From: Caulobacter vibrioides
Lineage (GTDB): Bacteria > Pseudomonadota > Alphaproteobacteria > Caulobacterales > Caulobacteraceae
Direction of reading: 5' to 3'
Length of the DNA stretch: 64,000 nucleotides
Assembly: GCF_002858865.1 (NCBI RefSeq)
Contig: NZ_PJRR01000012.1
Location: 248,001 to 312,000 of the forward strand
Under the pieces are notes generated by a model that made no database searches, was not told the origin of the DNA, and saw only the letters and a list, made by a program, of their open reading frames with translations. Position 1 is the first letter of the stretch. Each line of letters opens with the position of its first letter. A program made the translations under genes and the position numbers. Shown here piece after piece: positions 1-64,000 of this stretch.

Positions 1-120
1 TTTTACGCGCCGACTTGTCCCCGGCGTTGAGATCACCCGCACAATGGTCCCACCTCGTCGCGAGGAAAGGGCGCATGGCCAGCGACCATCGTGGCGGCGG
101 GGGGCGGTCGAGCGGGGATA

Positions 121-411
121 GGTTCGAGGGGGGTACTCGAACGGTCCGGGGCTGAGCTTGCTGGGCTCACCCGCCCGCCGTCGGCGTGGTCGGGGGAAAG
201 GGTTCGTCCCTCTTCGATCGCCGGGCGCTTCCGGAAACGGATACGCCCGGGTCCCGGTAAGGCCCGAACAGGGCCACCTTCCCGGGAGGCTGGCGGATAA
301 CGGCTGCGCGGAGCGTCGGGCTTCGTCGAAACGGTGTTTATCAAATTCTTCCGGACGGATGTCCGGCGCTCCGCGTCCCTTTCCATGACTTCAGCGGCTG
401 GCCGCGTGAAG
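121..411. other. gene-free, stem-rich block
   Basis: No convincing protein is encoded in the first 540 bases; the open frames here are proline/arginine-rich and protein-unlike. The stretch contains a run of perfect or near-perfect inverted repeats: 122-128/136-142, 221-227/244-250 (with an inner CCG-GAAA-CGG hairpin at 231-240), 253-257/282-286 enclosing 261-265/271-275, 307-315/367-375 (9 bp) enclosing 351-356/361-366, and 389-397/402-411. I checked for RNase P, tmRNA, SRP and 6S signatures that I know and found none. It could be a structured RNA, a leader for something left of the window, or decayed repeats. Confidence 0.3.
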
Positions 412-430
412 CAGCGGTGGCGTGTCCGAA

Positions 431-542
431 ATCCTCCCCCCAGCGGGAGAGGTGTCGGCGCAGCCGACGGAGGGGGAAGAGGCCGGCTCAACCGAACTTC
501 CCCCTCCGGCGCTTCGCGCCGCCTCCCCCGCTGGGGGAGGAT
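431..542. repeat. REP-like inverted repeat (CCTCCCCC family)
   Basis: The block begins ATCCTCCCCCCAGCGG and ends with the reverse complement CGCTGGGGGAGGAT, with an inner GTCGGCG-CAGCCGAC stem and a GGCGCTTCGCGCC stem. A near copy lies at 20037-20146. It sits directly at the 3' end of the isoaspartyl peptidase gene, whose stop codon follows it. Confidence 0.75.
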
Positions 543-544
543 TT

Positions 545-1423
545 CTAGAACGCCGCGCTGACGATGGTTCCGCCCGGCAGCAGGGCGGCGCGTTTCAGAC
601 CGCTGGAGACGAAGGGCATGGCGATGTTGCCGTCACGATCGACCGCGATCAGTCCGCCGTGACCGCCCAGCGCCGCGACGCTGTCGATCGCAGCCTGGGC
701 CGCCGCGTCCAGGGCCTCGCCGCCGAAGCGGACGCGGTGGGCGATCTGGGCGGCGACGGCGGCGCGGATGAAATACTCGCCCTGGCCGGTGCAGGAGACG
801 GCGGCGTGGCCGTCGGCCCAGGCCCCGGCCCCGATGATGGGGCTGTCGCCCACCCGGCCGGGCCGCTTGCCGAACACTCCGGCGGTGGAGGTGGCGGCGG
901 CGAGGCGCCCTTCGCCGTCGCGGACCACGCAGCCGACGGTGCCGGTGGGCAGGGCGTCGGGCGGATGATTGTCCTCGAAGGCGCCGGCGCGAGTGAACCA
1001 GGCGTCGGGATCCTCGACGGGCTCCAGGCCCTGCTCGCGGGCGAAGGCGATGGCCCCCTGGCCGGCCAGCATCACGTGCGGAGTGTGCTCCATCACCGCC
1101 CGGGCGGCCAGGATCGGGCTCTTGAAGCCCTGCAGGGCGGCGACCGACCCGGCGCGCAGGGTGGGGCCGTCCATCAGGCTGGCGTCGAGCTCATATTCGC
1201 CGTCGGCGTTGGGCGAGGCGCCCTTGCCGGCGATGTAGAGACCGCTGGCCTCGAGGCCGACCACGGTCTCGACCGCCACGTCGAGCGCGCCGGCGCCGGC
1301 GGCCAGACGATCGCGGGCGGCTTCGACGAGGCCGCGCATATGGGCGATCTCGACGCCGTAGTCGTGGCCGCGCTTGGCTCCGGCGCCGCCATGCAGGGCG
1401 AGACTAAAACGTTTGTTTGACAT
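545..1423 (-). CDS. iaaA: isoaspartyl peptidase / L-asparaginase (Ntn-hydrolase)
   Basis: The 292-residue product is a plant-type asparaginase that hydrolyses isoaspartyl dipeptides and asparagine. It opens with the family motif LALHGGAGA. The GTVGCVV block near residue 175 carries the Thr that becomes the N-terminal nucleophile after autocleavage, and it is preceded by the usual linker. TGQGEYFIR in the beta-subunit half is also typical. Length is slightly below E. coli IaaA (about 320). The ATG at 1423 has an AAGGAAG ribosome site. It is divergent from the quinone reductase gene. The minus-strand stop lies just inside the repeat at 431-542. Confidence 0.9.
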
Positions 1424-1476
1424 TCTGCTTCCTTGGCTCGGCGTCCCGCGCTAGCGTCCGGGCTCTTAGCCAAGAA

Positions 1477-1491
1477 TATCCTTTTAGCGAA
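1477..1491 (+). promoter_or_regulatory. duplicated upstream motif, copy 1
   Basis: TATCCTTTTAGCGAA lies 21 bases before the quinone reductase start. Almost the same string (one extra T) occurs at 2547-2562 before hfsJ. Function is unknown; it may be a promoter element or operator shared by the two genes. Confidence 0.3.
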
Positions 1492-1512
1492 AAGATTTGG
1501 GGAGAGGCGATC

Positions 1513-2511
1513 ATGAAGGCGGTGCTCAGCAAGGAAGTCGGCGGTCCCGAGACCCTGGTGCTGGAGGAGCTGCCCGATCCCGTCGCCGGCGCAGGCCAGG
1601 TGCTGATCGACGTCAAGGCCTGCGGCGTGAACTATCCCGATGTCCTGATCATCGAGGACAAGTACCAGTTCAAGCCGACGCGCCCGTTCGCGCCGGGCGG
1701 CGAGGTGTCGGGGGTGATCTCGGCGGTCGGCGAGGGCGTGACCCGCTTCAAGGTCGGCGACCGCGTGCTAGCCTCGACCGGCTGGGGCGGCTACGCCGAG
1801 AAGCTGGCCCTGGAAGAGGGCCGCTGCACCCATATCCCCGACAACATGCCCTTCGACGAGGCGGCCGCCTTCGTCCTGACCTACGGCACCTCGTACTACG
1901 CGCTGAAGGAGCGCGGCGTGCTGAAGGCCGGCGAGACCCTGCTGGTGCTGGGCGCGGCCGGGGGCGTGGGCCTGGCGGCCGTGGAGCTGGGCAAGGCCAT
2001 GGGCGCCAAGGTGATCGCTGCGGCCTCCAGCCAGGAGAAGATCGATCTGGCCATCAAGCACGGCGCCGACAGCGGCGTCGTCTATCCGCGCGGCCCGTTC
2101 GACAAGGACGGCCAGAAGGAACTGGCCAACCTGATCAAGGGCGCCTGCGGCCGGGACGGCTGGGACGTGGCCTATGACGCGGTCGGCGGCGACTATTCGG
2201 AGGCCACGATCCGCGCGGCGGGCTGGAACGGCCGCTTCCTGGTGATCGGCTTCCCGTCGGGCATCCCGAAGATCCCGCTGAACCTGACCCTCCTGAAGTC
2301 ATGCGACATCGTCGGGGTGTTCTGGGGCGCGGCGGTGGCGCGCGACCCCAAGGGCCACGCCCAGAACCTCAAGGAACTGATGGACCTCTACGCCGCCGGC
2401 AAGATCCGTCCGTACGTCTCCGAGCGCTTCCCGCTGGCCCGCGCCGGCGAGGCGATCGCTCACCTCTCCAGCCGCAAGGCGATGGGTAAGGTGGTCATCA
2501 CCGTCGACTGA
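1513..2511 (+). CDS. zinc-free MDR NADPH:quinone oxidoreductase
   Basis: The 332-residue protein belongs to the medium-chain dehydrogenase/reductase superfamily, quinone oxidoreductase branch. It has an N-terminal GroES-like domain (GVNYPDVLII, PGGEVSG) and a Rossmann domain with the nucleotide motif LGAAGGVGLAAVE near residue 150. Zinc ligands of alcohol dehydrogenases are absent. It probably reduces quinones or enones with NADPH in the cytosol; the substrate is not predictable. The ATG at 1513 is preceded by GGGGAGAGG. A longer in-frame extension starts upstream but lacks family similarity. Confidence 0.85.
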   Translation: MKAVLSKEVGGPETLVLEELPDPVAGAGQVLIDVKACGVNYPDVLIIEDKYQFKPTRPFAPGGEVSGVISAVGEGVTRFKVGDRVLASTGWGGYAEKLALEEGRCTHIPDNMPFDEAAAFVLTYGTSYYALKERGVLKAGETLLVLGAAGGVGLAAVELGKAMGAKVIAAASSQEKIDLAIKHGADSGVVYPRGPFDKDGQKELANLIKGACGRDGWDVAYDAVGGDYSEATIRAAGWNGRFLVIGFPSGIPKIPLNLTLLKSCDIVGVFWGAAVARDPKGHAQNLKELMDLYAAGKIRPYVSERFPLARAGEAIAHLSSRKAMGKVVITVD

Positions 2512-2546
2512 AGGGGGCGTCGAAGACGTGGTTAAATCCCGCTAAG

Positions 2547-2562
2547 TATCCTTTTTAGCGAA
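2547..2562 (+). promoter_or_regulatory. duplicated upstream motif, copy 2
   Basis: TATCCTTTTTAGCGAA occurs upstream of hfsJ and matches the motif at 1477-1491. Here it is part of an inverted repeat, GCTAA at 2541-2545 and TTAGC at 2555-2559, which could be an operator. The role is inferred only from position and recurrence. Confidence 0.3.
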
Positions 2563-2614
2563 GGAAACAGGTTCTCTCCGCAGAATGTCTCCAAGACTAG
2601 GAGACTCTGCGGAG

Positions 2615-3535
2615 ATGTTCGTTCCTCAAGAGCAGAGCGGCCTCAACGAGGCCGCCCCGGCCGCGCCGCGCCGCCCTTACCGGCTGTCGCGGCGTCCGGA
2701 GGAGCGCGTGCACGTTCTGGGCGGGACCATGGACCTGGTGCGCCCCGAGGAGGTCTTCCACTTCGTCACCGGCAAGCTGGAGGCGCGGCAAAACGCCATC
2801 GTCGCCAACCACAACCTCCACAGCCTATACCTGATCGGCAAGGACCACCAGATCGGCCAGTTCTACAAGGCCGCCGACCTGATCGAGGTCGACTCGGTGC
2901 CGCTGATCTTCTGGGCGCGCCTGGTGGGCCGCGCCAGCCGGCGTTTCCACCGCTGCACCTATCTGGACTGGCGCGACGCCTTCTGGGCCCTGGCCAGCGA
3001 GAAGAACTGGAAGGTCTTCTTCGTCGGCGGCGCGCCGGGCGTGGGCGAAAAGGCGGTCGAGCGAATCCGCCAGGACTGGCCGAACGCCCGCATCGAGACC
3101 CATCACGGCTATTTCGATGCGACGCAGGGCTCGGCCGAAAACACGGCGGTCGTGGCCAAGATCCGCGACTACGCCCCGGACATCGTGCTGGTCGGCATGG
3201 GCATGCCGCGCCAGGAGATCTGGACGCTGGAGAACCATCAGGCCTATGGCCCGGCGGCGACCTTCACCGTCGGCGGGGCTTTCGACTACGAGGCGGGCGT
3301 CCAGAAGGCCGCGCCGCGCTGGATGGGTCCGCTGGGCATGGAGTGGCTGTTCCGCCTGATGTCGGATCCGCAGCGCCTGTTCTTCCGCTACTGCATCGAG
3401 CCCTGGTCGCTGATCGGCCCGGCCTGCGGCGACGTCGTGCGGGCGCTGTCCAGACGCTCGACGACGGGCGAGTCCCGCGCGGCGGAAAACGCCCGCTGGG
3501 AGCAGATCCGCGCCCGCAACGAGGCGGCGCGCTAA
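2615..3535 (+). CDS. hfsJ: HfsJ-like WecG/TagA/CpsF glycosyltransferase (holdfast polysaccharide)
   Basis: The 306-residue product is a GT26-family glycosyltransferase. Visible motifs: ANHNLHS (64-70), VGGAPGVGEKA (137-147), GMGMPRQEIW (194-203), VGGAFDYEAG (219-228) and GMEWLFRL (241-248). GT26 enzymes add a sugar to a lipid-linked intermediate at the inner membrane. In C. crescentus the equivalent protein, HfsJ, is needed for holdfast polysaccharide, is inhibited by HfiA and responds to c-di-GMP. I chose ATG 2615 because AGGAG precedes it at 2599-2603; ATG 2585 would add 10 residues with no ribosome site. The ortholog assignment rests on family and gene order. Confidence 0.85.
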   Translation: MFVPQEQSGLNEAAPAAPRRPYRLSRRPEERVHVLGGTMDLVRPEEVFHFVTGKLEARQNAIVANHNLHSLYLIGKDHQIGQFYKAADLIEVDSVPLIFWARLVGRASRRFHRCTYLDWRDAFWALASEKNWKVFFVGGAPGVGEKAVERIRQDWPNARIETHHGYFDATQGSAENTAVVAKIRDYAPDIVLVGMGMPRQEIWTLENHQAYGPAATFTVGGAFDYEAGVQKAAPRWMGPLGMEWLFRLMSDPQRLFFRYCIEPWSLIGPACGDVVRALSRRSTTGESRAAENARWEQIRARNEAAR

Positions 3536-3607
3536 CATGACGACTCCAGTGGGCGCCGTTCGCGGCGGGAACGTCATGCTGTTGAACTTCAGGGGGCTTG
3601 AAGTCTG

Positions 3608-3817
3608 ATGGGCCTGGATATCCGTGTCATGACCCTGGAGGCCAAGGAGCGCTCCAGCTTCGCCCATCGGGCCGTGGCCGCTCTGGGCCTGGTCAGCCTG
3701 GGCCTGGCCTGGGCGGTGCTGCTGGTCCCGTGCATGCTCTGGCTCGCCGTCACCCACCTGGGACGCCGCATGGAGCCCCTCGCTCGCCGTCCCGCGCCTG
3801 AAGGCCTCAAAAGCTGA
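3608..3817 (+). CDS. small single-span membrane protein
   Basis: This 69-residue protein has one clear hydrophobic segment (about residues 23-48, rich in Leu, Val, Ala) followed by a basic tail (RRMEPLARRP), suggesting an inner-membrane protein with a cytoplasmic C-terminus. I do not recognise a family. It lies 72 bases after hfsJ in the same direction. Between them, a 23-codon frame begins one base after the hfsJ stop (ATG 3537) and its TGA overlaps this ATG, which would couple all three. An AGGGGG stretch lies about 12 bases upstream. An association with holdfast export is speculation from position. Confidence 0.55.
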   Translation: MGLDIRVMTLEAKERSSFAHRAVAALGLVSLGLAWAVLLVPCMLWLAVTHLGRRMEPLARRPAPEGLKS

Positions 3818-3915
3818 GCCCCCGCCGCAAAGCCCCCTAGCCAATCCCGACTCGCTCCGCGAATATGATCATTGATCACTGACCCGCACGAGGTCGGGGC
3901 GCGGAGGAAGAAACG

Positions 3916-4806
3916 ATGGTCGGACGTCTGAACGGCAAGGTCGCCGTCATCACCGGGGGCTGCTCGGGCATCGGGCTGGGAACGGTCGAACTGTTCGTCG
4001 CCGAGGGCGCCTGCGTGGTCGCCGCCGACCTGCAGGACGAGAAGGGGCGCATGCTGGAGCAGCGCTTTCCAGATCAGGTCCGCTTTGCGCGGTGCGACGT
4101 CACCTCTGATGACGATCTGGCCAAGACCATGGCCCTGGCGGAAAGCAGCTTCGGGGGCCTGGACATCCTCTTCAACAACGCCGGGCACGGGGGGACGCCG
4201 GCGGGCGTGCCCGAACTGACCGCCGAGGCCTGGGACAAGACCTTCGCCCTCCTGGTGCGCGGGCCGGCTATGGGCATGAAGCACGCCCTCCCACTGATGC
4301 AAAAACGCGGCGGCGGCTCGATCATCAACACCGCCTCGATCGCCGGGCTGCAGGCGGGCTTTGGGCCTCTGGCCTATTCCTCGGCCAAGGCGGCAGTGAT
4401 CCACATGAGCCGCTGCGCGGCGGCCGAGCTTTCGCCGCAGAAGATCCGCGTCAACGCCATCTGCCCCGGCCTGATCGCCACCTCGATCTTCGGCGCCTCG
4501 ATGGGCCTGCCGCGCGAGGTCGCCGACCAGATGGCCGCCCAGATCGCCTCCATCGGGCCGAAGATCCAGCCGATCCCGAAATCGGGGCTGCCGGAGGACA
4601 TCGCGGCGGCGGCCCTGTATCTGGCTAGCGACGACTCGCGATTCGTGACGGGCACGCACATCGTCGTCGACGGAGGCATCACCGTGGGTCCGCGCAGCGC
4701 CTGGGACATCAACACGCCCTCGCCGATCCTGGCGGCCATGGGCATCACGCCGGAGCAAGCCGAACAGATGCGGGCCCAGTTGCTGGCGGCTGGCGGGACC
4801 GGGTGA
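3916..4806 (+). CDS. short-chain dehydrogenase/reductase (SDR)
   Basis: The 296-residue classical SDR has the cofactor motif TGGCSGIGLG near residue 14, NNAG at about residue 91, the catalytic Ser in NTASIAG and the YSSAK pair (YxxxK). An acidic residue after the second strand (AADLQDE) favours NAD(H). The C-terminal VDGGITVG is typical. It oxidises or reduces a secondary alcohol/ketone; the substrate is unknown. The start has an excellent GGAGGAAG ribosome site. Its TGA overlaps the GTG of the next gene, so the two are co-translated. Confidence 0.88.
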   Translation: MVGRLNGKVAVITGGCSGIGLGTVELFVAEGACVVAADLQDEKGRMLEQRFPDQVRFARCDVTSDDDLAKTMALAESSFGGLDILFNNAGHGGTPAGVPELTAEAWDKTFALLVRGPAMGMKHALPLMQKRGGGSIINTASIAGLQAGFGPLAYSSAKAAVIHMSRCAAAELSPQKIRVNAICPGLIATSIFGASMGLPREVADQMAAQIASIGPKIQPIPKSGLPEDIAAAALYLASDDSRFVTGTHIVVDGGITVGPRSAWDINTPSPILAAMGITPEQAEQMRAQLLAAGGTG

Positions 4807-5696
4807 CGCTCAGCCCCAATCTGCGCGGCGCGCTGTGGATACTGGCCTCTGCGGTCGGCTTCACGGTGATGACCACCCTGATCAAGTTCCTGGGCGACGA
4901 CTATCCGGCGGCCCTGCAGACCTTCTACCGGCAGCTGGCGGGCGTCCTCGTCCTGCTGCCGCTGATCGCACGCGACTGGCGCGGCGCGTTCCGCACGACT
5001 CGTCCCGGCATCGTGATCTTCCGGTCCAGCGCCGGGGTGCTGGCGCTGATCATGAGCTTCTACGCCTATCAGAAACTGCCGTTGGCGGACGCCAACGCCT
5101 TGTCGTTCACGCGGACGCTGTGGCTGGTGCCGCTGGCGGGCCTTGTGCTGCGCGAGCCGATCGGGCCGCGGCGGATCAGCGCGGCGCTGGTGGGCTTTGT
5201 CGGCGTGCTGATCATGCTGCAGCCCGGCGCGGGGGGCGTCGAGGCCTGGCTCGGCTGGCCCCAACTCTGCGCCCTGGGCGCCGCCTTCCTGTTCGCCCTG
5301 ACCATCACCGGGATGAAGGTCATGACCCGCGACCACACCCCGTTCGTGCTGCTGGTCTATGCGGCGGTGCTGGGCCTGGTCTTTGCCATCCCGCCGGCGC
5401 TCTTCGTATGGCGCTGGCCGACCTGGCCGGACCTGGGACTACTGGCCGCCATGGGCGTGATCGGCACATTGACCCAAGGGGCCTATATCAAGGGGATGGA
5501 GGCCGGTGAGGCGGCCGTCATGGCGCCGGTCGACTACACGCGGCTCGTGTTCGCCGTGATCGTGGGCTTCCTGCTGTTCCAAGAAGTCCCGCGGACGGCG
5601 ACGGTGGTCGGCGCGGTGATCGTGGTCGGCTCCACGCTGTTCATCTCCTGGCGAGAGCACCAACTTGCCAAGCAGGCTGCGGCCGAACCGACCTAG
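4803..5696 (+). CDS. EamA/DMT-family transporter
   Basis: The 297-residue protein has about ten hydrophobic segments arranged as two EamA repeats, the drug/metabolite transporter fold (S-adenosylmethionine, amino acid or metabolite exporters). Segment beginnings such as GALWILASAVGFTVMTTLIK and the second-repeat block GTLTQGAYIKGMEAGEAAVMA fit the family. It starts at GTG 4803, overlapping the preceding SDR stop (GTGA), so the two probably act on related compounds. Specificity cannot be read from sequence. Confidence 0.85.
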   Translation: MTLSPNLRGALWILASAVGFTVMTTLIKFLGDDYPAALQTFYRQLAGVLVLLPLIARDWRGAFRTTRPGIVIFRSSAGVLALIMSFYAYQKLPLADANALSFTRTLWLVPLAGLVLREPIGPRRISAALVGFVGVLIMLQPGAGGVEAWLGWPQLCALGAAFLFALTITGMKVMTRDHTPFVLLVYAAVLGLVFAIPPALFVWRWPTWPDLGLLAAMGVIGTLTQGAYIKGMEAGEAAVMAPVDYTRLVFAVIVGFLLFQEVPRTATVVGAVIVVGSTLFISWREHQLAKQAAAEPT

Positions 5697-5766
5697 AGCT
5701 TGGACGCCGTCGCCGGCGCGTGGTGCGAAAGCGCGCGCGTCCTTTCGCCCGCCGATCAAGCCCGCC

Positions 5767-5812
5767 AGAGCCCTTTTTGGACCCATCAGGCCGCATAAAA
5801 GGGCTCTTTTTC
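5767..5812 (+). terminator. intrinsic terminator after the DMT exporter gene
   Basis: An 11-bp perfect stem (AGAGCCCTTTT at 5767-5777 with AAAAGGGCTCT at 5797-5807) is followed by a T run. The 5' A/T tract also makes it plausible on the other strand. Confidence 0.8.
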
Positions 5813-5819
5813 AAAAGTT

Positions 5820-5872
5820 TAGAGCCCTCTTCGATCCGATAGCCGTTTCACACCCGTCGGAAAATGCTCTAG
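5820..5872. repeat. GCTCTAG-type intergenic palindrome (degenerate copy)
   Basis: TAGAGC at the left edge and CGTCGGAAAATGCTCTAG at the right edge match the element at 42591-42638; the left arm is degraded. It fills the galE upstream region, whose start lies 28 bases later. Confidence 0.55.
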
Positions 5873-5900
5873 CCATGGCGCGCTGCTCTTAGGGACCTCG

Positions 5901-6884
5901 ATGCAAACAGTTCTGGTGACTGGCGGCGCCGGCTATGTCGGCTCGCATTGCTGCCTGGCCTTGGCCGAGGCGGGTTTTCGCCCGGTCGTGTTCGATGATC
6001 TGTCGAACGGCCATCGCGAGCATGTCCAGTGGGGCCCTCTGGAAGTGGGCGACATCCGAGACGCCGCGCGCCTGGACGCGGTGTTCGCCGCCTATGCGCC
6101 GGTGGCGGTGCTGCACTTCGCCGCGCGCATCGAGGTGGGCGAGTCCGTCAAGAACCCCGGCGCCTTCTTCGACACCAATGTCGGCGGGACGATCACGCTG
6201 ATCGAGGCGGCGCGGCGAGCCGGCGTGAAGGTGGTGGTGTTCTCCTCCACCTGCGCGACCTTCGGCGATCCGGTCGACCTGCCGATGAAAGAGACCCACC
6301 CGCAGGCGCCTCTCAACCCCTATGGCCGCAGCAAGCTGATGGTCGAGCAGGCCCTGGCCGACTACGATCGCTATGTCGGGCTCAAGAGCGCGGTAATGCG
6401 CTATTTCAACGCCGCCGGCGCCGACCCGCAGGGCCGTATCGGCGAGTGGCACGAGCCCGAGACCCACGCTGTACCGCTGGCGATCCAGGTGGCGCTCGGC
6501 CAGCGACCGCGCTTCACGATCTTCGGCGACGACTATGACACGCGCGACGGTACGGCCGTACGCGACTACGTCCATGTCCTCGACCTGGCGGATGCTCACG
6601 TCGCGGCCCTCAAGCGCCTGCTCGTGGGGGGGTCATCAGAGACCTACAATCTCGGGACAGGAACCGGGACGACGGTCCGCGAATTGGTCGACGGCGTGGG
6701 TAAGGTGGCCGGCGCGCCCCTTCCGGTTGAGATCGCATCGCGACGCCCCGGCGATGCGCCAGTGCTGGTCGGTGATCACGCCAAGGCGCGAGCCGAACTC
6801 GGATGGAAGCCTTCCCGAAGTCTGGACGAGATCCTCTCGACCGCCTGGCGGTGGCATCGCGGGCGCCTTGAACAGGAACCCTGA
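5901..6884 (+). CDS. galE: UDP-glucose 4-epimerase
   Basis: The 327-residue extended SDR interconverts UDP-glucose and UDP-galactose using tightly bound NAD. It shows the N-terminal TGGAGYVGSH dinucleotide motif, the catalytic SSTCATFG segment with Ser/Thr, YGRSK (Tyr and Lys of the active site), YFNAAGA, and RDYVHVLDLADAH toward the C-terminus. The length is normal. It supplies UDP-galactose for surface polysaccharide, fitting the nearby hfsJ. There is no strong ribosome site (TTAGGGACCTCG precedes the ATG). It is transcribed separately from the DMT gene. Confidence 0.93.
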   Translation: MQTVLVTGGAGYVGSHCCLALAEAGFRPVVFDDLSNGHREHVQWGPLEVGDIRDAARLDAVFAAYAPVAVLHFAARIEVGESVKNPGAFFDTNVGGTITLIEAARRAGVKVVVFSSTCATFGDPVDLPMKETHPQAPLNPYGRSKLMVEQALADYDRYVGLKSAVMRYFNAAGADPQGRIGEWHEPETHAVPLAIQVALGQRPRFTIFGDDYDTRDGTAVRDYVHVLDLADAHVAALKRLLVGGSSETYNLGTGTGTTVRELVDGVGKVAGAPLPVEIASRRPGDAPVLVGDHAKARAELGWKPSRSLDEILSTAWRWHRGRLEQEP

Positions 6885-6969
6885 GCGCTCAGCGGAGCAA
6901 AACTCAGAAAGGGTTTATTCGTAACTCCTCCGGTAGCCTTAAAGGCGAGTGACCCTCGAGGAACGTTGC

Positions 6970-9378
6970 GTGTTCAAGTTGCTGACCTGTCTGACGACGC
7001 AGCATGACCTGCGGCTGGTGCTTGTCGCCAGCGCCGTCTGTCTGGCGGGTTGCTTTACGACCTTCCGTCTTTACTCGCGCATGCGCGGCGCTCGGGGCGT
7101 CGTCCGGGCCGCTTGGTTGCTGCTGACCGGCCTGGTCGCGGGATCCAGCGTCTGGGCCACCCACTTCATCGCCATGGTCGCGTTCACGCCCGGGCTCAAG
7201 ACCGGCTACAGCCCGACAGGCACGCTCCTGTCGCTGATGATTGCGGCGCTGTTCATGGCCAGTGGCTTTGCGGTCGCGTCGGCGCAGCGCAGCACCACGA
7301 ACGATTTCGCGGGCGGGGTTTTGATCGGGCTCGGCGTGGCCGCCATGCACTATATGGGCATGTCGGCCTTCGTGACCCAAGGCCAACTGGTGTGGGAGCA
7401 CGCGACCGTCGGCATGTCGGCCGTCCTCGGGGTCGGTGGCGCGACTGCGGCCCTGCTGCTGGCGGGCACGGCGCGGACGATCCGTCGCCAGGCGGTGGGC
7501 GGCGGCATGCTGTGCCTGGGCATCGTCATGCTGCATTTCACCGGCATGTCGGCGATCACCATCGTCCCAGACGCCTCGCTGACGGTGCCCGACCAGCTTC
7601 TGTCCGGCGGCATGCTGACCCTGGCCGTCGGCTCGATCACGAGCATGATCATTCTGGGGGGGCTTGGAGCGGTCGCGATCGAGTCCCAAACTTCGCGGTC
7701 AGCGCTCGAGCGCATCCGTCGTCTCGCCAACGCGGCCTATGAAGGCCTGGTGGTGGTGCAGTCGGGGCGGATCAACGACGCCAACGCCGCATTCTGCGAC
7801 CTGGTGGGCGCGCCGCTCGCCGAGCTGGTCGGACGCCCGCTCTTCGGCGAGATCCTGACCTTCGATGAGGCCGACCCCAGTCGTGAAGACGTCCGCCGCG
7901 AGGGGCGCCTGCGGCCCTTGGTCGGCGGACGCGAAATCCCGGTCGAGGTGTTTTCTCGCCTGATGGACGACGGGGCGCGCGTCGAAACCTCGGGCCTGAC
8001 GGTCTTGGCCGTGCGGGACCTGCGCGAGCGTCGAGCGGCCGAAGAGAAAATCCGCTACCTCGCCGAACATGACGGCCTCACCGGCCTGCTCAACCGCAAC
8101 TCGCTGCAGATGCGCCTGGCCGCCGCCATCGATCGGGTCGAGGCGTCCGGCGAGAGCCTGGCGGTCATCTGCATCGATCTGGACCACTTCAAGGAAGCCA
8201 ACGACCAGCACGGACACCTGGCGGGCGACGCCCTGCTGGTCGAGACCGCGCGCCGTCTTCAATCGGCTGTGCAAGCTCCGTCCTTCGCCGCGCGCCTGGG
8301 CGGCGACGAGTTCATCGTCGTCCAGATCGCCGGCGGTGATCAGCCCGCCGTCGCCGCGGAGCTGGCGGGGCGTCTGATCGAGATGCTGGCCGCGCCGGTG
8401 CCGTTCGACGGTCAGGAACTGGCCATGGGGTCCAGCCTCGGCGTCAGCCTGTATCCTGACGATGGTCGGACTGCCGAGGCCCTGATGGCCAATGCGGACA
8501 TGGCCCTCTATCGGGCCAAGGAGAGCGGCCGCGGCGTCTATCGCTTCTTCAAGCGCGAGATGGACGACACCATCCGTGAACGGCGCAACCTGGCGCGCGA
8601 CCTTCGCCAAGGCATCGCCGACAATGAGCTGATCGTTCACTACCAGCCGCTCGCCCGGGCGGCGGATGGCGAGGTATGCGGCTTCGAGGCGCTGGTCCGG
8701 TGGAAGCACCCGACGCGAGGCATGATACCGCCGCTCGACTTCATTCCGGTGGCCGAGGAGAACGGGCTGATCGAGGCGCTGGGCGACTGGGTGCTACGTC
8801 GCGCCTGTGCGGACGCCGCCGCCTGGGAGAAGCCGCTGCGTATCGCGGTCAACCTTTCTCCGATCCAGCTGCATAATCCCGCCCTGCCCACTCTGGTGCA
8901 CGAGGTTCTGATCACGACGGGCCTGTCGCCCTCGCGGCTGGAGCTGGAGATCACCGAAAGCGCGCTGTTCAAGGACTATCAGCGAGCGCTCGACAACCTC
9001 CGCCGGCTTAAAGCCCTCGGCGTACGGATCGCCATGGACGACTTCGGCACCGGCTTCTCGTCGCTATCGACGCTGCAGTCGTTCCCGTTCGACAAGATCA
9101 AGATCGACAAGAGCTTCGTCGAGAACATTCATCGGCATGACCGCGCCACCGCCATTGTCCGCGCGGTGCTGGGCCTGGGGCGCAGCCTGGAGATCCCGGT
9201 CGTCGCCGAAGGCGTCGAGACCGAGGAGCAGATCCTATTCCTGCGCGGGGAGGACTGCGCCGAACTGCAGGGCTATGCGATCGGCCGGCCCGCACCGGTC
9301 GACGCCCTGACGATGTGGACCACGGCCGGCGATCCGGGCGCGATCGCCCCAAAGAGCAAGACCAGACGTTCCGCCTAA
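6970..9378 (+). CDS. MHYT-PAS-GGDEF-EAL c-di-GMP turnover protein
   Basis: The 802-residue inner-membrane protein begins with a seven-helix MHYT sensor (repeats THFIAM, AMHYMGM and LHFTGM, residues about 1-240), thought to bind a metal or diatomic gas. A PAS-like segment (about 250-350) follows, then a GGDEF domain with intact GGDEF at 444-448 and an EAL domain with intact EAL at 573-575, DDFGTGFSSL and EGVET. Both catalytic signatures are complete, so it may synthesise and degrade c-di-GMP; I recall the C. crescentus equivalent (CC_0091) as a phosphodiesterase. GTG 6970 was chosen because KLLTCLTTQHDLRLV is the usual MHYT opening and GAGGA precedes it. Confidence 0.9.
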   Translation: MFKLLTCLTTQHDLRLVLVASAVCLAGCFTTFRLYSRMRGARGVVRAAWLLLTGLVAGSSVWATHFIAMVAFTPGLKTGYSPTGTLLSLMIAALFMASGFAVASAQRSTTNDFAGGVLIGLGVAAMHYMGMSAFVTQGQLVWEHATVGMSAVLGVGGATAALLLAGTARTIRRQAVGGGMLCLGIVMLHFTGMSAITIVPDASLTVPDQLLSGGMLTLAVGSITSMIILGGLGAVAIESQTSRSALERIRRLANAAYEGLVVVQSGRINDANAAFCDLVGAPLAELVGRPLFGEILTFDEADPSREDVRREGRLRPLVGGREIPVEVFSRLMDDGARVETSGLTVLAVRDLRERRAAEEKIRYLAEHDGLTGLLNRNSLQMRLAAAIDRVEASGESLAVICIDLDHFKEANDQHGHLAGDALLVETARRLQSAVQAPSFAARLGGDEFIVVQIAGGDQPAVAAELAGRLIEMLAAPVPFDGQELAMGSSLGVSLYPDDGRTAEALMANADMALYRAKESGRGVYRFFKREMDDTIRERRNLARDLRQGIADNELIVHYQPLARAADGEVCGFEALVRWKHPTRGMIPPLDFIPVAEENGLIEALGDWVLRRACADAAAWEKPLRIAVNLSPIQLHNPALPTLVHEVLITTGLSPSRLELEITESALFKDYQRALDNLRRLKALGVRIAMDDFGTGFSSLSTLQSFPFDKIKIDKSFVENIHRHDRATAIVRAVLGLGRSLEIPVVAEGVETEEQILFLRGEDCAELQGYAIGRPAPVDALTMWTTAGDPGAIAPKSKTRRSA

Positions 9379-9457
9379 GGTCGATTGCGCAGAGGCCTTG
9401 GCCACTCCCAACGGCTTGCGAAGATCAATAAGGCTCTGCGCCATCGTCCAGGTGCGG

Positions 9458-11002
9458 TCAGCGCCGACGACGACGGCTCGCACCACCGCTGAGACCGCCC
9501 AACAACCCGCGCATGAGCTCCCGCCCCGCCTGAGAGGCGACCGTACGAACCAGCGTGACCGCGAAGGCCTCGACCATGGTCTGGCGACCCGAGGCGCGGG
9601 GGCGACTTTCGCGCGCCTCGCGGGCGGCTTCGCGCTCCCGAACCTTGGCCTCGGCGGTGGCGCGCTGGTCGGCTTCGGCCTCCTGGCGCTCGGCCTCCGC
9701 CTGCCGTTGCGCCTGTGCAGCGCGCCCCTGCAGGATTTCGTAGGCGGAGTCGCGATCCTCGGCCGTGTCGTAGACGCCCGCGACCGGACTTTCTGCATGC
9801 AGCGCGGCGCGCTCCTGCGGCGTCAACGGCCCCAGGCGAGAAGCCGGCGGCCGGATCAAGGTCTTCTGGACGATCCGGGGGGCGCCCTTCTCGTCGAGCG
9901 TGGAGACCAGCGCCTCACCCACGCCCAGCGCCTGGATGGTTTCGGCGGTGTCGAAGCCCGGATTGACCCGGAACGACTGGGCGGCGGCCTTGAGGCCCTT
10001 CTGATCCGCAGGCGTATAGGCGCGCAGGGCATGCTGCACGCGGGCGCCCAACTGGCCTAGCACCCCGTCCGGGATATCCGCTGGATTCTGGGTGACGAAA
10101 TAGATCCCCACGCCCTTCGAGCGGATCAGCCTGACAACCTGCTCGATCTTCTCCAGCAGCGGCTTGGGCGCGTCGTTGAACAGCAGGTGCGCCTCGTCGA
10201 AGAAGAACACCAGCTTGGGCTTCTCCGGATCGCCGACCTCGGGCAGGACTTCGAACAGCTCCGACAGAAGCCACAGCAGGAAGGTCGAATAGAGCTTGGG
10301 CGACTGGATCAGACGATCAGCCGCCAGCAGGCTCACATAGCCGCGTCCGGCCGCATCGGTGCGCATGATGTCGGACAGATCAAGCGCAGGCTCGCCGAAG
10401 AAGTGCTCGGCCCCCTGGGTCTGCAACGTCAGGAGCTTGCGCTGGATGGCGCCGACGGTCGCCGGCGCAACATTGCCGTACTGCGTGCCGATCTCATCAG
10501 CGTTGTCGGCGACATATTTCAGCGCCGCCTGGAGGTCCTTCAGGTCCAGCAGCAGCAGCCCGTCCTTGTCGGCGACGTGGAAGGCGATCGTCAGAACACC
10601 TTCCTGCACGTCGTTCAGCTCCAGCAGACGCGAGAGCAGCAGCGGCCCCATCTCCGAGATGGTGGTGCGGATGGGGTGACCTTTCTGGCCGAACAGATCC
10701 CAGAAGATCACCGGCGGCGCGGCGGGTGCCAGGACGAGGTCCATCGATGCGGCGCGGGCCAGCATCTTTTCATTGGGCGTTCCCGGGATGGCGACGCCTG
10801 AGAGATCGCCCTTCACATCGGCCGCGAACACCGGGACACCGGCGTCGGAGAACGCCTGCGTCAGCACCTGAAGGGTCACGGTTTTGCCGGTGCCCGTGGC
10901 GCCGGCGACCACGCCATGCCGGTTCGAGCGATCGAGCCTTTGCGTGACCGGACCTTCGCCGAGGCCGACCAGAATCTCGTTCTCGCTGATCGACAGCGGC
11001 AT
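9458..11002 (-). CDS. HerA-like ATPase, DUF853 family
   Basis: The 514-residue protein is a P-loop ATPase of the HerA/FtsK-related group. Walker A is GATGTGKT near residue 35 and Walker B is [12 protein letters not shown] near residue 245. [18 protein letters not shown] matches the DUF853 arginine-finger region. A C-terminal coiled coil rich in Ala/Glu/Arg ends in a polybasic SRRRRR tail. Family members are proposed to pump DNA or remodel protein complexes; the cellular role is not known. ATG 11002 has AAGGAG seven bases upstream; a TTG two codons earlier is less likely. It is divergent from the AI-2E permease gene. Confidence 0.85.
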
Positions 11003-11105
11003 GAGCAAACTCCTTACATCGATGCGCGTTCGACCCTAAACGGGGCCTTGCGCCGCGCCAATCGGCGCGCGCAATCTCGATCGCGTATCTGGAGAAATTT
11101 TACAA

Positions 11106-12215
11106 ATGCCGGCTCCCGCCCCGCCGTCGGTGACGACCCGCAACGCCGTCGTCTTCCTGGCCGTCATCGCCGGCGCAGCGACGCTGAAGTGGATGCAGGA
11201 TATCCTGACCCCCCTGGCGCTGGCGCTCTTTCTGGCGGTGATGATCGACAGCTTCGCGCGGGTGCTGACCGACCGAACGCCGCGCTTTCCCAGGCGCCTC
11301 GCCCTGCCGACAGCGGTGGTGCTGTCCTTGTGGCTGTTTGGGATGTCGGTCTGGATCGTCATCGACAACGGCAAGGAGTTCTTCGACCACTCCTCCCAGT
11401 ATGTCGACAGCCTCAATGCGATCATCGCCAGGTTCACCCCGACCATCGCGCGTCTCGCGCCGGGCCTTGAACTGTCGGTCGCCCCGACGATCGGCGACCT
11501 CGTCAAGCACCTGAACCCGCAACGCTACTTCGGCGATGTCGCCCAGTCCTTCAACAGCTTCGCCACCAGCGCCATCCTGGTGCTGATCTATCTGGGCTTC
11601 ATCCTGGCCTCGCGTCGCGGCTTCGCCCGGAAGATCGTGGCGCTGTTTCCCCATCACGCTGAGCGCGAGACGAACATGAAAATGTTCCAGCGCATTCGCG
11701 ATGGCGTTGAGCAATACCTCTGGATCCAGACCGTGACCGGCCTGATGATCGCAGTCTCGGCGTTCATGGTCATGACGCTCGTGGGCTTGGACAACGCCTT
11801 CTTCTGGGCGTTTCTGATCTTCCTGGCCGCTTACATCCCGATCCTAGGCGGCGCGATCGGCTGCTTCCTGCCGCCGATCTTCGCGCTGATCCAGTTTCCC
11901 GAAAGTCTCTGGCCGGCGGTCATCCTCTTCGTCGCGTTGCAGGGGATCTTTTTTGTGGTCGGCAATGTCATTCTGCCCCGCATGCAGGGCGACAGCCTGA
12001 ACATGGACCCCACGGTCGTGCTGCTGTCTCTGGCGGTCTGGGGCGCGCTTTGGGGCGTGCCGGGGATGTTCCTGTCGACGCCGCTCACCGTCGCCGCGAT
12101 GGTCATCCTCGCCCAGTTCGAAGGCTCGCGCTGGATCGCGATCCTGCTCTCGGAGGACGGCGATCCTCAGGGCGTTCCCGAGATCCCCGCAGCGGACGTT
12201 GCGCAAAAGAAATGA
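11106..12215 (+). CDS. AI-2E family permease
   Basis: The 369-residue integral membrane protein has the AI-2E transporter (PF01594) pattern: two N-terminal helices, a soluble insert with GKEFFDHSSQYVDSLN, then a block of about six helices including FFWAFLIFLAAYIPILGG and VLLSLAVWGALWGVPGMFLSTPL, which is the family signature. Despite the name, family members include Na+/H+ antiporters and sugar or metabolite exporters; the substrate is unknown. It is probably monocistronic: the HerA-like gene is divergent and a 336-base gap follows. Confidence 0.87.
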   Translation: MPAPAPPSVTTRNAVVFLAVIAGAATLKWMQDILTPLALALFLAVMIDSFARVLTDRTPRFPRRLALPTAVVLSLWLFGMSVWIVIDNGKEFFDHSSQYVDSLNAIIARFTPTIARLAPGLELSVAPTIGDLVKHLNPQRYFGDVAQSFNSFATSAILVLIYLGFILASRRGFARKIVALFPHHAERETNMKMFQRIRDGVEQYLWIQTVTGLMIAVSAFMVMTLVGLDNAFFWAFLIFLAAYIPILGGAIGCFLPPIFALIQFPESLWPAVILFVALQGIFFVVGNVILPRMQGDSLNMDPTVVLLSLAVWGALWGVPGMFLSTPLTVAAMVILAQFEGSRWIAILLSEDGDPQGVPEIPAADVAQKK

Positions 12216-12353
12216 GCGCCCCCCTTAAACCGCGTTCTTGGGCGCCTACATCTAATTTGTCCGGCTCCCCCACCCGGACAAACCGCCGATGAGGGCAGGC
12301 CAAAGCCGCCGTCTCATCGCCGCGAGGACGCCCGCGCTTCCCCAAGCGGGCCT

Positions 12354-12386
12354 GCGCCGCCGGCTTCCCCCCAGCCGGCGGCGCTT
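12354..12386 (+). terminator. strong GC hairpin in the gap before gdhZ
   Basis: A perfect 12-bp stem, GCGCCGCCGGCT (12354-12365) with AGCCGGCGGCGC (12373-12384), has a 7-base loop. Only TT follows, so it may be a weak terminator, a transcript-stabilising hairpin or a repeat. The rest of 12216-12552 holds no gene. Confidence 0.45.
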
Positions 12387-12552
12387 CCGTTCCGTTAACG
12401 ACATGTGTCGCAGAGCCAACTAGTCTGCTGTCGCATCTTCGATCTATCCACCGGGCGTGGCCAGTTAGAAAGCCGTGGCGTGCTTTTCGTACAAGCGTTG
12501 AATTTTTACCTTTATGCGGTAGTTAGATCGGAAAAATATTCGAGGAAACGGA

Positions 12553-15500
12553 ATGAGCGGCGTTAAGATTGACCCCAGCAACAGCTTGACCGCCGCCTAT
12601 GCCCTGACGCGCGGCAAGACGGTCCAAGAGCTGGCCCTCGAAGAGCGCGACTTTTTGGCTCAGGTCGGCGCCGATTGGGCGATCGAAGACGCTCCCGTGC
12701 TTTCGGCCAAGGCCGCCGCCGCCTCGCTGGCGGAGTTCTTCGACTTTGCGCGCACCTTGAAAGGCGACCAGCCGACGGTCAGGCTGCGCTCTGCAGGCGA
12801 AGCCGGCGCGGCGCGCGATCTGCTTGAAATCGTACAGCCAGACCGACCCTTCCTGGTCGACAGCGTCATGGGCGAGATCACGGAAAGCGGGTTCCGCGTC
12901 CGGGCAATGTTTCACCCTGTGGTCGAGATCGACGGGATCGCGCGGTCGTTCATTCAAGTCCATCTGGATCCTGTCGGCGAGGATCGTGTCGAATCCCTGC
13001 TGGAACAAATCCGCGAAACCCTCTTCGACGTGCGTCGGGCGGTTGGCGACTTCAAGGCGATGCGAGACTTGATGCATCGCGCGGTGGCCGAGCTCGCGGC
13101 GACCCCCGGAGTCACCAGCGAGGAGGGTCGCCAGGAGGATCTCGCCTTTCTGCGATGGCTGGAGGACGACAACTTCGTCTTCCTCGGCGCGCGGGTGTAT
13201 GAGTATCCCCGGTCGAGCGATGGCGGATATGCGGCCGAGGAGCCGCTGTACGAAGCCGAAGCGAGCCTGGGCGTTCTGAGAGACTCCTCGCGCTCGGTCC
13301 TTCGCAGAGCCTACGAGCCTGCGATCCTGTCCAAGCAACTGCAGCGGCAGCTCGAGACCGGCGCGCCTGTTGTGGTCGCCAAGTCGAACCTTCGCTCGCG
13401 CGTGCATCGCCGTGGCTTCATGGATTACGTGGGCGTGCGACGCTATGGGGACGATGGCAAGCCATCGGGCGAAGTCCGCTTTGTGGGCCTATTCACCGCC
13501 GAAGCTTATGAGACGCCCGCCGTCGAAGTTCCGCTGATCCGTCACCGCGTGGCGAGAATCATGCGCCGCGCGGCCAAGGCGCCGGGCAGCCACAATGAAA
13601 AGCGGCTTCGGAACATTCTCGAGACGTGGCCGCGCGACGAGCTATTCCAAACCAGCGAAGACACGCTGCTGTCGATGGCGCTGGGCGTCCTGCATCTCAT
13701 CGATCGCCCGCGCGTGCGGCTGTTCGCGCGCCTCGACCCGTTCGACCGCTTCGCGTCCGTCCTCGTCTATATCCCCCGCGAGCGTTTCGACACCGAGGTC
13801 TGCGCGCGGGCCGGCGCGATCCTCGCCGACGCTTATGACGGCAAGGTTCTGGAATACTATCCAGAGATTTCCGACGCGCCGCTGGCGCGCGCCCATTTCA
13901 TCATCGAAGTCACGCCAGGCGATCATCCCGATCCCGATCTCTCGCAGGTCGAGGCCCGGATCGCGGACACCGCGCTGACCTGGGAAGACCGGTTCGAAGC
14001 CGTCGTCCGCGCGGGCGGCGCCCCGACGGGTGGCGTTCGAACCCTTCTGGACAAGTATGGCTATGCGTTCCCGCCGGGCTATCGCGACCAGTACGATGCG
14101 TTGGAAGCGCTCGCCGACATCGACATCATCGAGACTCTGACCGAAGGCGCATTGCCTCGCGTACGCGCCTTCCGGCGCTTCGAAGACGGACCGCGGACCT
14201 TCCGGTTCAAGCTCTATCTGCGCGGCGCGGCTGCGCCGCTGGCTGAGGTTCTGCCGATCCTGGAGCGCATGGGCCTCAAGGCGCTGATCGAGGATGGCTT
14301 CCGCCTCAGCATTCACGAGAAGGACGGGCCGCATTCGGTCTGGGTGCATGAGTTCGTTCTGGACGACCCAGCCGGCGAGCACATTGTGTTCGATGAAGTT
14401 CGCCAGGTTTTCGAAGAAGCGTTCATCGCGATCTGGACCGGCGCCACGGAGAACGATGGTTTCAACCGCATCGTGCTCGAAATGGCCGTGGGTTGGCGGG
14501 AAGCTGCGCTGTTGCGCGCCCTCGCACGTTACCGGCAGCAGTCTGGGCTGGACCCCAGCCAGCAGGTTCAAGAAGCGGCGCTTCGCGACCACCCGATGGT
14601 CGCACGGCTCATTCTCGATCTCTTCCGCGTCAAGTTCGATCCGGCAATCAGGGCCGACCTCAGGACCCGGCGAGAACAGGCTGAGGCTGTTCAGTTCAGC
14701 ATTGTCGAGGCGCTGCAGGCCGTCGAGAGCCTCGACGCCGACCGCGTGCTCCGCCGCCTGGCGGCCCTGGTGGGCGCGATCCAGCGCACCAACTTCTATC
14801 AGCTTGGCGCCGACGGAGAGCCCAAATCCTATATCAGCTTCAAGATCGCCTCCCGCGAACTGGAAGACCTCCCGGCGCCCAAGCCCTACCGCGAGATCTA
14901 TGTCTCGGCGCCGCATGTCGAGGGCGTGCACCTGCGCTTTGGCCCGGTGGCCCGGGGCGGTCTGCGCTGGTCGGATCGTCGCGACGACTTCCGTACCGAG
15001 GTTCTGGGCCTGGTTAAGGCTCAGCAGGTCAAGAACGCGGTCATCGTGCCGGTCGGCTCCAAGGGCGGCTTCTATCCGAAGCAACTGCCCCGCGGCGGCG
15101 ATCGCGACGCGATCCAGGCCGAAGCGATCCGGGCCTACAAGACCTTCCTGTCGGGCCTGCTGGACCTGACCGACAATATCGACAGCGATAATCAGGTCGT
15201 GCCGCCGCCATCGGTCATCGCCCATGACGCCCAGGACCCGTATCTGGTCGTCGCCGCCGACAAGGGCACGGCGACCTTCTCCGACATCGCCAACGGCGTG
15301 GCCGAAAGCTACGGCTTCTGGCTGGGCGACGCCTTCGCCTCAGGCGGCTCGGTCGGCTATGACCACAAGGTGATGGGCATCACCGCCCGCGGCGCCTGGG
15401 AAGCGGTCAAGCGCCACTTCCGCGAGCTGGGCAAGGATATCCAGACCGAGGCCTTCACCGTCGTGGGCGTCGGCGACATGTCGGGCGACGTGTTCGGCAA

Positions 15501-17376
15501 CGGCATGCTGCTGTCCAAGCAGACCAAGCTTTTGGCCGCCTTTGACCACCGCCACATCTTCCTCGACCCGAACCCCGATCCCGCCGTCTCGTGGGCCGAG
15601 CGCGACCGGATGTTCAAGCTGCCGCGCTCGTCGTGGGAGGACTATGACAAGTCGAAGATCTCGGCCGGCGGCGGCGTCTTCGCCCGTAGCCTGAAGAGCA
15701 TCCCGCTCTCGGCCGAGGTCCGCGCCATGCTGGAGATCAAGGCCGAGGCCGTGTCTCCCGCCGAGCTGATGACGGCGATCCTGAAGTCGAAGGCTGAGCT
15801 TCTCTATCTCGGCGGCATCGGCACCTATGTGAAGGCCAAGGGCGAGACCAACGCCGACGCCGGCGACAAGGCCAATGACGCCATCCGCATCAACGGCTCG
15901 GACCTGCGGGTGAAAGTGGTCGGCGAAGGCGCAAACCTGGGCCTGACGCAAGCCGGCCGCATCGAGTTCGCTCAGGCCGGCGGTCACATCAACACCGACG
16001 CCATCGACAACTCGGCCGGGGTCGACAGCTCCGACCACGAGGTCAACATCAAGATCCTGACCGGGATCCTGGAACGCGGCGGACAGCTGGATCGCGAAAG
16101 CCGCAATACGCTCCTGGCCTCGATGACCGATGACGTGGCCCACCACGTCCTTGAGCATAACTATGATCAGACCCTGGCCCTAACGCTGCTGGAAAGCGAC
16201 GCGGTCAGTGAGGTCGACGCCCAGATCCGCTACATGGTCAATCTGGAACAGCGCGGCCGGCTGGATCGCCGGGTCGAGGGCCTGCCGACGAATACGACGC
16301 TTCTGGAGCGCAAGGCGGCGGGCCGTGGCCTGACCCGTCCTGAGCTGGCGGTCCTGCTGGCCTACGGCAAGCTTGATCTGTTCGACGAGATCGTCGCCAG
16401 CCAGTCGCCCGATGATCCCTGGTTCGAGCGCACCCTGCGCGGCTACTTCCCCAAGGCGCTGGATCAGTACGCCGACGCCATGCAGAAGCACCGGCTGAAG
16501 CGCGAGATCATCGCCACCGTGGTCGGCAACCAGATGGTCAACATGTGCGGCCCGACCTTTGTCAGCCGCCTGAAGGCCGCCGCCAGCGCCGACGTCAACG
16601 CCGTGGTGGTCGGCTTCACCGCCGCCCGCGAGATCCTCGGGATCGACGGTCTGTGGGATCAAGTCAACGGCCTGGACAACAAGGCCTCCGCCGAGGGCCA
16701 GACCGCGCTCTACAAGGCGCTGGCCTATGCCCTGCGCAGCCTGACCTTCTGGCTGGCGCGCCGCGCCCAGCGCGACGCCGCCAACGTCCAGACCCTGGTT
16801 GAGGCCTATGGCCCGTCGGTCGCCGCGCTCAAGGCCCTGGCCCCGGCGATCCTGTCGCCGTTCGAGCAGAAGGCGGTGTCCAAGCGGGTGAAGGCCTATG
16901 TCGCCGACGGCGCCCCGGAAGCGCTGGCCCTGAGCGTCGCTGCTCTTCAGCCGCTGACGACGGCCGCCGACCTTGTCGACCTCGCCAACGCCTCCAGCTG
17001 GAGCGTCGAAAATGTCGCGCGCCTCTATCATCAGGTCGGCGCGGCGTTCGGCTTCGATCGTCTGCGCGGCGCGGCCGGCTCGTTCGTGGGCGGCGACGCC
17101 TTCGAGCGTCTGGCGGTGCGTCGCTTGATCGAGGATATGCTGACCGAGCAGACCTCGATCACCCAGCAGGTCCTGAAGTTCGCCGCCAACGCCCAGGCCG
17201 GCGAGGACGAGGCGGCGGCCAAGGCCGCCATCTCGTCCTGGGCCGCCCTGCGCGGTGATCGTCCGCGCGCCGTCAAGCGCACGATCGAGGACATCGAACA
17301 GGCCGGCGGTGGCTGGACCTTCGCCAAGCTGACGATCGCCAACGCGGCCCTGCGCGAGTTGTCCAGCGCCGCCTGA
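12553..17376 (+). CDS. gdhZ: NAD-specific glutamate dehydrogenase (large type)
   Basis: The 1607-residue product is the 180-kDa class of NAD-glutamate dehydrogenase, which deaminates glutamate to 2-oxoglutarate for use as carbon and nitrogen source. The long N-terminal ACT-like regulatory half (about 1-700) is followed by the catalytic core with RGGLRWSDR, VPVGSKGGFYPKQ (substrate Lys), FSDIANGVAESYGFW and GVGDMSGDVFGNGMLLS (nucleotide-binding). The length is normal for the class. In C. crescentus this enzyme, GdhZ, also disassembles FtsZ and couples nutrient status to division. ATG 12553 is preceded by CGAGGAAACG. The gene is followed by a GCTCTAG palindrome. Confidence 0.95.
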   Translation: MSGVKIDPSNSLTAAYALTRGKTVQELALEERDFLAQVGADWAIEDAPVLSAKAAAASLAEFFDFARTLKGDQPTVRLRSAGEAGAARDLLEIVQPDRPFLVDSVMGEITESGFRVRAMFHPVVEIDGIARSFIQVHLDPVGEDRVESLLEQIRETLFDVRRAVGDFKAMRDLMHRAVAELAATPGVTSEEGRQEDLAFLRWLEDDNFVFLGARVYEYPRSSDGGYAAEEPLYEAEASLGVLRDSSRSVLRRAYEPAILSKQLQRQLETGAPVVVAKSNLRSRVHRRGFMDYVGVRRYGDDGKPSGEVRFVGLFTAEAYETPAVEVPLIRHRVARIMRRAAKAPGSHNEKRLRNILETWPRDELFQTSEDTLLSMALGVLHLIDRPRVRLFARLDPFDRFASVLVYIPRERFDTEVCARAGAILADAYDGKVLEYYPEISDAPLARAHFIIEVTPGDHPDPDLSQVEARIADTALTWEDRFEAVVRAGGAPTGGVRTLLDKYGYAFPPGYRDQYDALEALADIDIIETLTEGALPRVRAFRRFEDGPRTFRFKLYLRGAAAPLAEVLPILERMGLKALIEDGFRLSIHEKDGPHSVWVHEFVLDDPAGEHIVFDEVRQVFEEAFIAIWTGATENDGFNRIVLEMAVGWREAALLRALARYRQQSGLDPSQQVQEAALRDHPMVARLILDLFRVKFDPAIRADLRTRREQAEAVQFSIVEALQAVESLDADRVLRRLAALVGAIQRTNFYQLGADGEPKSYISFKIASRELEDLPAPKPYREIYVSAPHVEGVHLRFGPVARGGLRWSDRRDDFRTEVLGLVKAQQVKNAVIVPVGSKGGFYPKQLPRGGDRDAIQAEAIRAYKTFLSGLLDLTDNIDSDNQVVPPPSVIAHDAQDPYLVVAADKGTATFSDIANGVAESYGFWLGDAFASGGSVGYDHKVMGITARGAWEAVKRHFRELGKDIQTEAFTVVGVGDMSGDVFGNGMLLSKQTKLLAAFDHRHIFLDPNPDPAVSWAERDRMFKLPRSSWEDYDKSKISAGGGVFARSLKSIPLSAEVRAMLEIKAEAVSPAELMTAILKSKAELLYLGGIGTYVKAKGETNADAGDKANDAIRINGSDLRVKVVGEGANLGLTQAGRIEFAQAGGHINTDAIDNSAGVDSSDHEVNIKILTGILERGGQLDRESRNTLLASMTDDVAHHVLEHNYDQTLALTLLESDAVSEVDAQIRYMVNLEQRGRLDRRVEGLPTNTTLLERKAAGRGLTRPELAVLLAYGKLDLFDEIVASQSPDDPWFERTLRGYFPKALDQYADAMQKHRLKREIIATVVGNQMVNMCGPTFVSRLKAAASADVNAVVVGFTAAREILGIDGLWDQVNGLDNKASAEGQTALYKALAYALRSLTFWLARRAQRDAANVQTLVEAYGPSVAALKALAPAILSPFEQKAVSKRVKAYVADGAPEALALSVAALQPLTTAADLVDLANASSWSVENVARLYHQVGAAFGFDRLRGAAGSFVGGDAFERLAVRRLIEDMLTEQTSITQQVLKFAANAQAGEDEAAAKAAISSWAALRGDRPRAVKRTIEDIEQAGGGWTFAKLTIANAALRELSSAA

Positions 17377-17385
17377 GGCTGCCTG

Positions 17386-17433
17386 GAGCCCTTTCCGATC
17401 TGGTTGACTCAATCAGATCGGAAAACGCTCTAG
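17386..17433. repeat. GCTCTAG-type palindrome with a GANTC site
   Basis: Arms TTCCGATCTG (17393-17402) and CAGATCGGAA (17414-17423) flank TTGACTCAAT, whose GACTC (17406-17410) is a CcrM methylation site. The right edge GCTCTAG provides the minus-strand stop codon of the next gene (CTA at 17430-17432). Confidence 0.75.
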
Positions 17434-18182
17434 CTGCAGCGGCCCAAGGCCCCCGCGAAATAGCCCTGCACCGCCTGGAAGAGATCCGGGCGGTAGCGCG
17501 CTCTTGGATCGTTGGCGCGGTCATCGTCGAAAGCATGGGTGGCGTCGGCGTGGAAGACGCGATCCACCTTGAGCCCATCGGCCGCCAGCCGATCCAGCGC
17601 CTTGGCCGGCGCCTTCCAGCCGACCACCTGATCCTTGCCCGCCAGCACCGACCAGACGGGCGGACCGCCCTGATCCCAGCCGCGCGCTGAGGTCAGGGAG
17701 CCATAGCCGGCATAGGGATAGACCAGCAGCGTCCCCTTGACCCGGGCGCGCAACTTGGCGGGATCAGCGTCGACCAGGGTCGTTCCCCGCGCGGCGCTCC
17801 GGCCAACCGCGTAGCTGTCCATGATCGTCCAGCCGCCATGGCTCCAGCCGGCCAGAAAGACGCGGTTGGCGTCGGCCCAACCTTGGGTCTCCAGCCAGGC
17901 CAGCATGGCGAAGATGTCGGCCGCGCGCTTTAGGCCGTGCAGCGCCACGCCCGTGCAGACAAACAGCTTGGCGTCCAGCGTCGACATCCCCCGCGGCTTA
18001 AGCGAGTCGACCACCACGGCCGCCCAGCCGGCCTGGACAGCGACGCGGGCGTACTCTTCGAGGAACGGCGTCTTGCCGCCGCAGCCGTGCAGGATCAGCG
18101 CCACCGGGAAAGGGCCGGGCCCCGCAGGTTTGAACACCCGCGAGTGCTTGGCGACCTTTTCACCCCAGGCGGCGCTGTCCAT
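17430..18182 (-). CDS. dienelactone hydrolase-like alpha/beta hydrolase
   Basis: The 250-residue alpha/beta hydrolase shows an oxyanion-hole motif LHGCGG near residue 32, the nucleophile elbow GWSHGG near 115, and late acidic and His residues (DATHAFDD) that could complete the triad. This is the DLH family pattern, although the nucleophile is Ser rather than Cys. No Sec signal peptide is obvious, so it is probably a cytosolic ester or lactone hydrolase; the substrate is unknown. It converges with gdhZ and its stop lies in the shared repeat. A second palindrome separates it from purH upstream. Confidence 0.75.
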   Translation of the reverse strand: MDSAAWGEKVAKHSRVFKPAGPGPFPVALILHGCGGKTPFLEEYARVAVQAGWAAVVVDSLKPRGMSTLDAKLFVCTGVALHGLKRAADIFAMLAWLETQGWADANRVFLAGWSHGGWTIMDSYAVGRSAARGTTLVDADPAKLRARVKGTLLVYPYAGYGSLTSARGWDQGGPPVWSVLAGKDQVVGWKAPAKALDRLAADGLKVDRVFHADATHAFDDDRANDPRARYRPDLFQAVQGYFAGALGRCS

Positions 18183-18201
18183 CAGTCCCTCATCGGATCA
18201 T

Positions 18202-18245
18202 CTAGAGCGAAATGCGCGATTCATGAATCGCACATCTCGCTCTAG
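18202..18245. repeat. GCTCTAG-type palindrome with paired GANTC sites
   Basis: CTAGAGCGA at the left and TCGCTCTAG at the right flank a core in which GATTC (18218-18222) and GAATC (18225-18229) face each other around ATG. It lies between two minus-strand genes. Confidence 0.75.
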
Positions 18246-18258
18246 CTTTCTGTTTTCA

Positions 18259-18307
18259 CATCGTTTTTGCGGAAAGCCGGTTCCCACTTTTCCGCACGAT
18301 GCTCTAG
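18259..18307. repeat. GCTCTAG-type palindrome supplying the purH stop
   Basis: Arms TGCGGAAA (18268-18275) and TTTCCGCA (18289-18296) are flanked by ATCG/CGAT. The GCTCTAG edge contains the CTA complement of the purH stop codon (18304-18306). Confidence 0.7.
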
Positions 18308-19893
18308 TGGCGGAACACTCGCACACCCGTGAAGGCCATTGTAAGGCCAAGCTTGTCGGCCGCCTCGATGACCTCCGGATCGCGCATCGAGCCGCCCGGC
18401 TGGATGATCGCCGTGGCCCCCGCTTCCGCCGCCTGGATGAGACCATCCGCGAACGGGAAGAAGGCTTCCGAGGCGCAGGCGCAGCCCTTGAGGTCCAGGC
18501 CGAAATCGGCGGCGCGCAGGGCCGCGATCCGGGCGCTGTCCTTGCGGTTCATCTGGCCGGCGCCGACGCCCAGGGTCTGGCCGGCGCGGGCGTAGACGAT
18601 GGCGTTCGACTTGACGTGCTTGCCCACCGTGAAGGCGAACAGCATGTCGCGGACTTCCTCGTCGGTCGGCTGGCGCTGGGTGACGATCTTCAGGTCCGAA
18701 GCCTTGATCCGCGCGTCATCGCGCGACTGCACCAGGAAGCCGCCGGCCACGCTCTTGAAAGTGTCGCCGGTGGACAGCGCATCGGGCAGACCGCCGGTGA
18801 CCAGCAGGCGCAGGTTCTTCTTGGCGGCGAAGACAGCGATGGCGTCTTCGTCGGCCTCGGGGGCGATGACCACCTCGGTGAAGATCTCGACCATCGCTTC
18901 GGCCGCCTCACGGGTCAGGCGCGAATTGACCGCCACGATGCCGCCGAAGGCCGAGGTCGGATCGCACGCCAGCGCCCGCTCATAGGCCTCGCGCTGGGTC
19001 GAACCCACCGCCACGCCGCACGGATTGGCGTGCTTGATGATCGCCACGGCCGGACCGGCCGCCGGGTCGAACTCGGCGATCAGCTCGAAGGCCGCGTCGG
19101 TGTCGTTGATGTTGTTGTAGCTGAGTTCCTTGCCCTGCAGCTGGGTGGCCGTGGCCACGCCCGGACGCGGGTTCGGGAAGGTGTAGAAGGCCGCCTTCTG
19201 GTGCGGGTTCTCGCCGTAGCGCATGGTCTGGCGCAGGGTCCCGGCGATGCTCTTGCGGGCCGGGAAGTCCTGGCCGAGGGCTTCCGCTAACCAGGCCGAG
19301 ATCGCCGCGTCATAGGCCGCCGTGCGGGCATAGGCGCGGGCCGCGAGCTGCTGGCGCAAAGCCAGCGTCGTCCCGCCGGCCTTCAGGGCTTCCAGCACCT
19401 CGGCGAGGTCCGATGGATCGGTGCAGACGGCGACATAGCCGTGGTTCTTGGCCGCCGAGCGGATCATGGCCGGGCCGCCGATGTCGATGTTCTCGACGCA
19501 CTCGGCATAGGACCCGCCCTTCGCGACGGTCGCCTCGAACGGATAGAGGTTCACATAGAGGATATCGATGCCGCCGATGCCGTGGTCGGCCATGGCTTGC
19601 GCATGTTCGGGCGCATCCCGAACGCCGAGAAGGCCGCCATGCACCACCGGGTGCAGGGTCTTCACGCGGCCGTCCATCATCTCGGGAAAGCCCGTCAGGT
19701 CCGAGACGTCCTTCACCGGGATCCCGGCGGCGGCGATGGCGGCCTTGGTGCCACCGGTCGAGACAAGCTCGACGCCCGCTTCGTGCAGCGTCTGGGCGGC
19801 CTCCACGAGGCCGGTCTTGTCGGAGACCGACAGCAGGGCGCGCTTGGGCGCGACGAGATCAGGGGCGGACGGATAGTCGGGGGCGGCGGGCAC
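18304..19893 (-). CDS. purH: bifunctional AICAR formyltransferase / IMP cyclohydrolase
   Basis: The 529-residue enzyme catalyses the last two steps of de novo IMP synthesis. The N-terminal MGS-like cyclohydrolase domain carries [17 protein letters not shown] and STGGTKAAI; the C-terminal transformylase carries [14 protein letters not shown]-like residues ([12 protein letters not shown]), KHANPCGVA and the late [14 protein letters not shown]. The length matches E. coli PurH (529). Start is GTG 19893 with GAGGAG upstream. It appears monocistronic, in a purine housekeeping role. Confidence 0.96.
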
Positions 19894-20036
19894 GGCGGAC
19901 TCCTCTGGTGTGTTTCAGAAAGGGAGCCCAGGCGCGCGGCTTATGATGTCCACGCTCCCCGATGGTTCCCCATCACTAGCGCCAGTCACGCGAACGCGGC
20001 GGAAAATACGAGGGCGGGCGGGGGAGTCAATCAACG

Positions 20037-20146
20037 ATCCTCCCCCCAGCGGGGGAGGTGTCGGCGAAGCCGACGGAGGGGGAAGTCCTGCCGAGCTTGC
20101 CCCTCCCCCCTCCGGTCCTTCGGACCACCTCCCCCACGGGGGGGTT
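20037..20146. repeat. REP-like inverted repeat (CCTCCCCC family)
   Basis: It begins ATCCTCCCCCCAGCGGGGG and contains GTCGGCGAAGCCGAC and GGTCCTTCGGACC stems, then CACCTCCCCCACGGGGGGG. It is a second copy of the block at 431-542, lying in the 373-base gap between divergent purH and pgm. Apart from a shorter GC-rich tail to 20180, the gap holds no other recognisable feature. Confidence 0.75.
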
Positions 20147-20266
20147 TTCGCTCACATCTCCTCCCTCTCCGGGGAAGGAGCGAAATCAGATAGTTCGTGA
20201 AATTGTCTCCCGCGCGCTTTAGGACTTCACGCTAATCGATACGTCCAAACTCTACCTGGTGACTTG

Positions 20267-21904
20267 ATGCACGACCGCGCCGGCCTTCGCGCTCTTCCCG
20301 AAGATCTTGTCGATCTCGACGCGCTGATCGGCGCCTATTTCGAGATCAAGCCGGACGTCTCCAATCCCGCGCAGAAGGTCGTGTTCGGCACCTCGGGCCA
20401 TCGGGGCTCCAGCCTGGACGGCGCGTTCAACGAGGCGCACATCCTGGCCGTCACCCAGGCGATCGTCGAATACCGGGCCGCCCAGGGCGTGACCGGTCCC
20501 CTGTTCGTCGGCCGTGACACCCATGGCCTGTCCGAGCCCGCCTGGCGCTCGGTGCTGGAGGTGCTGGCGGCCAACGGCGTCGAGGCCCTGGTCGACTCCC
20601 GCGACGGCTTCACCCCGACGCCGGCGGTGTCGCACGCCATCCTGACCCACAACCGGCAAGGCGGACGCCAGGCCGACGGCCTGCTGCTGACGCCCTCGCA
20701 CAACCCGCCGCGCGACGGCGGCATCAAGTACAATCCGCCGTCGGGCGGTCCGGCGGGTTCCGACGCCACCTCCGCCATCGCCGCGCGGGCCAACGAACTG
20801 CTCGCGCAGAGCCTCTCGGGCGTTAAGCGCGTTCCCTTCGAGGCCGCCCGCAAGGCCGTCGGCGCCTATGATTTCCTGGGCCGCTATGTCGACGACCTGC
20901 CGGCGGTGATCGACATGGCCGCCATCCGTGCAGCCAAGGTGCGGATCGGCGCCGACCCGCTGGGTGGCGCGGCCGTCGCCTATTGGGGCGCGATCGCCGA
21001 GCGCCACGGCCTGGACCTGACCGTGGTCAATGAGGCGGTGGACCCGCGCTGGGCGTTCATGCCGCTCGACACCGACGGCAAGATCCGCATGGACTGCTCG
21101 TCGGCCAGCGCCATGGCCAATCTGATCGGCATCATGAAGGGCGGCGCGCTCTATGACGTGGCCACCGGCAACGACGCCGACGCCGACCGCCACGGGATCG
21201 TCACCCCCGACGGTGGGCTGATGAACCCCAACCGCTACCTGGCCGCGGCTATCTCGTACCTATTCAGCCATCGTCCCGGCTGGGGCGCAGACACCGCCGT
21301 CGGCAAGACTCTGGTCTCGTCCTCGATGATCGACCGCGTGGTGGCCGGGATGGGCCGCCGCCTGCTGGAGGTGCCGGTCGGCTTCAAGTATTTCGTGCCG
21401 GGCCTCCTGGACGGCTCGGTCGGCTTCGGCGGCGAGGAGTCGGCGGGTGCGTCATTCCTGCGCCACGACGGCGGTGTGTGGACCACCGACAAGGACGGCG
21501 TCACCCTGGCCCTGCTGGCCGCCGAGATCCAGGCGGTGACGGGCCAGAGCGCCAGCCAGCTCTACGCCGGCCTGACCGATCAGTATGGCGCGCCGGCCTA
21601 TGCCCGCGTCGACGCCCCGGCCAGCCGCGAGGAGAAGGCGCGCCTGTCCAAGCTCAGCCCCAGCGACGTCTCGGCCAAGACTCTGGCCGGCGAGGCGATC
21701 ACCGACATCCTCACCGCCGCCCCCGGCAACGGGGAGGCGATCGGCGGCCTGAAGGTCTGCACAAAGAACGCCTGGTTCGCCGCGCGGCCCTCGGGCACCG
21801 AGGACGTCTACAAGATCTATGCGGAGTCGTTCCTGGGCCCCGATCACCTGAAACAGGTCCAGGCCGAGGCCCGCGAGGTGGTGGCGGGGGCGTTGAAAGG
21901 CTGA
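20267..21904 (+). CDS. pgm: phosphoglucomutase (alpha-D-glucose phosphate-specific)
   Basis: The 545-residue enzyme interconverts glucose 1-phosphate and glucose 6-phosphate, linking glycolysis to UDP-glucose and surface polysaccharides. Active-site [11 protein letters not shown] (phosphoserine) is near residue 145, the metal loop DADADRHG near 305, sugar-binding GGEESAGAS near 385 and phosphate-binding RPSGTED near 505. The length is that of E. coli Pgm (546). ATG 20267 is chosen; a TTG one codon earlier is possible. No clear ribosome site is seen. With galE it supplies nucleotide-sugar precursors. Confidence 0.95.
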
Positions 21905-21915
21905 GGCCTTTGAAA

Positions 21916-22017
21916 CTGTCATCCCGGCCAAGCGCGCAGCGCGTCGAGCCGGGACCGCCGCAAGCGCCGCGCTTTCCGAGGTCCCGGATAGCCTCTGCGA
22001 GGCTTCCGGGATGACAG
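21916..22017. repeat. GTCATCCCGG-type inverted repeat
   Basis: CTGTCATCCCGG (21916-21927) and CCGGGATGACAG (22006-22017) are perfect 12-base terminal inverted arms with inner complementary segments. A related copy is at 48341-48439. It fills the pgm-lysK gap and may act as a transcript 3' hairpin. Confidence 0.7.
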
Positions 22018-22066
22018 TATCGGCTCCGCCCTAGCCCTCCGCCCTCGCGCGGTTTATACGCCCGGC

Positions 22067-23725
22067 ATGTTTGAAGGCCTCTCCCCCCTCGCCCGTGACG
22101 CCCGCTCCTGGCCCTTCGAGCAGGCGCGCGCCACGATCGCCCGCGTCCTGCGCGTGCGCCTCACCGACCGCGCCGACCAGGAAGCCGCCAAGGCCCTGAT
22201 CGACGCCGGCAAGACGGACGAGGCGGTGAAAGCCTATCCGGCTCTCTCCAAGGCCGTGATCTTCGAGACCGGCTATGGGCCGTCGGGCCTGCCGCACCTG
22301 GGCACGTTCGGCGAGGTGGCGCGCACGACCATGGTGCGTCAGGCCTTCCGCGCCCTGACCGACGAGGCCATACCCACGCGCCTGATCGCCTTCAGCGACG
22401 ACATGGACGGCCTGCGCAAGGTTCCCGACAACATCGAGAACAAGCAGCCGCTGATCGAGGACCTGGGCAAGCCGCTGACCGTCGTCCGCGACCCCTTCGG
22501 CACCCATGACAGCTTCGGCGCCCACAACAACGCCCGCTTGCGCGCGTTCCTGGACGGTTTTGGCTTCGAGTACGAGTTCGTCAGCTCGACCGACTGCTAT
22601 CGTGGCGGCCTGTTCGACGCGACCCTGCTGACGGCGCTGGAGCGCTTCGACGCGATCCAAAAGGTCATGCTGCCGACCCTGGGCGAAGAGCGCCGGGCGA
22701 CCTATTCGCCGTTCCTGCCCATCAGCCCCTCGACCGGCAAGGTGCTGCAGGTCCCGACCCTGGAGCGCAACGTCGAGAAGGGCACGATCGTCTTCGAGGA
22801 CGAGGACGGCTCGAAGGTCGAGGTCCCCGTCACCGGCGGCCACGTGAAGATGCAGTGGAAGCCCGACTGGGCCATGCGCTGGACGGCGCTGGGCGTCGAC
22901 TACGAGATGAGCGGCAAGGACCTGATCGACTCGGTCAAGGCCTCGGGCGCGATCTGCAAGGCCCTGGGCGGGGTTCCGCCGGAAGGCTTCAACTACGAGC
23001 TCTTCCTGGACGAGAACAACCAGAAGATCTCCAAGTCCAAGGGCAATGGCCTCTCCATGGAGGACTGGCTGCGCTATGGCGCGCCCGAGAGCCTGTCGTA
23101 CTACATGTTCCAGAGCCCCAAGTCGGCCAAGAAGCTCTATTTCGACGTCATCCCCAAGGCCAGCGACGAGTACCTGCAGCAGCTGGACGGCTTTGGCCGC
23201 CAGGAGCCGGCCAAGCAGCTGGACAATCCGGTGTGGCACATCCACGGCGGCAAGCCGCCGCAGCAGGGCTCGCCGGTGTCGTTCAGCCTGATGCTGAACC
23301 TCGTCTCGGCCGCCGACGCCTCGACCAAGGAAATCCTCTGGGGCTTCCTGTCGCGCTACATTCCGGGCGCCAGCCCAGAGACCCAGCCGCTGCTGGACCG
23401 TCTGGCCGGCTATGCGATCAACTACTACGAGGACTTCGTGAAGCCCTCGAAGGTGTTCCGCGCCCCGACCGATCAGGAGCGCGCGGCCATGCTGGACCTG
23501 CTGGCCAAGCTGAAGGCCATGCCGGCCGGGACCCAGGACGCCGAGCTGATCCAGAACGAGGTGTTCGAAGTCGGCAAGACCCACGGCTTCGACCCGCTGC
23601 GCGCCTGGTTCCAGGCCCTGTACGAAGTGCTGCTGGGCCAGAGCCAAGGCCCGCGCTTCGGCTCGTTCGCCGCGATCTTCGGGATCGACCGGACGGTGGC
23701 GCTGATCGAGGAAAAGCTGGGCTGA
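22067..23725 (+). CDS. lysK: class I lysyl-tRNA synthetase
   Basis: The 552-residue protein is the class I (archaeal-type) LysRS rather than the class II LysS of E. coli. The Rossmann signature appears as [13 protein letters not shown] near residue 68, and the KMSKS loop as KISKSKGNG near residue 323. The C-terminal helical anticodon domain is present and length is normal. Most alphaproteobacteria use this class, consistent with the taxonomic call. No second lysyl-tRNA synthetase is visible in the window. Confidence 0.94.
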
Positions 23726-23726
23726 T

Positions 23727-23793
23727 CATGGCCCCCCTCCTTGTGGGAGAGGGGGGCCCTGGCGTCGACACCTTCTCCCGCAAGGGGAGAAGG
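23727..23793. repeat. REP-like tandem hairpins after lysK
   Basis: GGCCCCCC/GGGGGGCC-type arms (23730-23757) are followed by CCTTCTCCCGCAAGGGGAGAAGG (23771-23793). The second unit is the same as arms of the elements at 45553 and 50639. They may terminate lysK transcription. Confidence 0.6.
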
Positions 23794-23972
23794 ACTCACG
23801 TGACGCGAACACCCAAAGCCCCCGCGTGCCCGCGCTGGATGAATCCGCGCGACCTGCGACACCGTGTCCGCGAGGATGAACCCCGCCTGAAGCCGGGATT
23901 AAGGGTATGCCCACGTTTCGGAGTCTAGGCTGGAACCATCAGAACCAAGATTAGTCCTCAAGGTTTAGTCCC

Positions 23973-24182
23973 ATGGCTTCCTTCACCCTGCGCCCGTCCG
24001 ACCGCGAAGAATTCGACTCCCTGCTCGGCGGCATCGTGCAACAGTTCCCCGACGCCCAGGTCGAGGCTGCGCACAACGACACCTGGAACTCCTATCGCGT
24101 GGACGTGTCGTGCGCCGATCCGGCCGCCGGCCCGCTGATCGCCTGGCTGCTGGACAGCCACGCCAGCTGCCCGCGGACCTGA
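23973..24182 (+). CDS. small conserved-looking cytosolic protein, function unknown
   Basis: The 69-residue acidic protein has no signal peptide or membrane span and ends in DSHASCPRT. I do not recognise it. Support as a gene comes from an isolated frame with normal GC-rich third positions, a spaced ribosome site (AAGG at 23959) and a following convergent regulator gene. A GAGTC (GANTC) site lies about 50 bases before the start, which could place it under CcrM/GcrA control; this is inference. Confidence 0.6.
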   Translation: MASFTLRPSDREEFDSLLGGIVQQFPDAQVEAAHNDTWNSYRVDVSCADPAAGPLIAWLLDSHASCPRT

Positions 24183-24216
24183 TCTCTCTCTGACCTGAGC
24201 GATCTGTCGGGTCGGC

Positions 24217-24858
24217 CTACTGGCTGACCCAGACGATCCGCGCGATCCAGGCGACCTCGTCGCGTGACAGCAGGCGCTCGCCGCTCACGCGGTCCAGGGC
24301 CAAGAGCTCGATGCTCCGCGCGGTGACCCGGCCCAGCTCCCGCACCAGAACCTCCCCGCCGTGGGTGCGCGTCACCACGCGGTCACCCTTGCGCGGCTCC
24401 AGCGTGGGCGAGACCAGCAGCCGGTCGCCGTCACGATAAACGGGCGCGAGGTCATCGCCCGTCACCTCCAGGGCGAAAAGGCCCTCGCCCAGATCCGGGG
24501 CCGGCGCCTCGTCCCAGCCCGCGCCGACAGGCATGCCCGCCTCATCGAAGAAGCCGTCCTTGCCCGCCTGGGCCAGGTCGATCAGCGGCGCGCCGCGCCG
24601 GCCGGGCGTGCGGACCGGCGATCGCTCGGTCAGGGCGGCGAACTCCGAGAAGTTGACTCCCGTCGCCTCCAGCAGCTTGGACAGGCTCTCGGTCGAGGGC
24701 CAGCGCGCGTGGCCGGTCTCGGCCGAACCGCGCTTGGAGCGGTTGAAGCTGGTGGGGTCCAGGCCCGCCATCCTGGCCATGGCCGAGGGCGTCATGTCGA
24801 AACGCTCGGCCAGGGCGTCGATCGCGCGCCAGATTTCGCCGTGAGACAGGGTCGCCAT
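24217..24858 (-). CDS. HTH/S24-like regulator lacking the protease dyad
   Basis: The 213-residue protein has an N-terminal XRE-like helix-turn-helix (about 15-65, MTPSAMARMAGLDPTSFNRS) and a C-terminal LexA/CI-type S24 fold (about 115-213). In normal S24 proteins the nucleophile sits in GDSM and the general base Lys about 35 residues later. Here the equivalents read GDDLAP and VRELGR, so Ser has become Asp and Lys has become Arg. Self-cleavage should be lost. It may be a constitutive or ligand-responsive repressor. It is divergent from the MerR gene and shares its 193-base upstream region. Confidence 0.8.
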   Translation of the reverse strand: MATLSHGEIWRAIDALAERFDMTPSAMARMAGLDPTSFNRSKRGSAETGHARWPSTESLSKLLEATGVNFSEFAALTERSPVRTPGRRGAPLIDLAQAGKDGFFDEAGMPVGAGWDEAPAPDLGEGLFALEVTGDDLAPVYRDGDRLLVSPTLEPRKGDRVVTRTHGGEVLVRELGRVTARSIELLALDRVSGERLLSRDEVAWIARIVWVSQ

Positions 24859-24938
24859 CGGCTCCTCCTCCAGTCGGCCTTCGCCGGGAAGGGTACGCCA
24901 GCGGGGCTAGGAAAGTAAACCTATCGCCCGCCTTACAG

Positions 24939-24962
24939 TTGACGTTTACGTAAGCGTTGACG
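24939..24962 (+). promoter_or_regulatory. palindromic operator and -35-like boxes before the MerR gene
   Basis: ACGTTTACGTAAGCGT (24942-24957) is a near-perfect 16-bp palindrome around TTACGTAA. TTGACG occurs twice here, at 24939 and 24957, each a good -35 box. This position and symmetry suit autoregulation by the MerR protein encoded at 25052 (MerR proteins bind inside promoters). I recall LiuR-type MerR operators in proteobacteria having a similar ACGT-rich palindrome. Confidence 0.5.
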
Positions 24963-25051
24963 ACGTCACGAGATCGGGTTTAGGGTGATCAGCGATAACA
25001 AAGCGGCCGGGCCGCAGTAGCCGGGCCCTCTTCCTTGGGAGGTTTCCATCC

Positions 25052-25531
25052 ATGGCCGACCTGCGACGCCCCGAGCGGACCTTCACGATCCGCCAGCTGT
25101 GCAATGAATTCAAAGCCACGCCCCGCGCCCTGCGCTTCTACGAGGACAAGGGGCTTCTGAACCCCGCCCGTGAAGGCCTCAACCGCGTCTATTCCCACAA
25201 GGACCGCGTCCGTCTGCAGCTGATCCTGCGCGGCAAGCGCGTGGGCCTGTCGCTGACCGAGATCCGCGAGCTCCTCGACCTCTATGACGAGAACGACGAG
25301 GGCGCTGCGCAGATGGCCCGCTCGCTGAAGAAGTTCCGCGAACGCGCCACCGCGCTGGAGCAACAGCGCGACGACATCGACAACGCCCTGATCGAGCTGC
25401 GCGAGGCCTGCAACCGCCTCGAACGGCGGCTCACCGAGATCCGCCCCGACCTGCTGCCCCGCGCGGCCGACTACGAGCAGGTGCTGCGCGCCCGCCTCGA
25501 CGGCCACGCCGAAGCGATGCTGGGCAAGTAG
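25052..25531 (+). CDS. MerR-family regulator of beta-oxidation genes (LiuR-like)
   Basis: The 159-residue protein has a MerR winged helix at the N-terminus (FTIRQLCNEF, TPRALRFYEDKGLL, residues about 10-45), HKDRVRLQLILRGKRVGLSLTEI in the wing/second helix, and a long dimerisation coiled coil (about 85-130). There are no metal-binding Cys residues. It leads the acyl-CoA dehydrogenase/thiolase/FadJ genes, as LiuR-type MerR regulators of branched-chain amino acid and fatty acid catabolism do. GGGAGG precedes the ATG. The candidate operator is at 24942-24957. Confidence 0.82.
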   Translation: MADLRRPERTFTIRQLCNEFKATPRALRFYEDKGLLNPAREGLNRVYSHKDRVRLQLILRGKRVGLSLTEIRELLDLYDENDEGAAQMARSLKKFRERATALEQQRDDIDNALIELREACNRLERRLTEIRPDLLPRAADYEQVLRARLDGHAEAMLGK

Positions 25532-25633
25532 GGCCGTTTCGCGCCGCCGACGCCGCCGCCAAGGCGCGCGCGGCGGCCGCCCGTCTTTCTTCCTCCCGAT
25601 CACTCCTCTTAAGTTCCCTGGCAGGACCGTTCC

Positions 25634-27427
25634 ATGACCTATCAGCCGCCCGTTCGCGATCACGCCTTCATCCTGCGCGACGTGCTCAATATCGATCAAC
25701 ACGGCGATCTGCCGGGCTTCTCCGACGCGCCGTTCGACGTGGTCGAGCAGATCCTCGAGGCCGCCGCCCAGTTCACGGGCGAGGTGCTGGCGCCGCTGAA
25801 CACGGTCGGCGACAAGACGGGCTGCAAGCTGGATCCGGTCACCAACACCGTCACCACGCCGCCGGGCTTCAAGGACGCCTACAAGCAGATGTGCGAGGGC
25901 GGCTGGACCGCGATCGGCTCTGACCCCGCCTATGGCGGCCAGGGCCTGCCGCACGTCGTGAACCTGGCGTTCAGCGAGATGTCGAGCTCGGCCAACATGG
26001 CCTTCTCGATGTATCCGGGCCTGGCCCACGGCGCCTATTCGGCCATCCATGTCGGCGGTTCGGACGAGCAGAAGCAGACTTTCCTGCCCAAGATGGTGTC
26101 CGGCGAATGGACCGGCACCATGAACCTGACCGAGCCGCACTGCGGCACGGACCTGGGCCTCCTGCGCACCAAGGCGGTTCCGCAGGCCGACGGCAGCTAC
26201 AAGATCACCGGCCAGAAGATCTGGATCTCGGCCGGCGAGCACGACATGGCCGACAACATCGTCCACCTCGTCCTGGCCCGCATCGAAGGCGCGCCGGCCG
26301 GCGTGAAGGGCATCAGCCTGTTCATCGTGCCGAAGTTCATCCCCAACGCCGACGGCTCGGTGGGTCCGCGCAACGCGGGCGCCAAGTGCGTGGGCCTCGA
26401 AGAGAAGATGGGCATCCACGGCAACGCCACCTGCGTGATGCAGTATGACGAGGCTGTCGGCTACCTGATCGGCGAGGAGAACTCGGGCCTCAAGATCATG
26501 TTCGTCATGATGAACGAGGCGCGCCTGGGCGTGGGCATGCAGGGCGTGGCCCAGGGCGAAGCGGCCTATCAGGCCGCCGTCGCCTTCGCCAAGGACCGCC
26601 TGCAGGGCCGCTCGCTGACCGGCCCGAAGAACGCCGAAGGCCCGGCCGACCCGATCATCGTCCACCCGGACGTGCGTCGCATGCTGCTGGAGAGCAAGGC
26701 CCTGATCGAGGGTGGCCGCGCCTTCCTGTTCTGGACCGCCCTGCACGGCGACCTCTCGCACGTTCACCCCGACCCGGCGGTGCGCGAGAAGTCCTCTGAC
26801 TATATGGGCCTGATGACGCCGGTGCTGAAAGGCTACCTGACCGACAAGGGCTTCCAGGTCTGCTCCAACGCGGTGCAGGTGCATGGCGGCAGCGGCTTCA
26901 CCGAGCACTTCCCGGTCAGCCAGTTCATGCGCGACTGCCGCATCGCCCTGATCTACGAGGGCACCAACGGCGTGCAGGCCCTGGACTTGGTGGGTCGCAA
27001 GCTGGCGGCCAAGGGCGGCCGTGCGGTGATGACCTTCTTCCAGGAAATCGACCAGTTCATCGGCGAGAACGACTCTGACGAATCCCTTAAGCCGTTCATC
27101 GAAGCCCTGGGCGGCGTGAAGGCCCAGCTGCAGGACGGCACGATGTGGCTGATGCAGAACGGCCTGCAGAACCCCGACAACGCCGGGGCGGCCTCGACCG
27201 ACTACATGCACCTCTTCGGCCTGGCGGGCCTGGCCTACATGTGGGCGCTGATGGCCAAGGCCGCCAACGCCAAGATCGCGGCCGGTTCGTCCGACCCATT
27301 CTTCACGACCAAGCTGACGACCGGTCGCTATTTCATCGAACGCATCTTGCCTGACGCTGCGTCGCATCTGGCCAAGCTGAAGACCGGTTCAGCGACCCTG
27401 ATGGCGCTGCCTGCGGAGGCTTTCTGA
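25634..27427 (+). CDS. acyl-CoA dehydrogenase with C-terminal extension
   Basis: The 597-residue flavoenzyme introduces the trans-2 double bond in acyl-CoA. The central dehydrogenase domain has MNLTEPHCGTDLGLLRTKA and KIWISAGEHDM (FAD contacts) and the late QVHGGSGFTEHFPVSQFMRDCRIALIYEGTNG region, which includes the catalytic Glu. An extra C-terminal domain of about 120 residues (Acyl-CoA_dh_C type) explains the length of nearly 600. It starts the structural part of the operon and is followed after 2 bases by a second dehydrogenase. Confidence 0.92.
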   Translation: MTYQPPVRDHAFILRDVLNIDQHGDLPGFSDAPFDVVEQILEAAAQFTGEVLAPLNTVGDKTGCKLDPVTNTVTTPPGFKDAYKQMCEGGWTAIGSDPAYGGQGLPHVVNLAFSEMSSSANMAFSMYPGLAHGAYSAIHVGGSDEQKQTFLPKMVSGEWTGTMNLTEPHCGTDLGLLRTKAVPQADGSYKITGQKIWISAGEHDMADNIVHLVLARIEGAPAGVKGISLFIVPKFIPNADGSVGPRNAGAKCVGLEEKMGIHGNATCVMQYDEAVGYLIGEENSGLKIMFVMMNEARLGVGMQGVAQGEAAYQAAVAFAKDRLQGRSLTGPKNAEGPADPIIVHPDVRRMLLESKALIEGGRAFLFWTALHGDLSHVHPDPAVREKSSDYMGLMTPVLKGYLTDKGFQVCSNAVQVHGGSGFTEHFPVSQFMRDCRIALIYEGTNGVQALDLVGRKLAAKGGRAVMTFFQEIDQFIGENDSDESLKPFIEALGGVKAQLQDGTMWLMQNGLQNPDNAGAASTDYMHLFGLAGLAYMWALMAKAANAKIAAGSSDPFFTTKLTTGRYFIERILPDAASHLAKLKTGSATLMALPAEAF

Positions 27428-27429
27428 TC

Positions 27430-28605
27430 ATGAGCGTGCTCAACGTTGAAAAGCCGGCCTTCATGGCCGAGGAAGACATCGCGATCTTCGAGGACGCGGT
27501 CGGCAAATTCTTCGACGAGCACGCTTCTGAAGCGACCGTGGCGACGTGGCGCAAGAACCACTGCGTCGACCGCGACATGTGGACCAAGGCGGGGGAGGCG
27601 GGCTTGCTCGGCCTCTCCACGCCCGAGCAGTACGGCGGCGCCGGCGGCGACTACCGGCACGAGGTCGTGCTGATGGAGCAGTTGGGCAAGAAGGGCGTCG
27701 ATGGTTTCGGCGCCAGCCTGCATAACGCCATCGTCATGCCGTACATCGTCCACTACGGCACCGAGGAGCAGAAGCAGCGCTGGCTGCCGCGCATGGCCAC
27801 CGGCGAGCTGGTCAGCGCCATCGCCATGACCGAGCCGGGCGCCGGCTCTGACCTGCAAGGCATCAAGACCACCGCCAAGAAGGCCGGCAATCAGTACGTC
27901 ATCAACGGCTCCAAGACCTTCATCACCAACGGCCAGACCGCCAACCTGATCTGCGTGGTCGCCAAGACCGATCCCGCCGGCGGCGCGCGCGGAACGTCCT
28001 TGATCTTCGTCGAGACCGACGGCCCAGATGGCCTTCTTGAAGGCTTCGAGCGCGGCCGCAACCTCGACAAGCTGGGCCAGGAGGCCCAGGACACCTCGGA
28101 ACTGTTCTTCAACGACGTGAAGGTTCCGACCGAGAACCTGCTCGGAACCGACGAGGGGCAGGGCTTCTTCCAGCTGATGGGCCAGCTGCCGCAGGAGCGC
28201 CTGAACATCGCCGTCCAGGGCATGGCCACGATCGAGCGGGCGCTGGAGCTGACCATCGCCTACGTCAAGGACCGCAAGGCCTTCGGCAAGGCGATCATCG
28301 ACTTCCAGAACACCCAGTTCGTGCTGGCGGAATGCAAGACCGAGGCGACCGTCGCCAAGGTGTTCGTCAACCACTGCATCGGCCAGCATCTTGAGGGCAA
28401 GCTCGACGCGGCCACCGCCTCGATGGCCAAGTACTGGGTCAGCGACCTGGAGAACAAGATCGTCGATCGCTGCTTGCAGCTCTTCGGCGGCTACGGCTTC
28501 ATGAACGAGTACCCGATCGCGCGCATGTACAAGGACAGCCGCATCCAGCGCATCTACGGCGGCACCAACGAGATCATGAAACTCCTGATCGCGAGGACGC
28601 TATGA
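27430..28605 (+). CDS. acyl-CoA dehydrogenase (standard length)
   Basis: The 391-residue protein is a classical acyl-CoA dehydrogenase: MTEPGAGSDLQGIKT and KTFITNGQ for flavin/substrate binding, and the C-terminal LQLFGGYGFMNEYPIARMYKDSRIQRIYGGTNEIMK block. It differs from its larger neighbour in lacking the C-terminal extension, so the two probably act on different chain lengths. The preceding gene ends 2 bases before. Its TGA overlaps the ATG of the small secreted protein gene (ATGA). Confidence 0.93.
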   Translation: MSVLNVEKPAFMAEEDIAIFEDAVGKFFDEHASEATVATWRKNHCVDRDMWTKAGEAGLLGLSTPEQYGGAGGDYRHEVVLMEQLGKKGVDGFGASLHNAIVMPYIVHYGTEEQKQRWLPRMATGELVSAIAMTEPGAGSDLQGIKTTAKKAGNQYVINGSKTFITNGQTANLICVVAKTDPAGGARGTSLIFVETDGPDGLLEGFERGRNLDKLGQEAQDTSELFFNDVKVPTENLLGTDEGQGFFQLMGQLPQERLNIAVQGMATIERALELTIAYVKDRKAFGKAIIDFQNTQFVLAECKTEATVAKVFVNHCIGQHLEGKLDAATASMAKYWVSDLENKIVDRCLQLFGGYGFMNEYPIARMYKDSRIQRIYGGTNEIMKLLIARTL

Positions 28606-28985
28606 TCGTAACGCTGCTGGTCGGCCTGCTGGCCGGCTCGGCCGCGGCTGAGCCCGCGGCTAAGGACGCCCGCTCGGCCGTGGTCTGTGTGCGCGCCGTC
28701 CAGGGCCCACGCCCTCTGAACTTCTCCGGCGAGCTGGTGGGCAAGCGGCCGCAGCCCGGCGCGTTCAAGCTGCCGCTGCAGCCGGCGGGCAAGGACATCT
28801 GCAACACGCTGCTGCGCTCCAAGGTCGCCGAGTGGAAGCTCGAGGTCAGGACCCCGGGCTTCACCGCGTGCGAGCTGCCGCCGCCGGAGTTCGGCTCGCG
28901 CCTCTACTACCGCGCCAAGGTCACGGCGCGGGGCCTCAAGTGCGAACCGATCGGCAAGTACCCGATCGGCAACTGGAAACCATAA
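28602..28985 (+). CDS. small secreted four-cysteine protein in the beta-oxidation operon
   Basis: The 127-residue product starts with a short signal peptide (LLVGLLAGSAAAEP, likely cut after AAA). The mature part is basic with four Cys (VCVR, DICN, TACE, LKCE) that could form two disulfides, so it is probably periplasmic. I do not recognise a family. It is translationally coupled to the acyl-CoA dehydrogenase (ATGA overlap) and precedes the thiolase, which is unexpected for an exported protein. A link to lipid uptake would be speculation. Confidence 0.7.
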   Translation: MIVTLLVGLLAGSAAAEPAAKDARSAVVCVRAVQGPRPLNFSGELVGKRPQPGAFKLPLQPAGKDICNTLLRSKVAEWKLEVRTPGFTACELPPPEFGSRLYYRAKVTARGLKCEPIGKYPIGNWKP

Positions 28986-29051
28986 CCACGCGACCCGCTT
29001 CTAGGGCCGCGCCACGAACACGAACAACGCTTCGCAGGAAGGAGCCATCCC

Positions 29052-30257
<1,206 letters not shown>

Positions 30258-30281
30258 ACCTCTCGATCAGGAACTAGTCAC

Positions 30282-32483
30282 ATGGAAAACTTCAAGATCG
30301 AGGTCGACTCCGACGGCGTGGCCCTCGTCACCTTCGACGTGCCCGGCCGTTCGATGAACACCCTGACCGCGTCGGTCATCAAGGAAATCGGCGAGATCGT
30401 CGAGCGCATCAAGTCCGACGCCGAGATCAAGGGCGTCGTCATCACCTCGGGCAAGACCACCGGCTTCTGCGCCGGCGCGGACCTGGGCGAACTGGGCGGC
30501 GGCGGCGGCATGGCCGGCGGCGCGGCGGGCGGTGAAGCGGCGCTGAAGGCGGCCTTCGACGCCGGCTTCGCCCTCAACAAGGCCTTCCGTGGCCTGGAGA
30601 CCTGCGGCAAGCCGGTCGCCGCCGCGATCAACGGCCTGGCCATGGGCGGCGGTCTCGAGATCGCGCTCGCCTGCCACTATCGCGTGGTCGCCGACCACCC
30701 GAAGATCCAGCTGGCCCTGCCCGAAGCCAAGGTCGGCCTCCTGCCCGGCGCCGGCGGCACCCAGCGCCTGCCGCGCCTGATGGGCGTGATGGCCGCTGCG
30801 CCGTACCTGCTGGAAGGCAAGTCGATGAAGCCGGCCGAGGCCCTGGCCAACAAGGTCGTGCACGAGGTCGTGCCGGTCGACCAGGTGGTCGAGGCCGCCA
30901 AGACCTGGGTCAAGACCAAGGGCGATCCGGTCGCGCCGTGGGACAAGAAAGACTTCAAGCTGCCCGGCGGCGGTCCCTACACCCCGACCGGCGGCCAGGT
31001 GTTCATCATGGGCAACGCCATGCTGCGCAAGCAGACCTATGGCAACTATCCGGCCCAGCTGAACATCCTGAAGGCGGTCTATGAAGGCACGCAGGTGCCG
31101 TTCGACGCGGCCATCCGCATCGAGACCCGCTACTTCCTGAAGACGATGATGTCGCCGCAGGCCAAGGGCATGATCCGCACCCTGTTCCTGTCCCTGCAGG
31201 AACTGGGCAAGGGCTCGGGCCGTCCGGCCAATGTGCCGCCGTCGGAAGCCAAGAAGGTCGCCGTGCTGGGCGCGGGCATGATGGGCGCGGGCATCGCCTA
31301 TGTCCAAGCCATGGCCGGCATCGAGACCGTGCTGATCGACCAGAGCCAAGAGGCGGCCGAGAAGGGCAAGGGCTACGCCGAGAACCTGCTGAAGAAGGCG
31401 GTGTCGCGCGGCAAGATGACTCAGGACAAGGCCGACGCGGTCCTGGCCCTGATCACCCCGACCACCGACTACGCCCACGTCAAGGGTAGCGACCTGGTCA
31501 TCGAGGCGGTGTTCGAGAGCCGCGAGATCAAGGCCGACGTCACCCAGAAGGCCGAGGCCCAGCTGGCCGAGGACGCCATCTTCGGCTCCAACACCTCGAC
31601 CCTGCCGATCACCGGCCTGGCCAAGGCGTCTGTGCTTCCGAAGAACTTCATCGGCATCCACTTCTTCTCGCCGGTCGACAAGATGGGCCTGGTTGAGATC
31701 ATCATGGGCGAGGAAACGTCGGACGAGGCCCTGGCCAAGTCGATCGACTACGTCCTGAAGATCAAGAAGACCCCGATCGTCGTCAACGATAGCCGCGGTT
31801 TCTACACCTCGCGCTGCTTCGGCACCTTCGTTCAGGAAGGCCTGGAAATGCTGGCCGACGGCATCGCCCCGGCCATCATCGACAATGTCGGCCGCGCCAC
31901 GGGCATGCCGCGCGGTCCGCTGGAGATGAACGACGACGTCGCTCTGGACCTTGGCTACAAGGTCACCCAGCAGACCAAGAAGGACCTCGGCGACAAGTTC
32001 GAGGACCGTCCGTTCGCCCCGATCATCGAAAAGATGGTGGTCGAGCTGCAGCGCTTTGGCCGCAAGAACGGCAAGGGCTTCTACGACTATCCGGAGAACG
32101 GTCCCAAGACCCTGTGGAAGGGCCTCTCGGAGCTGGCGCCGGTGACGATCGCCGAGGCCGACCAGGCGCTGATCCAGGAGATCCGCACCCGCCTCCTGTA
32201 CCGCCAGGCCGTCGAGGCCGCGCGCTGCTTCGAGGAAGGCGTGATCACCGATCCGCGCGAAGCCGATGTCGGCGCGATCCTGGGCTGGGGCTTCGCGCCC
32301 TGGACCGGCGGTCCGATCAGCCTGATCGACGGCGTCGGCGCCAAGGCCTTCGTCGAGACCTGCGACGCCCTGGCCCAGAAGTACGGCAAGCGCTTCGCGC
32401 CGCCCGCGCTGCTGCGCGAGATGGCCGAGAAGGGCGAAACCTTCTACGGCCGCTTCGGCGCCAAGGCCAAGGCGGCGGCGTAA
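30282..32483 (+). CDS. fadJ: 3-hydroxyacyl-CoA dehydrogenase/enoyl-CoA hydratase fusion
   Basis: The 733-residue multifunctional enzyme hydrates enoyl-CoA and oxidises 3-hydroxyacyl-CoA with NAD. The crotonase domain (about 1-300) has CAGADLGEL and [14 protein letters not shown] with [20 protein letters not shown]; the dehydrogenase domain (about 320-600) begins with [16 protein letters not shown] and has NTSTLPIT and [12 protein letters not shown] short Gly-rich insert ([13 protein letters not shown]) lies in the hydratase. It forms the last step pair with the thiolase upstream. A strong terminator follows. Confidence 0.94.
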
Positions 32484-32508
32484 GCCCAGCCTTAGCTCAG
32501 AACAACGG

Positions 32509-32537
32509 AAGGCCCGGTGGAAACACCGGGCCTTTTC
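32509..32537 (+). terminator. intrinsic terminator of the beta-oxidation operon
   Basis: An 11-bp stem, AAGGCCCGGTG with CACCGGGCCTT, encloses a GAAA loop and runs into TTTT. It is 25 bases after the fadJ stop. Confidence 0.9.
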
Positions 32538-32642
32538 GTTGGGCGCTTAAGCGGAGCTGCGGCGCGACAGGATAAGGCGCGCAAACGCGATCACCGCCCC
32601 CGGGGGGAGGGGCGATCGGCTGACAATGTCAGATAAAGGAAG

Positions 32643-32718
32643 TGGTGCCGCCTAGGTGACTCGAACACCTGACCTACGCATTACGAATGCGCCGCTCTAC
32701 CGGCTGAGCTAAGGCGGC
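32643..32718 (-). tRNA. tRNA-Thr (anticodon CGU)
   Basis: The minus strand folds into a complete cloverleaf: acceptor GCCGCCT/AGGCGGC, D arm TTAGCTCAGCCGGTAGAGC, anticodon stem GCGCA/TGCGT with loop TTCGTAA (anticodon CGT, reading ACG), and T arm around GTTCGAGTC. CCA is encoded. It lies between the convergent fadJ and hemY genes. Confidence 0.97.
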
Positions 32719-32759
32719 CCACGGGCTCCGAAGCGGGCGCTCCAGAGCGAAGGGAGCGC

Positions 32760-34295
32760 CTATTTAGCGGCGCGCGAGCCGCTCGGCAAGCGCCGTCTTG
32801 CACCAGAATTGCGACGGGGCGCCGGACCGCCTTCCGGCGGGTCCGTGACGAGCGGCGCGTCGTATACGCCAGGGTCGTCCGGGATCGGCATCAGGGCCCC
32901 GCCGGTTTCGGCCGCGCGGATGAACGGCGTCGACTCCGCATAGGCCGACGGCAGTTCAGGCAGATCGTTCATGGTCCGCTCGCGCCGCTCGTGGCGAGGA
33001 TGGATCAGCTGGCCCGTCTCGGCGTAGCTGACCGCCAGGCGCGCCCAGTCGTCGCGCTGATAGGCGAAGGCGAGGCCTTCGGGGTCCAGATCCGACCAGT
33101 CAGGCTCCTGCGGCGCCGCAACACCGCGGGCGATCCAGGCGCGGGCCTCGTCCGCGTCGCCATTGGCGGCGGCGACGCGCGCCATCAGGCCGGCGAAGCG
33201 CGCGGTCGGAGCCTCGTCGTCCAGCAGCCGGGCGGCGGCGCGGGCGGCGACCGGATCACCGCCGATCAGGGCGCTTTCGACGCGCAGAAGGCGGCTCTCC
33301 CGCGCCTCGGGCTTCATGGCGGCCAGGGCGGCCAGGCGCTGGGCGCGGGCCTTGGGTGTCTCGTTGGTCTTCAGGTCGCGATAGGCCAGCCAGAGCGCCG
33401 GGTGGGGCTCGGCCTTCCAGGCGGTCTCGATCAGGCCGCCGGCCTTGGCGGTCTTGCCGTCTTCCGCCAGCAACCGCGCAGCCATCACTACGCCGGGCGC
33501 GAAGTCGGGCTTGAGCTTCACCGACTGGGTCGCGAAGTCCAGCGCCTGGGCGCGGGTCTTGGGGTCATCGGCGTTGACGAGGCTGGCGGCCGAGGCGGCC
33601 AGCAGGGCCGCGCGGCTGCGCTCGGCGACGACCGGCGAAACGATCTTGCGCTCAAGGGCGCCCTGAACAAGTTGCAGGGCCGCGGCCCAGTCGCCGGCTT
33701 CGAGGCGGGCCTCCAGGAGCGCGCGCCACGCCCAGCGGGCGGTGCGCGCCAGGCCATAGGCGGTTTCGGCGTGACGGATCGCGGTCTGCCGGTCGCCCTC
33801 GGCCTGAGCCGCCAGCATCAGGCCGCGCAAACCGGCCAGGCGCATCTCGGGGAAGCCGAGCATGGCGTTGTAGGCGCTCTTGGCGGCGCCGCGGTCGCCG
33901 GCGGCCTCGGCGGCCTGGGCGGCCAGGACGCGCACCAGGCCCGGCGCGTCCTCGGCCAGCTCGGACGACTTCTGCGCCAGACGGCGGGCCTCGGAGCCAT
34001 CGCCGGCGGCGACGGCGAGGAAGCCGCGCGAAAGGGCCTCGATGGCCTGCTTGCGCTTGGCCTCCGCCCGAGCCCGCGCCGCGCGGCGGGGGGCCTCGAC
34101 GATCCAGATGACGCCGCGCCAAAGCAGGGTGAACATCAACGCCGAGAACAGGGTCAGCAGCGCGGCGGCGGCGGCCGTCATCTCGACCCGCCAACCCATC
34201 CATTCCATCGAGGCGCGACCCGGCTCGCCGGTCAGGGCCAGGACGCTGACGGCGACGACGGCGACCAGAAAGAGCGCGAAGGCGACCCGGGTCAT
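32760..34295 (-). CDS. hemY: HemY-like membrane TPR protein
   Basis: The 511-residue protein has two N-terminal transmembrane helices (about 4-22 and 40-62) followed by a large cytoplasmic TPR-rich region of Ala/Arg-rich helical repeats (about 85-400) and a low-complexity tail ending in basic residues. This is the HemY_N architecture found beside hemC/hemD in proteobacteria; its role in tetrapyrrole synthesis is not established. Its ATG overlaps the stop of the mitofilin-like gene by four bases (ATGA). It is the last gene of the heme operon. Confidence 0.85.
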   Translation of the reverse strand: MTRVAFALFLVAVVAVSVLALTGEPGRASMEWMGWRVEMTAAAAALLTLFSALMFTLLWRGVIWIVEAPRRAARARAEAKRKQAIEALSRGFLAVAAGDGSEARRLAQKSSELAEDAPGLVRVLAAQAAEAAGDRGAAKSAYNAMLGFPEMRLAGLRGLMLAAQAEGDRQTAIRHAETAYGLARTARWAWRALLEARLEAGDWAAALQLVQGALERKIVSPVVAERSRAALLAASAASLVNADDPKTRAQALDFATQSVKLKPDFAPGVVMAARLLAEDGKTAKAGGLIETAWKAEPHPALWLAYRDLKTNETPKARAQRLAALAAMKPEARESRLLRVESALIGGDPVAARAAARLLDDEAPTARFAGLMARVAAANGDADEARAWIARGVAAPQEPDWSDLDPEGLAFAYQRDDWARLAVSYAETGQLIHPRHERRERTMNDLPELPSAYAESTPFIRAAETGGALMPIPDDPGVYDAPLVTDPPEGGPAPRRNSGARRRLPSGSRAAK

Positions 34296-35188
34296 GGCGC
34301 GACCGGGGCGGTGGCGCGCGAGACCCGCGCCAGTTCGGCCAGAGCGTCGGCGCGGACGGCCGACACATGGCGGTCGATCTCGATGCGCCGGTTGGCGGCG
34401 ACGAACCAGGGCGCGAGCACCTCGCGCGAGGAGTCGTTGAGCGGGTCGAGCGCGGCGACCGCGCCCTCGACGTCACCTTCGTCCAGCAGGGCCTGGGCGC
34501 GCGCCAGCATGGCGTCGGGCGTCGAGCCCTTGGTCGAGCCGACGTGGCGGATCGAGACGATACTGGAGAGGGCGTAGCGGATCCGCGAGAACAGGTCCGC
34601 GTCCATGCCGGGATTACGCGAGGCGCTGGCGGCGCGGCCGGCCAGATTGCCGAACTGGGTGGCGAGGCCCGCGCGGGTCGGCGCGCCCGTGCGCGAGAGG
34701 GGCTCAAGGGCCCGCAGGTCCGGCGAGCCGGGCAGAACCCGCTCAAGACCCAGAAGTTCCGGGCCGAACGGCCGCGAGGTCCCCGCCGCCTCGGCCAGGG
34801 TGGCGACCGCGAGGGCGGCGACGGCGGCGTCGGCCACGGTCTTCTGGCTGGCTTCCAGAGCGGTGATTCGGCCATTGAGTCGTTCGACGTCAGCCAGCGC
34901 GGTCTCGGCCGCGGCCGGCAGGTTGCTCTCCAGCGGCAGCGCCGCGCTCGCCGCCACCCGCTCGGCGACCGGGCGCGGGTTGGGCGTGGCCGAGACGGCG
35001 GGCTCGGGCGTGACGGGCTTGGCCGAGAACCAGGACGGCCCAAACCAGGCGACGCCGGCGCCCAGGGCGACGCAGACAAGACAGAGCAAGAGCCAGGCCC
35101 ACACGCCCGGCCCCATCACCCGGCGACGGGCGTAGAGCGCCGGATCGCTGGGCGCGGCGATTTCAGCGGGATCGGCATCGGCGTTCAT
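34292..35188 (-). CDS. mitofilin/Mic60-like inner-membrane protein
   Basis: The 298-residue protein has a cytoplasmic N-terminus, one transmembrane helix (VWAWLLLCLVCVALGAGVAW, about 29-48), an Ala/Glu-rich periplasmic coiled coil (about 75-145) and a C-terminal helical domain with RHVGSTKG and LLDEGDVEGAVAALDPL, which fits the mitofilin signature. Alphaproteobacterial Mic60 homologs are known to lie beside heme genes, as here between hemD and hemY. In the mitochondrial relative the protein shapes cristae. ATG 35188 (MNADADP) was preferred; a longer frame upstream runs into hemD. Confidence 0.72.
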   Translation of the reverse strand: MNADADPAEIAAPSDPALYARRRVMGPGVWAWLLLCLVCVALGAGVAWFGPSWFSAKPVTPEPAVSATPNPRPVAERVAASAALPLESNLPAAAETALADVERLNGRITALEASQKTVADAAVAALAVATLAEAAGTSRPFGPELLGLERVLPGSPDLRALEPLSRTGAPTRAGLATQFGNLAGRAASASRNPGMDADLFSRIRYALSSIVSIRHVGSTKGSTPDAMLARAQALLDEGDVEGAVAALDPLNDSSREVLAPWFVAANRRIEIDRHVSAVRADALAELARVSRATAPVAP

Positions 35189-35231
35189 GACCCATTCGTG
35201 CCCCACGCCGACGCATCGTGCAACGTCGTGC

Positions 35232-35918
35232 TCAAGCGTCGAGCAGCTGGAGCAGCGCAGATTCGTCCGGGCGCGGCGCGGACGCCACAAAACGCGGTTC
35301 AGCGATCTTGTCCAACGGCGCGGCGACGGCGGGGGACAGGCAGAGGAGGCGCAGATCGCCATGGTCGCGGCCCGCCAGGATCCGTCCCAGGGCGCGGGCC
35401 GCGCGTGGGGAATGAACCAGCACACTCAGCGGCGCGTCGAGCAGGGCCAGGGTGGCGGGGGACGGCGCGCGCTCCACGGTGGCGTAGACCGCCACGCCGC
35501 GCGCTTCCAGACCCTGGGCGCGCAAGGCGGCGACGAGATCGCCCGCCGGCGCCTGGGCGCCCGCCCACAGCACAGGACCGGGGCGCGCGTCGATGATCAG
35601 CCGCTCCAGGGCCTCGACATCACCTTCGGCGCTGAACGCGTGGGCGAAGCCCGCATCCTTGGCGGCCTTGGCCGTCGCCGCGCCCACCGTGAAGACCGGA
35701 AGATCACGACGGGCGCTGCAGCGCGCAAACCCCTCGACGCCGTTGACGCTGGTGAAGGCCAGGGCGGCGATACCGGAGAGATCAATCTTCGCAAGGATCG
35801 GCTCTATGGCCAGGAGTGGGTCGACAACCGGCCTAAAGCCGAGCGCGGCCACCCTCTGCGCCGTCGCCGCAGCGCCAGGCTGGGCGCGGGTGATCCAGAC
35901 CGGCGCGCCAGAGCTCAA
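35232..35918 (-). CDS. hemD: uroporphyrinogen-III synthase
   Basis: The 228-residue protein fits the divergent HemD family, which closes hydroxymethylbilane into uroporphyrinogen III with D-ring inversion. Recognisable pieces are VWITRAQPGA at the N-terminus, ALAFTSVNGVEGF and FTVGAATAKAAKDAGF in the middle, and VLVHSPRAARAL in the second domain. Identity relies heavily on adjacency to hemC, four bases upstream. Start is TTG 35918, the only in-frame start near the hemC stop, suggesting low or coupled translation. Confidence 0.88.
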   Translation of the reverse strand: MSSGAPVWITRAQPGAAATAQRVAALGFRPVVDPLLAIEPILAKIDLSGIAALAFTSVNGVEGFARCSARRDLPVFTVGAATAKAAKDAGFAHAFSAEGDVEALERLIIDARPGPVLWAGAQAPAGDLVAALRAQGLEARGVAVYATVERAPSPATLALLDAPLSVLVHSPRAARALGRILAGRDHGDLRLLCLSPAVAAPLDKIAEPRFVASAPRPDESALLQLLDA

Positions 35919-35922
35919 GGCT

Positions 35923-36891
35923 CTATTCCGGCAGGACGATGGCGTCGCCGCCGGCCGCCCGGACCTCGGCGCCCAGCGTCAGGCCGAACGCGCGCGCCTC
36001 GGCGATATCGTCGGCGCCGGTCAGGGTGATGTCGCCTTCGCGGCGGAAACGCTGAGCGCCGTCGGGGGTCAGGGCCTCGACGATCATCGAAAGCCGCGCA
36101 CCGTCCAGGATCGCACGCGCCCCGATGGCGGTGCGGCAGGAGCCTTCCAGCGCCAGGAGGGCGCCGCGCTCGGCGGCCACAGCGATCGTTGTCTCCCGGC
36201 AGCGGACAGCCTCGAGCCACGGCGCGCCGATATCCTCGGCGCGGGTCTCGATGACCAGGGCGCCCTGGCCCGGCGCCGGCGGACAGGCGTCGGGATCGAG
36301 CCAGCTCCTGGTCAGATGGCCAAGGCCCAGGCGATTGAGGCCCGACTGGGCCAGCAGGATCGCGTCGGCCTCGCCGCGCTCCAGCTTGGCCAGGCGCGTG
36401 TCGACATTGCCGCGCAGCATGACGATCTCAAGATCGGGCCGCACGTGCAGGGCCTGGGCCTGGCGGCGCAAGGACGCGGTCCCAAGGCGCGCGCCCTTGG
36501 GCAGGTCTTCCAGTCGCTCGCAGACATGGCTGATGAAGGCGTCGCGCGGATCCTCGCGCTCGGGCGTGGCGGCCAGGACAAGCCCTGGCGGCAGCTCGGC
36601 CGGCATGTCCTTCAGCGAATGGACGGCGCAGTCGATGCGACCGTCCAGCAGGGCCTCCTCGATCTCCTTGGTGAAGAGGCCCTTGCCGCCGATCTCCATC
36701 AGGCGGCGATCCTGGATGCGGTCACCGCTGGTGACGATCGGGATCAGCGGGGCGGCCGCCTCGATCTCGTCCTTGGACGCTCCGGCCGGAACCCCCAATG
36801 CGTGGGCGATCCGCGCCTGCATGAGGCCCGATTGCGCCAGGGACAGCTTGGAGCCGCGCGCGCCGATGCGGATGGGAGGTTGCCGGGACAC
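35923..36891 (-). CDS. hemC: porphobilinogen deaminase (hydroxymethylbilane synthase)
   Basis: The 322-residue enzyme polymerises four porphobilinogens. The N-terminal RIGARGSKLSLAQ, the DRIQDRRLMEIGGKGLFTKEIEEAL block, HSLKDMP, and GTASLRRQAQ are family signatures. Binding of the dipyrromethane cofactor is through a Cys in the region GSCRTAIGA (Cys near residue 250). It is divergent from tsaD with only 72 bases between the starts, so promoters overlap. It heads the hemC-hemD-mitofilin-hemY operon. Confidence 0.95.
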   Translation of the reverse strand: MSRQPPIRIGARGSKLSLAQSGLMQARIAHALGVPAGASKDEIEAAAPLIPIVTSGDRIQDRRLMEIGGKGLFTKEIEEALLDGRIDCAVHSLKDMPAELPPGLVLAATPEREDPRDAFISHVCERLEDLPKGARLGTASLRRQAQALHVRPDLEIVMLRGNVDTRLAKLERGEADAILLAQSGLNRLGLGHLTRSWLDPDACPPAPGQGALVIETRAEDIGAPWLEAVRCRETTIAVAAERGALLALEGSCRTAIGARAILDGARLSMIVEALTPDGAQRFRREGDITLTGADDIAEARAFGLTLGAEVRAAGGDAIVLPE

Positions 36892-36963
36892 GGTCTGAAC
36901 GTTACCTGCGGAGACGAAAACTCGTCTTCGCTGCTACAGGAGCGGCGGAAAGCCCGCAACCTG

Positions 36964-38067
36964 ATGACATCCCCTAAGCAATCCGACCTTCTCATCCTCG
37001 GCCTTGAGACCAGCTGCGATGAAACCGCGGCCTCGGTCGTGCGCCGCGCTGCGGACGGGACGGTGACGGTGCTGTCGTCGGTGATCGGCACCCAGTTCGA
37101 GAAGCACGCCCCGTTTGGCGGCGTCGTGCCCGAGATCGCCGCCCGGGCCCACGTCGAGTCGATCGACGCCATCGCCGCCGAGGCTGTTCGCGCGGCGGGC
37201 GTCGGGTTCGGAGATCTGGACGGGGTCGCCGCCACGGCGGGGCCAGGCCTTGTGGGCGGGGTCATGGTGGGGCTGGCGTTCGGCAAGGCCGTAGCCTTGG
37301 CGCGGGGCGTGCCGCTGGTGGCCGTCAACCACCTGGAGGGTCACGCCGTCTCGGCCCGCCTGGGCGCCGACATCGCCTATCCGTTCCTGCTGCTGCTGGT
37401 GTCCGGCGGGCATTGTCAGCTGCTGGAGGTGTCGGGCGTCGGGGCCTGCAAGCGCCTGGGCACCACGATCGACGACGCCGCCGGCGAGGCCTTCGACAAG
37501 ATCGCCAAGAGTCTGGGCCTGCCCTATCCCGGCGGCCCGGCGCTGGAGAAGCTGGCCGTGGGCGGCGATCCGGCCCGCTACGCCCTGCCCCGCGCGCTCT
37601 TGGGCCGCAAGGATTGCGACTTCTCGTTCTCGGGCCTGAAGACCGCCGCCGCGCGGATCGCCGAGACCCTGACCACCGACGACGCGCGCCGCGATCTGGC
37701 CGCCGGGGTCCAGGCCGCCATCGCCCGCCAGCTGTCGGAGCGGGTCGATCGGGCGATGAAGCTTTACAAGGACGGCCATGACCCGGAGGACCTGCGCTTC
37801 GTGGTCGCCGGCGGCGTGGCGGCCAATGGCGCGGTGCGGGCGGCCCTGCTGGCCGACTGCGAGAAGAACGGCTTTTCGTTCGCCGCGCCGCCCCTGGCCT
37901 ATTGCACCGACAACGCCGCTATGATCGCCCTCGCCGGAGCCGAGCGGCTAGCGCTCGGGATCTTCGATGACCTCGACGCCATCGCTCGTCCGCGCTGGCC
38001 GCTGGACGAGGCCGCGGCGCTGGCCAATCCCGCCAACGCCTACGGACGCAAGGGAGCCAAGGCATGA
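36964..38067 (+). CDS. tsaD: tRNA threonylcarbamoyladenosine transferase TsaD
   Basis: The 367-residue ASKHA-fold protein transfers threonylcarbamoyl to A37 of ANN-decoding tRNAs, with TsaB and Tsa[15 protein letters not shown] opens the protein, and metal-binding NHLEGH is near residue 120; [12 protein letters not shown] and [10 protein letters not shown] are further signatures. An in-frame open region extends far upstream but is not coding, so ATG 36964 (MTSPKQSD) was used. The TGA overlaps the gpsA ATG (ATGA). tsaB lies elsewhere in the window (49082). Confidence 0.94.
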
Positions 38068-39074
38068 CGTTGCAGCCCATGACCTTTGAGAAGGTTGGCG
38101 TGATCGGCGCCGGCGCCTGGGGCACGGCCCTGGCGCAGGTGGCGGCGCGGGCGGGCCTTGCGGTGACGCTGCAGGCGCGCGAGCCCGAGGTCGTGGCCGC
38201 GATCAATGACACGCACGAGAATGCGGTCTTCCTGCCGGGCATAGCGCTGGAGCCGGGGATCAAGGCCGTCGCCGACCTGGCGGACCTGGCCGACTGCGAC
38301 CTGATCCTGGCCGTCGCCCCCGCCCAGCACCTGCGCGCGGCCCTGACCGCCTTCGCCCCGCATCGCAAGGCCGGCGCGCCTGTGGTGTTGTGCTCCAAGG
38401 GCGTCGAGCAGGGCTCTCTGAAGCTGATGACCGAGGTGGCGGCCGAAGCCCTGCCGGGCGCGCCGATCGCGGTGCTGTCGGGCCCCAGCTTCGCCGGCGA
38501 GGTCGCCCGCAACCTGCCCGCCGCCGTCACCCTGGCCTGCGAGGACGAGGCCCTGGGTCGCGCCATCGCTGAGGCCATCGCCATCCCGACCTTCCGCCCC
38601 TACACCGCCAACGACCTGATCGGCGCCGAGGCCGGCGGGGCGGTGAAGAACGTGCTGGCCATCGCCTGCGGCATCGTCGAGGGCAAGGGCCTGGGCCGCA
38701 ACGCCCACGCCACGGTGATCACCCGCGGCTTCGCCGAGCTGACCCGCCTGGCCGTCGCCCTGGGCGCGCGTCCGGAGACCGTCGCCGGCCTTTGTGGCTT
38801 GGGCGATCTGGTGCTGACCTGCTCCAGCCCCCAATCGCGCAACATGAGCGTGGGTCTGGCGCTCGGCCAGGGCCTGACCCTGGAGCAGGCGCTGGCCGGC
38901 AAGGTCTCGGTCGCTGAAGGCGTGGCCTCGGCCCCCGCCGTGCGCGCCCTGGCCCGCAAGGTCGGCGTCGAGGCCCCGATCTGCGAGGCCGTCGCCGCCA
39001 TCCTGGCGGGCGAGGTCGCGGTCGACGCCGCGATCGCCGGTCTGCTCTCGCGCCCCCTGAAACCCGAAGCCTGA
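38064..39074 (+). CDS. gpsA: NAD(P)-dependent glycerol-3-phosphate dehydrogenase
   Basis: The 336-residue protein reduces dihydroxyacetone phosphate to glycerol 3-phosphate for phospholipid synthesis. The Rossmann motif [14 protein letters not shown] is at about 10-23; [12 protein letters not shown], catalytic Lys in [15 protein letters not shown], and [14 protein letters not shown] follow. Its ATG overlaps the tsaD stop by four bases, so the two are co-translated, a common pairing in alphaproteobacteria. Confidence 0.95.
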
Positions 39075-39093
39075 TCAAACAAGGACCGCCCGC

Positions 39094-39375
39094 ATGGCCC
39101 TCTTCGCCATCCTCTGCAAGGACAAGCCCGGCGCGCTGGACACCCGCCTGGCCACCCGCCCCACCCATCTCGACTACCTGAACCAGTCGACGGGCCTGAA
39201 GCTGGCCGGCGCGCTGCTGGGCGATGACGGCAATCCGATCGGCTCGCTGCTGATCGTCGAGGCCGAGGATCTGGCCGCCGCCCAGGCCCAGGCCGACAAC
39301 GACCCGTTCACCACCGCCGGGGTGTTCGAAAGCGTCGAGGTGCGGCCCTGGCGCGTGGCGATCGGCGCGCTCTGA
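39094..39375 (+). CDS. YciI-like protein
   Basis: The 93-residue protein begins MALFAILCKDKPGALDTRLATRP and has the compact ferredoxin-like YCII fold pattern (FAI…D.P, LLGDDGNPIGSLLIVEAEDLAAAQAQADNDPF). The Asp-His-type residues proposed as catalytic in this family are partly visible (HLDYL). Function of YCII domains is unclear; some are dehydrohalogenases or heme-related. It follows gpsA by 20 bases and precedes a Rieske gene by 4, making a probable operon. Confidence 0.8.
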   Translation: MALFAILCKDKPGALDTRLATRPTHLDYLNQSTGLKLAGALLGDDGNPIGSLLIVEAEDLAAAQAQADNDPFTTAGVFESVEVRPWRVAIGAL

Positions 39376-39379
39376 GCCG

Positions 39380-39748
39380 TTGCGGGACGCCGACGACAAT
39401 CCCGCCCGTCCCCCGGCGGGGACCGTGCTGTGCGGCCTGGACGAGATCGCCTCGCCCGGGTCGAAGGGCTTTCGCTGGCGCGAGGGCGACGCGATGTTCG
39501 CCGGCTTCGTGGTCCGCAAGGGCGAGGCCCTGGTCGGCTATGTCGACAGCTGCCCGCACGCCGGCTGGCCCCTGGCCGGTTTCGCCGGCCGCTACCTGAC
39601 CCGCGACAATGACCTGATCCTGTGTTCCGGCCACGCGGCCCTCTTCCGCATCGAGGACGGCGGCTGCGTGGCGGGGCCCTGCCCGACCAGCGCCCGCCTG
39701 ACGCCTTGGCCCGTCGCCGTGTGCGACGGACAGATCGTCACGGCCTGA
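39380..39748 (+). CDS. Rieske [2Fe-2S] small protein
   Basis: The 122-residue protein carries a Rieske cluster motif, CPHAGW at about 59-64 (Cys-X-His) and CSGHAAL at about 83-89 (Cys-X2-His), and so is a soluble ferredoxin-like electron carrier or regulatory subunit. No oxygenase partner is nearby. The start is uncertain: TTG 39380 gives the longest frame and lies 4 bases after the YciI-like stop; GTG 39424 would drop about 15 residues. It is part of the tsaD-gpsA-yciI-rieske run. Confidence 0.85.
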   Translation: MRDADDNPARPPAGTVLCGLDEIASPGSKGFRWREGDAMFAGFVVRKGEALVGYVDSCPHAGWPLAGFAGRYLTRDNDLILCSGHAALFRIEDGGCVAGPCPTSARLTPWPVAVCDGQIVTA

Positions 39749-39805
39749 CCCTTCCTTAAGACCTTGGTCCTAGTCTCCCCCGCAACCGATGGAGGAGCCG
39801 GGACC

Positions 39806-40579
39806 ATGACCGCCGACATGCACTTCGACGCCGAGACGGTCACCCATCGCGGCGGCCTCTCGAAGCTGCGCTCGCTGACCAAGGTCAATCCGCGCCTGGC
39901 GCCGAACCTGGCCAAGACCATGCTGGGCGGTCCGCGCGACCACGCCGTGGTCGAGGCCTTCAACAGCCACGCCGCCGACAAGGGCTTCGAGTTCACCTCG
40001 ACCTGGGCCAGCAACAACATCCCCTTCGTCACGCCGCTGCTGCGCGACTTCGCGGCCAAGCGGCCGGCGGGCGAGGCGATCCGCTACATGGAGATCGGCG
40101 CCTATGAGGGCCGGAACCTGGCCTTCATGGACTGGCTTCTGCCCGACCGCCTGGCGGTCACGGTCATCGATCCGTGGTTCGACGAGGCGCTGAACCCGGA
40201 AGAGAAGTACCACGCCGTCGAGCCGCGCTTCCGTCGCAACATGGACAAGTGCGGCTTCAAGAGCCTTTCGACCCACAAGGGCTTTTCGACCTACGTCCTG
40301 CCCCAGATGCTGGAACGGGGCGAGCAGTTCGACCTGATCTATGTCGATGGCAGCCATACGGCGCTGGCGGTGCTGATCGACCTGTGCTTCTGCGCCAGCC
40401 TGCTCAGCGTGGGCGGCATGATGGTGCTGGACGACTATTGGCACGACATCAGCGAGATCGGCGGGCCGGGCGTGAAGCAGGCCGTCGACCAGTTCCACGC
40501 CGCCTTCGGCCGCTATTTCGAGATCGCCGCCGTTTACCGTCAGGTGGCGCTGGTGAAGACCGCCGAAATCCCGCGCTAG
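39806..40579 (+). CDS. class I SAM-dependent methyltransferase-like protein
   Basis: The 257-residue protein has a Rossmann-like methyltransferase core: RYMEIGAYEGRNLAFM (motif I), TVIDPWFD, FDLIYVDGSHTALAVL, and LLSVGGMMVLDDYW. This matches the Methyltransf_24-like family of class I enzymes. Substrate is unknown. ATG 39806 has a perfect GGAGGAG ribosome site seven to eight bases upstream; the open frame extends a little farther, but without a start that good. It seems to have its own translation control after the Rieske gene. Confidence 0.82.
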   Translation: MTADMHFDAETVTHRGGLSKLRSLTKVNPRLAPNLAKTMLGGPRDHAVVEAFNSHAADKGFEFTSTWASNNIPFVTPLLRDFAAKRPAGEAIRYMEIGAYEGRNLAFMDWLLPDRLAVTVIDPWFDEALNPEEKYHAVEPRFRRNMDKCGFKSLSTHKGFSTYVLPQMLERGEQFDLIYVDGSHTALAVLIDLCFCASLLSVGGMMVLDDYWHDISEIGGPGVKQAVDQFHAAFGRYFEIAAVYRQVALVKTAEIPR

Positions 40580-40590
40580 CGACGGTTCTC

Positions 40591-40627
40591 TAGAAATTCA
40601 TTTAAATACAATATTTTAGGTATTTCG
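40591..40627. other. AT-rich patch upstream of the chemoreceptor gene
   Basis: CTAGAAATTCATTTAAATACAA and following bases make a short A+T-rich island in otherwise GC-rich DNA, roughly 115-150 bases before the mcp start. It could be a promoter UP element or a nucleoid-protein site. I see no definite -10/-35 pair. Confidence 0.3.
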
Positions 40628-40740
40628 CCGACCATAGGTCTGCGACATCATGCCACCCATGCGAGAATGTCATGGTTAAGGCCCGCTAGACTGGTTGGGC
40701 CGCATGCTCCGCCCATTCGGATCTGCGGAGAGGTCGCGAT

Positions 40741-42537
40741 ATGGCGTCGTTGGGTCAGAAGGTCATGGGGGCCGCCGGCGGCGCGGCGCTTCTCTGCGCA
40801 GCCACGGCCGGCGCCGGCCTGTGGGTGGCCTGGAGCCTGGATTCCGCCCTCAGCCGCGCCGAAGCCTCGGCCAGGATCCTGCGCCTGCATATGCATGCCG
40901 ACATGATGCACGACGCCTTGCGCGCCGATGTTCTGGGCGCGATCATGTCCAGCGACCCGACGCTTGGAGTCGACCTCAAGGTCGTGCGGGCGGATCTGGC
41001 CGAACACACCCAGGCCTTCCGGGACGACATCGCCCAGAGCGGCGAACTCGCCCACAATCCCAGGACCAAGGCCGCCCTCCTGGCGGTCGAGACTCCGCTC
41101 AACGCCTACATCGCCGCAGCCGAGGACATCGTCGGAACCGCCGATGTCGACCCCGCCGCCGCACACGCCAAGCTGACGGACTTTGGCCAGCAGTTCTCGA
41201 CGCTTGAGGACAAGATGGAGGCCGCCTCGACCGAGATCGAGGCGGCGGCTTCGCACGACACGAACGCGGCCAAGTCGCTCGGTCTGCTGGGCCAAGCGAT
41301 CATGGCGGGGCTTCTGCTGCTGGCGGTGGCCCTCGCGGCGGTGCTGATGTTCGCCGCCCGCCGGGGCCTGGTCGCGCCGCTCACCGAGATCACCCGTTGC
41401 CTGCGCCGCCTGGCCGCCGGGGATCTGGACGTCATCCTGCCGAGGAAGAAGAGCCAGGACGAGATCGGCCAGATCACCGACGCGCTGCGCAGCTTCCATG
41501 AGACCGTCGAGGCGCGCCGCAAGGAGCTCGAAGCGGCCGATGTGCGCGAGGCGCTGGAAATCGAACGGCGCGCGGCCGATCAGCGTCGCGCGGAGGCTGA
41601 CGCCACGCAGAAGGCCGTCGTCGAAAGCCTGGCGCTCGCGCTGGGCCGCATGTCCCAAGGCGACCTGACCTGCCGCATCGATCGCGCCTTCCCCTCTGGC
41701 TACGAAGCCCTTCGCGTCGATTTCAACACCGCCATCGAGAAGCTGTCGGGCGTCATCGCGGCCTCGCTCGACGCGACGCGGGCGATCCACGGCGGCACGG
41801 CCGAAATCTCCGAGGCGGCCGATGAGCTGGCCACCCGCACCGAACGGCAGGCGGCCAGCCTGGAAGAAGCCGTGGCGGCGCTGGACGAGATCACCAGCAC
41901 GGTGCGCCAGACGGCCGACGGAGCGTCGCGCGCCCGCAAGGTGGTGGAGCGCGCGCGATCCGCCGCCGACGCCTCCGGCTCGATCGTCAGCCAGGCGGTC
42001 GAAGCCATGGGCGCCATCGAGAAGTCGTCCAGCCAGATCGGCCAGATCATCGGCGTGATCGACGAGATCGCCTTCCAGACCAACCTCCTCGCCCTGAACG
42101 CTGGCGTCGAAGCCGCTCGTGCGGGCGAAGCGGGACGCGGCTTTGCGGTGGTCGCCCAGGAAGTTCGGGCCCTGGCCCAGCGCTCAGCCGACGCCGCCAA
42201 GGAGATCAAGACCCTCATCAGCACGAGCACCGCCGAGGTGGGACAGGGCGTGGAGTATGTCGGCAAGGCCGGCGAGGCCCTGCGCGCCATCGCCCACGAG
42301 GTCGACGAGATCGACGATCTCGTCACCGCCATGGCCGCGTCCACCCAGCAGCAGGCGCGGGGTCTTTCCGAGGTCAATACGACCATGAACCAGATGGATC
42401 AGGTGACACAGCGGAACGCAGCCATGGTCGAGGAGACCACCGCCGCCAGCCATACCCTGGCGCAGGAAGCCACACGACTGGCGCAGCGCATGGGCGAACT
42501 GCGGATCATGCGCGCCGGAATGCAGGCGGCGGCCTAG
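40741..42537 (+). CDS. methyl-accepting chemotaxis protein
   Basis: The 598-residue transducer has transmembrane helices at about 7-30 and 188-210 bounding a periplasmic four-helix sensor, a HAMP (RRGLVAPLTEITRCLRRLAAGDLDV), a second HAMP-like region, and a cytoplasmic signalling domain. Hairpin tip EIAFQTNLLALNAGVEAARAGEAGRGF is canonical, so it contacts CheA/CheW. The C-terminus lacks the CheR pentapeptide seen in high-abundance receptors. GAGAGG precedes the ATG. Its stop codon is inside the palindrome at 42534-42576. Ligand unknown. Confidence 0.93.
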   Translation: MASLGQKVMGAAGGAALLCAATAGAGLWVAWSLDSALSRAEASARILRLHMHADMMHDALRADVLGAIMSSDPTLGVDLKVVRADLAEHTQAFRDDIAQSGELAHNPRTKAALLAVETPLNAYIAAAEDIVGTADVDPAAAHAKLTDFGQQFSTLEDKMEAASTEIEAAASHDTNAAKSLGLLGQAIMAGLLLLAVALAAVLMFAARRGLVAPLTEITRCLRRLAAGDLDVILPRKKSQDEIGQITDALRSFHETVEARRKELEAADVREALEIERRAADQRRAEADATQKAVVESLALALGRMSQGDLTCRIDRAFPSGYEALRVDFNTAIEKLSGVIAASLDATRAIHGGTAEISEAADELATRTERQAASLEEAVAALDEITSTVRQTADGASRARKVVERARSAADASGSIVSQAVEAMGAIEKSSSQIGQIIGVIDEIAFQTNLLALNAGVEAARAGEAGRGFAVVAQEVRALAQRSADAAKEIKTLISTSTAEVGQGVEYVGKAGEALRAIAHEVDEIDDLVTAMAASTQQQARGLSEVNTTMNQMDQVTQRNAAMVEETTAASHTLAQEATRLAQRMGELRIMRAGMQAAA

Positions 42538-42576
42538 AGCGTTTTCCGATCTGTTTGGATCGGAGAAACGCTCTAG
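42534..42576. repeat. GCTCTAG-type palindrome supplying the mcp stop
   Basis: CTAGAGCGTTTTCCGATC and GATCGGAGAAACGCTCTAG are mirrored around TGTTTG. TAG at 42535-42537 is the mcp stop codon. The same inner arm is at 17393-17423. Confidence 0.75.
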
Positions 42577-42590
42577 GCCTTTGTATTAAC

Positions 42591-42638
42591 GCATTTTCTG
42601 ACGACGAACCGGATCCACTTCGTCGGAAAATGCTCTAG
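42591..42638. repeat. GCTCTAG-type palindrome, second tandem copy
   Basis: GCATTTTCTGACGA and TCGTCGGAAAATGC arms flank ACCGGATCCACT; the right edge is GCTCTAG. The right arm matches the degenerate copy near 5852-5872. Confidence 0.7.
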
Positions 42639-42728
42639 ATCACACGCCGCCGGCGGTCGAGGAACGGGCCGGTCGCGGGGTCTAGAGTGGGCCTTGACGC
42701 CCTCTCATCGAACGCCCAGAAGCCGAGC

Positions 42729-44339
42729 GTGACTGATACCGCGCCGCCCGCATCCGCCCCGAAAAAAGCCCCCGGCATGATCCGGTCCTCGGCGATCTAT
42801 TCGGGCCTGACCCTGGTCAGCCGACTGATGGGCTTCGTGCGCGATCTGGTGATCTCGTACTTCCTGGGGGCCAGCGCCAATTTCGCGGCCGACGCCTTCA
42901 ACACCGCCCAGATGTTCCCCAACCTGTTCCGGCGGATCTTCGCCGAGGGGGCCTTCGCGGCGGCCTTCGTGCCGGCCTATTCCAAGACCCTGGACCGCGA
43001 CGGGGCCGAGGTGGCCGACAAGCTGGCCGCCGACGCCATGGCCACCATCGCCGCCTTCACGGTGGGCCTGACCCTGATCGCCCAGGCGACCATGCCTTGG
43101 CTGATGATGGTGATCAGCCCGGGCTTCGGCTTTGGCACCGACAAGTACAAGCTGGCCGTGATCCTGACCCAGATCACCATGCCCTATCTGCCCTGCATGG
43201 CGATCGTGGCCCTGCTGTCAGGCGTGCTGAACGCCCGGGGCAAGTTCATCGTCTCGGCCGCAGCCCCGATCCTGCTGAACCTTGTGACCCTGATCGCTGT
43301 GATCCCGACCCGCAACGCCCATGACGCGGCCGTGGCGGCCTCATGGGGCATCTTCGCAGCCGGGCTCGCCCAGGTGGCGCTGCTGGTCTGGGCGGTGCGC
43401 AAGGCCGGAGCCACCATCCGCTGGCGGCTTCCGCGCCTGACGCCGGAGATCAGGGGCCTGATTGCCCTGGCCATACCGGGCGCCATCGCCGCCAGCGCCA
43501 GCCAGATCAACATCACCATCTCGGGCGTGCTGGCCAGCCATGTGAACGGCGCGCGGACCTGGCTGGCCTATGCTGACCGCCTGTACCAACTGCCGCTGGG
43601 CCTGGTGGGCGTGGCCATCGGCGTGGCCTTGCTGCCGCGCCTGTCGCGGGCCGTGGCCGCCGAGGATCGCGCCGAGGCGCAAGGGGCCATGGACCAGGCC
43701 ATCGTCTTCGCCCTGGCCCTGACCCTGCCGGCCGCCGTGGCCCTGTTCAGCATTCCGTTCTTCCTGATCGACGGCCTGTTCACCCGGGGCGAGTTCACGG
43801 TGTTCGACGCCCGCCAGACGGCCAACGCCCTGCTGCACTACGGCTGGGGCACCCCGGCCTTCGTGCTGGCCCGCATCCTGTCGCCGGCCTTCTTCGCCCG
43901 GGGCGACACCAAGGGTCCGATGCGGTTCGCCCTGATCTCGGTGGCGGTGAACATCGGCTTGGGCCTTGCCCTGTTCCCGGTCATGGGCGTGCCCGGCCTG
44001 GCGGCGGCGACCAGCGCCGCCTCGTGGATCAATGTGCTGCAGATGGCCCTGACCCTGCGCAAGCGCGGCGACTACGCGCCCAGCGCCGCCGCCTGGGGCA
44101 AGATCATTCGGGTGCTGGCGGCCAGCGTGGCCCTGGGCCTGATCCTGGCGGCGATCTCGCACGGGCGCGCCGCCCTAGAGGCCCCGATCCTGGCCGTGGG
44201 TATCGGCTCGGCCAAGGAGTTGGCCATCCTGGCCACCTGCGCCCTGGCGGCGGGGCTCTACCCCGTGCTGCTGCTGCTGTCAGGCGGGGTCACCCTGGCC
44301 GAGGCCAGGACCGTGCTGCGACGGGGCGCCGGCCGCTGA
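42729..44339 (+). CDS. murJ: lipid II flippase MurJ
   Basis: The polytopic protein (536 residues from this start) has about 14 hydrophobic segments and the MurJ/MviN signatures RSSAIYSGLTLVSRLMGFVRDL, ANFAADAFNTAQMFPNLFRRIFAEGAFAAAFVP and TRGEFT. It translocates lipid II for peptidoglycan synthesis. The start is ambiguous: GTG 42687 gives 550 residues, GTG 42729 is used here and ATG 42777 starts at the conserved core (MIRSSAIY). It is upstream of trpS in the same direction. Related to the drug/oligosaccharide MOP superfamily, but MurJ motifs are decisive. Confidence 0.92.
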   Translation: MTDTAPPASAPKKAPGMIRSSAIYSGLTLVSRLMGFVRDLVISYFLGASANFAADAFNTAQMFPNLFRRIFAEGAFAAAFVPAYSKTLDRDGAEVADKLAADAMATIAAFTVGLTLIAQATMPWLMMVISPGFGFGTDKYKLAVILTQITMPYLPCMAIVALLSGVLNARGKFIVSAAAPILLNLVTLIAVIPTRNAHDAAVAASWGIFAAGLAQVALLVWAVRKAGATIRWRLPRLTPEIRGLIALAIPGAIAASASQINITISGVLASHVNGARTWLAYADRLYQLPLGLVGVAIGVALLPRLSRAVAAEDRAEAQGAMDQAIVFALALTLPAAVALFSIPFFLIDGLFTRGEFTVFDARQTANALLHYGWGTPAFVLARILSPAFFARGDTKGPMRFALISVAVNIGLGLALFPVMGVPGLAAATSAASWINVLQMALTLRKRGDYAPSAAAWGKIIRVLAASVALGLILAAISHGRAALEAPILAVGIGSAKELAILATCALAAGLYPVLLLLSGGVTLAEARTVLRRGAGR

Positions 44340-44506
44340 GCCGGCTTGCCCTGCGCAGCGCAGAGCGGTAACCAGCGTCCATGGCCGTGATCGGATTGTA
44401 CGCGCCGCGATGGCGCGGCTCACCCTGACCCTGATCGCCGTATCTCCGGATGCGGTTCGCGCCGCCGCGCTCGCCGTTCCAAGTTTCAAGATCCAAGGCT
44501 GAAGCC

Positions 44507-45541
44507 ATGACCGACCAAGCTCCCGTCACCTATGCGGGTCCGCCCCGCGTGCTTTCGGGCGTCCAGCCCTCGGGCGCCCTGCACCTGGGCAACTATCTGG
44601 GCGCGCTGGTGAAGTTCACCCGCCTGCAGCACGAGATCGACACCTTCATCTTCGTGGCCGACCTGCACGCCATCACCGTCTGGCAGGACCCGGCGGCCCT
44701 GGCCCAGCAGACCCGCGAGATCGCGGCCGCCTATATCGCCTCGGGCCTGGACCCGGACAAGGCGACGATCTTCCCGCAGTCGGCCGTGCGCGAGCACGCC
44801 GAGCTCTCCTGGATCTTCAACTGCGTCGCGCGCCTCGGCTGGCTGGACCGCATGACCCAGTTCAAGGAGAAGAGCGGCAAGCACAAGGAGCGCAGCTCGG
44901 TGGGCCTCTACACCTATCCGGTGCTGCAGGCGGCCGACATTCTGATCTACAAGGCCACCCACGTGCCGGTCGGCGAAGACCAGAAGCAGCACCTGGAACT
45001 GACCCGCGACATCGCCCAGAAGTTCAATCACGACTTCAATGCGCCCGGCTTCTTCCCCCTGCCTGATCCGTTGATCCAGGGCCCGGGCGCGCGGGTCATG
45101 TCCTTGCGCGACGGCTCGGCCAAGATGAGCAAGTCCGATCCGTCGGACTATTCGCGCATCAACCTGACCGACACCGCCGACGACATCGCCGCTAAGGTCA
45201 AGAAGGCCCGCACCGATCCGGAACCGCTTCCGGAGACGATCGAGGAACTGGCGACCCGCGCCGAGGCTGACAACCTGGTGGGCATCTTCGCGGCCCTGGC
45301 CGGCAAGACCAAGGCCGAGGTGCTGGCCGACTATGCCGGCAAGGGCTTCGGAACCTTCAAGCCGGCCCTGGCCGAGCTGGCGGTCGAGAGCCTGGCGCCG
45401 GTCGGCGAGCGGATGCGTGGCCTGCTGGGCGATCCGGCGGTGCTGGACGCCATCCTGGCCAAGGGCGCGGAAAAGGCCCGCGAAGCCGCCGCCCCGACCC
45501 TGGCCGAGGTCAAGAAGCTGGTCGGCTTCTGGGGGGCGTAG
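44507..45541 (+). CDS. trpS: tryptophanyl-tRNA synthetase
   Basis: The 344-residue class I enzyme charges tRNA-Trp. It has the HIGH-like [14 protein letters not shown] near residue 20 and the KMSKS loop KMSKSDPSD near residue 205, and lacks a large N-terminal extension. Start ATG 44507 (MTDQAPVT) has AAGGCTGAAG upstream; the longer open frame from 44450 has no family match. The 167-base gap after murJ holds no gene. A bidirectional terminator follows. Confidence 0.95.
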
Positions 45542-45552
45542 GTTGAGAGATT

Positions 45553-45713
45553 TCCTTCTCCCCTTGCGGGAGAAGGTGGCCCGAAGGGCCGGATGAGGGG
45601 TCGTACAAACGAAAAACCACCGCGACGGCGGCAAGCCAGTCGCGGTGGCTTCTTTCTTCAACCCCTCACCCGCCTGCTGCGCGGGCCACCCTCTCCCGCA
45701 AGGGGAGAGGGGG
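45553..45713. repeat. REP-like inverted repeat with central bidirectional terminator
   Basis: CCTTCTCCCC…GGATGAGGGGT (45553-45601) and ACCCCTCACC…GGGGAGAGG (45660-45713) are mirror halves. Between them CCACCGCGAC (45617-45626) pairs with GTCGCGGTGG (45639-45648), with A-rich and T-rich flanks, an intrinsic terminator for convergent trpS and the P450 gene. Confidence 0.8.
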
Positions 45714-45714
45714 A

Positions 45715-46983
45715 TCAGATCCGCTCGGGGATCCGAACCATCATGCGCTCGTAGCCCTTCACGAAGGTCGAGTAGACCCGCTTGGGCTCTTCCAGCACCT
45801 CGATCTTGGGGAAGCGCTTGAGGATCTCTTCCCAGACGATCTTGAGCTGCATCTCGGCCAGGCGGTTGCCCACGCAGCGGTGGATGCCGAAGCCGAACGA
45901 CAGGTGGCGGCGGGCGTTGGGGCGATCGACGATGAACTGGTCGGCGTTCTCGATCACCGTGTCGTCGCGGTTGCCCGAGACGTACCACATGACGACCTTG
46001 TCGCCCTTCTTGATAGTCTGCCCGGCCAGTTCGTAGTCTTCCAGCGCCGTGCGGCGCATGTGGGCCAGCGGCGTCTGCCAGCGGATGATCTCGGACACCA
46101 TGTTCGGGATCAGGCTGGGATCGGCGCGCAGCTTGGCTTCTTCCTGCGGGTTCTTGGACAGGGCGTAGAGGCCGCCGGTCAACGAGTTGCGGGTGGTGTC
46201 ATTGCCGCCGACGATCAGCAGGATGACATTGCCCAGATACTCCATCGGCGGCATGTCGCGGGTGGCTTCGCCGTGGGCCAGCATCGAAATCAGGTCGTTG
46301 CCCGGCTCGGTGAGGTTCACCCGCTCGTTCCAGAGATTGGTGAAATAGGCCAGGCACTCCAGCAGCTCGGCGCGGCGGGCCTCCTCGCTCTCGATCAGGC
46401 CGCTCTCGGGCGAGGCGGTGGCGATGTCAGACCAGCGGGTCAGCTTGCGGCGTTCTTCCCAGGGGAAGTCGAACAGGGTGGCCAGCATCTGGGTGGTCAG
46501 CTCGATCGAGACCTTGTCGACCCAGTCGAACGGCTCGTTGATCGGCAGGGTGTCGAGAATCCCGCAGACCCGCTCGCGGATGATGCCTTCCAGACGACCC
46601 AGGTTCTGCGGCGAGACGATCGGGCTGACCGTCTTGCGCTGGATGTCGTGCTTGGGCTGGTCCATGGCGATGAACATCGGCAGGACAAAGTCCTCGTCGA
46701 AGTTCCGAATGGTGATGCCGCCCAGGTGCGCGTCCGACGAGAAGACCTGGTGGGTCGTGTCCACGGTCATGATGTCGTTATAGCGGGTGACCGACCAGTA
46801 CGGCCCGACCTCTTCGTCGCCCTTGGAGTAGTGGACCGGCGCTTCCTTCCGAAGGCGCTCGAAATAGGGCCACATCGCGTCGGCCTGAAACAGGGCCGGA
46901 TCGGCGACGTGATAGTCCTCAAGGGGAATGGAATAGGCCCGCGCCCGCGCGTCAGCCTTAAGGTCGATCGAACCGTCGCTCAT
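45715..46983 (-). CDS. cytochrome P450, CYP153-type alkane hydroxylase
   Basis: The 422-residue soluble P450 has an I-helix oxygen motif VGGNDTTRNS, ExxR in EIIRW, and the heme loop FGFGIHRCVG with Cys at about 370. The distinctive LGGITIRNFDEDFVLPMFIAMDQPKHD segment marks CYP153, terminal alkane/fatty-acid hydroxylases (C. crescentus CYP153A2 is known). A ferredoxin and reductase are not adjacent, so partners must be encoded elsewhere. ATG 46983 follows GGGAGGA; a longer frame upstream overlaps the divergent nfuA. Confidence 0.93.
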   Translation of the reverse strand: MSDGSIDLKADARARAYSIPLEDYHVADPALFQADAMWPYFERLRKEAPVHYSKGDEEVGPYWSVTRYNDIMTVDTTHQVFSSDAHLGGITIRNFDEDFVLPMFIAMDQPKHDIQRKTVSPIVSPQNLGRLEGIIRERVCGILDTLPINEPFDWVDKVSIELTTQMLATLFDFPWEERRKLTRWSDIATASPESGLIESEEARRAELLECLAYFTNLWNERVNLTEPGNDLISMLAHGEATRDMPPMEYLGNVILLIVGGNDTTRNSLTGGLYALSKNPQEEAKLRADPSLIPNMVSEIIRWQTPLAHMRRTALEDYELAGQTIKKGDKVVMWYVSGNRDDTVIENADQFIVDRPNARRHLSFGFGIHRCVGNRLAEMQLKIVWEEILKRFPKIEVLEEPKRVYSTFVKGYERMMVRIPERI

Positions 46984-47104
46984 GAGATCCTCCCGCGGAT
47001 CGGTGTTTTGCGACATCACGCCAGAAAATGACGCCTGTGTCACTTTTAAAATGCGCGCTTTCGGCGCCCTTGCGTCACGACGTCGCGAGGTCCATTTCAG
47101 GCGC

Positions 47105-47677
47105 ATGTTTATCCAGACCGAAACCACCCCCAATCCTGAGGTCCTGAAGTTCCTTCCCGGCCGTGAAGTGCTGGGGGACGGCGCGCGCGAGTTTCGCACG
47201 CCGGAGGAGGGCGACGCCTCGCCGCTGGCCAAGGCGCTGTTCGAGCTTGGCGATGTGTCGCGGGTGTTTTTCGGCCCCGACTTTCTCACGGTGACCAAGG
47301 GCGAGGACGCTCAGTGGCCGCACCTGAAGGCGCCGATCCTAGCGGCGATCATGGATCACTTCACCAGCGGTCGCCCGCTGCTGCTGGACCAGACCGCCGA
47401 AAGCGGCGGCCATGACGAGGGCGACTATGACGAGGAGACCTCGCAGATCGTCGCCGAGATCAAGGAACTGCTGGACACCCGCATCCGCCCGGCCGTGGCC
47501 CAGGACGGCGGCGACATCGTGTTCTCGCGCTTTGAACCTCAAACGGGCGTAGTTTGGCTGCACATGCGCGGCGCCTGCTCGGGCTGCCCGTCATCGTCCG
47601 CGACCCTCAAGTCCGGCGTCGAGAACATGCTCAAGCACTACGTGCCCGAAGTGACGCGGGTCGAGCAGACGCTCTGA
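47105..47677 (+). CDS. nfuA: NifU-family iron-sulfur cluster carrier (NfuA-type)
   Basis: The 190-residue protein has an N-terminal Nfu_N-like domain (MFIQTETTPNPEVLKFLPG, residues 1-90), then a NifU C-terminal domain with the cluster motif CSGCPSS near residue 150, which binds a 4Fe-4S cluster at the dimer interface. It delivers clusters to target apoproteins. It is divergent from the CYP153 gene with about 120 bases between starts. ATG 47105 is supported by family alignment; the longer in-frame extension is not homologous. Confidence 0.92.
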   Translation: MFIQTETTPNPEVLKFLPGREVLGDGAREFRTPEEGDASPLAKALFELGDVSRVFFGPDFLTVTKGEDAQWPHLKAPILAAIMDHFTSGRPLLLDQTAESGGHDEGDYDEETSQIVAEIKELLDTRIRPAVAQDGGDIVFSRFEPQTGVVWLHMRGACSGCPSSSATLKSGVENMLKHYVPEVTRVEQTL

Positions 47678-47746
47678 TCGTTGCTGGTTGATCCGCGTTT
47701 TCGGGTCGCTATATCGTAACTTCAGCAGTTACGGAAAGGACTTCCC

Positions 47747-48334
47747 ATGGCCAAGCTTGAAGACGCCACGCTCGACCAGTTGTTCACGCAGGCCCGCAGC
47801 TACAACGGCTGGAAGCCCGAGCCCCTGCCCGAAAGCGTGCTGCGCGAGCTCTATGCGCTGACCAAGTTTGGTCCAACCGCGGCCAACGGGAGCCCCGCCC
47901 GCTTTTATTTCGTGACCTCGGCGGAAGCCAAGGAACGCCTGGCCAAGCTGTCGTCCGGTTCGAACGGGCCCAAAATTCTGCAGGCGCCTTGCACGGTCAT
48001 CATCGGCTATGACCTGGATTTCCCGCAAACCCTGCCCAAGCTGTTCCCGCACGCGCCGGGCGCCAAGGACTGGTTCAACGACCCCGTCGCCAAGGAGTGG
48101 GGCGCGCTGCGCAACAGCTCGCTTCAGGGCGGCTATTTCATGATCGCCGCGCGGGCGCTGGGCCTGGATGTCGGTCCGATGTCGGGCTTCGACAACGCCG
48201 CCGTCGACGCCGAGTTCTTCGCGGGCACGAACATCAAGAGCAACTTCATCGTCTCGATCGGCCACGGGACGGACGAGGGCCTGTTCCCGCGCAACCCGCG
48301 CCTGGACTTCGACGAGGCCGCCAAGATCCTGTAA
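47747..48334 (+). CDS. RutE-like nitroreductase / malonic semialdehyde reductase
   Basis: The 195-residue flavoprotein is very similar to E. coli RutE, with motifs [28 protein letters not shown], and [31 protein letters not shown]. RutE reduces malonic semialdehyde to 3-hydroxypropionate in pyrimidine degradation. No rutABCDFG genes are present here, so the role may be different or the enzyme detoxifies related aldehydes. GGAAAGGA precedes the ATG. Confidence 0.88.
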
Positions 48335-48340
48335 AAACCG

Positions 48341-48439
48341 GTCATCTCGGCCCAGCGCCTTGGCGCGCCGAGCCGGGATCGCCGGAAGCGCCGAGCCTGT
48401 TGCGGTCCCGGCTCTTCGCTGCGCTGTGGCCGGGATGAC
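48341..48439. repeat. GTCATCCCGG-type inverted repeat
   Basis: GTCATCTCGGCC and GGCCGGGATGAC bound an element about 99 bases long with internal AGCCGGGATCGCCGGAAGCG. It is a divergent copy of 21916-22017, and starts 7 bases after the RutE-like gene stop. Confidence 0.65.
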
Positions 48440-48481
48440 AAGGATTTTGTGCATGTCATGCACATTGGCTAGAAGGGGGTC

Positions 48482-49078
48482 ATGACCCCCCGCCACAGCT
48501 ACCTCGCCCTGCCACTGCTGCTTCTGGCCGCCTGCGGTCCCGCCAAGGCCCCGGTCACCGTGGCCATTGCGCCCTACGCGGGCGGCCCCCTGAAAATCAG
48601 CAACGACGGCGTCGGCCCGATCACCAGCGCGGTGGCCTTCGACCTCGCCACCCTGAAGGTGCTATTCCCCAAGGCCAAGGTCGAGCAGGCCTTCCTGCAG
48701 TCAGGCGAGGGCCCGACCCTGCCGATCATCACCGTCGAACAGGACAACACACCGCTGGCCGAGATCGGCAAGCGCGACGAGGGCGACATCGCCTATGTCC
48801 GCGTCGAGGCGGGCGACGCGCGCGGCCCCGGGGACGAACAGCTCCTGGCCAAGTGGGGCGTTCTTGGCTTCACCGCCAACCAGTGTCGGGCGGGCGAAGG
48901 CCGCGAGGTCAACATGACGATCTGCGTGCGCCTCGACGCCCCGCAGGTCGCGTATGTCTTCGGCGTTCCCGGTTGGACCAAGCCTGAGCTGCCGCCGGAG
49001 GCGACGTTAAAGGCCAGGGGTCAGCTCAACGCCTTGATCTGGCGCCCCGCCGAGGGCGCCGTCGTCGGCGCGGCCTGA
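48482..49078 (+). CDS. putative lipoprotein, unknown function
   Basis: The 198-residue protein has a lipoprotein signal peptide with lipobox LLAAC (Cys19). The mature domain is mixed alpha/beta with one disulfide-capable Cys pair (NQCRAG, MTICVR). It is possibly a DUF-type periplasmic protein; I do not recognise it with confidence. It precedes tsaB by three bases, so it is probably the first gene of a tsaB-rimI unit, an odd mixture of envelope and translation-related functions. Confidence 0.7.
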   Translation: MTPRHSYLALPLLLLAACGPAKAPVTVAIAPYAGGPLKISNDGVGPITSAVAFDLATLKVLFPKAKVEQAFLQSGEGPTLPIITVEQDNTPLAEIGKRDEGDIAYVRVEAGDARGPGDEQLLAKWGVLGFTANQCRAGEGREVNMTICVRLDAPQVAYVFGVPGWTKPELPPEATLKARGQLNALIWRPAEGAVVGAA

Positions 49079-49081
49079 GCC

Positions 49082-49717
49082 ATGATCCTGTCGATCGACA
49101 CCTGCCTGGGCGCCAGCTCGGTCGCCATCCTCGACGGCGACCGCGTGCTGGCCACGCGCGCCGAACCGATGACCCGGGGCCACCAGGAGCGCATCGGGAT
49201 CTTGGCCCGCGAGGCCGCCGCGGAGGCGGGCGTCGCGTTCGAGGACCTGACGCGGATCGCCGTGACGGTGGGACCCGGCTCCTTCACCGGCCTGCGCGTG
49301 GGCCTGGCCTTCGCCAAGGGTCTGGCCACCGCGCTCTCCATCCCGTGCGTGGGGGTCAATACGCTGGAGAGCCTGGCCTTCGGGACCAAGGGCTTCGCCG
49401 TCGCCCTGATCGATGCGCGCATGGATCAGGTCTATATGCAGGCCTTCGTCGACGGCGCAGCCGTGATGGCCCCCGACGCCCTGGGCCTTGGCGAGGCCTC
49501 AGCGCGCCTTGTTGAGCTGTATCGAGGCGGCCCGGCGACCCTGATCGGCTCGGGCGCACCGCTGCTGGCCGACACCATGAGGGGGGCGGTGATCCTGACC
49601 CCCGCCGCGCCCGATCCCGTGGCCGTGGCGCGCCTGGCCGCCGGCCGACCCGCTCCGACCCACGCGCCCCGGCCGCTGTATCTGCGCGCGCCTTACGCAA
49701 CCCTGCCTACGACCTAG
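49082..49717 (+). CDS. tsaB: tRNA threonylcarbamoyladenosine biosynthesis protein TsaB
   Basis: The 211-residue ASKHA-like paralog of TsaD works with it and TsaE to make t6A37. MILSIDTCLGASSVAI opens it and GPGSFTGLRVGLAFAKGLA near residue 60 is the family hallmark. The catalytic metal site of TsaD is missing, as usual. It is followed by rimI after eight bases, a conserved pairing. Confidence 0.93.
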   Translation: MILSIDTCLGASSVAILDGDRVLATRAEPMTRGHQERIGILAREAAAEAGVAFEDLTRIAVTVGPGSFTGLRVGLAFAKGLATALSIPCVGVNTLESLAFGTKGFAVALIDARMDQVYMQAFVDGAAVMAPDALGLGEASARLVELYRGGPATLIGSGAPLLADTMRGAVILTPAAPDPVAVARLAAGRPAPTHAPRPLYLRAPYATLPTT

Positions 49718-49725
49718 ACTTCAGC

Positions 49726-50178
49726 ATGAACCTGCGTCCCGTCGGCTCAGAAGCCGCCTTCGATCTCGCCGACCTGCACGACAAGGCCTTCGACCGCCCC
49801 TGGACGGCGCTGGAGTTCGACGACCTGCTGAAGTCCCCGGGCGCGTTCGCGATCCTTGGCGAGGCGGGCGAGCCGGCGGAGGCCAAGGGCTTCATCCTGT
49901 GCCGCTCAATCGCCGGCGAGGCCGAAATCCTGACCGTAGCGGTCGATCCCGCCGCCCGCCGGCGCGGCTGGGGCGCGGCCCTGGTCGAGGTGGCCGCCGG
50001 GATCGCCGCCGAGACCAAGGCCGAGGCGATGTTTCTGGAGGTCGCCGCCGACAACCTCGCCGCCATCGCGCTGTACCAGACCACCGGCTTCCTCAAGGTG
50101 GGTTTGCGCAAGGGCTATTATCCCCATCCCGATGGCGCCAAGGACGCGCTGGTGATGCGACGGGCGCTTAACACTTAA
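49726..50178 (+). CDS. rimI: ribosomal protein S18-alanine N-acetyltransferase (GNAT)
   Basis: The 150-residue GNAT has the acetyl-CoA-binding ILTVAVDPAARRRGWGAAL (motif A, with RRRGWG) and the late ALYQTTGFLKVGLRKGYY typical of RimI. It is placed directly after tsaB, as in many bacteria. The target assignment (S18 N-terminus) is by family. Confidence 0.88.
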   Translation: MNLRPVGSEAAFDLADLHDKAFDRPWTALEFDDLLKSPGAFAILGEAGEPAEAKGFILCRSIAGEAEILTVAVDPAARRRGWGAALVEVAAGIAAETKAEAMFLEVAADNLAAIALYQTTGFLKVGLRKGYYPHPDGAKDALVMRRALNT

Positions 50179-50223
50179 GGGTCTTGCCCCTATCTTGCCG
50201 GCGACTCAGACGGAGGCTCCGCC

Positions 50224-50631
50224 GTGGATCGACTCGAAAAGGCCTGTATCGAAAAAGGCATGCGCATGACCGACCAGCGTCGGGTCATCGCGCGCGTGCT
50301 GTCGTCGGCCGAGGACCATCCGGACGTCGAGGAGCTGCACCGCCGCGCCCACGCCATCGATCCGCACATCTCGATCGCCACGGTCTACCGCACCGTGCGC
50401 CTGTTCGAGGAAAGCGGCATCATCGAGCGTCACGACTTCCGCGACGGCCGCTCGCGCTATGAGCAGAGCCCGGACCATCACCATGACCACCTGATCGACA
50501 TGAAGACCGGCAAGGTCGTCGAGTTCGTGGACGAGGAGATCGAGGCCCTGCAGCACGCGATCGCCAAGAAGCTCGGCTACAAGCTGATCGACCACCGCCT
50601 CGAGCTCTACGGGATGCCGCTGGAGGAGTAA
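50224..50631 (+). CDS. fur: ferric uptake regulator Fur (alphaproteobacterial)
   Basis: The 135-residue protein has the Fur winged-helix domain (MRMTDQRRVIARVL, HPDVEELHRRA, ISIATVYRTVRLFEESGIIERHDF, residues about 10-85), then a His-rich metal site HHHDHLIDM and a dimerisation domain. It lacks the CxxC structural-zinc motifs of E. coli Fur, as in rhizobial Fur/Mur. It may respond to Fe or Mn. Start is GTG 50224; it follows rimI by 45 bases. Confidence 0.92.
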   Translation: MDRLEKACIEKGMRMTDQRRVIARVLSSAEDHPDVEELHRRAHAIDPHISIATVYRTVRLFEESGIIERHDFRDGRSRYEQSPDHHHDHLIDMKTGKVVEFVDEEIEALQHAIAKKLGYKLIDHRLELYGMPLEE

Positions 50632-50638
50632 GTCCAGC

Positions 50639-50759
50639 CCTTCTCCCCTAGCGGGAGAAGGTGTCGCGAAGCGACGGATGAGGGGTCGAGCGGGCCATGC
50701 CGAGAAACCCCTCATCTGAGCCGCTGACGCGGCCCACCTTCTCCCGCAAGGGGAGAAGG
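50639..50759. repeat. REP-like inverted repeat (CCTTCTCCCC family)
   Basis: CCTTCTCCCCTAGCGGGAG…GACGGATGAGGGGT and ACCCCTCATC…CAAGGGGAGAAGG are mirror halves around about 20 central bases. It is the same family as 45553-45713 and fills the fur-miaB gap. Confidence 0.75.
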
Positions 50760-50820
50760 AAACGCGCTGCGACCCCGCCACCCTTGCACACCGGGCCTCT
50801 CGCCCCCATAACCTCGCCGC

Positions 50821-52163
<1,343 letters not shown>

Positions 52164-52167
<4 letters not shown>

Positions 52168-53108
52168 GCCGCACCCCTGAGTTCCTGCCGCTGTCCGACG
52201 ACGCGGTCCACGCCGTCTCTGGCCCCAGCGGCCGCCACGCGGCCCTGATCGAGGACGCCTTCAAGGTGCTGATCGAGACGCCGGGCGGTGGTGTCACTCT
52301 CACCGGCGACGCGCGCGGCCGCACCAGCGCCAAGCGCGCCTTGCAGACCCTGGCGGCCCGCGCCGACGCCGGCGACGAGGTGGTCGAGGCCGATGTGCGG
52401 ATCGCCATCGGCGGCGCGCACGAGAGCAGCGGCCAGGCCTCGCCCCGCGCCGTGCGCAAGGGCAATGTCTCGCCCAAGACCAAGAGCCAGGCCCAGTATC
52501 TGGAACGAATGGCGACCCATCCGCTGGTCTTTGGCCTGGGTCCCGCCGGCACCGGCAAGACCTTCCTGGCCGTGGCCCATGGCGCGGGCATGCTGATGCG
52601 CGGCGAGGTCGACCGCCTGATCGTCACCCGCCCCGCCGTCGAGGCCGGCGAAAAACTCGGATTTCTGCCGGGCGACCTGAACGAGAAGGTCGATCCCTAT
52701 ATGGCGCCGGTCTGGGAGGCCCTGACCGACATCATGGGCGCGGATCAGCTGCGCCGTCGCCGCGAGAAGCTGGAGATCGAGGTCGCCCCGATCGCCTTCA
52801 TGCGCGGCCGCACCCTCGCCCACGCCTTCGTCATCGTCGACGAGGCCCAGAACTGCTCGCGCCTGCAGATGAAGATGGTGCTGACCCGCATCGGCGAGGG
52901 CGCGCGCATGGTCGTCACCGGCGACCCGACCCAGGTGGATCTGCTCAATCCGCGTGACTCCGGCCTGGCCCACGCCGTGTCGATCCTGGAAGGCGTCGAG
53001 GGCGTGGCGGTGTCGCGCTTCACCGCCTCCGACGTCGTGCGCCACCCGCTCGTCGAACGCATCGTCAAGGCCTATGACGCGGACGCGGCGCAGAGTACTC
53101 CCCGCTAG
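52164..53108 (+). CDS. ybeZ: PhoH-like ATPase (YbeZ)
   Basis: The 314-residue protein has a P-loop [12 protein letters not shown] near residue 130 and the PhoH DEAQNCS Walker-B/helicase-like motif (VIVDEAQN), then TGDPTQVDL. It partners YbeY in rRNA metabolism. Start is TTG 52164, overlapping the miaB stop (TTGA), indicating translational coupling. ybeY begins immediately after its TAG. Confidence 0.93.
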
Positions 53109-53582
53109 ATGACCATCACCGTAGATATCGAGATCGAGGACGAGGCCTGGACCAAGGCGGCCGAGGACGCCGAGGCCCTGGTCTGGCGCGCCGCCCAGGC
53201 CGTGCTGGACGCCCATGAGGACATCGAAGGTCAGGGGATCGTGATCCTGCTGACCGACGATGACAGCGTCCAGGCCCTGAACCGCGAGTTTCGCCAGAAG
53301 GACTATGCGACCAACGTGCTGTCCTTCCCCTCCCCGCCCAATCCGGAGGGTCAGATCGGCGACATCGCGCTGGCCTATGGGGTCTGCGCGCGCGAAGCGG
53401 CCGAACAGGGCAAGCCGCTGGCCCACCATCTGCAACATCTGGTGGCGCACGGCGTGCTTCATCTCCTAGGATATGATCACGAGCGCGACGACGAGGCGGA
53501 AGCCATGGAGGCGCTCGAACGCGAAATCCTGGCGGGTCTGGACGTTCCGGACCCCTACGCCAGCGATGAAGAGGGACGCTGA
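53109..53582 (+). CDS. ybeY: endoribonuclease YbeY
   Basis: The 157-residue metalloprotein has the conserved zinc motif [14 protein letters not shown] (HxxxHxxxxxH) near residues 117-128. It functions in 16S rRNA 3'-end processing and ribosome quality control. The ATG directly follows the upstream TAG with no gap. It is followed by the CBS-domain gene after eight bases. Confidence 0.95.
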
Positions 53583-53590
53583 CCAGGGCC

Positions 53591-54517
53591 ATGCCCAGCG
53601 ACGAGCCTAGTCAACAGCCCGCCGCCCGACGAAGCCGGGGCGTGCGGGCGTTTTTCCGACGTATGCGCAGGCGACTGATGGGCGGCGGCGAGCCTCCTCG
53701 CCCGCCCGAAACCGCCGCGTCCGCCGCTGCATCCGCCGCTGCGGTCGACCTGGTGGATCAGGCCGAAGCTTTTCAGAGCCTGCGGGTCGCCGATGTTATG
53801 ACACCCCGCGCAGACATCGTCGCCGTCGAGCTCTCGACCCCGTTCGAAGCGGTGGCCGCCCAGTTCGCCGAAGCCGAGCACTCTCGGATGCCGATCTATC
53901 GCGAGACCCTCGACGACCCCGTCGGCGTCATCCACGTCAAGGACGTGTTCCGCCTTCTCGCCGACGAGGCCAAGCGCCCTGCGCCGAGCGACCTGATCCT
54001 GAACAAGCTGCGCCGCGACGCCTTGTACGTGCCGGCCTCCATGAAGGCCGCCGACCTTCTGCTCCGCATGCGCACCAGCCGCATCCACATGGCGCTGGTC
54101 ATCGACGAGTTCGGCGGCACAGACGGTCTGGTGTCGATGGAAGACCTGATCGAAGCGGTCGTCGGCGAGATCGACGACGAGCATGACGACGCCACCGCCG
54201 TTGCGGTCGTAGCGCGTCCGGGCGGGATCTTCGACGCCGACGCCCGGGCGCCGCTAGAGGAGCTGGAGGCTGCGCTGAGCCACGACCTGGCGCCGCCGGA
54301 CATGGACGAGGATATCGACACCGTCGCGGGCCTGGTCGTCGCCCTGGCCGGCCGTGTGCCCCAGCGGGGCGAGGTGATCGCCCATCCCGACGGTTTCGAG
54401 TTCGAAGTCGTCGAGGCCGACCCCCGTCGGGTTCGACGCGTTCGGGTTCGCGGCGGTCCTTCCCAACCGGCGGAGCCCGCGCTGGACGGCGCCCAGCCGG
54501 ACATAGAGCGCTCGTGA
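53591..54517 (+). CDS. corC: CorC/YbeX-type CBS-domain protein
   Basis: The 308-residue cytosolic protein has two CBS domains (VADVMTPRADIVAVE and LVIDEFGGTDGLVSMEDLIEAVVGEI, about 70-195) and a C-terminal CorC_HlyC domain (about 210-290). It lacks the N-terminal membrane part of longer relatives, so it is the YbeX type, implicated in magnesium/cobalt efflux or ribosome metabolism. The N-terminus is basic and low in complexity. Its TGA overlaps the lnt GTG. Confidence 0.9.
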   Translation: MPSDEPSQQPAARRSRGVRAFFRRMRRRLMGGGEPPRPPETAASAAASAAAVDLVDQAEAFQSLRVADVMTPRADIVAVELSTPFEAVAAQFAEAEHSRMPIYRETLDDPVGVIHVKDVFRLLADEAKRPAPSDLILNKLRRDALYVPASMKAADLLLRMRTSRIHMALVIDEFGGTDGLVSMEDLIEAVVGEIDDEHDDATAVAVVARPGGIFDADARAPLEELEAALSHDLAPPDMDEDIDTVAGLVVALAGRVPQRGEVIAHPDGFEFEVVEADPRRVRRVRVRGGPSQPAEPALDGAQPDIERS

Positions 54518-56106
54518 TCGCCTGGACGCGGTTCCGTGAACGGCCCTGGAGCGGTCCGGCCCTGGCGCTGATCGCCGGTCTGGCGGCGGCGCTGGCCCAC
54601 CCGCCCTTCGGCGTGCTGCCCGGCCTGCTGGGCTATGCGGGCCTGCTGCATCTGCTGGACAACGCCGACGTCCAGCGTCCGCTCCGATCGGCGTTCTGGC
54701 GGGGATGGCTGGCGGGCGTTGGCTATTTCGGGCTCGGCACCTGGTGGGTTGGCGAGGCCTTTCTGGTCGACGCTGCGACCCACGGCTGGATGGCGCCCTT
54801 CGCCGTGACCGGCATGGCGGCCGGACTCGCCCTGTTCTGGGGCCTGGCCGCCCTGCTCTATCGGGCGCTACGGCCCGCGAGCGCCTGGCGCGTCCTGACC
54901 TTCGCCGGGGCCTTCGCCGCCCTGGAATGGATGCGCGGCCATATCCTGACGGGCTTTCCCTGGAATCTTCCCGGCGAAACCTGGAAGGCCGGATCGGCGC
55001 CGTCGCAACTGGCTGCGCTGGTGGGCGCCTATGGCCTGACCTGGATCACCCTGGCCATCGCCGGCGCGCCAGCCCTGTGGCGGCAGGGCCGTGGCGGACG
55101 CGCCGCGACCGGCTTGGCCGTCGCCAGCCTGATCGGCCTCTATGGCTATGGCGTAATCGCTCTGTCTCGCCCTCTGTCCCCGAGCGGTCCCACCACGGTG
55201 CGCATCGTCCAGGCGGACATCAAGCAGGACCTCAAATGGGACGCCGAGCGCTTCGCCCAGATCGTTCAAGCCTATGTGTCGCTGACCGCGACGCCCTATG
55301 CCGCAAAGCCCGTCGACATCGTGATCTGGCCTGAAGGCGCCCTGCCGGCGGCGGTCAATGACTATCTCGCGCCCGGAACCTGGGTGCGACAAGCCATTGT
55401 CGACAGCCTGGCGCCCGGCCAGCTGCTGCTGATCGGCGGCTATCGCTATGAAGGAGCCGGGCCCCATCCGACCTACTACAACAGCCTGGTGGCCCTTCGC
55501 AGGACCGAAACGGATCTCGAGCTCGTCGGGATCTATGACAAGCACCGCCTGGTGCCGTTCGGCGAATACCTGCCCGCTGACCGCTTTCTCACAGTGATCG
55601 GCTTCAAGAGCCTGGCGCGACTGTCAGACAACTTCACGACCGGCCCTACGCCCGCCCCGCTGCGGATTTCTCCGGAGCTGCTGGTCCAGCCGCTGATCTG
55701 CTACGAAAGCCTGTTTCCGGGCTTGGCCAAGCCCGATCCGAATGTCCGCGCCCTGATCAATGTCTCGAACGACGCCTGGTTCGGCGTGACCTCCGGGCCC
55801 CCGCAGCATCTGAACCTGGCGAGCTACCGCGCGATCGAAAGCGCCAAGCCCATCCTGCGCGCGACCCCGACCGGCATCAGCGCGGTGGTCGACGCGCGCG
55901 GTCGTATCGTGCCAGGAGCGTCGCTCGGCCTAGGAGAAAGCGGCGTCATTGACGCGCAAATACCAGGAATGGGTCAGGTTACGCCCTACGACAACTTCGG
56001 TGACGTGGCCTTTCTGGCGCTTATACTCATATCGGGGGTTGTATCGGCGCGTGTCCGGATAGGAAAAATCTCTTCCTCTATTGCGCCTAAGCGAAAGCTG
56101 AGCTGA
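54514..56106 (+). CDS. lnt: apolipoprotein N-acyltransferase
   Basis: The 530-residue inner-membrane enzyme N-acylates lipoproteins. Six to eight N-terminal hydrophobic segments are followed by a periplasmic nitrilase-like domain with the triad in WPEGALPA (Glu), DKHRLVPFGEYLP (Lys) and CYESLFPG (Cys). The C-terminal helix (DVAFLALILISGVVSA) anchors it. GTG 54514 overlaps the corC TGA. It is the last gene of the miaB-phoH-ybeY-corC-lnt unit. Confidence 0.94.
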   Translation: MIAWTRFRERPWSGPALALIAGLAAALAHPPFGVLPGLLGYAGLLHLLDNADVQRPLRSAFWRGWLAGVGYFGLGTWWVGEAFLVDAATHGWMAPFAVTGMAAGLALFWGLAALLYRALRPASAWRVLTFAGAFAALEWMRGHILTGFPWNLPGETWKAGSAPSQLAALVGAYGLTWITLAIAGAPALWRQGRGGRAATGLAVASLIGLYGYGVIALSRPLSPSGPTTVRIVQADIKQDLKWDAERFAQIVQAYVSLTATPYAAKPVDIVIWPEGALPAAVNDYLAPGTWVRQAIVDSLAPGQLLLIGGYRYEGAGPHPTYYNSLVALRRTETDLELVGIYDKHRLVPFGEYLPADRFLTVIGFKSLARLSDNFTTGPTPAPLRISPELLVQPLICYESLFPGLAKPDPNVRALINVSNDAWFGVTSGPPQHLNLASYRAIESAKPILRATPTGISAVVDARGRIVPGASLGLGESGVIDAQIPGMGQVTPYDNFGDVAFLALILISGVVSARVRIGKISSSIAPKRKLS

Positions 56107-56107
56107 A

Positions 56108-56125
56108 CTAAAACCTGGATTTTAG
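56108..56125 (+). promoter_or_regulatory. 18-bp palindrome before the PraR-like gene
   Basis: CTAAAA-CCTGGA-TTTTAG is a perfect 6+6 inverted repeat with a six-base spacer, just after the lnt stop and 9 bases before the regulator start. An autoregulatory operator is plausible for an XRE protein but unproven. Confidence 0.35.
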
Positions 56126-56133
56126 CTTCTGGC

Positions 56134-56568
56134 GTGGGCATGCGCGAGTCGTCGGACACTGAACGCCACCCCAATCCCGTCGACCTGCATGTTGGCGCCC
56201 GCATTCGCATGCGCCGCCGAATCCTGGGTGTCAGCCAGGAACGGCTGGCCGAGGATCTGGGTCTGACCTTCCAGCAGGTTCAGAAATACGAGCGCGGCGC
56301 CAATCGCGTCAGCGCCAGCAAGCTCTACGAAATCGCCAGAAGCCTGCAGTCGCCGGTCGACTATTTCTTTGAAGGCCTGGAAGACACCACGGGCGGCGGA
56401 ATGGCCGAACGGGGCGAGCCCTTCGTGCATGACTTTCTGATGACCCCCGAGGGCCTGGAACTGGCGACGCTGTTCCCAAAGGTCAGTCGACAGAAGGTTC
56501 GGCGCCGAATCCTGGAGCTGGTGCGATCCATGGCCGCCGAAGACGCGGCCAGCGGCTTAGACGACTGA
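56134..56568 (+). CDS. XRE-family regulator (PraR/PhrR-like)
   Basis: The 144-residue protein has a Cro/CI helix-turn-helix (IRMRRRILGVSQERLAEDLGLTFQQVQKYERGANRVSASKL, about 25-70) and a short C-terminal tail with FLMTPEGLELATLF. It resembles rhizobial PraR/PhrR, regulators of biofilm, quorum and acid/stress responses; direct role here is unknown. Start is GTG 56134 or ATG 56140, neither with a good ribosome site, so leaderless translation is possible. It lies between lnt and metK. Confidence 0.85.
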   Translation: MGMRESSDTERHPNPVDLHVGARIRMRRRILGVSQERLAEDLGLTFQQVQKYERGANRVSASKLYEIARSLQSPVDYFFEGLEDTTGGGMAERGEPFVHDFLMTPEGLELATLFPKVSRQKVRRRILELVRSMAAEDAASGLDD

Positions 56569-56591
56569 CGCGGCTGTTAGATAAGCTCACC

Positions 56592-56620
56592 TTGCTCGCA
56601 TAAACATATCTTTATATGAT
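56592..56620 (+). promoter_or_regulatory. metK promoter with overlapping palindromic operator
   Basis: TTGCTC (56592-56597), a 17-base spacer and TATGAT (56615-56620) make a good promoter. CATAAACATATCTTTATATG (56599-56618), a 20-bp imperfect palindrome, covers the spacer and -10. Such a site would suit repression, and it resembles SahR-type operators I recall for metK and SAM-cycle genes in proteobacteria. Confidence 0.5.
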
Positions 56621-56687
56621 TCTGGTCTAACTGAACGCCGACTGGGCGCCGCGCGCCCGTGCGTGTCTTCATGACCGGAGCTGTCTC

Positions 56688-57911
<1,224 letters not shown>

Positions 57912-57933
57912 GCTATCCGCCTCCATCTTCGAG

Positions 57934-57968
57934 ACGGGCTCCGATCCTAGCGGGTCGGAGCCCGTTTT
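57934..57968 (+). terminator. intrinsic terminator of metK
   Basis: ACGGGCTCCGA (57934-57944) pairs with TCGGAGCCCGT (57955-57965), an 11-bp perfect stem, followed by TTTT. It lies 22 bases after the metK stop and before trmB. Confidence 0.9.
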
Positions 57969-58000
57969 CATTTCGGCTTCAACCCTCTAAGACGCGCGCC

Positions 58001-58681
58001 ATGACCACCCCGCAACAACCTCACGGACCACTGCGCTCGTTCGGCCGGCTGAAATCGCGCCCGGTGAAGCCGCGCCAGCAGGCCCTGCTCGATACGCTGC
58101 TGCCGGAAATCGCCGTTCCGACCGGTCCGTTTCAGCCACTGGACCTGATGCCCGAGGCCAAGGCCGTGTGGCTGGAGATCGGCTTTGGCGGCGGCGAGCA
58201 CATGGCGAGCCAGGCCGGCCGCAATCCCGAGACCCTGGTGATCGGCGCCGAGCCCTTCGTGAACGGGGTGGCCTCCGCCGTGCGTCATGTCGAGGAGCAG
58301 GCGCTCAAGAACGTCCGCATCCACGAGGGCGACGCCCGCGACGTGGTCGACTGGCTGCCGGACGCCTGCCTGGATCGCGTGTTCATCATGTTCCCCGACC
58401 CCTGGCACAAGGCGCGGCACAACAAGCGCCGCCTGATCCAGCCGGAGTTCGTGGCCAAGCTGGCTCGCGTCATGAAGCCGGGCGCGGCCCTGCGCTTCGC
58501 CACGGATTGGGCGGATTACGCGGAGTGGACGACCGAGCGGGTTCTGGCCGATCCGAGCTTCCGCTTCGCCGATGAGGCGGCGGACCGCAACGCGATCCCG
58601 GCCGACCACGTGACTACGCGCTACGAGGAAAAGAAGCTGGGCGACTGCGCGCCGGTGTTTCTGGACTTCACCAGGGGCTGA
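58001..58681 (+). CDS. trmB: tRNA (guanine-N7)-methyltransferase
   Basis: The 226-residue SAM methyltransferase modifies G46 of tRNA. WLEIGFGGGEHM (SAM motif I, near residue 55), GAEPFVNG, and the diagnostic IMFPDPWHKARHNKRRL near residue 128 are TrmB signatures. ATG 58001 is used; the longer open frame overlaps metK. It uses the SAM made by its neighbour, though the terminator before it suggests a separate transcript. Confidence 0.93.
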   Translation: MTTPQQPHGPLRSFGRLKSRPVKPRQQALLDTLLPEIAVPTGPFQPLDLMPEAKAVWLEIGFGGGEHMASQAGRNPETLVIGAEPFVNGVASAVRHVEEQALKNVRIHEGDARDVVDWLPDACLDRVFIMFPDPWHKARHNKRRLIQPEFVAKLARVMKPGAALRFATDWADYAEWTTERVLADPSFRFADEAADRNAIPADHVTTRYEEKKLGDCAPVFLDFTRG

Positions 58682-58782
58682 TCCCGCTACCCCCGACCCT
58701 AAGATCCCTTCTCCGGGAGGCCAGGTGGCCCTAGGCTCCGCGCCGAGCGCTCGACTTCACGCGCGATTTCAGGGGGACGACC

Positions 58783-59169
58783 ATGATCTGGGTCGGAGAG
58801 CATTACGCCGGCATACTCGTAGTCAGCGGTCTTCTGACCCTGACCATGCTTCAGTTTGCGCTGGCGCCCAGCCGGTCTCAGCATTCGACCTTCGGCGAAG
58901 CGCTGGAGGGTCCGCTGACGAACGTCATTGTTCGCGGCTGGGGGCTGCTGATCGCCCTGATCGGGGGAGGTCTCATCTGGGCGGCCTTCCATCCGGAAAC
59001 CCGGACACTGGCGGTCGCCTTCGCCGTCATCAGCAAGGCCTTCTTCATCGGATCGCTGATCGCCCAGGGGCGTCGCTACCTGAAGGGCTTCGCACGCATC
59101 GCCATCTTGATCGACGCGGTCGTCATCGCGCTGCTGGTGACCGGCCTCTGGGCCGGCCACCAGAGCTGA
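58783..59169 (+). CDS. small integral membrane protein
   Basis: The 128-residue protein has four predicted hydrophobic segments (about 9-28, 50-70, 76-95 and 105-124), so it is an inner-membrane protein. I recognise no function; short four-helix proteins of this kind are common in alphaproteobacteria. GGGGGACGACC precedes the ATG. It is convergent with ppa, leaving only six bases between stops. Confidence 0.72.
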   Translation: MIWVGEHYAGILVVSGLLTLTMLQFALAPSRSQHSTFGEALEGPLTNVIVRGWGLLIALIGGGLIWAAFHPETRTLAVAFAVISKAFFIGSLIAQGRRYLKGFARIAILIDAVVIALLVTGLWAGHQS

Positions 59170-59175
59170 TCGAAC

Positions 59176-59709
59176 TCAGTAGCTCTCGTTGTAACGCTTA
59201 ATCGCCGTGCGGATGATCTCGGCGGTTTCGTCGGGATCGGCCCAGCCGCTGATCTTCGTCGACTTGCCCTTTTCCAGATCCTTGTAGTGCTGGAAGAAGT
59301 GGGCGATCTGCTCGGTCAGGATGGTGGGCAGGTCGCGCCAGCTGGTCACGCCCGTATAGAACGGGTGTAGCTTGTCGACCGGCACGGCCAGGATCTTCTC
59401 GTCCGAGCCGGCTTCGTCGACCATCATCAGGGTGCCGATCGGGCGGCAGCGGATGATCGCGCCGGGCACCACCGGGGTCGGACCCACCACCATGATGTCG
59501 GCGGGGTCGCCGTCGTCGGCCAGGGTGTGCGGGATGAAACCGTAGTTGGCCGGATAGAACATCGCCGTGTGCAGGAAACGGTCGACCATCAGGGCGCCGC
59601 TTTCCTTGTCGATCTCGTACTTCACCGGCTCGCCGCCCTGCGGGATCTCGATGATGGCGTTCAGGTCGTACGGCGGGTTTACGCCGACGGCGATCTTGGA
59701 CAGGTCCAT
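59176..59709 (-). CDS. ppa: inorganic pyrophosphatase
   Basis: The 177-residue cytosolic family I pyrophosphatase hydrolyses PPi, driving biosynthetic reactions. ANYGFIPHTLADDGDPADIMV carries the catalytic Asp cluster, and KYEIDKESG and the C-terminal LEKGKSTKISGWAD are family motifs. Length matches E. coli Ppa (176). It is divergent from the rimP operon across 258 bases. Confidence 0.95.
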   Translation of the reverse strand: MDLSKIAVGVNPPYDLNAIIEIPQGGEPVKYEIDKESGALMVDRFLHTAMFYPANYGFIPHTLADDGDPADIMVVGPTPVVPGAIIRCRPIGTLMMVDEAGSDEKILAVPVDKLHPFYTGVTSWRDLPTILTEQIAHFFQHYKDLEKGKSTKISGWADPDETAEIIRTAIKRYNESY

Positions 59710-59886
59710 TTTGACTCTTTATCAGATGCGGCCCTTGGGGAGCGGCCTGCGCGGCTGGGCTTATAGGCCCAAAATGCTGCGGCGCGGAAGACGACTCCGG
59801 AGATTTCCCCGCCATGAGTCGACAACGACCGCCAATTCGCCTACAAAGCGTTCCACATCGTCCGTTAGCGCTAGATGGCGCTTTCG

Positions 59887-59918
59887 AGCGGCGGCCCGAA
59901 AGGCTGCCGCTTTTTGTT
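59887..59918 (+). terminator. attenuator-like hairpin in the rimP leader
   Basis: AGCGGCGGCC (59887-59896) pairs with GGCTGCCGCT (59902-59911) over 10 bp, loop CGAAA, then TTTTTG. It looks like an intrinsic terminator 50 bases before the rimP start with no complete gene upstream on this strand. Leader attenuation is a reasonable reading; rimP leader RNAs have been described in proteobacteria. A 60-codon frame (59814) spans it but looks spurious. Confidence 0.7.
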
Positions 59919-59967
59919 TGGCCGAACGGTCTCAGCGCCGCCGGCCCAGAAGTTGAGTTGAGAGACC

Positions 59968-60543
59968 GTGCGCGGGAAGACGCAGGAAGACCGTGACCTG
60001 ATCGAGATGCTCGATCCCGTGGCCGAGAGCCTCGGCTACGAGATTGTTCGCCTGCGCCTGATGGGCGGGACCGAGCAGCGCCGCCTGCAGATCATGGCCG
60101 AACACCCGCTGCTGGAAGACGGCTCGGGCGGCGACATGAATGTCGAGGACTGCGCCAAGCTGTCTCGCGCTGTTTCCGAAGTGCTCGACGCGGCCGATCC
60201 GATCGCCGGCGAGTACACCCTGGAAGTGTCCAGCCCCGGCATCGACCGTCCGCTGACCCGCCTGAAGGATTTCGACGACTATGCCGGCCTGGAGGCCCGC
60301 ATTGAACTCGATCGCGTGGCCGAGGGCCGCAAGCGCTTCAAGGGCGAGCTCGCCGGCGTCGAGGACGACCAGGTGGGCCTGAACATCGAGGGCGAGGACG
60401 ACGTCACCGTCTACTTCCCCTTCGCGTGGGTCATCGACGCCAAGCTCGTCATGACCGACGCCCTGATGGAGCGGGGGGCCAAGCAACGGGCCGCCCGCCT
60501 CGAATCCGACAACGAAGACCTGTCCGAAAGTGAAGAGGACTGA
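59968..60543 (+). CDS. rimP: ribosome maturation factor RimP
   Basis: The 191-residue protein aids 30S subunit assembly. The N-terminal domain ([17 protein letters not shown]) and [10 protein letters not shown] near residue 88 are the family signatures; an acidic tail ends in SESEED. GTG 59968 is the start; upstream is the attenuator-like hairpin. It precedes nusA by two bases, the standard rimP-nusA-infB order. Confidence 0.94.
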
Positions 60544-60545
60544 CC

Positions 60546-62192
60546 ATGGCCATCGGCATCGCCGCCAACCGGCTTGAACTCCTGCAGATCGCCGACGCGG
60601 TCGCCCGTGAAAAGGGCATCGAGAAGGAAGTCGTCATCGAGGCCATCGAGGACGCCCTGCAGAAAGCCGCCCGCGCCCGCTACGGCGCCGAGCACGACAT
60701 CCGCGTCAAGATCGACCCCAAGACGGGCGAGACGACCCAGAAGCGCGTGATCGAGGTCGTGTCCGACGACGCTGAACTGGAAGGCGAGATCGGCAAGATG
60801 CCCTTCTCGATCGCCAAGCGCACCTGGCGCGACGCCGAGATCGGCAAGGTCTACGAAGAAGTCCTGCCGCCGTTCGAGATCGGTCGCGTCCAGACCCAGA
60901 TGGCCCGTCAGGTCGTCATGCATAAGGTCCGCGAGGCCGAGCGCGAGCGTCAGTACGACGAGTACAAGGATCGCGTCGGCGAGATCGTCAACGGCAGCGT
61001 CAAGCGCGTCGAGTACGGCAACGTGATCGTGGATCTGGGCCGTGGCGAAGGCATCATGCGCCGCGACCAGTCGATCCCGCGCGAGAACTTCAATGTCGGC
61101 GATCGCATCCGCGCCTACATCTACGACGTCCGTCGCGAGACCAAGGGCCCGCAGATCATGCTGAGCCGCGCGCACGGCGGCTTCATGGCCAAGCTGTTCG
61201 CCCAGGAAGTGCCGGAAGTCTATGACGGCGTCATCGAGATCCGCGCCGTCGCGCGTGACCCCGGTTCGCGCGCCAAGATGGCCGTCATCTCGAACGACGG
61301 CTCGATCGACCCGGTCGGCGCCTGCGTCGGTATGCGTGGTTCGCGCGTGCAGGCGGTCGTCGCCGAGCTGCAAGGCGAGAAGATCGACATCATCCAGTGG
61401 TCGGAAGACGAAGCCACCTTCATCGTCAACGCCCTGGCCCCGGCTGAAGTCTCCAAGGTCGTCATGGACGAGGAAGACGAGCGCGTCGAAGTGGTGGTGC
61501 CGGACGAACAGCTTTCGCTGGCCATCGGCCGCCGCGGCCAGAACGTCCGTCTGGCCTCGCAGCTGACCGGCTGGCAGATCGACATCATGACCGAAAGCCA
61601 GGAGAGCGAGCGCCGTCAGCGCGAGTTCGCTGAGCGCACGGCCCTGTTCCAGGAAGCCCTGGACGTCGACGAGGTCATCGCCCAGCTGCTGGTCACCGAA
61701 GGCTTCGCCGCGGTGGAAGACGTCGCCTATGTCGAGCCGCATGAAATCGCCTCGATCGAGGGCTTCGACGAAGAAACCGCCGAGGAGCTGCAAACCCGCG
61801 CTCGCGAGTTCCTCGAAAAGGAAGCCGCCGAGCTGGACGCCAAGCGCAAGGCCCTGGGCGTCGAAGACGAGCTGCTGACCATCGAGGGCGTGACCCTGGC
61901 CATGGCCGTGGCCCTGGGCGAAGGCGACGTGAAGTCGATCGAAGACCTCGCCGGTCTGGTGCCTGACGACATGCGCGGCTGGTTCGAGAACAAGGGCGGT
62001 GAGCGCGTGCGCGAGCCGGGCATCCTGGAAAGCTTCAACCTGTCGCCCGAGGACGCCGAGGCGCTGATCATGCGCGCCCGTATCGCCATGGGCTGGGTCG
62101 AGGCGCCGCCGGAGCCCGAGCCGGAGCCGGAGTTCGAGGAAGAGTCCTCGGCCGAAGGCGACGTCGTCGCTGAAGCTGAAGAAGAGGCCTAA
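60546..62192 (+). CDS. nusA: transcription termination/antitermination protein NusA
   Basis: The 548-residue protein has an N-terminal RNA polymerase-binding domain (1-125), an S1 domain ([21 protein letters not shown], about 135-200), KH1/KH2 ([31 protein letters not shown], about 230-350), two C-terminal helix-hairpin-helix repeats (about 365-500), and an acidic Glu-rich end. Length is typical. It controls pausing, termination and antitermination. Confidence 0.96.
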
Positions 62193-62270
62193 GCCCTTCT
62201 GAGCGGTGTTTGACGGCCTCGCGGAAACCTCCGCGGGGCCGTTCGCGCTCCCAGAAGGTCCCACAGGATC

Positions 62271-62921
62271 ATGACCGAAACCGCTGCGCCCAAGACCCAC
62301 GCCGAAGCCAATCGCCTGCGCAAGGACATCGTCCTGGGCGAAGCGACCGACGAGGCGCGCCTGATCCGCTTCGTGGCGGGTCCGGACGGGACGGTGGTTC
62401 CGGATCTGGCGCGAAAGCTGCCGGGACGCGGGATCTGGGTGGGAGCGGATCGGGACTCGATCACGACCGCCGCCAAGAAGGGCCTCTTCTCACGGGCCGC
62501 CAAGACCAAGCTGACCGCACCGGCGGACCTCGCCGACCAGGTCGAGGCGCTGCTGGCCCGCCGGGTCCTTGAGGGCCTGGGTCTTGCGCGCAAGGCCGGG
62601 AGCATTATTTCGGGCTTCGAGAAGGTGGTCGCCGCCCTGGGGACGGGCAAGGTGGCCTGGCTGATCGAGGCCTCGGACGGCGCCGAAGACGGTCGCCGAA
62701 AGGTTCTTTCCGCTGCGCGCAGGGCCGCCAACACGCCCCGCCTGCTGGGCGCCTTCAATTCCGACGAATTGGGTTTGGCCTTGGGCGGGGAGAATGTGAT
62801 ACACACAGCGCTTCTCGCAGGGCGCGGGATCGATCGCTGGGCACTGGATGTCGAGCGTCTGTCCGGTTTCCGCCCGCTTCTGCCTCCCGAATGGTCGGCG
62901 AACGGACGCGAGGACGACTAG
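62271..62921 (+). CDS. YlxR/DUF448 plus L7Ae-like RNA-binding protein
   Basis: The 216-residue protein has an N-terminal YlxR (DUF448) domain (about 15-80) with LIRFVAGPDG and GRGIWVGAD, and a C-terminal L7Ae-like domain (about 95-190; GLGLARKAGSIISGFEKV). YlxR normally sits between nusA and infB, as here; fused forms are common in alphaproteobacteria. It probably binds RNA or RNase P, by family. A 278-base gap separates it from infB. Confidence 0.88.
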   Translation: MTETAAPKTHAEANRLRKDIVLGEATDEARLIRFVAGPDGTVVPDLARKLPGRGIWVGADRDSITTAAKKGLFSRAAKTKLTAPADLADQVEALLARRVLEGLGLARKAGSIISGFEKVVAALGTGKVAWLIEASDGAEDGRRKVLSAARRAANTPRLLGAFNSDELGLALGGENVIHTALLAGRGIDRWALDVERLSGFRPLLPPEWSANGREDD

Positions 62922-62999
62922 GGATTTTCGCCTTTGGCGGTTCCTGGGCACAGACGGCGGGCCTGTCCGCCCGGTCGGTTCGCCGGCCTTGGCAGGCGC

Positions 63000-63048
63000 T
63001 AGAGCTTTTCCCTCTCACCGGACCGTCCGGTGGGATGGGAAAGCTCTA
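63000..63048. repeat. GCTCTAG-type palindrome inside the nusA-infB operon
   Basis: TAGAGCTTTTCCC…CACCGGAC and its mirror GTCCGGTGGGATGGGAAAGCTCTA form a 49-base palindrome, directly followed by GAATC (63049-63053), a GANTC site. The remaining infB leader (63055-63199) holds a weak CCGGG/CCCGG hairpin and no gene. Confidence 0.7.
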
Positions 63049-63199
63049 GAATCTTTGAGTGAGCCCAGGTGTTCGGCCGGGCTCGTGAGCGAAGGGTCGG
63101 GGAAACGGCTTCCTTATGGAGGTACGTCCGGGCCCCTTTCTCACATGGAACGAACGGTTTTTTAGCCGGGTACCGCCCGGCGGAAGTACAAGCGAGCGC

Positions 63200-64000
63200 A
63201 TGAGCGACGAGAACGAAAACGGCCGACCCGGCGGACGCACCCCGATGACCCTGAAGCCCCGCCAGGGCTCAGTGAGCGCTGGGGTCGTGAAGCAGAGCTT
63301 CAGCCACGGCCGGACCAAGACGGTGGTGGTGGAAACCAAGCGGACGCGGACCCACGCGCCCGCGTCCGGCAATCTTGCCGCGCCGTCCTCGGCCGAGCGT
63401 CGCCATGGCGAAGCCCCTGCGCCGCGTCCGGCGCCGCCGCAAGGCGGCGGTGGCGGTTCGGCCGGCGGTCTGTCGCAGGAAGAACTGCGCGCCCGTCAGC
63501 GCGTCGTCGACGCCGCGCGTGAAGCTCAAGCCCGCCAGGTGGCCGAACAGGCCGCCGCCGAGGCCCGTGCTCGCGCCGCTCAGGAAGCTGCTCAGCGTGA
63601 AGCCGCGGCCAAGGCCGCAGCCGAACGCGCCGCCGCCGCGCCGCCGCCACCCGTCGCGCAAGCGCCGGCAGCGCCGGCTCCGGCAGCGCCCGTGACGCCG
63701 CCGCCGGCCGCTCCGCAGGCGCCGCGTCCCGTCGCTCAGGCCCCGGTCGCGCCGTCTGCGCCGCGCCAGGACGCCCCCCGTCAGGACACGCGCGCCGCGG
63801 CCCCCGGCCAGACTCGCACCTACGAGCCGAGCCGCGACCGCCGCGACGATCGTCCGAGCACGACGACCTATCGCCCGGCCCCGCAAGGCGACCGTCCGTT
63901 CAATCAACGCGCCCCGCGTCCCGACGCCAACGCCAACTTCGGTCAACGGGCTCCCCGTCCGGAAGGCGATCGTCCGCGCGGTCCGCGTCCCGACGGCGAC
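63200..64000 (+). CDS. infB: translation initiation factor IF-2 (N-terminal part, truncated by window)
   Basis: The visible 267 residues start MSDENENGRPGG, then the IF2-associated N-terminal motif (PMTLKPRQGSVSAGVVKQSFSHGRTKTVVVE), followed by long Ala/Pro/Arg-rich low-complexity repeats (helix AQEAAQREAAAKAAAERAAA, repeats RPQG/RPDGD). The GTPase core is outside the window. The position after nusA-ylxR is conserved. ATG 63200 was chosen by the IF2_N opening. Confidence 0.92.
   Translation, partial: MSDENENGRPGGRTPMTLKPRQGSVSAGVVKQSFSHGRTKTVVVETKRTRTHAPASGNLAAPSSAERRHGEAPAPRPAPPQGGGGGSAGGLSQEELRARQRVVDAAREAQARQVAEQAAAEARARAAQEAAQREAAAKAAAERAAAAPPPPVAQAPAAPAPAAPVTPPPAAPQAPRPVAQAPVAPSAPRQDAPRQDTRAAAPGQTRTYEPSRDRRDDRPSTTTYRPAPQGDRPFNQRAPRPDANANFGQRAPRPEGDRPRGPRPDGD

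Follow-up and report, generated by a model that had tools for sequence, protein, structure and literature searches.

A conserved leader RNA with a candidate transcription attenuator upstream of rimP-nusA-infB in Caulobacteraceae

The window, by which the whole stretch of 64,000 nucleotides analysed here is meant, carries near its right end the genes rimP and nusA, a gene for a YlxR-type RNA-binding protein and the beginning of infB, all on the plus strand. The ppa gene lies divergently upstream of rimP, with metK and trmB upstream of the ppa-rimP region. Pfam IF2_assoc was found in 63200-63997 and the part of infB inside the window gave no NCBIfam match; the identity of this gene is supported by its position after nusA and ylxR. 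The genes and the features of the rimP leader are as follows.

59176-59709, minus strand: ppa, leftward, opposite to rimP
59819-59847, plus strand: predicted sigma-70 type promoter, 9 of 12 consensus matches
59855-59921, plus strand: leader RNA element (covariance model R1), 67 nt, predicted 5' end A59855
59858-59864, plus strand: 5' strand of the P0 helix, UCGUCCG, from the fold of the shortened leader
59867-59882, plus strand: P1 hairpin, AGCGCU (59867-59872), loop AGAU, GGCGCU (59877-59882)
59885-59891, plus strand: switch strand CGAGCGG, the 3' strand of P0 and, from A59887, also the foot of the terminator 5' arm
59887-59911, plus strand: P2 terminator hairpin, 10 bp with one G-U pair, loop CGAAA
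59911-59919, plus strand: U-tract TTTTTGTTT, whose first T closes the P2 stem
59968-60543, plus strand: rimP, ribosome maturation factor (NCBIfam NF000932, 254 bits; Pfam RimP_N), predicted GTG start
60546-62192, plus strand: nusA (TIGR01953, 423 bits)
62271-62921, plus strand: YlxR-type RNA-binding protein gene (NF006622, 261 bits; Pfam YlxR)
63200-64000, plus strand: 5' part of infB, running off the window

A non-AUG start of rimP seems to be favoured, the RimP matches in 90 loci of the family beginning with TTG in 31, GTG in 30 and ATG in 19, and with none of the usual start codons in 10. Between the YlxR gene and infB lies a near-perfect palindrome of 51 nt (62999-63049, CTAGAGCTTTTCCC..GGGAAAGCTCTAG), and the region 62990-63060 folds at -40.7 kcal/mol (z -6.1). 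Since spans of the form TAGAGC..GCTCTA recur at 5820, 18203 and 42535, with three more in a 400-kb sample, some of them not true palindromes, it may belong to a dispersed repeat. A ZMP/ZTP riboswitch was found on the minus strand at 19919-19999 (61.4 bits).

The first-pass annotation had claimed a hairpin with a 10-bp stem and the loop CGAAA before rimP, with no gene preceding it on the same strand. The hairpin, P2, is present at 59887-59911, where A59887-C59896 pairs with G59902-T59911 around the loop at 59897-59901; the GTG start of rimP at 59968 follows 48 nt after the U-tract. The second statement was borne out as well, the nearest plus-strand gene upstream ending at 59169 and ppa running the opposite way. 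By a loose terminator pattern P2 is unremarkable, because the region 58000-61500 holds one such site against 1.9 in shuffles. The fold of 59880-59925 reaches -22 kcal/mol, a strong hairpin (z -2.0, 5 of 200 shuffles as good). With a strict criterion (stem of 9 bp or more, 6 or more G-C pairs, 6 T in 9), three sites including P2 were found in the window, against none in 40 dinucleotide shuffles of the window. The other two strict hairpins lie at 32511-32532 and at 57934-57965, the latter directly after metK, which ends at 57911, and within the long ORF listed for trmB; it probably precedes the true trmB start. Beyond these chance tests it was the conservation of the leader that was decisive in taking the P2 hairpin as real.

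P2 is part of a larger conserved leader element that the first-pass annotation had missed, along with the predicted promoter, the P1 hairpin and the candidate antiterminator. In 29 loci of the genus, among them that of the window, mean pairwise identity is 0.95 for the 67-nt leader; it is 0.38 for the 78 nt preceding the promoter, 0.56 for the spacer ahead of the gene and 0.89 for the initial 60 nt of rimP. This contradicts the absence of conservation that the first-pass annotation had named as refuting. The predicted promoter consists of a -35 box TCGACA (59819-59824), a spacer of 17 nt and a -10 box TACAAA (59842-59847). At this position 60 of 89 family loci score at least 8 of 12, while at six shifted control positions 0, 0, 1, 1, 0 and 0 of 88-89 loci do so (one locus of the 90, L061, has no anchor and was left out). 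No promoter upstream of the rimP hairpin was found under a stricter promoter rule. The -10 box ends 4-10 nt before the predicted start, at 6 or 7 nt in 69 of 89 loci, and transcription is predicted to start near A59855; the 5' end ACAUCG is near-invariant, being found in 57 of 66 distinct leaders. Because of the conserved promoter-like site just upstream, transcripts should start before the hairpin, and the alternative that all starts lie downstream of it appears contradicted. The distance from the end of the tract to the start of the RimP match was 14-69 nt in all 90 loci and only 14-25 nt in 49 of them, so that scant room is left for another promoter after the tract.

The family (f1 in our numbering) and the order were taken to be Caulobacteraceae and Caulobacterales from the closest named RimP relatives, which are from Caulobacter, with Phenylobacterium and Brevundimonas further off. 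A RimP match was obtained in 194 of 199 family genomes. Upstream regions were taken for 90 of the 194, namely those of the 30 best matches and 60 more chosen from the rest of the list so as to span the genera. All 90 (19 genera) carry the leader and fit one hairpin-plus-tract expression, and by eye the same conserved block stands upstream of the hairpin in each; in the alignment they collapse to 66 distinct leaders. In the window's own genome R1 gives a single strong match, the leader itself (84.1 bits, E 1.8e-20), the next reaching 27.2 bits. It also matches 79 of 80 named RimP loci (Caulobacter, Phenylobacterium, Brevundimonas and others), the one miss, L283, having 2 nt before the match; since their species overlap with the family set, these loci label that set and are no independent test of it. 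Among 100 genomes of the order, all 21 of the family match with an E of 5.7e-11 or lower, and of the remaining 79 genomes 18 have a match below 1e-6, all in two families (f174 and f175). All 12 of these matches that were inspected precede rimP. Of 25 order matches outside the family inspected in total, some of them weaker, 18 precede rimP and represent diverged copies in two sister families; those at L175, L176 and L185-L189 show no rimP and were dropped, and none of the five of the 25 that come from families f2 and f176 precedes rimP. In one f2 genome (L190, minus strand) the R1 match does not mark the rimP leader but a second, terminator-like hairpin, which stands some 160 nt before the RimP match, upstream of a TATATA box and a short leader terminator. 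The rimP leader of this genome is that short terminator, with no room for P1 after the -10-like box, and therefore the element is established for only part of the order. In 385 genomes of the class, the four best matches were in the four family genomes drawn, and the 26 matches beyond them that were inspected, outside the order (L102-L127), showed no RimP match below E 0.2 and were taken as noise.

The P1 hairpin occupies columns 16-21 with 26-30 of the family alignment. In these columns 98.8% of the cells are paired, with double changes in four of the five pairs: 16 double-change cells were counted, where shuffles gave 2.4 and slid controls no more than 2, and the covariation score was reached by none of 500 shuffles. 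The pair types vary by genus, pair 18-28 for example being C-G in two genera (g18 and g21) and U-A in another (g10). RNAalifold on the 18 distinct sister-family leaders alone found the terminator and not P1, the MAFFT alignment having the P1 arms out of register; in single folds a P1-like hairpin is seen in most of these 18 leaders, L182 and L184 differing at full length. Three other roles for P1 were considered and either rejected or found unsupported. Pairing of its 3' arm with the terminator (CGCU with AGCG) gave covariation no better than shuffles, 155-378 of 500 reaching each measure; a kissing contact of its loop, GGAU or GAU in many genera, with the 5' AUC disagrees with loops GAAA, GCAA, UUCC and CCU that by eye occur with ACAUCG unchanged; and binding of CsrA at GGA does not suit the window, where the loop reads AGAU.

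All 66 distinct family leaders have an identical lower P2 stem, GCGG with CCGC, and 63 of them have C-G as the fifth pair. The upper stem varies, with double changes, and a version slid by -1 covaries more (0.093 against 0.072). Such invariance of sequence at the terminator foot calls for a second constraint. Each leader was folded only as far as the terminator 5' arm, to mimic the RNA at the moment when this arm emerges. In 80 of the 84 distinct leaders (66 from the family, 18 from the sister families), the 5' segment then paired with three or more bases of the arm foot, taken as AGCGG plus the two bases that follow, in a helix enclosing P1. The search expression had shortened two of the four exceptions, L069 and L086, which pair once the missing 5' bases are restored; the other two, L078 and L084, adopt a different fold without this arm-foot pairing. 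In the window UCGU (59858-59861) pairs with GCGG (59888-59891) and CG (59863-59864) with CG (59885-59886), A59887 being unpaired. Sister families make the same P0 helix with other letters, UCGCUGA:UCAGCGG in L167 and GUUCGA:UCGAGC in L177. Shuffling of the 5' segment lowered the stability from -15.04 to -10.98 kcal/mol and the arm pairing from 3.87 to 2.55 nt (76 distinct rows). Compared with 5'-shuffled controls, the natural leader fell in the best tenth in 20 of 31 genera for stability and in 15 of 31 for arm pairing, although the genera are related and binomial values for these ranks are a guide only. A 5' segment with its own linker folded at -8.86 kcal/mol, compared with -6.64 across genera; with one row per genus (29, identical rows merged), the share of permutations as good was 0.0001 on average and 0.0025 at most. 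In fixed columns, P0 has 87.6% of its cells paired, above 500 of 500 shuffles, and its covariation score of 0.073 was reached by 4 of 500.

Other measures were less favourable to P0. Slid controls covary as much or more (-1, 0.103; +1, 0.075; +3, 0.077), and the number of pair types in fixed columns was reached by 429 of 500 shuffles. When 60 nt of upstream DNA were used instead of the predicted 5' end, arm pairing was 5.45 against 5.63 in dinucleotide shuffles (87 loci). The shortened leader of the window alone gave z -1.7, 9 of 200 shuffles being as good. With the terminator arm masked, own combinations folded at -11.83 and crossed ones at -10.01 kcal/mol, compared with -16.36 and -14.14 unmasked, so that 1.82 of the 2.22 kcal/mol advantage was kept. 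Because most of the coevolution thus survives masking of the arm, the strongest evidence for P0 concerns the helix adjoining P1; the candidate reach of P0 into the terminator arm rests on the near-invariant complementarity of the 5' end ACAUCG to GCGG. P0 is accordingly put forward as a candidate antiterminator with comparative support, the coevolution being clearest beside P1. At equilibrium the terminator conformer has -30.5 kcal/mol against -23.8 (74 leaders), and in the window -32.0 against -23.9. With the terminator favoured by about 7 kcal/mol, readthrough would need kinetics or a factor that holds P0-P1. A class-wide antiterminator upstream of GUGGGCC terminators was also considered and rejected, arm pairing there being 5.06 against 4.76 in shuffles (31 loci, 2 of them at 0.05 or below).

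The promoter-like site, the leader, P1 and the terminator, together with their conservation, are established at the level of sequence; that the transcript terminates here in the cell, and the signal that governs this, we only infer. Attenuation of the operon, which the first-pass annotation had raised, gains good support from the predicted promoter conserved just upstream and the little room for a promoter after the tract. On balance we think it likely, if far from certain, that 59855-59921 acts as a transcription attenuator of rimP-nusA-infB, a lineage-specific variant of the rimP-leader in which P0-P1 and P2 are the two states of a switch. The terminator P2 would set how much RNA polymerase enters rimP-nusA-ylxR-infB. 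Transcription would start near A59855, and in the first 40 nt or so P0 and the enclosed P1 would immediately form a single long hairpin, which would hold the foot bases of the terminator 5' arm (in the window the GCGG of AGCGG). The emerging terminator 3' arm, GCCGCU, would compete for these bases. Should the 3' arm win, P2 would form and transcription would end at the U-tract, 48 nt short of rimP; should P0-P1 persist for long enough, the polymerase would read on into the operon. As the likeliest regulator we name NusA, tentatively and at somewhat less than even chances; plentiful NusA would raise termination. This choice follows the B. subtilis precedent (PMC12288461) and the proposal of Naville and Gautheret (PMC2965389). 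Alternatives are a ribosomal protein or some other operon product. More NusA would mean faster escape from P0 and less operon RNA. This would fit the anatomy of the leader, given that NusA helps terminator hairpins to form, as stated in passages of PMC8060035.

A rather doubtful but possible explanation is that NusA or another factor tunes the intrinsic terminator directly without any antiterminator, P1 serving for protein binding or protection of the 5' end and P0 being an extension of P1. B. subtilis offers a precedent, NusA being autoregulated there by NusA-stimulated termination in the 5' leader according to passages of PMC12288461, and Naville and Gautheret saw no antiterminator in the general rimP-leader (PMC2965389). 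Direct tuning would also agree with the location of most of the coevolution in the linker, with slid P0 controls that are no worse for covariation, with the 60-nt test, which gave no clear excess of arm pairing here or in 31 other alphaproteobacterial leaders, and with the f2 leader that has no room for P1. Against it stand the complementarity of a near-invariant ACAUCG to an invariant GCGG and the 15 of 31 genera in which the natural leader falls, for arm pairing, in the top tenth of the 5'-shuffled controls. Moreover, the hairpin of the window is strong, unlike those of NusA-dependent terminators, which passages of PMC8745188 describe as having weak hairpins and/or interrupted tracts, though the tract here is interrupted. 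An interrupted U-tract, defined by one expression, was found in all 66 family leaders, in 12 of 18 sister-family leaders and in 8 of 23 other terminators of the own genome, and all 23 of these sampled terminators have some non-T within the first 9 bases of the tract; since the interruption is thus seen at other terminators too, it was left as an unsupported mark of NusA dependence.

The remaining explanations are less probable. The leader could be mainly a short stable RNA of about 65 nt acting in trans, the rimP operon being read by leakage, and its own promoter-like site, conserved 5' end and strong terminator, as well as a conservation exceeding that of the rimP start, would suit such an RNA. 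We nevertheless regard this as improbable, because the single strong R1 match in the own genome lies before rimP, as do the 12 of 12 order matches below 1e-6 outside the family that were inspected, and the tract ends just 14-25 nt before the RimP match in 49 of 90 loci. The names rimP, nusA and infB are absent from the main text of the Caulobacter Hfq paper (PMC11005374), which says little because the sRNAs are listed there by number. Attenuation by a leader peptide, in which a small ORF couples translation to termination, is very improbable: an ATG lies within P1 at 59875 in the window and 45 of 89 leaders contain one, against 44 of 89 that have none (GTG and TTG uncounted) and a P1 that changes by paired substitutions. 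Equally slight are the chances that P2 is the ordinary terminator of an upstream gene. Over a distance of up to 800 nt upstream, trmB was found on the same strand in 10 of 90 loci, whereas ppa is divergent upstream in 37, the window included, 43 matched none of the four genes tried, and the promoter-like site stands just before the leader in 60 of 89.

NusA and IF2 are essential in most bacteria studied, and to our knowledge control of their supply is known in only few. If the proposed switch is correct, it supplies an antiterminator for a leader class described as having none in its general form, and it makes NusA control of the nusA operon directly testable outside Firmicutes and enterics. 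As a 67-nt switch with one strong match in its own genome, conserved in the tractable Caulobacter, it could be probed for NusA control by point mutants. More generally, it is conceivable, and we offer it as a tentative proposal, that rimP-nusA-infB in Caulobacteraceae and in two or more sister families is under a compact switch. The transcript's first ten bases would keep hold of the terminator foot, and a product of the operon itself or a signal linked to translation would decide between early stop and readthrough.

The element is best compared with the rimP-leader, which passages of PMC2965389 describe as a terminator hairpin and U-tract 4-130 nt before rimP of rimP-nusA-infB, with a G-rich 5' and a C-rich 3' arm. 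The same passages report no antiterminator in the general form, an antiterminator at a second, upstream terminator in several Gammaproteobacteria, a proposal by Naville and Gautheret of NusA feedback on this leader, and, as told there, repression of the rimP-nusA-infB operon by NusA expression. The Caulobacter leader resembles it in the position of the U-tract, 48 nt before rimP in the window and 14-69 nt in 90 of 90 family loci. It differs in that the motif GGGc..gCCC is missing from the stem of the window (GGCC..GGCU), just 10 of the 66 distinct family leaders and 2 of the 18 sister-family leaders having its strict form, and in that the general form has no larger element or antiterminator, whereas here a covarying P1 and a candidate P0 were found. 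A sample of 43 rimP upstream regions from other alphaproteobacteria was made up of the 28 best class matches and 15 of those listed next, and so favours nearer relatives. In 35 of the 43 a terminator lies within 220 nt, and 31 of these 35 show GGG[CT]..[GA]CCC; GGGC..GCCC terminators before rimP are common among the loci L191-L204 and L129-L156. One leader, L199, begins with ACATCGCTGG and is itself matched by R1 at 23.6 bits; it is an apparent intermediate between the rimP-leader and the Caulobacterales element. As other alphaproteobacteria mostly carry the published rimP-leader, the Caulobacterales leader is most simply seen as a derived, elaborated one, and the rimP-leader would thus have a lineage form with more structure than its terminator.

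A comparison with the rimP leader family of Rfam had also been suggested. RF01770, the leader of the same operon, gave no match in 59650-60050 at E up to 10 and none at E up to 1 in 20 other rimP-leader loci, nor did it exceed its gathering cut-off of 47 bits in the own genome or in any of 58 alphaproteobacterial genomes; weaker matches, their places unchecked, occurred in 9 of the 58. In 14 control genomes it exceeded the cut-off in one, E. coli and L. lactis being the two that responded. RF01770 thus seems to miss alphaproteobacterial rimP leaders, and no Rfam family matched the Caulobacterales element here. In the literature, no description of the element in Caulobacterales was found among the matches listed and in the passages found by term; those of PMC12288461, PMC8060035, PMC8745188, PMC4117421, PMC11005374, PMC4287350, PMC2704228 and PMC4137082 contain no description of it, and a term look-up in PMC2864571 gave no relevant passage.

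The proposed control also resembles that of the B. subtilis nusA operon, to which termination in the leader controls entry. The original paper on this autoregulation is reportedly that of Mondal in 2016, and we know of no antiterminator in the B. subtilis leader. The difference is that an antiterminator is proposed here and that the NusA dependence of the present leader is a candidate only. Attenuators of amino-acid and ribosomal-protein operons work by a terminator and an antiterminator, the early hairpin and the late terminator being mutually exclusive. Unlike those, the Caulobacter leader has no conserved leader peptide (44 of 89 without ATG) and no known ligand or protein site; what it would share with them, if our proposal is right, is the exclusion of the late terminator by the early hairpin.
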